This document shows positions 1 through 24,939 of a DNA stretch of 24,939 nucleotides, one piece after another. Positions within the stretch are counted from its first letter, which is position 1, and every line of letters starts with the position of its first letter. The stretch comes from a virus. The notes under the pieces were generated by a model. That model ran no database searches. It saw only the letters and a program-made list of their open reading frames with translations, and was not told the DNA's origin. Location: the IMG/VR virus record IMGVR_UViG_3300010885_021610, positions 1 to 24,939 of that record. One strand, given 5' to 3'. The translations under genes were made by a program, and so were the position numbers.

Positions 1-786
1 GGTTTGAGTATACTCACCTAACGTAACCGCACTGTCAGGATCAGAGGCTTTCTTAGAAAAAGTAATCATCGCATCAATGTTGGCGCGAGTAGGATTGGCA
101 GCTAAAGCCTGAATGGTTGCGTTAAAACGGCTAAGTTTATCGTAATCCTTAACAACTTGTTTTTGAGTAAATTTGTCTGCAAAATCAAGGGCTGTTTTGT
201 CTTGCTGCGATTTTATTGCTGCGTTTCTTCCAGGCGCGTCAATCTCTTCTTTAATCTTTTGCTGCCTTTCATACAGATCCAATTCCTGCTGTTGCCTTGG
301 TGTTAATCCCCCACTATCAACCCCACCCATCATGGCGCCATACTCGCCCTGCAAACTCTTAGGTATATAACCTTCCTTCATTCCCGCAACCAACAAAGCA
401 TCCCGCAAACTTTGTTGACGGTCAGTAGCAGCTGCCTGGTTCTGCAAAATGTTCATTTTCAACTGTGCCCCAATCTGACGAAGCGGCGCTGCATCTTCTT
501 GAGCGAGGATAGTATCCAAGGATTCCATGTTTGGGGCTTTAAGCGCCTGGGTAATGTAAGGCTGCAGAGCAAGGTTTTTCTCCATTGCTGACTGCTTAGC
601 CTGATACCCAAGCAATCCAGCAACTAAGTTAGCACCTAACCCAATGGCTAGGTTTTGCTGCCAGCTGCTATAAGGGTTCATCAGCAACGGGCTGCTTTGC
701 GCCAAGCCCATTGCACCAATGCCCCAAGGTGTTTCACCGGGCGCTACATTCAATCCAGTTAATGCTTGAGTTAAGGTATCAGCCAT
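1..786 (-). CDS. Internal virion / DNA-ejection-like protein (partial, N-terminal 262 codons)
   Basis: An open frame starts with ATG at 786 and runs off the left edge with no stop, so only the N-terminal part is visible. Near residues 44-62 there is a short hydrophobic, Gly-rich stretch (NLAIGLGANLVAGLLGYQ), followed by a long, mostly helical, Gln/Lys/Glu-rich region. The last visible residues (SDPDSAVTLGEYTQT) resemble a conserved patch I associate with large internal or injected virion proteins of short-tailed phages. That link is from memory and is not certain. It is the last gene seen in the leftward late operon, starting 2 nt after the stop of the Gln-rich gene at 789-1721. In such operons this slot often holds the large ejection protein, sometimes with a lytic transglycosylase domain. 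No such domain lies in the visible part. Confidence 0.75.
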   Translation of the reverse strand, partial: MADTLTQALTGLNVAPGETPWGIGAMGLAQSSPLLMNPYSSWQQNLAIGLGANLVAGLLGYQAKQSAMEKNLALQPYITQALKAPNMESLDTILAQEDAAPLRQIGAQLKMNILQNQAAATDRQQSLRDALLVAGMKEGYIPKSLQGEYGAMMGGVDSGGLTPRQQQELDLYERQQKIKEEIDAPGRNAAIKSQQDKTALDFADKFTQKQVVKDYDKLSRFNATIQALAANPTRANIDAMITFSKKASDPDSAVTLGEYTQT

Positions 787-788
787 AT

Positions 789-1721
789 TTACCTCATTAA
801 CCCGCTAGTTATTCCAGCGCCAATACCACCAGTCAAACTATTAACAAATTGGTTGCCATAGTTTGTACCCTGTTGAGGGTTTCCATACTGTTGCATCAAA
901 GCTGCATTTGCAGCATCACGCTGCGCCTGCGCTCGTATTTGTTCAGCTTGTACGGATGCACCAGATGACATGCGTTGCATTTGTAGCTGTGCTTGCCGAT
1001 CCTTTTCTCGCTGTTGCGCGTCCTGTGTAAATGTCATCGGAACCTGCCAACCAGGCTGCATAGTTTGTGCAACTGCCAACGGATACTGCAAGCCTTGCAT
1101 ATATTGTCCAAAGCCTTGCTGCTGTGACTGCATGCCTAGCTGATATGCCTGGGACTGCGCCGACAACCGTGCATCGTTTTGTGACCGTTGCATAGCTTCA
1201 TATTGCAGTTTGTATGCATCACTGTTTGGATCAATTCCTTGAGACATCATCTGCTGCTGAAAATCTTGGTTCTGCCGTGCAAACTGCGGATCCATCTGAC
1301 GGTTAAATTGATCCATTACACTAGCTTGGGCCTGCTCTAGTGCCTGCACGTATCCCTGCTCCGGGGCTTTGCCATACAAATCATACGGATTAAATTTACC
1401 TGCTAGATCACCTGCACGGTTCATGGCGTACATGCTTTCCATCCTCATTTCATCTAAGCGCCGTTGCTCGGTCTGCCTTCTCCATTGTTCTTCAGTAATC
1501 AAATCCCGTCGCGGGCTTGCAGCATTGCCACCACCAGATCCCGAATTGCCACCACGCCCCCGATTGCCTCCAGCCCCTTGAGTGGCAGGGTTCCCATGGC
1601 TTTTGATAATGTTACCTTGTGGATCTCTCCAGCGCCCTCGGCTAACTCGTGTATAGGCATCAGCTTTCAATGTAGCCGATGGATCGTTCTTCATTGCCGT
1701 TTGACCTGCTTGTGGTGCCAT
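789..1721 (-). CDS. Gln/Met-rich putative virion protein
   Basis: 310 codons, ATG at 1721 with an AGG-type ribosome site about 9 nt upstream. The N-terminal third is basic and Gly/Asn-rich. Residues about 95-245 are Gln/Met-rich and likely helical, with a patch (QGIDPNSDAYKLQYEAMQRS) resembling structural proteins found beside tail genes in many short-tailed phages. The C terminus carries a Gly-rich hydrophobic segment (GGIGAGITSGLMR). Residues 25-39 (RVSRGRWRDPQGNII) match a motif also found in two other proteins of this operon. It lies between the gp10-like gene and the left-edge gene, which points to an internal or tail-associated virion component. I do not recognise a catalytic domain. 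Confidence 0.8.
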   Translation of the reverse strand: MAPQAGQTAMKNDPSATLKADAYTRVSRGRWRDPQGNIIKSHGNPATQGAGGNRGRGGNSGSGGGNAASPRRDLITEEQWRRQTEQRRLDEMRMESMYAMNRAGDLAGKFNPYDLYGKAPEQGYVQALEQAQASVMDQFNRQMDPQFARQNQDFQQQMMSQGIDPNSDAYKLQYEAMQRSQNDARLSAQSQAYQLGMQSQQQGFGQYMQGLQYPLAVAQTMQPGWQVPMTFTQDAQQREKDRQAQLQMQRMSSGASVQAEQIRAQAQRDAANAALMQQYGNPQQGTNYGNQFVNSLTGGIGAGITSGLMR

Positions 1722-1724
1722 AAG

Positions 1725-3284
1725 TTATACCTGCCCGCCTAGATCGTACCGTATTTCAAAGCCAATAATTTGTAACGGGGAATTTTCCAAAGTCCCACCA
1801 AACCGAATAGCTGCACAATGCCCTTGCCCCTTAGCAGAGTACCTATCGTAAATGTACTCAACGTCAGCAGACCACGCGCTGCCCCACGGACTACCCCAAG
1901 CAGTAAAAGTACCGCCAGATGTAGTGCTAGTGGTGATAACTGATTGCCGCTTAAAATCAGTGTCTAGTCCCAATGCAACTTGCGTACCTCGTTTGGCCTG
2001 AAGTAGTGGGCGTATATCAACAAAATGTTTAAAATTGCCTCTGCTGCCATAGAAACTAAAAGCACTACGTAAAGCATAGCTGATCGCGCCTCCCGTGTAG
2101 GTGGATGTTTTGGCATCGGCATAACCAGTCTCACCTTGCCAGACAATGCCGGTAGATGAGCCATAAAATGGAAGCGTGTTAAACGTATCGCTTGATTGGC
2201 AATCGGTATCTTGGTTAAGCGCAAACAGTGTCCACGCTTTGGAATCAATTGAGTACACCAAAAACCTGCAACCTGTCCCTGACGTTGGTACTGTGAAATA
2301 CACACGCCTACCGATAGGCCAGTAAAATCCAGTCCATAGGTTACTAAAAGGAGTTATTTTAGCGTATGCAGAGATAAGCGGGTTAATTTTTTGGGATACT
2401 ACGTTAACTGCTTGCTCTGGGTCCAACTGAAACAAAGCAGACAATGGCACCACACCCTGCTCGGTGAGAATCCAAACATCATTGTTAACGTTAACGAACG
2501 CACTACGCCCAAGCGGTTTACCAATAAAGAAATGAGCAACTGGTTTATACTCGGTATCATCAGGCGATTTGCCTTGATACAAAAGAATTTCCCCCTCTGT
2601 GCTTATTGCATATTGGAGATCATCAGTAGTGACATTGGCTAGATTAGTGTAGCTACCAGTAAAACAAAGTGATCCACCATTACGCATGGCGTGAGTAAAA
2701 TCACGCGACTTAAGTACCGGCGCTCCCGTTGTAAATGTTTCCCCAACCGGGGAATCCACATACCACATTTTCATGGATTGCTGTTCTACGAAATATAATC
2801 GCTCCCGGTAGGACGAAACGCTAATTAGATCCGTTAATGCTAACCCTACTCCGCTTCCTGTTATGTTAGCAGCTATGCCTGTACCGCTATAAACCTGCGG
2901 GGTATCAATTCCATTGGTCAGGTAAATTCTGTCAGCAAACAGCTCGTAATCCCAATACCCGGAACTGTACCCACCAACCTTACTAATGTTTGTAATGACG
3001 CCACTTTCATCTATGGCAAATAGTTGGGTAGCTTGCCCAACAATCAATTGAGAAGTGCCATCAGCTAATGGCATCTCCTTCATAAACTGGATTTCTCCAG
3101 CTACGCCACCACTAGCGGTTGCAAGGTTAGCGAATTTCTCGTATCCCAAGCGCACTGTTGGCGCTCCAGCACCGGGAAAGATGTTGGTAAGTTCCAAGGC
3201 ACAAGCCGGATCCATATTGTCAATTGGACTAACTAAGTCCAATCCCAATGATGGCGGCGGCATTGTGTAACCTTGAAATGGCAT
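1725..3284 (-). CDS. Packaged-DNA stabilisation / tail protein, P22 gp10-like
   Basis: 519 codons, ATG at 3284 behind GGTAGG. The N-terminal pattern (GLDLVSPIDNMDPACALELT, then NIFPGAGAPTVRLGYEKFA) is typical of the phage stabilisation proteins related to P22 gp10, which plug or extend the portal channel and anchor the tail. Most of the chain is beta-rich with repeating segments (QLFAIDESGVITNIS, QVYSGTGIAANIT, MKMWYVDSPV) that fit a beta-propeller-like fold. There are no membrane segments. It is translated just before the 310-residue virion gene (3-nt gap) and after a 302-residue low-complexity gene (5-nt gap). A nozzle or tail-tubular-B-like role is an alternative name for the same position in the particle. 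Confidence 0.85.
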   Translation of the reverse strand: MPFQGYTMPPPSLGLDLVSPIDNMDPACALELTNIFPGAGAPTVRLGYEKFANLATASGGVAGEIQFMKEMPLADGTSQLIVGQATQLFAIDESGVITNISKVGGYSSGYWDYELFADRIYLTNGIDTPQVYSGTGIAANITGSGVGLALTDLISVSSYRERLYFVEQQSMKMWYVDSPVGETFTTGAPVLKSRDFTHAMRNGGSLCFTGSYTNLANVTTDDLQYAISTEGEILLYQGKSPDDTEYKPVAHFFIGKPLGRSAFVNVNNDVWILTEQGVVPLSALFQLDPEQAVNVVSQKINPLISAYAKITPFSNLWTGFYWPIGRRVYFTVPTSGTGCRFLVYSIDSKAWTLFALNQDTDCQSSDTFNTLPFYGSSTGIVWQGETGYADAKTSTYTGGAISYALRSAFSFYGSRGNFKHFVDIRPLLQAKRGTQVALGLDTDFKRQSVITTSTTSGGTFTAWGSPWGSAWSADVEYIYDRYSAKGQGHCAAIRFGGTLENSPLQIIGFEIRYDLGGQV

Positions 3285-3289
3285 TAAAC

Positions 3290-4198
3290 CTACCTACCCC
3301 TATTCAACCACTGCCCTGGGGAATAACTTGGTCTTGGCCCTGCATATCCCGGCATTACATTGGTGTTTTGAGGCAAATTATAATTATACCCAAAAGACCC
3401 ATATATTGGGTTCTGCGCTTGATTTATATCATACCCACCCGATCCCATCGGGGAATACACATCCCTTGCAGGTCCTTTGCCGTTCGGATATCCAGGCTGC
3501 TGCACCATGTTGTTATACATATCCGTTGCATAGCCCTGTGCAGGATTGCGGTTAGGCTGGTTAGGCATAGCCCTTCCACCCGGACCTGTTAGTTGTCCTT
3601 GCGTGTTGCGATACACACCCGGAGACAGCCGTGTTAGTGGTCCACGATCTCCCTGTGGTCGCATAGGGTCGGCTATGCGGTCAGGATAGGCTTGGGGCAT
3701 CCCCATCCTATCTGGTCCTTGCGGGAAGTTTGGATTGTTATACCTTATCAGGTTGTTTGACTGTCCGGTCCTTTCATCAAAGTTTGGATTGCCTCCAGCG
3801 TAGGCTTGCCCACCAAGACCTGCAGCAATGCCCGATCCAAGACCTCCAACAACATTTGCTGGCATCCCCTGGCCGTATGACATTTGTTGAGCTGCTTTTT
3901 GTGCTTGATACTGAAGACTTGCATTTTGAGAAGGATCTTGCTTTTGTCTATACATGTCCTGATCGTACTGCTTCAATGCTGCATTGCCTTCAAATGTTCT
4001 TATACCCTGTCTTGTAACTTCCTCTGGCGTTTGCCCACGGAATGGCTGCCCCATGCCCTGCTGTGCCTGCTGCATTGTTGCTTGCCGGTTTTGATAGTTA
4101 GCCTGGTCAAACTTTTTTAGACCTTGGCTACCCTGCTCGGCTCTTATAGCTGCCCGCTGGGGAGATACCTGCATTGCTGATCGTGGCATTGGCTTCAT
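3290..4198 (-). CDS. Low-complexity Gln/Asn/Gly/Pro-rich putative virion protein
   Basis: 302 codons, ATG at 4198 with AAGGA 8 nt upstream. Residues 1-110 are Gln-rich and probably helical. Residues 113-136 form a Gly-rich hydrophobic stretch (VVGGLGSGIAAGLGGQ). The rest is Asn/Pro/Tyr/Gly-rich and probably disordered. Residues 190-204 (RLSPGVYRNTQGQLT) carry the 15-residue motif shared with the proteins at 789-1721 and 4222-5532. I recognise no named family. Its place between two virion-like genes argues for a minor particle protein, perhaps one ejected with DNA. The Gly-rich hydrophobic stretch would fit membrane interaction, but that is inference. Confidence 0.75.
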   Translation of the reverse strand: MKPMPRSAMQVSPQRAAIRAEQGSQGLKKFDQANYQNRQATMQQAQQGMGQPFRGQTPEEVTRQGIRTFEGNAALKQYDQDMYRQKQDPSQNASLQYQAQKAAQQMSYGQGMPANVVGGLGSGIAAGLGGQAYAGGNPNFDERTGQSNNLIRYNNPNFPQGPDRMGMPQAYPDRIADPMRPQGDRGPLTRLSPGVYRNTQGQLTGPGGRAMPNQPNRNPAQGYATDMYNNMVQQPGYPNGKGPARDVYSPMGSGGYDINQAQNPIYGSFGYNYNLPQNTNVMPGYAGPRPSYSPGQWLNRGR

Positions 4199-4221
4199 AC
4201 TATCATTCCTTCAGTTACAAA

Positions 4222-5532
4222 TTACTTACCTTGTGATGGCTCTAGTGGTTTGCCTGGACGTTGCAAATACGCCTGATCCAAAGCATCCCGTAAACTTTTG
4301 GCTTTAATCATTTCACCTGTATCAATTCGGTATAGTCCAGGGGATACACGCAATGCGTTACCTTCTTCTGGACGAATTGGAACTGCAGCAGAACTTGCAG
4401 CAGGGATAGCATTTTCTAGTCCTGAGTTTGATTGTCCTGAGGGAAACTGATTAGCCAGAGACATGTAGGTGTCGTACTGTGCCTGGCTTATATTGTTTTC
4501 ATCAAATTGCTTTTGTGTGCTTGCCTTGATTACATCCGAAGTAATGCCTAACTGATTGGCAAAGTGAAGCACGTTATTTTTAGCAATTCCGTAGTCATCC
4601 CCCGCATTGCTTTGAGCTGCGCGAGAAAACAGTAGGTTCACATTTGACTTATTTTGGCCGGTTAATCCCATGCCCGTTACCATCGCATCGGTTAGGGCAA
4701 CAGTGTCGTTGTAAGAAGGAGTATCTACTATGCGCTTATCAAACTCTTTCCAGCTTAAGGGCTTGCCATCCACGCCAAAATCAAACTTGCTTCCATCAGC
4801 AAGCGTACCTAGATATTTATCGTCAAGAATACCCGCATCTTTCATGCCAGCGCGAACTTGATCGCGCTCCAATTGAGCCCCCCCTTTGCCACTGGACATC
4901 ATTTTCCCAATGCTGCGCTTGCCCATAAAACGCAAAACGGTATTAGGTAAAAATCCCGTGACCATGTTTACGCCTTGATTAGCCCAATCTTCTCTTGTCC
5001 CTTTTCCTCTTAAAATATCTTTTCCACCAGTTTCATAAGCATTACTTAGCGTCAGTGCTCCTAATGCAGCTATGCCTAATGGCGCGGCAAATGCTCCAAG
5101 TCCTGCGCCTGTAGCTGTAGTTCCTGCTCCAGCGCCAGCAGCACCAGTCCCAGTAGCACCAGCAACACCAGCACCTCCAGCTCCAGCAGCACCCAAACCA
5201 GCCGCCGAACCTCCAGCAGCTCCGGCAGTTCCAGCTGCTCCTGCGGCTCCTGCGGCTCCAGCAGCAGTTCCACCGGCTGCAGCAGCTCCGCTTCCAAAAA
5301 GTCCTCCTAAATAGCTCCCACCAACCATTCCCGCAACAGTTCCAGCCGTCCCAATCAAGCCTGCAGTTTGCTGTTGCCCCGCTCGCTCCTTAGCTTGCTC
5401 TTCGGGAGTTTTAGGAGGTCCAAAGTTTTGTACTACGGCAGCATACGCATCCTGACTACGGACACCTTGCCCGATCAGTGTCATGTAATACTGCTGTGGC
5501 GTCATTCCAGATTGAGGAGGAGGTAAAGCCAT
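4222..5532 (-). CDS. Ala/Gly-rich internal virion-like protein
   Basis: 436 codons from ATG at 5532. This start shares one base with the upstream stop (TAATG) and has GGA about 6 nt before it. A TTG nine bases further upstream is less likely. Residues about 57-160 are almost entirely Ala/Gly/Thr with a few bulky residues, the kind of hydrophobic low-complexity region seen in podovirus ejection proteins. Residues about 170-265 are a normal folded-looking region (RDQVRAGMKDAGILDDKY, then LADGSKFDFGVDGKPLSW) that I associate with a phage virion family. Residues 395-409 (RVSPGLYRIDTGEMI) carry the motif shared with two neighbours. A role in DNA ejection or membrane penetration is inferred from composition and position. 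Confidence 0.8.
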   Translation of the reverse strand: MALPPPQSGMTPQQYYMTLIGQGVRSQDAYAAVVQNFGPPKTPEEQAKERAGQQQTAGLIGTAGTVAGMVGGSYLGGLFGSGAAAAGGTAAGAAGAAGAAGTAGAAGGSAAGLGAAGAGGAGVAGATGTGAAGAGAGTTATGAGLGAFAAPLGIAALGALTLSNAYETGGKDILRGKGTREDWANQGVNMVTGFLPNTVLRFMGKRSIGKMMSSGKGGAQLERDQVRAGMKDAGILDDKYLGTLADGSKFDFGVDGKPLSWKEFDKRIVDTPSYNDTVALTDAMVTGMGLTGQNKSNVNLLFSRAAQSNAGDDYGIAKNNVLHFANQLGITSDVIKASTQKQFDENNISQAQYDTYMSLANQFPSGQSNSGLENAIPAASSAAVPIRPEEGNALRVSPGLYRIDTGEMIKAKSLRDALDQAYLQRPGKPLEPSQGK

Positions 5533-6395
5533 TAGATCCAAGTCCCAAATACAGCAGTTCCACTACGCGCAAATAGTTCTGCCCTAGTGTGCCCGCCAGC
5601 GTAAATTATTTTACCTGGATTCTGCTTGCTAAAATCCTCATTGGCTTGCACCAAATACCTTGGCTGAATGTTATCCAGCCCATGTATTTCAGCAAACCGC
5701 TCCAGCATGCCCATCTCAAGTGTTTTCTCGTTAAAAAGGGATATGTCAGTATCCGCAATAAACGCTTTGTAGGAACCTTCGTAATAGGTCCAAGTAACGC
5801 CGCCATCTGAGGCGCTACCGCTTGTATGCGTAGGAGGAGTAGCTCCACTAATGCCGCCTGCTGTGGTTGTGTAATAATTGCCGTTATAAAAAGTGTATGC
5901 AGCTGCGGCATATGACGTTGCAGTCACCCACGTTGCAGGACGAACTCCACGGTCAGCAATGTATTCAAAGATAATTATCTGCCCATTATTAGCTGCTGAA
6001 GGTGTTGGGCTAATAAGCAATTCACTATTGGTAACGCCCCTGATTTGAAACCGCTGATAAACTGTAGTGTTTAACCCGTAGCCACGAATTTCAGCGTATT
6101 CCTGTTCGCTCATTGGACCAAGAACGCGCCAGCGGGTTGAGCTATTCCAAAACGTTTCGTAATGGTAATAGCTAAACGCCGCTGGCAACTGATAGGTAGC
6201 TTGTCCCGCAACAAGTGTGAATGATCCGCTGGCATACAACTTGGGCCAGGGATACATATCCATCAACTCATTGTTTATCCGTTGTGCAATTGTACGCAAC
6301 TGTTTCGTAGTCGTTTCGGTTGAAGTCATTATGGTTGACTCAACCGAGTACCCAGCTTCATTAGCGACATTTGTTACAACGGTTGAAAGCGTCAT
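5532..6395 (-). CDS. Head-tail adaptor / tail tubular A-like protein with inserted surface domain
   Basis: 287 codons, ATG at 6395, overlapping the upstream stop by 4 nt (ATGA). The helical N terminus (residues 1-50, ending MDMYPWPKL), the YQLPAAF strand, RWRVLGPMSEQEYAEIRGYG and the RFQIRG...LLISPTPS block are typical of the adaptor family encoded beside gp10-like proteins in short-tailed phages. It would sit under the portal as a ring (T7 gp11 or P22 gp4 role). Residues 154-208 break this fold with a separate motif (ATSYAAAAYTFYNGNYY, PPTHTSGSASDGGVTW) of a type often found in phage tail and fibre proteins. It is probably an added surface module. Confidence is good for the family and moderate for the exact ring. 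Confidence 0.8.
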   Translation of the reverse strand: MTLSTVVTNVANEAGYSVESTIMTSTETTTKQLRTIAQRINNELMDMYPWPKLYASGSFTLVAGQATYQLPAAFSYYHYETFWNSSTRWRVLGPMSEQEYAEIRGYGLNTTVYQRFQIRGVTNSELLISPTPSAANNGQIIIFEYIADRGVRPATWVTATSYAAAAYTFYNGNYYTTTAGGISGATPPTHTSGSASDGGVTWTYYEGSYKAFIADTDISLFNEKTLEMGMLERFAEIHGLDNIQPRYLVQANEDFSKQNPGKIIYAGGHTRAELFARSGTAVFGTWI

Positions 6396-7084
6396 ACTTT
6401 TCTTGGGCGTCCTCGTCGCTTAGGGGCTTCAGCTAGTTCATTGTCTAGTGATTCCTCACCTTTGTCAGCCTCAAATTCTACAGGCTCAAAATGGCGCACT
6501 GGCGCTCTCTGAGGTCGCAGATCCGTTCCTTCCAGGCCCTCAATGCGCTGCAGCATAAGCTCCAATTGGTACTCCAACCGTGCTGTGCGAGTTTGCTCAC
6601 GATCTAACAACTGCTTTAGTTTAGTAACCTCAAACTGAGACGAATTGGCAGCAGCTAGCCAGTCATGCGCCATTTTTACAAACTTGGACAAAGGCCCTAG
6701 TTTACGCTTTACCTCATCGGATGCCTCTCCTAACTGCTCAACAGTGCGGAAGCCAATATGCTGCAGCTCGCGCATAGCCGAACCATTCATAAGCGGCCAT
6801 TCAGATAGGGGAGTCCCGCTTTCAACAGGCGTGTTGCCTACCTGGAAACCTGCATAAAGCTCCGGATATTCCGCAACGTCCTGCGGCTCAATGCGCCTAA
6901 CCGTCTCATCACCACCCGGCCACTGAATAGAAATGCTGGGAATTTCATCAAAAATAGGACGGCCAGCTTGCGCGCTTTTTTCTCTATTCTCGTTATAAGC
7001 ATTAAAGAATTTCACGTTTGCACCTGAGTACCGCTTTTTAGGAGCGCCCACACCCATGATGCTGTTCCAATCAATCGTAGCCAT
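6392..7084 (-). CDS. Conserved phage protein with coiled coil and basic C-terminal tail
   Basis: 230 codons, ATG at 7084, with its stop overlapping the adaptor start. The N-terminal half holds a block I recognise as conserved in short-tailed phages (IPSISIQWPGGDETVRRI) but cannot name. Residues about 105-130 (RELQHIGFRTVEQLGEASDE) resemble a helix-hairpin-helix-like segment. Residues about 130-185 are a likely coiled coil. The chain ends with RRGRPRKV, an AT-hook-like basic tail that could bind DNA. Placed between head and adaptor genes, it may act in assembly or DNA-end handling, but no function is established here. The gene is preceded by a 103-base gap holding a 14-bp inverted repeat. Confidence 0.75.
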   Translation of the reverse strand: MATIDWNSIMGVGAPKKRYSGANVKFFNAYNENREKSAQAGRPIFDEIPSISIQWPGGDETVRRIEPQDVAEYPELYAGFQVGNTPVESGTPLSEWPLMNGSAMRELQHIGFRTVEQLGEASDEVKRKLGPLSKFVKMAHDWLAAANSSQFEVTKLKQLLDREQTRTARLEYQLELMLQRIEGLEGTDLRPQRAPVRHFEPVEFEADKGEESLDNELAEAPKRRGRPRKV

Positions 7085-7111
7085 TTGTTTCCCTCATAAA
7101 TGTCCCACCTC

Positions 7112-7189
7112 AAGTTTGGTGTCGGCATAATGCCAACTAACTGCCATGAGGGGGACCGTTTGCTAAATCATCACACCGACACCAAACTT
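7112..7189. repeat. 14-bp perfect inverted repeat around a 50-nt loop
   Basis: AAGTTTGGTGTCGG (7112-7125) pairs perfectly with CCGACACCAAACTT (7176-7189). The right arm overlaps the stop codon of the LamG-like gene, so on the leftward mRNA the stem forms directly after translation ends. No T-run follows in either direction, so it is not a standard intrinsic terminator. A second, competing repeat (CCCTCAT 7091-7097 with ATGAGGG 7146-7152) overlaps it. Confidence 0.75.
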
Positions 7190-7958
7190 AGGGCGTTGCC
7201 CATTTTGCTTTCAGATAATCTTCAACTTTAGAAATGTTATCAGCAGACAACACGCTGTTGTAAACTAACAACTCTGCGATCCCGCCAGGCCAAAAAAATG
7301 CGGCATATCCTGCATCAAACGTACCAATAGCAAAAACATCACTTGCAGATGTTCCTGCAAGGTTGGCAGTAAACCGTGCAATGGATGATCCGTTACGGCG
7401 TAAAAAAGAACTTGTCCCTACACCTGCCGAAATTAGTTGATAACTTCCGTTAGTCGGATTGCTATGCGGCCCGGCAATAAGAGGCTTTTGCCCACCTGCA
7501 TATCCATTGCCCACGGCAATAAACTCGCTGGCTTGCCAATCGCCGCTAGTGACACCGGAAGTAAAGAAGCCACGGCCAGCATTGGTAGTAAATCCATGCC
7601 GCCACAAACCACTATATGTTGCTGTTCCCCAATTTTTGGAACAAACAGCAAACATGGACCACTCGCCAAAAGTGATTGATCCCGTTAGCATGTAATCACT
7701 TGTTCCATCAAAAACTACAGCAGGCTTGCTGTTTTGAGCATTTGCGGTAAGTAATGGCTTAAAGCCTCCGGTAGCTTGTGTAAAGTTATTTCCACTACCA
7801 CTTTGATCCGCCCACGCGCTAACAAAATTACTTCCATCAGCTGTTACGCCTGCATCGCCTTTTAACCATACAAAAAGACCGCTAATGCTTTTAGGGTCAA
7901 AAGCCGCAGCTACACCACCGGGTTTTGTTATTGCAGTTCCGCCAATGCCAATGAGCAT
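7188..7958 (-). CDS. LamG / concanavalin-like domain protein
   Basis: 256 codons from ATG at 7958, chosen because AAAAGG lies about 9 nt upstream and because the longer frame (from 8027) would run through the upstream gene's 3' end. Residues about 25-60 (SGLFVWLKGDAGVT, VSAWADQSGSGNNFTQAT) and AVVFDGTSDYML are typical of LamG/concanavalin-like jelly-roll domains that bind sugars or proteins. The rest is beta-rich. The last block (IAELLVYNSVLSADNISKVE) matches the usual C-terminal end of this domain type. It follows the spike-base-like gene, so it may be a head fibre or spike tip that contacts the host surface. The binding target is unknown. Confidence 0.8.
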   Translation of the reverse strand: MLIGIGGTAITKPGGVAAAFDPKSISGLFVWLKGDAGVTADGSNFVSAWADQSGSGNNFTQATGGFKPLLTANAQNSKPAVVFDGTSDYMLTGSITFGEWSMFAVCSKNWGTATYSGLWRHGFTTNAGRGFFTSGVTSGDWQASEFIAVGNGYAGGQKPLIAGPHSNPTNGSYQLISAGVGTSSFLRRNGSSIARFTANLAGTSASDVFAIGTFDAGYAAFFWPGGIAELLVYNSVLSADNISKVEDYLKAKWATP

Positions 7959-7971
7959 TTGTAGAAACCTT

Positions 7972-8226
7972 TTAATATAGTGCAACAAGGCTGGTAGCTG
8001 TAGTGGCTGCCATAACGCGAGCAACAAACACTGGAATCAAAACACCCGCAGGGACTACCAGGGTTACAGCAGATGAATCGTCAACTCCCTTAAGTACCAA
8101 ATTACCAGCAGCACCCACCCAGATAGCCCGTGCTCCTGTAAGGTCCGTGGAATCGCTTGGCGTGACTGCAGCAAGTCGCCTAGCACTAAACATTGCGGTG
8201 GGATTAGAGGGAGTAAAATCTGGCAT
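7972..8226 (-). CDS. Spike base protein-like (GTA Rcc01079 type)
   Basis: 84 codons, ATG at 8226 with GAGG 5 nt upstream. The sequence ARRLAAVTPSDSTDLTGARA, then IWVGAAGNLVLKGVDD and VPAGVLIPVFVARVMAATTA, closely follows the small spike-base family known from gene transfer agents and phages (RCAP_rcc01079 type), recalled from memory. It is an all-beta, single-domain protein of the family's usual size. It would form the base of a head spike, with the next gene (LamG-like) as a candidate spike or fibre on top. It sits right after a terminator-like hairpin, so it may be expressed at a lower level than the capsid genes. Confidence 0.75.
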   Translation of the reverse strand: MPDFTPSNPTAMFSARRLAAVTPSDSTDLTGARAIWVGAAGNLVLKGVDDSSAVTLVVPAGVLIPVFVARVMAATTATSLVALY

Positions 8227-8235
8227 AGCATCCTC

Positions 8236-8262
8236 AAAAAGTTGGGGGGATTGCTCCCCCCA
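8236..8262 (-). terminator. Intrinsic terminator / attenuator in late operon
   Basis: Read leftward, an 8-bp stem (TGGGGGGA with TCCCCCCA, loop GCAA) is followed by AACTTTTTG. This has the shape of a rho-independent terminator with a short U-run. It lies between the small head gene at 8266 and the spike-base-like gene. As further structural genes follow without an obvious new promoter, partial read-through is likely. Confidence 0.65.
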
Positions 8263-8265
8263 TTG

Positions 8266-8589
8266 TTACGCGCCCTTAGTCATCTTAAGAGCATAGTAGC
8301 TAGTACCATTGCTCATGCAGATAAAGAAGTTTGTATCGGCATTGTTATCCTTGATTACACCAAGGAAACCCGATCCCGTTGTTGCAGCAGCTCCAAATGC
8401 AGTAACCATCTCTGCCTGTGTCGGCAGTGCATCAGTTACGTTATCAGTAGCCTGCTTGGTGCGGACACCGGCAGCAGTAGCTACAACCTGTCCGGTTGGA
8501 GTTACAGTGCCAGTAAACACGCCATCTGCAACAGCAGATGCTTGCTCGGCTGGCATCCCAAGACCCATCAAAGTAATCGTACTGGCCAT
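8266..8589 (-). CDS. Small putative head-associated protein
   Basis: 107 codons, ATG at 8589 with AAGGAAC upstream. The N terminus (MASTITLMGLGMPAEQASAV) is followed by Thr/Val/Ala-rich beta segments. There is no signal peptide or membrane span and I do not recognise a named family. It is translated between the cement-like and spike-base-like genes and is framed by two hairpins, which groups it with abundant head-surface proteins. Possible roles are head decoration or part of the spike. Confidence 0.7.
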   Translation of the reverse strand: MASTITLMGLGMPAEQASAVADGVFTGTVTPTGQVVATAAGVRTKQATDNVTDALPTQAEMVTAFGAAATTGSGFLGVIKDNNADTNFFICMSNGTSYYALKMTKGA

Positions 8590-8607
8590 TTTGTTCCTTA
8601 CTAAGTA

Positions 8608-8631
8608 GGGGCTGCTATACTAGCCAGCCCC
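8608..8631 (-). other. Strong hairpin after the cement-like gene
   Basis: GGGGCTG and CAGCCCC pair perfectly. With one bulged base, CTA/TAG extends this to a 10-bp stem with a GTA loop. It lies 7 nt after the stop of the gene at 8639-9127 in the leftward mRNA. There is no U-run after it, so an mRNA-stabilising or processing hairpin is more likely than a terminator. Confidence 0.6.
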
Positions 8632-8638
8632 TTATCAA

Positions 8639-9127
8639 TTACAGATTGGAGTAAATTGCACCAAATGCCTGTACTTCAACATTTGATCCAGATCCCGAAT
8701 CCGTGGTTAGACCGACAACACCGCTGATCACGCCAGCAGTAACGCTATCGTCTAACACGCCAGCAGTAGCCGTAGTGTAAAGTTTAGTTCCAGCTACATA
8801 CGAAGCTGCTACCTTTACCTTTACACCCGAACCAGTTCCGCCGCCTTCACCAATGAATACCCAAAGGTACTCGTTAGTAGCTGCAGCAACTTGAGCGATT
8901 CCAAGACCCTTGGGAGGCGTTGAAGCATTAGTTGTAGTGACAGCAGTAAAACCGCCATCCTTATCAATAATGCCAGCCTGATACTGCGTGATAGTGCCTG
9001 CTGCCTTAACAAACATCCACTTACCGCGCTTATCAGACCCAATATCCAGCACCTTTGCAGGTAGCGGAATTGTTGTACCATCCCAACTGCGAGTAGAATT
9101 TACACCCTGCGATCCATTCAATGACAT
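8639..9127 (-). CDS. Putative capsid decoration / cement protein
   Basis: 162 codons, ATG at 9127 with GGAGG about 7 nt upstream, one of the strongest ribosome sites in the operon, as expected for an abundant protein. The chain is Gly/Thr/Ala/Val-rich and all-beta in appearance. A block (GLGIAQVAAATNEYLWVFIGEGGG) resembles the beta-barrel cement proteins of the DUF2190 type (VALxxAxxGEyvxVxxxG). It lies directly after the major capsid gene, the usual place for a decoration protein that stabilises the shell. The family assignment is by resemblance only. Confidence 0.7.
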   Translation of the reverse strand: MSLNGSQGVNSTRSWDGTTIPLPAKVLDIGSDKRGKWMFVKAAGTITQYQAGIIDKDGGFTAVTTTNASTPPKGLGIAQVAAATNEYLWVFIGEGGGTGSGVKVKVAASYVAGTKLYTTATAGVLDDSVTAGVISGVVGLTTDSGSGSNVEVQAFGAIYSNL

Positions 9128-9145
9128 AATTCAATCCTCCAACAA

Positions 9146-10102
9146 TTAAGCGTAAATAACAGCCTGAAGTGCGGGAGCAGAACAACACAGATTGCCCTCT
9201 ACGAGTATCACCGTAAAGAAAGCATCCTGGTCAATCGGACGAGTCATCTCTGGAGCGAGGGGCTTGAAGTCAGCTCCACGAACCATGTCAAACGTCCAAT
9301 ACTTGGTGTTCATAAGTCGGCAAGAATTTGTCTCAAGCACTGTTGAGCCAAATCCACCGTCAAACACAAAGTCGCAACCGTCATACGACAGAGCACGGAA
9401 ACCAGCTACAGCCTTCTTTGCAGGAAGCTGAATACGCTGAATTGCCGTAAGGGAGCTGTGCAGGAACTTCCAAGCAGTACGATCCATAAGACCAAGGTCC
9501 GGCATCTCATCGCCACGTGTAACCTGTGACAAAGTGTCGGTGATAGTCTCCTGTACGTTTGCTGCCGTCAGGGTCGTATTGACAGCAAGATTGCGTGCCC
9601 AAGTATTGGTGGCGCGATCAATCTGTCCATAGGTACCCGATGTCGGCGAAGTAGAAACAGCCTTCTTGATACCATCAAACTCAAGTCCACCGCTGCCTGT
9701 GCCATCGCCACGAAGCGAGGTAGAAACGGTATTCTTAAGCCTGCTGATTGCTGCCTTCATCTTCATTTCTGCAAGGTCAAGCAGCTGTGCCTGGTCGCGG
9801 TTTGCACGGCGATCACGCCCTGCAATTGCTACTGGCTCATAGCACTGCTTAATTGCAAAACGAAATGCGGTAGCATCATCAATTGCATCAAGGTTGAATG
9901 ACGAGAATCCTGAGTAGAAACCGCCTACAGCTGCATCATTGTACATGATGGGCTTACGAAGCTCATATCCACCAGAAAACTTCCGAATTAGCCCCTGATC
10001 ATCAAGACTCTTGAGAAGCGGGTTGTGGTGAAGCACCTCATCCGCAATAGAATCCGACTGATCAAAGAGGGTTGCTACAATTGCCTCTTCCAAATTAGCC
10101 AT
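9146..10102 (-). CDS. Major capsid protein
   Basis: 318 codons, ATG at 10102. Order (portal, scaffold, this gene, cement) and length fit an HK97-fold major capsid protein. Visible blocks include the N-terminal helix (MANLEEAIVATLFDQSDSIA), the E-loop-like Gly/Phe-rich region (FSGGYELRKPIMYNDAAVGG), a long helix (RDQAQLLDLAEMKMKAAISR) and C-terminal strands (MVRGADFKPLAPEMTRPIDQ). The ribosome site AAGGATAAC is partly enclosed in a 7-bp hairpin at 10105-10129. It forms the shell of the head on the scaffold encoded just upstream. Family placement rests on context and overall pattern. Confidence 0.85.
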   Translation of the reverse strand: MANLEEAIVATLFDQSDSIADEVLHHNPLLKSLDDQGLIRKFSGGYELRKPIMYNDAAVGGFYSGFSSFNLDAIDDATAFRFAIKQCYEPVAIAGRDRRANRDQAQLLDLAEMKMKAAISRLKNTVSTSLRGDGTGSGGLEFDGIKKAVSTSPTSGTYGQIDRATNTWARNLAVNTTLTAANVQETITDTLSQVTRGDEMPDLGLMDRTAWKFLHSSLTAIQRIQLPAKKAVAGFRALSYDGCDFVFDGGFGSTVLETNSCRLMNTKYWTFDMVRGADFKPLAPEMTRPIDQDAFFTVILVEGNLCCSAPALQAVIYA

Positions 10103-10104
10103 TT

Positions 10105-10129
10105 GTTATCCTTAAAATTTATGGATAAC
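10105..10129 (-). promoter_or_regulatory. Hairpin enclosing the capsid ribosome binding site
   Basis: GTTATCC and GGATAAC form a perfect 7-bp stem around an 11-nt AT-rich loop. In the leftward mRNA the right arm is GGATAAC, which with two loop As forms the AAGGA ribosome site just before AAATG. The stem would partly hide the site, so it may set or switch capsid translation. This is inference from sequence. Confidence 0.5.
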
Positions 10130-10144
10130 CCGGCCAGTTTGGAG

Positions 10145-11203
10145 CTAATCGCCCGTCATCCTGCGCCGCAGGTTATCCCGTATGTCTTTTGTTTGTACGC
10201 TGGGAGTTCCGCTTCCTGCAGAGCCAGATATGGAGCGCGAGGCTGCTTTAGCTTTTTGAGCTACGGCCTGCTTTTGATCAACTACCGACTTTGCAACCAT
10301 CGCATTACTGAGGTTGGAAAAGGTCGCGTTTCCGGCAATTACATAATTATAGGCGGTTTCCAGAACTTGTTCTGGCCCGCTATATTTACCGGTCTGTGAG
10401 AGCGCCGCTACTATGGGGGCCATTTCTGCTTCTAACTGCGAAGCTGTTTCGGGGTCCCTAAACAGTGGTTTGCTCTTTATAAACGATTCTACAACTCGCT
10501 CATTGTAGTAGGCAACGGCTTTTTGTTCTTGCGCTTGGTGTGCTGCCTGTAGCTTTTCATCTGCAATACGCTCCGCATCCGCACGAGTGAGGTAATCAAC
10601 AGGCGGCTGATTGTACCCATTCTGCTCTGGTTGCTGAATCAAATCGTTGACGGATAGACCATAAGCATTGAGCCACTCAACCGCCGTTGCGTAGGGGTCC
10701 TTCTGCATTGCACGATCCCAGGCGATACTTCGCCTAGCAACATCGCTAATGGTAATACCCTGCTTGGCGTAATCATCCTCGTACTGCTTGATCGCATCAA
10801 ACACACCACTGGTTTGCTTTTTAAGGTCCTCTACTTCCTGCACCCGGCGCTGGTAATCGCTGCGGGTTTCGTAAGCTCTACGGTTCAAATACTGCTGCAA
10901 GACATGGGCATTGGCAGTGCTTGGATTCAGGAACGCATCCTTTTCTGCCTTATTCATGTCAGCAGGTGGAACAAGCTGCACCACCTCGGCTGCGGGGGTT
11001 GCTGTAGCTTCTAGGGACGTTTCTTTTGACGAAGCCTCCTCAGCTCCCTCTGGAACATCCATCTTGCCAGCTGCCGCTTGCTCGTCTTCTGCCTTAAAAT
11101 TCTGTTTTAAAGCACGTCCAAAACTAAGCGGCTCTTGAGTCCGCTCAGTAGTAACCTCAGTATTAGTGGTTTCGTCCTGGTTATTGTTTTCAGTGTTATC
11201 CAT
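10145..11203 (-). CDS. Capsid scaffolding protein
   Basis: 352 codons, ATG at 11203, overlapping the upstream stop by 8 nt. The N-terminal 90 residues are acidic and Glu/Thr/Ala-rich. The middle (residues about 95-260) is highly helical and charged, with coiled-coil-like stretches (YQRRVQEVEDLKKQTSGVFD). The C terminus is basic (DIRDNLRRRMTGD), as in scaffolds whose basic tail contacts the coat protein. It lies immediately before the major capsid gene, the standard place. It would drive procapsid assembly and then leave or be degraded. No protease gene is seen nearby, so exit of intact scaffold, as in P22, is possible. Confidence 0.85.
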   Translation of the reverse strand: MDNTENNNQDETTNTEVTTERTQEPLSFGRALKQNFKAEDEQAAAGKMDVPEGAEEASSKETSLEATATPAAEVVQLVPPADMNKAEKDAFLNPSTANAHVLQQYLNRRAYETRSDYQRRVQEVEDLKKQTSGVFDAIKQYEDDYAKQGITISDVARRSIAWDRAMQKDPYATAVEWLNAYGLSVNDLIQQPEQNGYNQPPVDYLTRADAERIADEKLQAAHQAQEQKAVAYYNERVVESFIKSKPLFRDPETASQLEAEMAPIVAALSQTGKYSGPEQVLETAYNYVIAGNATFSNLSNAMVAKSVVDQKQAVAQKAKAASRSISGSAGSGTPSVQTKDIRDNLRRRMTGD

Positions 11204-11513
11204 TTAGCCTATCCCTCACTTGGCTCATTACTCGTTTAACTAACTCACTTTGGCGACGCTCCGATCCCTTTTCTGGATCGTAGCCCCGATCATACGCATC
11301 CCCAATTTCTACCGCTCCTGCAGCTTTGTATGCTTCTCGCAGTTTAGCTTTGCTTGTGTATATTTCCTTTGGGTTTAGTGGATTGCGGGTTGGTTCCATT
11401 TCATCTTGAATGAACAAATCCCGCGCATTAGATTGTACCCGACGCTGTACTTCCTCAATTGGAACAACCTTAAGTTGAATGGGGCACCATTGAAACAATT
11501 TATACTTACTCAT
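11196..11513 (-). CDS. Conserved small phage protein before the scaffold
   Basis: 105 codons from ATG at 11513, preferred because GGA lies about 5 nt upstream. An ATG two codons earlier (11519) has no ribosome site. The block FIQDEMEPTRNPLNPKEIYT followed by SKAKLREAYKAAGAVEIGDA is one I associate with a conserved small protein found between portal and capsid genes in many phages. The function is unknown to me. It overlaps the genes on both sides by a few bases, so its translation is probably coupled to theirs. Confidence 0.75.
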   Translation of the reverse strand: MSKYKLFQWCPIQLKVVPIEEVQRRVQSNARDLFIQDEMEPTRNPLNPKEIYTSKAKLREAYKAAGAVEIGDAYDRGYDPEKGSERRQSELVKRVMSQVRDRLNG

Positions 11514-11811
11514 AATCATCCATAGCTAACAGCAACAATATCATTCGTATTTGCTTTCGCTTCTTATCCGTAACCTGCGTATTGTCCAGCTTGCTGCGTA
11601 ACGTTGTAGCAAACCGGGCTTTGTCCAAATTCTTTGGAAGCTCCACCTTTGCCTGCCGTTCAGACAGTATTTTTGCAGCTAACTGTTCCTCGTATAACTC
11701 CTCTTCCCGTTTGTTTCGTCGCTTCCTATAAACGTCAAGAATGTCGGAGGTGTCAGTAACAACTACTGCACCGCCATATTGCTTGGGGTTTAATAATAGA
11801 ATCAAACTCAT
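11506..11811 (-). CDS. Unknown small protein, basic helical centre
   Basis: 101 codons, ATG at 11811, overlapping the upstream stop (ATGA). A short hydrophobic N terminus (MSLILLLNPKQYGGAVVV) is followed by a charged helical middle (DVYRKRRNKREEELYEEQLA) and a hydrophobic end (IRMILLLLAMDDYE). No family is recognised. It is translated between the tail-collar gene and the small pre-scaffold gene, with overlaps on both sides, so it is very likely a real member of the late operon. Confidence 0.7.
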   Translation of the reverse strand: MSLILLLNPKQYGGAVVVTDTSDILDVYRKRRNKREEELYEEQLAAKILSERQAKVELPKNLDKARFATTLRSKLDNTQVTDKKRKQIRMILLLLAMDDYE

Positions 11812-12383
11812 TGATACTTAATGATGTAGTTAACAACAAGGTAAGGAGGGTTGGCCGTCCCTGTATCGCTTGGTGTGGTGCTGCCAGATGTCATTGCAGC
11901 GTTACCATCAACACCCCCGGTAACTAATCCAATGCGTCCACTGATAGTTGGGGCAGTATAACTTGCAGCTGCAGTATCACCTTTCGGCGCTGTTGTAGTA
12001 ACAGATCCACCCCATGCGCTGTAGCCACTGGGAGAGTTTGTAACAGCTAAATCAGCGCCAGTACCTAAGCCGTGATAATGAGCTGGTACGGTATGAGTAT
12101 GGCTAGCAGATGTATGAGCATGGTCAATTGCACCGCCACTATCTGCCAAGGTATTGCCAGTACCGCTAGCAGCTTTGCCAATTGGAAACCGTTGCCGCAA
12201 ATCAGGCAGGCTAAAACTTGAGCCATCAACCGCGCCGTAGGTTGTTCCCAAAATCGCAAACAACTTAACATGTGTTGTACGGCTTAGGCTTGTTCCATCG
12301 CAGATATAAAACGATGCAGGTGCGGTATTGGAATACCACAACAAGCCAGCCCCTATTGGCAATTCGCCGCCAAAAACTGGCAT
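11808..12383 (-). CDS. Tail-collar domain protein (tail fibre / receptor binding)
   Basis: 191 codons, ATG at 12383 sharing one base with the upstream stop (TAATG). Residues 7-72 show the phage tail-collar domain pattern (LPIGAGLLWYSNTAPASFYI, CDGTSLSRT, SFSLPDLRQRFPIG). This is followed by a His-rich segment with three HxH pairs (H88/H90, H95/H97, H102/H104). In trimeric fibres of the T4 gp12 type, such HxH motifs bind metal along the axis. The end, NPPYLVVNYIIKYQ, is the usual C terminus of this class. It probably forms or tips a short fibre contacting the host. Confidence 0.85.
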   Translation of the reverse strand: MPVFGGELPIGAGLLWYSNTAPASFYICDGTSLSRTTHVKLFAILGTTYGAVDGSSFSLPDLRQRFPIGKAASGTGNTLADSGGAIDHAHTSASHTHTVPAHYHGLGTGADLAVTNSPSGYSAWGGSVTTTAPKGDTAAASYTAPTISGRIGLVTGGVDGNAAMTSGSTTPSDTGTANPPYLVVNYIIKYQ

Positions 12384-13291
12384 TAGGTGATCTCCGTCAC
12401 GCGCATGCTACCTGTTGGCGAGCTATCCCAAATGCCATCAATGGCACCCGTATAAACGGGAGTAGGCAATTCCAGCGTTTGGTTAGGCTGTAACCGATAG
12501 GAAAAGCTAGTGCTGCTGGCTGTACTTCCGAGCTTCACATAGACCGTCTTATCGCAGTCGTTGTAAAGTACCGCCTGGCGACGCGAGGCGTTGGAAGCTA
12601 AAAGTACCGTGTTCGTAGCTGCCGATGTGACACTTGATACAGCACTGGATGAATAGGTAGCAGTCGCTACCGACCAAGTGCCGCTTTGCGTCGCCGCTAC
12701 AGTGCCATCAACGGTGATGCTTCCCCCGTTGTCGGATACAGGGATTGCTGAACTAAATGGATTACCTTGAGATGCTAAAGTTACACTTGGAAGCGTCAGT
12801 ACATCAACGTCGCCAATGTTATTAGTTCCCGCTGGCAAGGCTGTTCCAATAGTAACCGTACCATCAACCGTAATGCTTCCCCCATTGTCGGACACTGGAA
12901 TAGCACTGCTAAATGGATTGGTTTGGCTTGCAAGAGTTACGCTTGGCAGCGTAGCAACATCAATATCGCCGATGTTGTTATTCCCGGCTGGAAGCGCAGT
13001 AGAGATAGTTACCGCGCCGGTATTGCAAGCGGTTGTCTTTGCATCAAGATTTGAAAGGCTGGTATTCCCAACAGTTTGCTTTGCTTCTGTTGCAAGGCCA
13101 GCAGGATTGAGGGTGAATGTTCCACTCACTGGCAATGGGTTGAGGTCTGACACCAACGATTCAGCAGCACCATCGCCAATATCCAGGCGCATGTGCTGAA
13201 TATGCTTATTGTCTGCCGTCTGAGTAGTCCTAACAGGAATGTCAGGATTGTCGCTGATAGCAGAATTGGAAACCGTTACATTGTCCGTCAC
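12383..13291 (-). CDS. Tandem-repeat fibre-like virion protein
   Basis: 302 codons from a GTG start at 13291, with GAGG about 10 nt upstream. It begins just after the portal stop and ends in a TAATG overlap with the tail-collar gene. Residues 98-149 and 150-198 are two copies of one unit (LPAGNNNIGDIDV, LPSVTLASQ, NPFSSAIPVSDNGGSITVDG). The protein is otherwise Ser/Thr/Val/Asn-rich and beta-like, with a C-terminal domain (VYVKLGSTASS, YRLQPNQTLELPTPVYTGAI). This composition fits an elongated trimeric fibre or spike shaft. Placement directly after the portal and before the collar gene suggests that the two build one appendage. Confidence 0.75.
   Translation of the reverse strand: MTDNVTVSNSAISDNPDIPVRTTQTADNKHIQHMRLDIGDGAAESLVSDLNPLPVSGTFTLNPAGLATEAKQTVGNTSLSNLDAKTTACNTGAVTISTALPAGNNNIGDIDVATLPSVTLASQTNPFSSAIPVSDNGGSITVDGTVTIGTALPAGTNNIGDVDVLTLPSVTLASQGNPFSSAIPVSDNGGSITVDGTVAATQSGTWSVATATYSSSAVSSVTSAATNTVLLASNASRRQAVLYNDCDKTVYVKLGSTASSTSFSYRLQPNQTLELPTPVYTGAIDGIWDSSPTGSMRVTEIT
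12698..13000 (-). repeat. Two tandem copies of a 52-codon (156-nt) unit
   Basis: Unit A (13000-12845) and unit B (12844-12698, slightly shorter) encode nearly the same peptide but differ at many third codon positions. The duplication is therefore old and held by selection on the protein. Confidence 0.85.
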
Positions 13292-13293
13292 GG

Positions 13294-15849
13294 CTAGCTT
13301 TCCTCATCCATGTCGTTCATCTCAATGCTGGGATTGCCCAACTCATCCATTGTTACGCGCCCAACACGTTTAGCACGTTTCGGAATAACATTGTTAATGA
13401 CTATTGGTGTTGCTGGAGTAGTGGCTTGGGGCTGTGACATAGTACGAATGGTGTCCATAGAAACGCGCAATCGCTCAATCTCATTCTCTGCAGACAGTCG
13501 CCGCTCCTCCATCAGCTTTTCCGACTCGCTCATCCGAATTCGCATCTGCTCAAGCTCTAGCTTTTGCAGATCCAAAATCTGGCTCATGCGGTTAGCTTCC
13601 ATCTGAATGTTATGCTTGGCCTGTTCCGATTCAGTCATTGCCTGAATCTTAAGAACGTCAGCCTGTACATTGCTTCCCTTAATTTGTACTTCCTGCTGCT
13701 TAATGGCTAATTCCTGCTGGCCCATGTACTCTTCAAACTGCTGCTTTTGAATAGCAAGCTGGGCATCAAGTTGTGCTCGCTGCATCTTCATTTGCTGATC
13801 GGCTGCCGCAAGCTGATTCTTTTGAGCAGCATCCTGCATTTGCATTTGAGTAGCTTGAATACGTGCTTGAGACTCCATTTGCGCGATTTGCATACGAGCT
13901 TGCATTTCTTGCTGCACTGGGTCCGGGGGAGGCGGTTGCTTAGCTGCTTCTTCGCGGGCTTGCAGGATTTCACCGATTTGGGCAAATGCTTTGGTAAAGA
14001 TGCCATCTAGTTCCTTTCCACTCTTGAAACGTTTAATTACGTTTTGAAACAACTCAATGCTAAACCCAAGCAACGGCGGGTACTGTTCAATCAAGCCACG
14101 CATTTGATTAAAAAAGTCCCCGCAGGTTTGCATCATCTGCGAACCCTCAACTTGCTGCTGCATCTGGTCTATTGCAACCATGCTGTCACTAGCAATTTGT
14201 ATGCGGTATGTCAGGCGATCATCGCTACGGAAAAGGTTAATGATCTGCTGCTTTAGTCCAGCCATGAGAATAGCTGGATCCGGTGGCGGCGGCGGCATTG
14301 GAGGGGCCTGTTCCATCGGCATCCCTTCCTCTGGAGCGGGAGGAGGCTCTGGGACAGGCTGTGGTTCTGGCAGTAGTGGAACCAACAAACGGTCCACATC
14401 TCCGACCTCAAAAATTAGTTCCGGCTCAAACTGAGTCGCAATGATCTCACCTAATCTGGCAATGCCATCACTAACAAACTTGGCAAACATGTTTTGGCGA
14501 ACGATCAAACCAAGTGATGACCAAGCGTTCTCTAGGCGGTTAGCAGTAGCAGATTTATATTGCTCGCTAGTGCCGCGCAAAAGGTCAGATACCTTCAGGG
14601 TTTCGTACAGCTGGTTTAGTGCAGTCTCTCTAGCAGCTTGCAGCGTTTGCAGTGCATTTACATATGGCGTGATATCCATTGTATCAACACCAGCAGCTAA
14701 CCCGCCACGGCTCTTGTAGCTAGGCCAGTTCATCAGCGGAATCATTTTAAGATCCCCCTGCATCAACTGTTCCATGCTGTTACCAAGCGTTGCATCGTAC
14801 ACTGAATTGGTACGAATTGCTTGAGTAACGGCATGAATACGGGTAGTAAGCCGCTCAACCTCAAGGATCTGATCCTTTACATGGGCATAGTCTGAAACAG
14901 GTAGAACGCTGTCAGGGTCAGTGCTTTGAGCGATAATGCTGCAGGGATAGAAGTTCTCAAAATCAATGGGCGGCTCAGATGAGTAAATTACGCTCTTGTC
15001 GCTATTCTTGTGAAGCCAGTAAACCTTTTCACTCTCCTCGCACCAAATCTCGTATAGCTCGGCTTTTCCCTCATACTTGGAATCGTCCCGGTTCCAATCT
15101 TTCTTGTTACGGTCGGGAAACGAATCGTAGGTTAAATCATCCGAAATGTCCGAGCCAAACATATCCTCTGCTTGAGGACGAGTTAGGAAAGCCCGCCTTG
15201 CACGCCACTCAACCTCCATCTCGTTGCGCGCATCACTGCAGAGGTAATCATTGTACTGGATAACATCCAGGGTAGCGTACTCCTCATTTTTTACTGGGGT
15301 AGTTACGGGAACAATCACCAGCCCACCCGTACCCGGCTTGGCTTGGCTAGTATCGCCAGTAAACGGCTGGCCCTTGTCATCAATCAGACTGCCATCAGGT
15401 GCTTGGAACAAAGCGATTTCAATAGTCTCATCGTAAATCTCAGCGTCATACCTGGCCCAAAGAACGGCGCGGCCAGTAAGTAGAAACTGTAAAGCAGCAT
15501 TGTAACCTACTGCGTCAAAAGGGAAGGAAACATCCATACTGTACTGAATGTTTCGCTCAAGCAGCACTGCACTAATTTCCTCAATAACTCCACCAGCACG
15601 CTTGCGAAGGTCTACTTCCGCTTTCGGGGTGGACGAATAGTAAGCAGGCAAAAGAGTATTAACACAATACCACCAACTGTTAAGTCGTCGTTCAGTATCA
15701 TTCAGAATCCCAACCTGCTTTTGCGCGTTGTAAACACGAATAGACTCTTCTGCCATTTCAACGAATTTCTTGCTGCGCTCCTCTGCCTTTCCGATCTCAC
15801 TCTTCCAGTATGCGCCGCTAAATCGTTCTACTAATGGCTTTATTTTCAT
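13294..15849 (-). CDS. Portal protein with long C-terminal coiled coil
   Basis: 851 codons, ATG at 15849, overlapping the terminase stop by 4 nt (ATGA). The first ~480 residues fit phage portal proteins (NDTERRLNSWWYCVNTLLPA, YYSSTPKAEVDLRKR, VGYNAALQFLLTGRAVLWAR, WRARRAFLTRPQAEDMFGSD). A Pro-rich linker (about 490-530) follows, then a helical region. Residues about 635-800 are a very Gln/Met/Glu-rich predicted coiled coil. The last ~45 residues are basic then acidic. Twelve copies would form the DNA entry ring. The long C-terminal coil would suit a barrel extending into the head, as in P22, but this is inference. It is longer than most portals. Confidence 0.9.
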   Translation of the reverse strand: MKIKPLVERFSGAYWKSEIGKAEERSKKFVEMAEESIRVYNAQKQVGILNDTERRLNSWWYCVNTLLPAYYSSTPKAEVDLRKRAGGVIEEISAVLLERNIQYSMDVSFPFDAVGYNAALQFLLTGRAVLWARYDAEIYDETIEIALFQAPDGSLIDDKGQPFTGDTSQAKPGTGGLVIVPVTTPVKNEEYATLDVIQYNDYLCSDARNEMEVEWRARRAFLTRPQAEDMFGSDISDDLTYDSFPDRNKKDWNRDDSKYEGKAELYEIWCEESEKVYWLHKNSDKSVIYSSEPPIDFENFYPCSIIAQSTDPDSVLPVSDYAHVKDQILEVERLTTRIHAVTQAIRTNSVYDATLGNSMEQLMQGDLKMIPLMNWPSYKSRGGLAAGVDTMDITPYVNALQTLQAARETALNQLYETLKVSDLLRGTSEQYKSATANRLENAWSSLGLIVRQNMFAKFVSDGIARLGEIIATQFEPELIFEVGDVDRLLVPLLPEPQPVPEPPPAPEEGMPMEQAPPMPPPPPDPAILMAGLKQQIINLFRSDDRLTYRIQIASDSMVAIDQMQQQVEGSQMMQTCGDFFNQMRGLIEQYPPLLGFSIELFQNVIKRFKSGKELDGIFTKAFAQIGEILQAREEAAKQPPPPDPVQQEMQARMQIAQMESQARIQATQMQMQDAAQKNQLAAADQQMKMQRAQLDAQLAIQKQQFEEYMGQQELAIKQQEVQIKGSNVQADVLKIQAMTESEQAKHNIQMEANRMSQILDLQKLELEQMRIRMSESEKLMEERRLSAENEIERLRVSMDTIRTMSQPQATTPATPIVINNVIPKRAKRVGRVTMDELGNPSIEMNDMDEES

Positions 15850-17249
15850 ATTTTTGCTCTGGTCTGTTCGGCCCTAACTTGGGCAATGTATGCCTGCAAC
15901 TTTACTATGCCCTTGTTCATAATCTCAGCGGGTTGTTCCCAACTGCTATCAATCAGCCGTTCCTTGCACAAATACCGTAAAGCATCACAAGCATGATCCT
16001 CCCCTGTAGAATCCGCATCTTCTGGATGCCGCTTATCAATTGCTAGTGCCGGTAAAGTTTCAAGCAGATAGGGACACTGAGTCGTAATATACAGCAAGGC
16101 TGGCTTTGCAACCAACCGTTGTCTGATCTGGGACCACCCGGACTGCCTGTCATTGTCGGCATGTCTAAAGCTAGGGTGCTTGTATTTTGCAAACACAGCA
16201 TGAAATTGGTCAGCTATGCTTGGTCCTCCTTGGGTATTGAAAATGCTTGGATCGGCTGCGGCGTGGACGGTTTCACCAATTGAAGCGGCTGCAATTCGGG
16301 TGGCTTGGGTGACGTTATCAACTCCCTTTCCGTGCATCTCCCGGTAGATGACCATAGCCCCTTTTGGGTAAGGCACCTCATTGCCTTTGTCATCGCGTCC
16401 GCTACTAACAGCCCCCCACACAGCGGCAAAAGGACTACGGTAGCCCCAATCATAACCGAGATAACGAGGCCAATGCTTAGGGATATTAAAAGCAGGGACG
16501 ATATGGCGGCTACTAAACTCTGGAAAGTAAGACCCTTCATGTATCTCCCAATCCCCCTCCAACCATGCCCGCACTAGCTCAGGACTACCCACCATATGTA
16601 GGCGGCTTACATAACCGGGATCCTGCGCCAACAGTATTTGATTGTCAGCAATTTTTGAGGGGATGTAGATGTACTGAAACGCATCATTGTTGGGTAAGGT
16701 CTTGGTTAAAACCTTCTTACCTGCTGGGGCTGGTCTAATGAATAACTCCTTTAGCCAGTGATGCCCCACACCGCCAGGATTGAACGTAAGAATGACCTGT
16801 GGATTACCCTTGCCGCGCAAAGCTCCAAACAGCTTATAAATAGGACTTGGATCCGCAAAGTTTCCAGCTTCCTCCACACAAGCCATGCTGAGGTTTTGCC
16901 CTTGGTACTTCTCGGCATCCCCATCATCGCCTAGCGGTCTAAACCGTAACCGTGCCCCGTTGGGAAACGTAAACTGCTTCTTTTGGTCCTGCCAGTGCGC
17001 CCTAAGCGGAAGGTAAATTTGCTTGGCTCGTTCTATTAAATCATCGGCTTGAGGTAGTTCTTTACGGAAGAAAATAGCGTTAAAGTTCTCGCCGTACCTT
17101 TCCTGGTCCACGGCAATCTTACCTAACACCCCATCGGTCTTGCCCCCGCCTCTGGCCCCGCCATAACCAATGAGGGTAATAGGGCAATTAACCAGCATCT
17201 CCTGTGGGCCAGGCTGGGGACTCCAGATAACCCGCTCATCAATGCTCAT
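15846..17249 (-). CDS. terL: Terminase large subunit
   Basis: 467 codons, ATG at 17249, overlapping the upstream stop by 11 nt. ATPase motifs: Walker A GARGGGKT (residues 31-38), Walker B with catalytic Glu in LSMACVEEAG (120-129), and coupling motif ILTFNPGG (153-160). RNase-H-like nuclease acidic residues: D267 in YLGYDWGY, D333 in AAADPS, and D418/D422 in EDHACDAL. All key residues are present and the length is normal. It powers DNA packaging through the portal and cuts the concatemer. The small subunit candidate is separated from it by four small genes, instead of being adjacent. Late packaging and head genes follow in order. Confidence 0.97.
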   Translation of the reverse strand: MSIDERVIWSPQPGPQEMLVNCPITLIGYGGARGGGKTDGVLGKIAVDQERYGENFNAIFFRKELPQADDLIERAKQIYLPLRAHWQDQKKQFTFPNGARLRFRPLGDDGDAEKYQGQNLSMACVEEAGNFADPSPIYKLFGALRGKGNPQVILTFNPGGVGHHWLKELFIRPAPAGKKVLTKTLPNNDAFQYIYIPSKIADNQILLAQDPGYVSRLHMVGSPELVRAWLEGDWEIHEGSYFPEFSSRHIVPAFNIPKHWPRYLGYDWGYRSPFAAVWGAVSSGRDDKGNEVPYPKGAMVIYREMHGKGVDNVTQATRIAAASIGETVHAAADPSIFNTQGGPSIADQFHAVFAKYKHPSFRHADNDRQSGWSQIRQRLVAKPALLYITTQCPYLLETLPALAIDKRHPEDADSTGEDHACDALRYLCKERLIDSSWEQPAEIMNKGIVKLQAYIAQVRAEQTRAKI

Positions 17250-17715
17250 TGATTACTTTTGCAGGCAAAGCACAAAACATCCCAATTGCTACCGGGCACA
17301 CATAAAATGCGCGTTCTGCTCCTTCTTTCTTGTCATGCTTACGTTGAATCGTCCAACGCCTTTTAGTATCCGCACGCAAACAACAAACATGCGTGCCCGC
17401 CTCATTTACTATGACATACCCCCAAAGTTGACCCCTTGGGATGCGATCTACCTTATGCACTTCATCAACGATAATAGTTGGATAGGGATAATCCTCTGCA
17501 CAAGTAAAGCCAATACTTCTGTGTTTTACTTCCACCCGCTGACGTATTTCAATGTCGCCGCTATCAATGTATTCATGCCTAACTTCTGTGCTGGGAGCTA
17601 TTAAGGTAGGCTTAATAACTACATCACAATCGTGCATTGCCATCCATGAGGCTACCGCATTGACGTATGTTTGAGACGCTTGCAACTCCTGAATGAATTG
17701 AGCATGCGTTTTCAT
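17239..17715 (-). CDS. Putative PD-(D/E)XK-like nuclease next to terminase
   Basis: 158 codons, ATG at 17715. The ribosome site is weak (GGA about 10 nt upstream). Residues 49-64 (YIDSGDIEIRQRVEVK) show an acidic residue followed by ExK (D51/D54, E62, K64), the core of PD-(D/E)XK nucleases, with predicted strands around it. Next come PTIIVDEVHKVDR and GYVIVNEAGTHVCCLR, and an end (AERAFYVCPV) of a kind I recall in similar phage proteins. Length and order fit a single nuclease domain. It overlaps the terminase start, so it is co-translated and might trim or cut packaging substrates or resolve branched DNA. The motif is short, so this remains a hypothesis. Confidence 0.7.
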   Translation of the reverse strand: MKTHAQFIQELQASQTYVNAVASWMAMHDCDVVIKPTLIAPSTEVRHEYIDSGDIEIRQRVEVKHRSIGFTCAEDYPYPTIIVDEVHKVDRIPRGQLWGYVIVNEAGTHVCCLRADTKRRWTIQRKHDKKEGAERAFYVCPVAIGMFCALPAKVINEH

Positions 17716-17819
17716 TGTGCGGCTGTCCGAAACTTGACGCTGTTAATCTTCAGTTTTCAACAAATGCCTACCGGGGCAGGAAACAGCAAAAACGCCCACC
17801 ACTAGACAACCAGCCGCAA

Positions 17820-18020
17820 CTACTCCTTAGCATTTTTTGGCATCTCAGGCACAACCATCCAATGCGTAAAATACTGCTCGCCCAACTCACCACTAAACTT
17901 ACGATTGTACGGCGCTACAATCACAATCCCGCTATGCGGATTGCCCCAAAGAATATCCTCATCCGTCTCCGGTAGGGCATCCCAAACACTAGTCCATTCC
18001 AACTTGGTATCGCTTGTCAT
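17820..18020 (-). CDS. DUF551-like small protein
   Basis: 66 codons, ATG at 18020 with a strong AAGGAGACAT leader. The ends match the DUF551 pattern: a start of W-x-S-V-x-D-x-L-P-E type (WTSVWDALPE, residues 9-18) and a finish of T-H-W-M type (THWMVVPEMP, 52-61). The function of DUF551 is not known to me. It overlaps the zinc-finger gene by 32 nt. A 104-base gap follows before the nuclease-like gene. It holds a GCGGCTG/CAGCCGC inverted repeat (17719-17725 with 17811-17817) and no gene I can support. Confidence 0.75.
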   Translation of the reverse strand: MTSDTKLEWTSVWDALPETDEDILWGNPHSGIVIVAPYNRKFSGELGEQYFTHWMVVPEMPKNAKE

Positions 18021-18195
18021 ATGTCTCCTTAGTCACAGTTCTACCCCTACCCCTCCAGCCAAATACCCTCTTGCATTGGCCACACTGCAGGTAAAACCTA
18101 TCCGTTACACAATACCCTACCCAATTACACTTCGGACAGCGGTAAAACACATCAACAGGCACCGCCAACCTAACGCTTTTGCGCTTCTTCTTCAT
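17989..18195 (-). CDS. Small zinc-finger protein
   Basis: 68 codons from ATG at 18195. The frame extends upstream to 18303, but that part lies inside the neighbouring gene in another frame and looks like a shadow. It has a very basic start (MKKKRKSVRL), then C20xxC23 and C38xxC41 spaced as a zinc ribbon (CPKCNWVGYC, LQCGQC), then an Arg/Gly-rich stretch. It probably binds nucleic acid, for example as a small regulator, but no specific family is recognised. The ribosome site is weak (AGAAG about 10 nt upstream). It overlaps both neighbours, so translation is likely coupled. Confidence 0.65.
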   Translation of the reverse strand: MKKKRKSVRLAVPVDVFYRCPKCNWVGYCVTDRFYLQCGQCKRVFGWRGRGRTVTKETYDKRYQVGMD

Positions 18196-18448
18196 ACAAT
18201 GGGCTTCTAGGTAAATGCATCCAATGCGGCATAGCATTAAACCCAATCCGCTGCTCGCCAGACACCCAACACTTGTCCATGCTGTCCAAATACGCGACCG
18301 CATGTTTCTGCGAAGGACCCGTAATCAACACTTCCCGAAAAGGTTTCGGCGCTATCTCCCGAACGTCCAGCCAATACAAAATAGGGCTGGGAATGTTTAA
18401 CTTACCCAAATACTCATCCCGCAAATGATGATAATCAAAGTTCTCCAT
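18170..18448 (-). CDS. DUF551-like protein, second copy
   Basis: 92 codons from ATG at 18448, preferred because AGGA lies about 9 nt upstream. An ATG two codons earlier is too close to it. The core reads YWLDVREIAPKPFREVLITG with an end MPHWMHLPRSP, a more divergent version of the W...P...VL...HWMxLP layout seen in the 17820-18020 gene. Two such genes in one short stretch suggest an old duplication or two related accessory factors. It overlaps the small-terminase candidate by 14 nt. Function unknown. Confidence 0.65.
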   Translation of the reverse strand: MENFDYHHLRDEYLGKLNIPSPILYWLDVREIAPKPFREVLITGPSQKHAVAYLDSMDKCWVSGEQRIGFNAMPHWMHLPRSPLYEEEAQKR

Positions 18449-18953
18449 CGTCATCTTTCCTCAAATAACGCTGCTCAAACTCTTCCCGACTAAGCGGCTT
18501 GGCACTAACAACCGCTCGTATCTCCCCTACATGCTCAACCACATTAGCCTCAGTCCAACCCAACTTACTCTTGCCCAAGTACATCAACACCTGCGGGTTC
18601 CCCGCCAGGGCCTGGTCCATCAACCCCCTAGCAACAACCTCCTGCATCCCCGCTTGGCCCTTCCCATACTCCTCCAGGTAGTGCGCCGTTAACTGCGCTG
18701 GCGTAATCCTACAAGCAATACTCACCGCATTTTTACTCAAGCCTAGCCGCGCTAACCGCTCCACAGCCCCCATAATCTCAGGGTCCTTAACATACACCTG
18801 ATTGCTATAATCCTTGCGCCGCTGCTCCCTCGGAGGTGGCATAGAGTAAACTTTGGGCGATAAATTTTTTTCCTCAACACCAGCCTCAACCACAACCTCT
18901 GGCTTAATCGCAGAATCACTTTCTTGGGTAGGGATATCCGTTTTGTCAGTCAT
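18435..18953 (-). CDS. terS: Putative terminase small subunit
   Basis: 172 codons, ATG at 18953. The start has no clear ribosome site. The N-terminal ~55 residues are polar and probably disordered. Residues about 63-92 look like a helix-turn-helix (VERLARLGLSKNAVSIACRI, TPAQL). Then come helices and a block (MDQALAGNPQVLMYLGKSKL, GW) that I associate with small terminase subunits, where a similar GxxKLGW element follows the oligomerisation helices. It is the first gene of the late operon. It would recognise the packaging site and recruit the large subunit encoded 1.2 kb downstream. The gap before it (18954-19254) may hold that site. Confidence 0.75.
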   Translation of the reverse strand: MTDKTDIPTQESDSAIKPEVVVEAGVEEKNLSPKVYSMPPPREQRRKDYSNQVYVKDPEIMGAVERLARLGLSKNAVSIACRITPAQLTAHYLEEYGKGQAGMQEVVARGLMDQALAGNPQVLMYLGKSKLGWTEANVVEHVGEIRAVVSAKPLSREEFEQRYLRKDDDGEL

Positions 18954-19254
18954 AACTGTGTTTAGTTAAAGGTTGGGGATTTTTATATGGGAGGATAGAT
19001 GCCGCCGCTTCTACTCGCGCCACTGTTTTCAAATTGAAATTGAAATGGAAAACGGTGCTGGGAGCCCAGAAACTCGCATAGGCTAATACATTCAACCCCT
19101 TAACAACTAACATATACATCCTGCTAGGCGGCGGGGCGAAGCGGCCAAGAAAATAAATATAATCAATAAGTTATACTTCACTAGTTATCTTGTTCTCGTA
19201 AAGTAAGATAAGGCTAGCGATATCATGGGGTTAAGGTGTGGCATGTAATGATTA
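18954..19254. other. Intergenic region upstream of the late operon
   Basis: 301 bases with no gene I can support. It holds three inverted repeats: CACTGTTTTC (19021-19030) with GAAAACGGTG (19048-19057, one G-T pair), GCCGCTTC (19004-19011) with GAAGCGGC (19138-19145), and TTATCTT (19185-19191) with AAGATAA (19205-19211), the last flanked by CTAG on both sides. It must carry the promoter for the late genes unless they are read from the XRE promoter, but no convincing -35/-10 pair is visible. A packaging site or operator is possible. Confidence 0.5.
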
Positions 19255-19566
19255 CTAGGACTTAGCTACTTCCTTGATCATATCCCACCATTCGGCATCT
19301 GTGAATTGCGTGAGTTGTTGCAGGGATACCAACTCCTCCAAGCTATAGGTCCTCTTAGTTTTCTCTCGTTGCATAATTGCGTCACGAGACACCCCCAGCA
19401 AACGCCCCATGTCGCGCTGTGAGAGGCCCATGCGACCACGTACCAGTCTATATAGTACGCCTACCGTTCGCCTCTCCTCGCGTATCCTGCGAGCTGTCAG
19501 ACCCTGTTTCATTACCTTTTCTGTCATGATAAGTGCGCCCACACCCTTACGGTATAACCTTGCCAT
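19255..19566 (-). CDS. XRE-family helix-turn-helix regulator
   Basis: 103 codons from ATG at 19566. Another ATG at 19527 would remove 13 residues, and neither has a strong ribosome site. Residues 47-80 form an XRE/Cro-type DNA-binding domain (MGLSQRDMGRLLGVSRDAIM, then QREKTKRTYSLEEL). A short C-terminal tail has two Trp (WWDMIKEV). No dimerisation or protease domain is present, so it is Cro-sized, not CI-sized. It lies between the rightward early and leftward late genes, on the late strand, the usual place for a phage switch regulator. A promoter-like motif directly upstream is shared with the recombinase promoter. Confidence 0.85.
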   Translation of the reverse strand: MARLYRKGVGALIMTEKVMKQGLTARRIREERRTVGVLYRLVRGRMGLSQRDMGRLLGVSRDAIMQREKTKRTYSLEELVSLQQLTQFTDAEWWDMIKEVAKS

Positions 19567-19582
19567 CTCATACGCCAGAAAA

Positions 19583-19609
19583 TATTCTCACATTGCCAGT
19601 ATACAGCCA
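19583..19609 (-). promoter_or_regulatory. Putative leftward promoter/operator of the XRE gene
   Basis: TATTCTCA (19583-19590) is followed after 3 nt by TGCCAGTATACAGCCA (19594-19609). On the minus strand this reads GTATACTGGCA, giving a -10-like TATACT (19603-19598) 17 nt after a weak TATGGC (19626-19621) and about 30 nt before the XRE ATG. The same words recur at 22017-22060. Further TGCCA words lie at 19561 and 19620. Confidence 0.5.
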
Positions 19610-19676
19610 CCCCTCCTCGTGCCATACTTTGATCATCGGCACTGACTAGCTGATGTAACAAATAGGAGACACAATC

Positions 19677-19943
19677 ATGGTACGCAAGTTCGGAGCTAAA
19701 CAACTCACAGAGATAGACAACAACGGATTACGCATCCTTGTCTCATATCAAACGCCAGTAGCGGTATTCACAGGTTCAACACTGTATCGTACTGAACGCA
19801 AATTCAGCGTTACAACTAGCAAGCACATTACGTTCTATGTCAGCACGTTATTAAAGGAGAACCACACGTTCAACGTTGTGACAGTCCCCCAACACGTAAT
19901 AGAGAACGCGCGCTCCACCGGGCTAACGCCCGTTCAGCTGTAA
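19677..19943 (+). CDS. Conserved small phage protein (possibly DUF8033)
   Basis: 88 codons, ATG at 19677 behind the leader AGGAGACACAATC. The middle (NNGLRILVSYQTPVAVFTGS, LYRTERKFSVTTSKHITFYV) follows a pattern I recall from small phage proteins in which SYxTxVA, a KxYxT-like step and TTxxHI are conserved, possibly DUF8033. The domain name is from memory and needs a profile search. The function is unknown. It is the first gene of the rightward small-gene cassette. Its fold looks like a compact beta-rich domain with no membrane segment. Confidence 0.8.
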   Translation: MVRKFGAKQLTEIDNNGLRILVSYQTPVAVFTGSTLYRTERKFSVTTSKHITFYVSTLLKENHTFNVVTVPQHVIENARSTGLTPVQL

Positions 19944-19974
19944 CCAACTAACCGACTAGCAAGGAGACACAATC

Positions 19975-20205
19975 ATGACACGTAAAACAGAAATTTTTCG
20001 CAACGAATCAGCCTTCGCTGGCTATAGCTATCGCGTGCTCGCGAACGAATCAGTAGCAGCAATTCAGTGCCGCTATCAGCACGGCCGCTGGCGCACAATG
20101 AAACTTGTGACGCTAACTGAGTTCAACGAGTTTGTTGACAACGTTGATTTGTTCAACGTGTACGATCAGAACCCGGCTAAACTCGCACGTTACTCTGAGC
20201 AATAA
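19975..20205 (+). CDS. Unknown small protein
   Basis: 76 codons, ATG at 19975 behind the same leader (AAGGAGACACAATC). It is mixed-charge and soluble with no recognised motif. There is an aromatic/basic centre (GYSYRVLANES, CRYQHGRWRTMKLVTLTEFN) and an acidic C-terminal half. Spacing from its neighbours (about 30 nt on each side) and the copied leader make it a credible early gene. Possible host-takeover protein by position only. Confidence 0.7.
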   Translation: MTRKTEIFRNESAFAGYSYRVLANESVAAIQCRYQHGRWRTMKLVTLTEFNEFVDNVDLFNVYDQNPAKLARYSEQ

Positions 20206-20238
20206 CCGACTAACCGATGAAGACTAGGAGACACAATC

Positions 20239-20637
20239 ATGACAACTACAACAAAATTTAATTCGCACGCTATTCTCGTTACGCATTACGTTACAGAAAT
20301 CCGAAGATGGGACTGGAATGAGTTATTAACTACCGCAGAAAGTAACATGCAAGTTAACGAAGCGGGCGATAAATATGGGCAAGCATGGCTTGGAACGACA
20401 ATCGGAATACTAGTAATCAAACTAAATATGAGGCCAACTGGAAAAATTTATACTGGGAGGTCAGATATCCGTCGTGATGAGGCATTTTATGAAGCATTAG
20501 ACACGGTAGCAGAAACGAATGGAGGATGGATTACTTGGGAAAATGATAGTTGTTTTTTTCAGCTACCGCTTTTGGATTGTGCTAGCACGCCCGAAGATGA
20601 AATGGATGATGCAGTATTTTTAGACACTAACGAGTAA
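20239..20637 (+). CDS. Conserved-looking phage protein of unknown function
   Basis: 132 codons, ATG at 20239 behind AGGAGACACAATC. The order GQAWLGTTIGI, PTGKIYTG, DEAFYEALDTVAETNGGWIT recalls a widespread phage family with a L-G-T...P-S-G-K-x-Y-x...GGW layout. I know no function for it. The typical central Cys-rich insertion of that family, as I remember it, is missing here. The C terminus is acidic (TPEDEMDDAVFLDTNE). The protein is soluble, with no signal peptide. Confidence 0.75.
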   Translation: MTTTTKFNSHAILVTHYVTEIRRWDWNELLTTAESNMQVNEAGDKYGQAWLGTTIGILVIKLNMRPTGKIYTGRSDIRRDEAFYEALDTVAETNGGWITWENDSCFFQLPLLDCASTPEDEMDDAVFLDTNE

Positions 20638-20651
20638 GACTAGGAGACACA

Positions 20652-20894
20652 ATGACAACTGAACAAACAATAATTAACAAACTCTCATGCTCATGCGTTG
20701 CGTGTGGGCGTACGTTACTCAATCCTGGCTACAATCGCCGTCACGTATATTGTTGCGGCAAATATCGGCAATGGTATTCAACTACTGAGTACACGTACGC
20801 AGTAGACAATGGCAGAGACCAGCGGGGTAGATTTGCAAGGAAGCCCAGCCACCAATTAGTTGCACACAAACTGGTAGAGCAAGGAGGCATGTAG
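20652..20894 (+). CDS. Small Cys-rich, probably zinc-binding protein
   Basis: 80 codons, ATG at 20652 with the shortened leader AGGAGACACA. C13, C15, C18, C34 and C35 (LSCSCVACGR ... HVYCCGKYR) suggest a zinc-binding knuckle. The second half is basic with a RDQRGRFARKP stretch, as in nucleic-acid-binding proteins. It ends at GGCATGTAG, where an AGGAGG ribosome site for the next small gene overlaps its last codons. The specific function is not known. Confidence 0.7.
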   Translation: MTTEQTIINKLSCSCVACGRTLLNPGYNRRHVYCCGKYRQWYSTTEYTYAVDNGRDQRGRFARKPSHQLVAHKLVEQGGM

Positions 20895-20896
20895 TT

Positions 20897-20983
20897 ATGA
20901 ACGAAACACTGCACGAGGCCATCGGCCTAACTTTGCTGATCGTGCTCGCCTATCCGTTAGCCATTCTTTTGTTCGCGCTGTAA
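20897..20983 (+). CDS. 28-residue single-span membrane peptide
   Basis: 28 codons, ATG at 20897 with AGGAGG 9 nt upstream. The peptide starts with a polar, acidic end (MNETLHEAIG), then one hydrophobic helix with a Pro in the middle (LTLLIVLAYPLAILLFAL). It is too short for usual gene callers. The strong ribosome site and the clean membrane-span composition support it. It could act on the host inner membrane, for example as a superinfection-exclusion or holin-like peptide, but this is a guess. Confidence 0.6.
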   Translation: MNETLHEAIGLTLLIVLAYPLAILLFAL

Positions 20984-20987
20984 TCAA

Positions 20988-21042
20988 CGTGTAGACCAGC
21001 CACGCTCCTGAGGGGGTGTGCATGGTCGGCATGGTGCCGATT
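20988..21042 (+). repeat. Two-hairpin repeated element, copy 1
   Basis: A 55-nt unit that recurs at 21256-21310 with 48 of 55 bases the same. From 21001 it can fold as CACGCTCC with GGGGTGTG, then GTCGGCA with TGCCGAT around a TGG loop. It lies just before the ribosome site of the gene at 21059, so it would be in that gene's leader. Confidence 0.75.
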
Positions 21043-21058
21043 TGACTAGGAGGCATAT

Positions 21059-21262
21059 ATGTTAATAACTGCCAAGTATCATGCGCTGTTACGCAACTCT
21101 CAGGGGCTTGTGTTTGATTCTTGCAATTTCGCCAGTTTGGCAACGTTGCGAGACTGGGCGAGAGGTAGGGGCGGCGCGTACACATTAATTGTAGAGCACC
21201 GTGACGGCACACACAGTATCTTTACAGTGCGCAACAATCGTATCCAAGTTGCGCCCGTGTAG
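21059..21262 (+). CDS. Unknown small protein between the two-hairpin elements
   Basis: 67 codons, ATG at 21059 with AGGAGG about 7 nt upstream. Visible blocks: MLITAKYHALLRNSQGLVF, RDWARGRGGAYTLIVEHRDG and THSIFTVRNNRIQVAPV. It is likely a small alpha/beta fold. No family is recognised. It is flanked by the two copies of the 55-nt element, and its stop codon lies inside copy 2, so the gene plus one element looks like a unit that was copied or inserted. Confidence 0.7.
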   Translation: MLITAKYHALLRNSQGLVFDSCNFASLATLRDWARGRGGAYTLIVEHRDGTHSIFTVRNNRIQVAPV

Positions 21263-21310
21263 ATCACACACGCTCCTAAGGGGGCGTGGATGATCGGCAT
21301 GGTGCCGATT
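21256..21310 (+). repeat. Two-hairpin repeated element, copy 2
   Basis: Second copy of the unit at 20988-21042. It overlaps the stop codon of the 67-residue gene (GTG TAG) and leads into the secreted-protein gene. Stem 1 has a G-C pair where copy 1 has G-T, and stem 2 has A-T where copy 1 has G-T, so pairing is kept. Confidence 0.75.
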
Positions 21311-21328
21311 CACATCGGAGATACTTAC

Positions 21329-21736
21329 ATGCGATACATTACACTCACCATATTACTAGTATGCGCTAGCAATGCGCACGCTCAAGTACAGAGCGCCGCG
21401 GCATACCTTGCGGCTAACGGGGTCGGAAGTCTGGGGAGACTTGGCAGTCTCGGACCTGTTAACCCATACGTTGACCCATATGTTGACCCGTATGCTGGGG
21501 CAGTAGTTCCAGTAGCACCGCCCTTTGGACCTGCAATACCAATACCGCAAGGGCGTTATGCTGGTCCTTGGGGTACAGGTTACAGCGTAGTGACGACAGA
21601 GAGGGAGTCTACGGACTGGTTACGAAAGAGCTTGGGAGATCCCAACCACACCTATAAGCGCACTGTGACATCAATTCTTCCGAATGATGCGCTGGGGCAA
21701 CCTATGCAGGGACCAAGCCTGAATTTTTTGCCGTAA
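21329..21736 (+). CDS. Secreted/periplasmic small protein with PYVD repeats
   Basis: 135 codons from ATG at 21329, chosen because GGAG lies upstream and because it gives a clean Sec signal peptide (MRYITLTILLVCASNAHA, cleavage after A18). An upstream in-frame ATG at 21290 lies inside the second hairpin of the repeat element. The mature protein has three PYVD/PYAG steps (residues about 46-57), a Pro/Gly-rich centre and a C-terminal part (TERESTDWLRKSLGDPNHTY). No family is recognised. A phage protein exported on its own may change the host envelope, as superinfection-exclusion or moron proteins do. That role is inferred. Confidence 0.75.
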   Translation: MRYITLTILLVCASNAHAQVQSAAAYLAANGVGSLGRLGSLGPVNPYVDPYVDPYAGAVVPVAPPFGPAIPIPQGRYAGPWGTGYSVVTTERESTDWLRKSLGDPNHTYKRTVTSILPNDALGQPMQGPSLNFLP

Positions 21737-22028
21737 GTAGCGGCAAGGCTAGCAAAATAAAGGGGGTAAACATGGCGTAGGTTAAACCCGCAACGTTGAA
21801 CGTGTATCACTCGGTGAATCACCTACCGGGCGAGGCTTGGCATGCTTTATGCATGACAAAACGCCGTTCGTGTTCACCTATGCAAACTTTGCATAGCACT
21901 ATGCAATTATTGCGTAGTAGGCTAAAGGCATTTTTTAAATTCACGGAAACCAACCTATTTTTTCCATAGTCCCACCAAAAATTTTTTAGTTTTTTTCGTT
22001 TCAAAATTCGGAAAAGTGAGAATACCAC
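21737..22028. other. Intergenic region before the recombinase promoter
   Basis: No gene is supported here. It holds a TTGCCG/CGGCAA hairpin over the secreted-protein stop (21728-21746), a start-stop mini frame ATG-GCG-TAG behind AGGGGG at 21761-21780, a CATGC/GCATG repeat (21841-21855), the twin palindromes at 21878-21917, and an AT-rich stretch with several T-runs (about 21928-22015). Confidence 0.6.
21878..21917. promoter_or_regulatory. Twin 19-bp palindromes, candidate operators
   Basis: CTATGCAAACTTTGCATAG (21878-21896) is a perfect palindrome around one base. CTATGCAATTATTGCGTAG (21899-21917) is the same 8-3-8 layout with one mismatch. Centres are 21 bp apart, two helical turns, so dimers bound to both would sit on one face of the DNA. 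They lie about 115 bp before the recombinase promoter. An iteron-like role is the alternative. Confidence 0.65.
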
Positions 22029-22060
22029 TTGTGCCAGTGTACAGCCAAAGTATACTGGCA
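22029..22060 (+). promoter_or_regulatory. Rightward promoter overlapping an operator-like palindrome
   Basis: TTGTGC (22029-22034), a 16-nt spacer and TATACT (22051-22056) form a plausible sigma-70-type promoter for the recombinase gene. It is covered by an inverted repeat, TGCCAGTGTAC (22032-22042) with GTATACTGGCA (22050-22060), with one mismatch. TGAGAATA lies at 22017-22024. The TGCCAGTATAC word and TGAGAATA also occur upstream of the XRE gene. Confidence 0.55.
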
Positions 22061-22098
22061 ACTACATCGGGCAAAAGCCCAAAACAAAAGGAGACAAA

Positions 22099-22878
22099 AT
22101 GACCAAAGAAGTGACGATAAACAACAACCAGGAAATGTTGCATGCGCTGCGAAACACGGTAGCGCCTGGCCTGACGGATGCAGAGTTTTTACTGTTTGCC
22201 GAAATTTGTAAGTCCACTGGTCTTAACCCTGCAACGAAAGAAGTTTGGGCTATCAAGGCTGGCGGTCGGCTGCAGCTTATGACGGGCATCAACGGGTTCT
22301 TGCGGATTGCAAATTCTCATCCCCAATTTGACGGGATGGAAGTGAGCTACGAATGGGACGGTAAAACCCTCATGGCTTGTACTGTGAAGGTTCATCGCAA
22401 GGATAGAAAATATCCATCGGTGGCTACGGCGTATTGGTCGGAATACGCCAAGCCAAGTCCGATCTGGAAGCAAATGCCGACGGTTATGCTTAGCAAATGC
22501 GCTAAGTCATTAGCCATTCGGGAAGCGTTCATTCAAGAGTTAGGCGGTCTTTATACCCAGGAGGAAATGCCAAATGAGTTTTCTAGTCATAACGTCAAGT
22601 CTATCGTTTCTGTTCCTGTATCTGCGACTGAGACGGTTCAAGTGGATCGGGAAACAGGTGAGGTTAAGAGCCAGAACGATGAATTGCCTTGGGAGGGTGC
22701 TCCACTAAAGGCTGGCAGCAAGGCCAAGAAAACCAAGTATGACGTTTCTGGGTTAGCGGACGAAAAACTGCAGATCGCTGAAGCTTACCTGAACGCCTCA
22801 AGCTGCAAACAGGTTGGGGATAACCTGTGGGAATGTCCCATAAGGCTTGAGAAACTCACGAGTTGTATTGTGGATTAG
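22099..22878 (+). CDS. bet: Single-strand annealing recombinase, Bet/RecT family
   Basis: 259 codons, ATG at 22099 with AAAAGGAGACAAA before it. Residues 21-80 (APGLTDAEFLLFAEICKSTG, LNPATKEVWAIKAGGRLQL, MTGINGFLRIANSHPQFDG) follow the phage recombination protein Bet (Red-beta) pattern. AYWSEYAKPSPIWKQMPTVM and LSKCAKSLAIREAFIQELGG complete the core (about 110-150). A linker follows, then a C-terminal ~45 residues (KLQIAEAYLNASSCKQVGDN) that could form a small accessory domain. The protein would anneal complementary strands during recombination-dependent replication. The usual partner exonuclease is not in the window. It is the first gene after a strong regulatory gap. Confidence 0.9.
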   Translation: MTKEVTINNNQEMLHALRNTVAPGLTDAEFLLFAEICKSTGLNPATKEVWAIKAGGRLQLMTGINGFLRIANSHPQFDGMEVSYEWDGKTLMACTVKVHRKDRKYPSVATAYWSEYAKPSPIWKQMPTVMLSKCAKSLAIREAFIQELGGLYTQEEMPNEFSSHNVKSIVSVPVSATETVQVDRETGEVKSQNDELPWEGAPLKAGSKAKKTKYDVSGLADEKLQIAEAYLNASSCKQVGDNLWECPIRLEKLTSCIVD

Positions 22879-22880
22879 TT

Positions 22881-23075
22881 GTGGAAAACAAAAAAAAAAG
22901 AAGCCGTAGAAAGGGACATGACATACCGCTTCCAGGTTGGCGGCGGTGGTCATGTCACGTTCAGATTGAGGTTTTGAAACAGTTTAAGGCAGTGGCTAAA
23001 ACTGAAAACAAAAACCTGAAAATGGCTTTGGATGAAGCACTTAAAAATTGGGTGAACTTTGAAAACGAAGATTGA
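22881..23075 (+). CDS. Ribbon-helix-helix-like small protein
   Basis: 64 codons from a GTG at 22881 with GGA about 6 nt upstream. A TTG at 22863 would add six residues and overlap the recombinase more. A very basic start (VENKKKRSRRKGHDIPLPG) is followed by one strand and two helices (SCHVQIEVLKQFKAVAKTEN, LKMALDEALKNWV), the layout of ribbon-helix-helix DNA-binding proteins. It may regulate this operon or help recombination. Non-ATG starts here and in the next gene suggest low, coupled expression. Confidence 0.6.
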   Translation: MENKKKRSRRKGHDIPLPGWRRWSCHVQIEVLKQFKAVAKTENKNLKMALDEALKNWVNFENED

Positions 23076-23328
23076 GCAAGAAGCCGCAGAATCCACGCTA
23101 ACGCCTGAAGTACCCCTAAACCATGCTACCGATCGTCGGCGCATGGAACGGGCCTACCTTGCGGGTGCTAAGGGCCTTAAGCGCCATTTAGACAGTGAGG
23201 TACGTCGGCTAGTTGGCATTGTCACTGCTGGCAACAAAGAAATGCGGTCAAGTGAGTTTGAAAAGGGCCAACTTGACGGGATTCTTTGGCTGCAGAGCTG
23301 TATGGAAGAATTGTTTGTGAATGAGTAA
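23059..23328 (+). CDS. Unknown small helical protein
   Basis: 89 codons if the TTG at 23059 is used, with a 17-nt overlap with the previous gene. The next in-frame ATG is at 23143 and would leave 61 residues. The C-terminal part is strongly helical (MERAYLAGAKGLKRHLDSEV, EKGQLDGILWLQSCMEELFV). No family is recognised. The gene lies in the recombination module and is followed by an AAAAGGAGACATG leader for the next gene. The start is uncertain, but the open frame and codon pattern support a real gene. Confidence 0.6.
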   Translation: MKTKIEQEAAESTLTPEVPLNHATDRRRMERAYLAGAKGLKRHLDSEVRRLVGIVTAGNKEMRSSEFEKGQLDGILWLQSCMEELFVNE

Positions 23329-23343
23329 TGACTAAAAGGAGAC

Positions 23344-23673
23344 ATGATGGAAACAAAACTGTGTGGAAAATGTAATCAAACCAACCCCATATCTTTGTTT
23401 AGCAAAAAGACAAAAAGCGAAGATGGCTATCAACCTTATTGCAAAAAGTGTTGTGCCAAAATGAGTGCAAAAAGTTACAAACGCAGGCAGCGTTTACTTG
23501 GCAAAGTGAAAGCAAAAGCACCAGTTAAGGTTGTAAAACCAACCATTCCAACTGTTGCGCCAAACCTACCTAAAGGGGCTTTGGTTTTTATTGTTCCGTT
23601 GTCTGACGCTAAAGATATTCAGGCTTGGTGCGATCAGGCTATGCGCGACTACCTACTCGCGAAATTGTCATAA
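23344..23673 (+). CDS. Zinc-ribbon protein, HNH-like N terminus
   Basis: 109 codons, ATG at 23344 with AAAAGGAGAC upstream. A second ATG follows directly. C7xxC10 and C33xxC36 around a FSKKTKSEDGYQPYCKKC segment match the N-terminal zinc-binding half seen in many phage HNH-type and small zinc-finger proteins. The catalytic HNH residues are not evident. A Lys/Pro-rich linker (VKAKAPVKVVKPTIPTVAP) leads to a short C-terminal domain (GALVFIVPLSDAKDIQAWCD). It probably binds DNA or RNA. The stop codon abuts a strong hairpin. Confidence 0.7.
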   Translation: MMETKLCGKCNQTNPISLFSKKTKSEDGYQPYCKKCCAKMSAKSYKRRQRLLGKVKAKAPVKVVKPTIPTVAPNLPKGALVFIVPLSDAKDIQAWCDQAMRDYLLAKLS

Positions 23674-23710
23674 AAAAACCCCGCTCACAGTTTTTACGCT
23701 GTGGGCGGGG
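23672..23710 (-). terminator. Terminator-shaped hairpin facing left
   Basis: CCCCGCTCACAG (23679-23690) pairs with CTGTGGGCGGGG (23699-23710), with one G-T pair. The seven As at 23672-23678 read as TTTTTTT after the stem on the minus strand, a full rho-independent terminator for leftward transcription. On the plus strand there is no T-run after it, so it may end rightward transcription only weakly. Confidence 0.7.
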
Positions 23711-23882
23711 CCATCCCGATGACTAGTCGGGGGAGACACAAACCAATTCTAGCATGAATTTTTACCAAGCCACAACTTGTGCGTAGGCTGTCTTAAGTCA
23801 GTTACCAACTTAACTTTTTACCGCACCATTGAAGGTGCGAGACAACCTGACCAAGGGTTCAAGCAGATTAGGTAACTCAAAA

Positions 23883-24101
23883 ATGTTTACTCAAAACTTT
23901 AATAACATTGACCAAGCGAATAGCTTGGTAAAAATAAAAGGGGAAAATTTTAATAACATTAGAAATGCAATGCAAGAGCAGTTCAGCTGCGATGCATTGC
24001 GGGAAACAAGAGAGCGAGCGAAGCGAGCGTTTAAGGGGGGTGTTTTGGGGGTAGGGGTATTAGGGGGGAGATTAAAACCCTTGTCAATAGTAAATCTTTA
24101 A
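23883..24101 (+). CDS. Doubtful small open frame in the structured region
   Basis: 72 codons from ATG at 23883 with only a distant AGG. The peptide has a repeated NFNNI step in frame (QNFNNIDQ, ENFNNIRN), which would fit coding. The C-terminal third is simply the translation of a G-rich tract (FKGGVLGVGVLGG), and three inverted repeats run through the frame. It is more likely non-coding. It is listed so that it can be checked. Confidence 0.2.
   Translation: MFTQNFNNIDQANSLVKIKGENFNNIRNAMQEQFSCDALRETRERAKRAFKGGVLGVGVLGGRLKPLSIVNL
24035..24068 (+). other. G-quadruplex candidate
   Basis: Four G-runs of 6, 5, 4 and 6 bases separated by 6, 2 and 5 bases on the plus strand meet the usual rule for an intramolecular G-quadruplex. 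It lies about 50 nt before the helicase-loader start, so it could act in the DNA near an origin or in the mRNA leader. Confidence 0.65.
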
Positions 24102-24115
24102 AGGAGACAAAGAAA

Positions 24116-24628
24116 ATGGTAAATGAAGTACATATACGACAAATCTTAGCTGTATTGAGGGCTGAATACGGCAATAAGGTTCTTATTGACGAACCAAGAG
24201 TGAAGTTGTGGATGCTGGTCTTGGGCCATGCAACGTTTGACGAGATCCAACGAGCGGTAGCAGTGTTGCTCTCCAAGGGAGGTCAATTCCCGCCATCGGT
24301 TGGGGAACTAAACCAAACCGTCCTAGAGGCCCGTGAGGGCGTTAAGTCTGACTGGGGTACCCTCTGGGATAGGGTGTTAGCTGCAGCGCAACGTAGCACC
24401 TATTACGCCGAGGAGGAGGGCGCAAAACTTCCCCCTGAAGCCTTGCGGGCAATCGGTGGCACCACCGGCTTGCGTGAATTGGCTTGCAGTAATTCGGAAA
24501 ACATCGGAGTTATCAGGGCTCAGTTTCGGCAACGGCTGGAGGCGCGCAAAACCGTAGATCAGTTTGAGGCTACGAACGCGCACATTTCGGCCCTGCTAGA
24601 CAAACAACCTATAAAAAGGATCCAGTAA
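24116..24628 (+). CDS. Replicative helicase loader-like protein
   Basis: 170 codons, ATG at 24116 behind AAAGGAGACAAAGAAA. The N-terminal 65 residues (VHIRQILAVLRAEYGNKVLI, RVKLWMLVLGHATFDEIQRA, KGGQFPPSVGELNQT) follow the layout of phage helicase loader/inhibitor proteins of the G39P type, with helices, a W-x-x-x-L step and a FPPS-V-x-E-L end. The C-terminal half (SDWGTLWDRVLAAAQRSTYY and later helices) would contact the helicase. It would load the host or phage DnaB-type helicase at the origin. The family call is by pattern only. A GTPase/ATPase motif is absent, so it is not a DnaC-type loader. Confidence 0.7.
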   Translation: MVNEVHIRQILAVLRAEYGNKVLIDEPRVKLWMLVLGHATFDEIQRAVAVLLSKGGQFPPSVGELNQTVLEAREGVKSDWGTLWDRVLAAAQRSTYYAEEEGAKLPPEALRAIGGTTGLRELACSNSENIGVIRAQFRQRLEARKTVDQFEATNAHISALLDKQPIKRIQ

Positions 24629-24855
24629 TGAACTACCCTAAAAAGTCCAAAGCGGAATGGGAACAAGAAGCACTTCTGCGTGAAGGTGAGGCGCTGACAA
24701 CGTACTCGGAACAGTACCAAGTTGTAGTAGCAACCCCGGCTGGACAGTCGCTGTTGATTGCCCATGAGCTGCGACAACTGCGCGACCAAGTGAAATGGCT
24801 TGTTACTGCAATCAAGAAACTTGCACCAGCAACGGATGATAAAGTTCCGTTCTAA
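24628..24855 (+). CDS. Unknown small helical protein
   Basis: 75 codons, ATG at 24628 sharing one base with the previous stop (TAATG), so it is translated together with the loader-like protein. N-terminal helix MNYPKKSKAEWEQEALLREG, a short beta-like middle and a C-terminal helix (HELRQLRDQVKWLVTAIKKL). The ending DDKVPF is acidic then hydrophobic, a little like the C-terminal tip of single-strand-binding proteins (DDDIPF). That resemblance is short and may be chance. No family is recognised. Confidence 0.7.
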   Translation: MNYPKKSKAEWEQEALLREGEALTTYSEQYQVVVATPAGQSLLIAHELRQLRDQVKWLVTAIKKLAPATDDKVPF

Positions 24856-24870
24856 AAAGTGCTGTAGACA

Positions 24871-24912
24871 GCTGCATGTTCTTGCCTTACGGTGAGACAT
24901 GCAGCAATTTTT
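24871..24912 (+). terminator. Rightward intrinsic terminator
   Basis: GCTGCATGT plus CTTGCC (left arm 24871-24886, one bulged T) pair with GGTGAG plus ACATGCAGC (24891-24905) around a TTAC loop, with two G-T pairs. AATTTTT (24906-24912) follows. It lies 15 nt after the last stop codon and would end the recombination/replication transcript. After it, 24913-24939 shows no feature. Confidence 0.8.
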
Positions 24913-24939
24913 CTCTGTGCATCGGGTTGTTGACGGAAA

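What the first reader, a model, noticed from the sequence alone, without database searches (positions are those of the whole stretch)
20988..21310. Duplicated two-hairpin element whose differences keep base pairing
Two 55-nt copies (20988-21042 and 21256-21310) differ at 7 positions. In the 42-nt hairpin part there are only 4 changes: one in a loop, one in the linker, one turning a G-T pair into G-C, and one turning G-T into A-T. All are neutral for folding. Each copy lies in the leader of a small early gene (67-residue and secreted). This pattern suggests selection on an RNA structure, possibly a translation or stability element or a target for a phage protein.
Basis: partly seen in the sequence, partly recalled or inferred. 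Interest (0 to 1): 0.65.

Follow-up and report, generated by a model that had tools for sequence, protein, structure and literature searches.

The report
Refolding hairpins between phage early genes
The repeated element is a real, evolutionarily conserved RNA structure that fills the gap between neighbouring early genes in a group of uncultured phages, and it can fold in two mutually exclusive ways, which suggests that it is a site where the phage message is cut or otherwise switched.

Summary
In detail: 55-nt copies at 20988-21042 and 21256-21310, differing at 7 positions, far beyond chance. The two-hairpin fold needs correcting. All nine distinct type-i copies (two here, seven from related viral contigs) fold best as one long interrupted hairpin, P1-(1x1)-P2-(2x2)-P3.

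The same architecture with different sequence lies between early genes of many related phages, up to three copies each, from stop codon to Shine-Dalgarno, beside 24 unrelated downstream gene families. A 29-sequence subfamily covaries strongly. A model built only from it finds the window copy (E=1.3e-5). H2 recurs in nearly every sequence class. Rfam has no match.

Best explanation: intercistronic mRNA-processing hairpins resembling T7 RNase III sites. A cut on the 3' side near the 2x2 loop would leave P3 closing the upstream message and let H2 form at the new 5' end. Structure and the conserved alternative fold are shown; cutting is inferred.

The parts
20897..20983 (+). 28-aa single-helix ORF (MNETLHEAIGLTLLIVLAYPLAILLFAL); an element follows its stop codon in every type-i locus
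20988..21033 (+). Copy 1 long hairpin: P1 20988-20992/21029-21033, 1x1 A.G 20993/21028, P2 20994-20998/21023-21027, 2x2 loop 20999-21000/21021-21022, P3 21001-21008/21013-21020, loop 21009-21012
   Evidence: MFE and centroid -27.1 kcal/mol, z -2.8; consensus fold of 9 copies
21025..21041 (+). Copy 1 alternative hairpin H2 (GTCGGCA-TGG-TGCCGAT), mutually exclusive with P1 and part of P2
   Evidence: forced-fold energies; shuffle test p=0.015
21048..21053 (+). Shine-Dalgarno AGGAGG of the 67-aa ORF
   Evidence: sequence
21059..21262 (+). 67-aa ORF, a gene present or absent between the two element copies; its stop codon TAG 21260-21262 lies at the P1/P2 junction of copy 2
   Evidence: 84% identical in L038; absent in L019, L025, L005 and L034, where a single element joins the same flanks
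21255..21302 (+). Copy 2 long hairpin: P1 21255-21260/21297-21302, 1x1 21261/21296, P2 21262-21266/21291-21295, 2x2 loop 21267-21268/21289-21290, P3 21269-21276/21281-21288, loop 21277-21280
   Evidence: MFE -31.6 kcal/mol, z -4.5; found by independent model R2 with 37.4 bits, E=1.3e-5
21293..21309 (+). Copy 2 alternative hairpin H2 (ATCGGCA-TGG-TGCCGAT)
21305..21318 (+). Copy 2 extra hairpin H3 (CCGAT-TCAC-ATCGG) reaching into the Shine-Dalgarno, compatible with the long hairpin but not with H2; only in copies ahead of the signal-peptide gene
21329..21736 (+). 135-aa ORF with signal peptide, downstream gene of copy 2

Best explanation
Shown by computation: the element is a member of a family of structured RNAs that occupy the intercistronic gaps of the early operon in a group of uncultured phages. 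The most stable form is one hairpin of about 22 rungs: about 12 rungs (P1+P2), a 2x2 internal loop (often 5'-A[CA]...[GA]U-3'), then P3 of 8 or more pairs capped by a small, often UNCG-like loop. The 3' strand of P2/P1 can instead pair with the sequence just before the Shine-Dalgarno (H2), and this alternative is kept across divergent classes. Inferred: the element is an mRNA-processing site that works like the T7 intercistronic RNase III sites. An RNase III-type enzyme binds the two-turn hairpin and cuts once, on the 3' side at or near the 2x2 loop. The upstream message then ends in P3, a barrier to 3' exonucleases. The freed P2'/P1' strand refolds into H2, 0-3 nt from the new 5' end, where it can protect the downstream message from 5'-end-dependent decay while leaving the Shine-Dalgarno open. 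Separately, pairs of copies act as homologous seams at which single-gene cassettes such as the 67-aa ORF are gained or lost; the phage's own RecT/Bet annealing protein is a plausible agent. The structure claim I hold at above 0.9; the processing mechanism is the uncertain step, and the confidence below is for it.
For: Same long hairpin in 9 of 9 type-i copies folded alone. P2 C-G to U-A double change in two copies and P3 G-C/G-U/A-U at one pair. Subfamily iii, 29 sequences: 97.5% of cells paired, 47 double-changed cells against 15.4 in shuffles, covariation score 0.309 against 0.174, 0 of 500 shuffles as high; slid controls at most 0.134. Model from subfamily iii alone finds window copy 2 (E=1.3e-5) and L120; 62 other loci gave one weak hit. 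Descriptor hits 40 on the sense strand against 4 on the antisense strand upstream of recT, as expected for G-U-bearing RNA. The upstream stop codon begins 17 to 2 nt before P2 and the ATG usually lies 60-71 nt after it, next to 24 downstream and 16 upstream protein families, so the element, not the gene, is the conserved unit. H2: 17 of 21 representatives at p<=0.05, against 8% of 300 other gene starts in the same loci; Fisher 3e-8 over 10 classes. Removing the 5' half makes H2 form 0-3 nt from the new end, with little change in Shine-Dalgarno accessibility in most classes. T7 R1.1 is a 49-nt stem cut at a single phosphodiester (47 + 13 nt products), and a 12-bp stem with a tetraloop suffices for single-strand cleavage (PMC8708148, PMC4858673). 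That 5' stem-loops protect mRNA is established (Emory/Bouvet/Belasco, in the reference list of PMC3997798).
Against: No transcript data, no known host, no cleavage data. RNase III does not need a particular internal-loop sequence, yet 5'-ACA/GAU-3' recurs in seven classes, which could point to a specific binding protein. P1 of type i never varies apart from its outermost position, so it has no covariation support. H2 is 3-6 kcal/mol less stable than the long form in intact type-i RNA and absent in L044. H2 has little covariation inside subfamilies because its sequence there is nearly invariant. The classes used as independent may share ancestry.
Confidence: 0.42

Rival explanations
1. Translation-coupled switch. 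The ribosome terminating on the upstream gene covers the 5' strand of P1/P2, the long hairpin opens, H2 forms, and initiation on the downstream gene is tuned (as in erm-type leaders).
For: The upstream stop codon always sits in or next to P1. In copies before the signal-peptide gene, H3 pairs with part of the Shine-Dalgarno only when H2 is absent. Shine-Dalgarno accessibility rises for W1, L91 and L118 when the 5' half is removed.
Against: In most classes predicted Shine-Dalgarno accessibility is about the same in both states. No shared anti-Shine-Dalgarno strand across classes.
Confidence: 0.22
2. Binding site for a phage or host RNA-binding protein that recognises the 2x2 loop 5'-ACA/GAU-3' and controls stability, translation or elongation of early operons.
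For: The tandem mismatch recurs in seven classes whose stems differ. Several copies lie in one operon.
Against: Type-i copies mostly have other loop sequences (GC/CA, GA/CA). No candidate protein identified.
Confidence: 0.17
3. RNA antiterminator of the HK022 put type: nascent P3/H2 stem-loops modify RNA polymerase so that it reads through early terminators.
For: Two adjacent stems of about 70 nt in early operons of a phage; put RNAs are about 70 nt with two stem-loops (PMC9378689).
Against: put lies downstream of the two early promoters, one for each. Here copies sit between genes, up to three per locus, between a stop codon and a Shine-Dalgarno. The favoured fold is one hairpin.
Confidence: 0.07
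4. DNA-level element: operator, recombination site (integron attC-like) or selfish repeat that marks cassette borders; the hairpin is a by-product.
For: A gene is present or absent exactly between two copies. H2 is a near-perfect DNA palindrome.
Against: Pairing is kept through G-U intermediates and with a strong sense-strand bias. The position is fixed relative to stop codon and Shine-Dalgarno. No RYYYAAC...GTTRRRY core ends, and no recombinase of the integrase kind among the window proteins scanned.
Confidence: 0.06
5. Passive protective hairpin or insulator without cleavage, for example a 3'-end or Rho barrier between genes.
For: Stable GC-rich P3 with UNCG-like loops in many copies.
Against: Does not explain why H2 is kept in every class but one; no U-run, so not an intrinsic terminator.
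Confidence: 0.06

Closest known systems
T7 early-mRNA RNase III processing sites (R1.1 and others)
   Same: Phage early operon, intercistronic, irregular hairpin of about two helical turns with an internal loop, several sites per operon
   Different: No cleavage shown here; symmetrical 2x2 loop with recurrent sequence; a conserved alternative hairpin H2; unrelated phage and sequence
HK022 putL/putR antitermination RNAs
   Same: About 70-nt structured RNA in phage early transcripts
   Different: put lies downstream of the early promoters, one for each, with two coexisting stem-loops; here multiple intercistronic copies with mutually exclusive stems
Translation-coupled bistable leaders such as erm
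   Same: Stop codon next to a hairpin that competes with a second hairpin before the Shine-Dalgarno
   Different: Shine-Dalgarno exposed about equally in both states in most classes; no leader-peptide stalling motif tested
5'-terminal stabilising stem-loops (ompA, papA)
   Same: H2 would be such a hairpin after cleavage
   Different: Here it would appear only after refolding; not shown
Rfam release 15 families
   Same: Structured RNA family with covariation
   Different: No family matches the element at gathering score; best sub-threshold match is an irrelevant miRNA model at E 0.41

Membership tests
Phage intercistronic RNase III processing site (T7 R-site kind) | Located between cistrons of an early polycistronic transcript | tested here: met
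   Between stop codon and Shine-Dalgarno in nearly all copies tested; 'early' and 'polycistronic' inferred from gene order
Phage intercistronic RNase III processing site (T7 R-site kind) | Irregular hairpin of about two helical turns with an internal loop, about 12 pairs on one side | tested here: met
   About 12 rungs below and 8 or more pairs above the 2x2 loop
Phage intercistronic RNase III processing site (T7 R-site kind) | Cleaved by RNase III in vitro and in infected cells | not testable with these tools
   Needs purified enzyme or RNA-seq
HK022 put antiterminator | Two coexisting stem-loops within about 70 nt | tested here: not met
   The favoured fold is a single hairpin; H2 excludes P1 and part of P2
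HK022 put antiterminator | Position downstream of an early promoter, one per early operon | tested here: not met
   Up to three intercistronic copies per locus
Intrinsic terminator | GC-rich stem directly followed by a U-run | tested here: not met
   P3 is followed by GA-P2', H2 by the Shine-Dalgarno spacer; no U-run
Integron attC site | RYYYAAC...GTTRRRY ends and a cognate integrase | tested here: not met
   Ends do not fit; no integrase among the window proteins scanned; contig may be partial
Known Rfam RNA family | Match at or above gathering score | tested here: not met
   (one search gave tRNAs elsewhere in three loci only)
Translation-coupled bistable leader | Alternative fold changes Shine-Dalgarno accessibility | tested here: inconclusive
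   True for some type-i copies, not for most other classes

The most novel reading that the evidence does not exclude
A previously undescribed family of bistable intercistronic RNAs recurs between many different early genes of a phage lineage. A dedicated factor reads the 5'-ACA/GAU-3' internal loop, and cutting or opening the long hairpin refolds the 3' half into a 5' protective hairpin. The elements also serve as the recombination seams at which single-gene cassettes are shuffled, so that a gene can arrive with its own processing site.
Probability: 0.25. Interest if true: 0.78.

Novelty: new variant of a known kind. Interest (0 to 1): 0.62.

Why it matters
If right, these phages carry their own modular punctuation for polycistronic mRNA: early genes are bounded by a hairpin that can end one message and cap the next. 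That would be a simple, testable parallel to T7 RNA processing in an unrelated phage group, with the refolding step as a new feature. It also gives a marker, a covariance model, for finding early operons and cassette borders in uncultured phages, and a set of naturally varied hairpins for studying how RNase III or another factor recognises internal loops.

Tried and rejected
One viral-contig scan was wasted by an error in my pattern (four N in place of three). The plain H2 17-mer scan mostly returned chance coding matches, but gave the first relatives. L119 matched the element pattern by chance: no hairpin, coding context. Many of the distinct pattern-iii matches were chance, with no fold and mostly no Shine-Dalgarno. 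No match in 84,980 bacterial and archaeal genomes for either pattern, no similar DNA in cultured phages, and only distant protein relatives there. Idea rejected: CTCCT in P3 as an anti-Shine-Dalgarno; it is not kept in relatives. Idea left open: a mini-ORF MVGMVPI* inside copy 1; its reading frame and residues are not kept (L118 MVSMSLP, L120 MIGMMPM), so it looks incidental. A fuzzy-regex scan timed out.

Full report
OBSERVATION. Such a match is not expected by chance (about 1e-12). Both copies lie in leaders, of a 67-aa ORF (21059-21262) and of a 135-aa signal-peptide ORF (21329-21736), in a rightward, presumably early region between an HTH repressor (19255-19566, minus strand) and a RecT/Bet annealing protein (22099-22878). 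The left part of the contig carries terminase, portal, major head, tail and amidase genes on the minus strand. The record is a 24.9-kb viral contig. No similar DNA was found in 50,697 phage records.

FOLD. Nine distinct copies of this sequence type were found: two in the window, two in L002, and one each in L025 (same as L005, L034), L019, L120, L091 and L118. Folded alone, all nine give one long hairpin: P1, a 1x1 mismatch, P2, a 2x2 internal loop, P3, and a small loop; P1 or P2 is a pair shorter in a few. With the downstream gene start included, eight of nine keep it as the best fold and L091 trades P1 for another pairing by 0.7 kcal/mol. RNAalifold gives the same consensus. The second hairpin (H2) uses the 3' strand of P2/P1 and is 3-6 kcal/mol less stable in the intact RNA, so the two compete. 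P3 keeps pairing through G-C, G-U and A-U. P1 does not vary apart from its outermost position and so says nothing. In L118, H2 keeps pairing after several changes, with one pair changed on both sides.

A WIDER FAMILY. A covariance model of these nine found a weak match in L066, between two early genes of a related phage, with the same architecture but other sequence. A geometric search upstream of recT in related loci gave 40 sense-strand hits against 4 antisense (redundant homologues included), many just before a Shine-Dalgarno. The asymmetry is what G-U pairs in RNA produce. Two pattern scans then gave subfamily ii (GGTAAAGCACA...GATGCTT) and subfamily iii (GATTACA...GATAATCGC), the latter with up to three copies per phage. 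On 29 subfamily-iii sequences, 97.5% of cells are paired. There are 47 double-changed cells against 15.4 in shuffles, and a covariation score of 0.309 against 0.174 (0 of 500 shuffles); slid structures reach at most 0.134. P3 changes almost freely while staying paired. A model built from subfamily iii alone finds window copy 2 at 37.4 bits (E=1.3e-5) and L120 at 23.4 bits, plus further variants in L044, L178, L064, L150, L047 and L051. The same model on 62 other loci gave a single weak hit. Most of these variants show the same architecture; L047 is the poorest. The window element is therefore linked to an independent set of sequences by structure.

POSITION. Where the upstream gene could be read, its stop codon begins 17 to 2 nt before P2, and the downstream ATG usually lies 60-71 nt after it. 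The element is thus the whole intercistronic gap. The genes differ: 24 unrelated downstream families and 16 upstream families. In L019, L025, L005 and L034 a single element joins the flank upstream of window copy 1 to the flank downstream of copy 2, without the 67-aa gene; in L118 another small gene follows. The copies behave as seams at which single-gene cassettes are gained or lost. Agency of the phage's RecT is plausible but not shown.

THE ALTERNATIVE HAIRPIN. H2 is found in every class but one (L044), with different sequence each time: TCGGCA-TGG-TGCCGA (i), GCTTaACC-gatgac-GGTAAGC (ii), TCGCA-ATAG-TGCGA (iii), ACACT-aacta-AGTGT (L178b), GCTGTAATGTTACAGC (L051) and so on. Against shuffled spacers 17 of 21 representatives have p<=0.05; among 300 other gene starts of the same loci 8% do (Fisher over ten classes 3e-8, with the caveat that classes may share ancestry). 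When the 5' half is removed, H2 forms 0-3 nt from the new end, while predicted Shine-Dalgarno accessibility stays about the same in most classes. In copies ahead of the signal-peptide gene a further hairpin H3 touches the Shine-Dalgarno in the long form, so a translational role is possible there.

MECHANISM. The best-supported reading is an mRNA-processing site that works like the T7 early RNase III sites. Published facts used: T7 R1.1 is a 49-nt stem cut at one phosphodiester, yielding 47 and 13 nt; [quoted passage not shown] and a 12-bp stem with tetraloop suffices for single-strand cleavage (PMC8708148 and PMC4858673). The family's geometry (about 12 rungs, 2x2 loop, 8 or more pairs) fits. 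A 3'-side cut at or near the loop would leave P3 on the upstream message and free H2 as a 5' cap on the downstream one; 5'-terminal stem-loops are known to stabilise bacterial mRNA (Emory, Bouvet and Belasco, in the reference list of PMC3997798). Shown: structure, covariation, position, H2 conservation. Inferred: cutting, its place, the enzyme, the effect on stability. The recurrent loop 5'-A[CA]...[GA]U-3' in seven classes is, to my knowledge, not required by RNase III and leaves room for a dedicated binding protein.

COMPARISON. Rfam has no match to the element. HK022 put RNAs are about 70 nt with two stem-loops and lie downstream of the two early promoters (PMC9378689); the present element fails on position, copy number and fold. 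It is not an intrinsic terminator (no U-run). attC sites fail on end motifs, and no integrase was seen among the window proteins scanned. I file it as a new RNA family that works like a T7-type processing site; membership in that kind is unproven because cleavage could not be tested. Paper searches for a prior description found none in the open-access library, which does not cover most subscription journals.

LIMITS. Nothing is known of the host, transcripts or times of expression; 'early' is inferred from gene order. Viral scans were capped, so family size is a lower bound. Shuffle counts treat related sequences as independent; the slid-structure control and the cross-subfamily model hit are the stronger tests.

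Noticed in passing
window 21879-21916: Short palindromes (TATGCAAACTTTGCATA, TATGCAATTATTGCGTA) between the signal-peptide gene and recT; similar ones at the same place in L118 (ACGCAATTTTTGCGT, ATGCAATCTTTGCG). Possible operator or replication origin.
   Followed up: no
window 19664-19687, 19962-19985, 20226-20249, 20631-20677: Other early genes of the same operon share a repeated ribosome-site unit (AGGAGACACAATCATGAC), a second kind of repeated gene-start sequence without the hairpin.
   Followed up: no
window 20897-20983: A 28-32-aa single-helix ORF ending ...LAYP...FAL is kept in all type-i phages directly before the element, with variable genes on both sides; in L120 it can be read as the end of a longer frame.
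   Followed up: partly
window 21022-21045: A mini-ORF (ATGGTCGGCATGGTGCCGATTTGA, MVGMVPI*) behind a GGGGG inside copy 1; in copy 2 the same frame runs into the signal-peptide gene. The frame is not kept in L019 and L120.
   Followed up: partly
window 12699-13010: 156-nt tandem duplication, 72% identical, inside a late gene (12383-13291, minus strand).
   Followed up: no
L058 541, 975, 1259; L055 2874, 3188, 3523; L088 45, 1332, 1637: Three copies of the family in one early region, at successive gene borders in L055 and L058, with different P3 stems in the same phage.
   Followed up: partly
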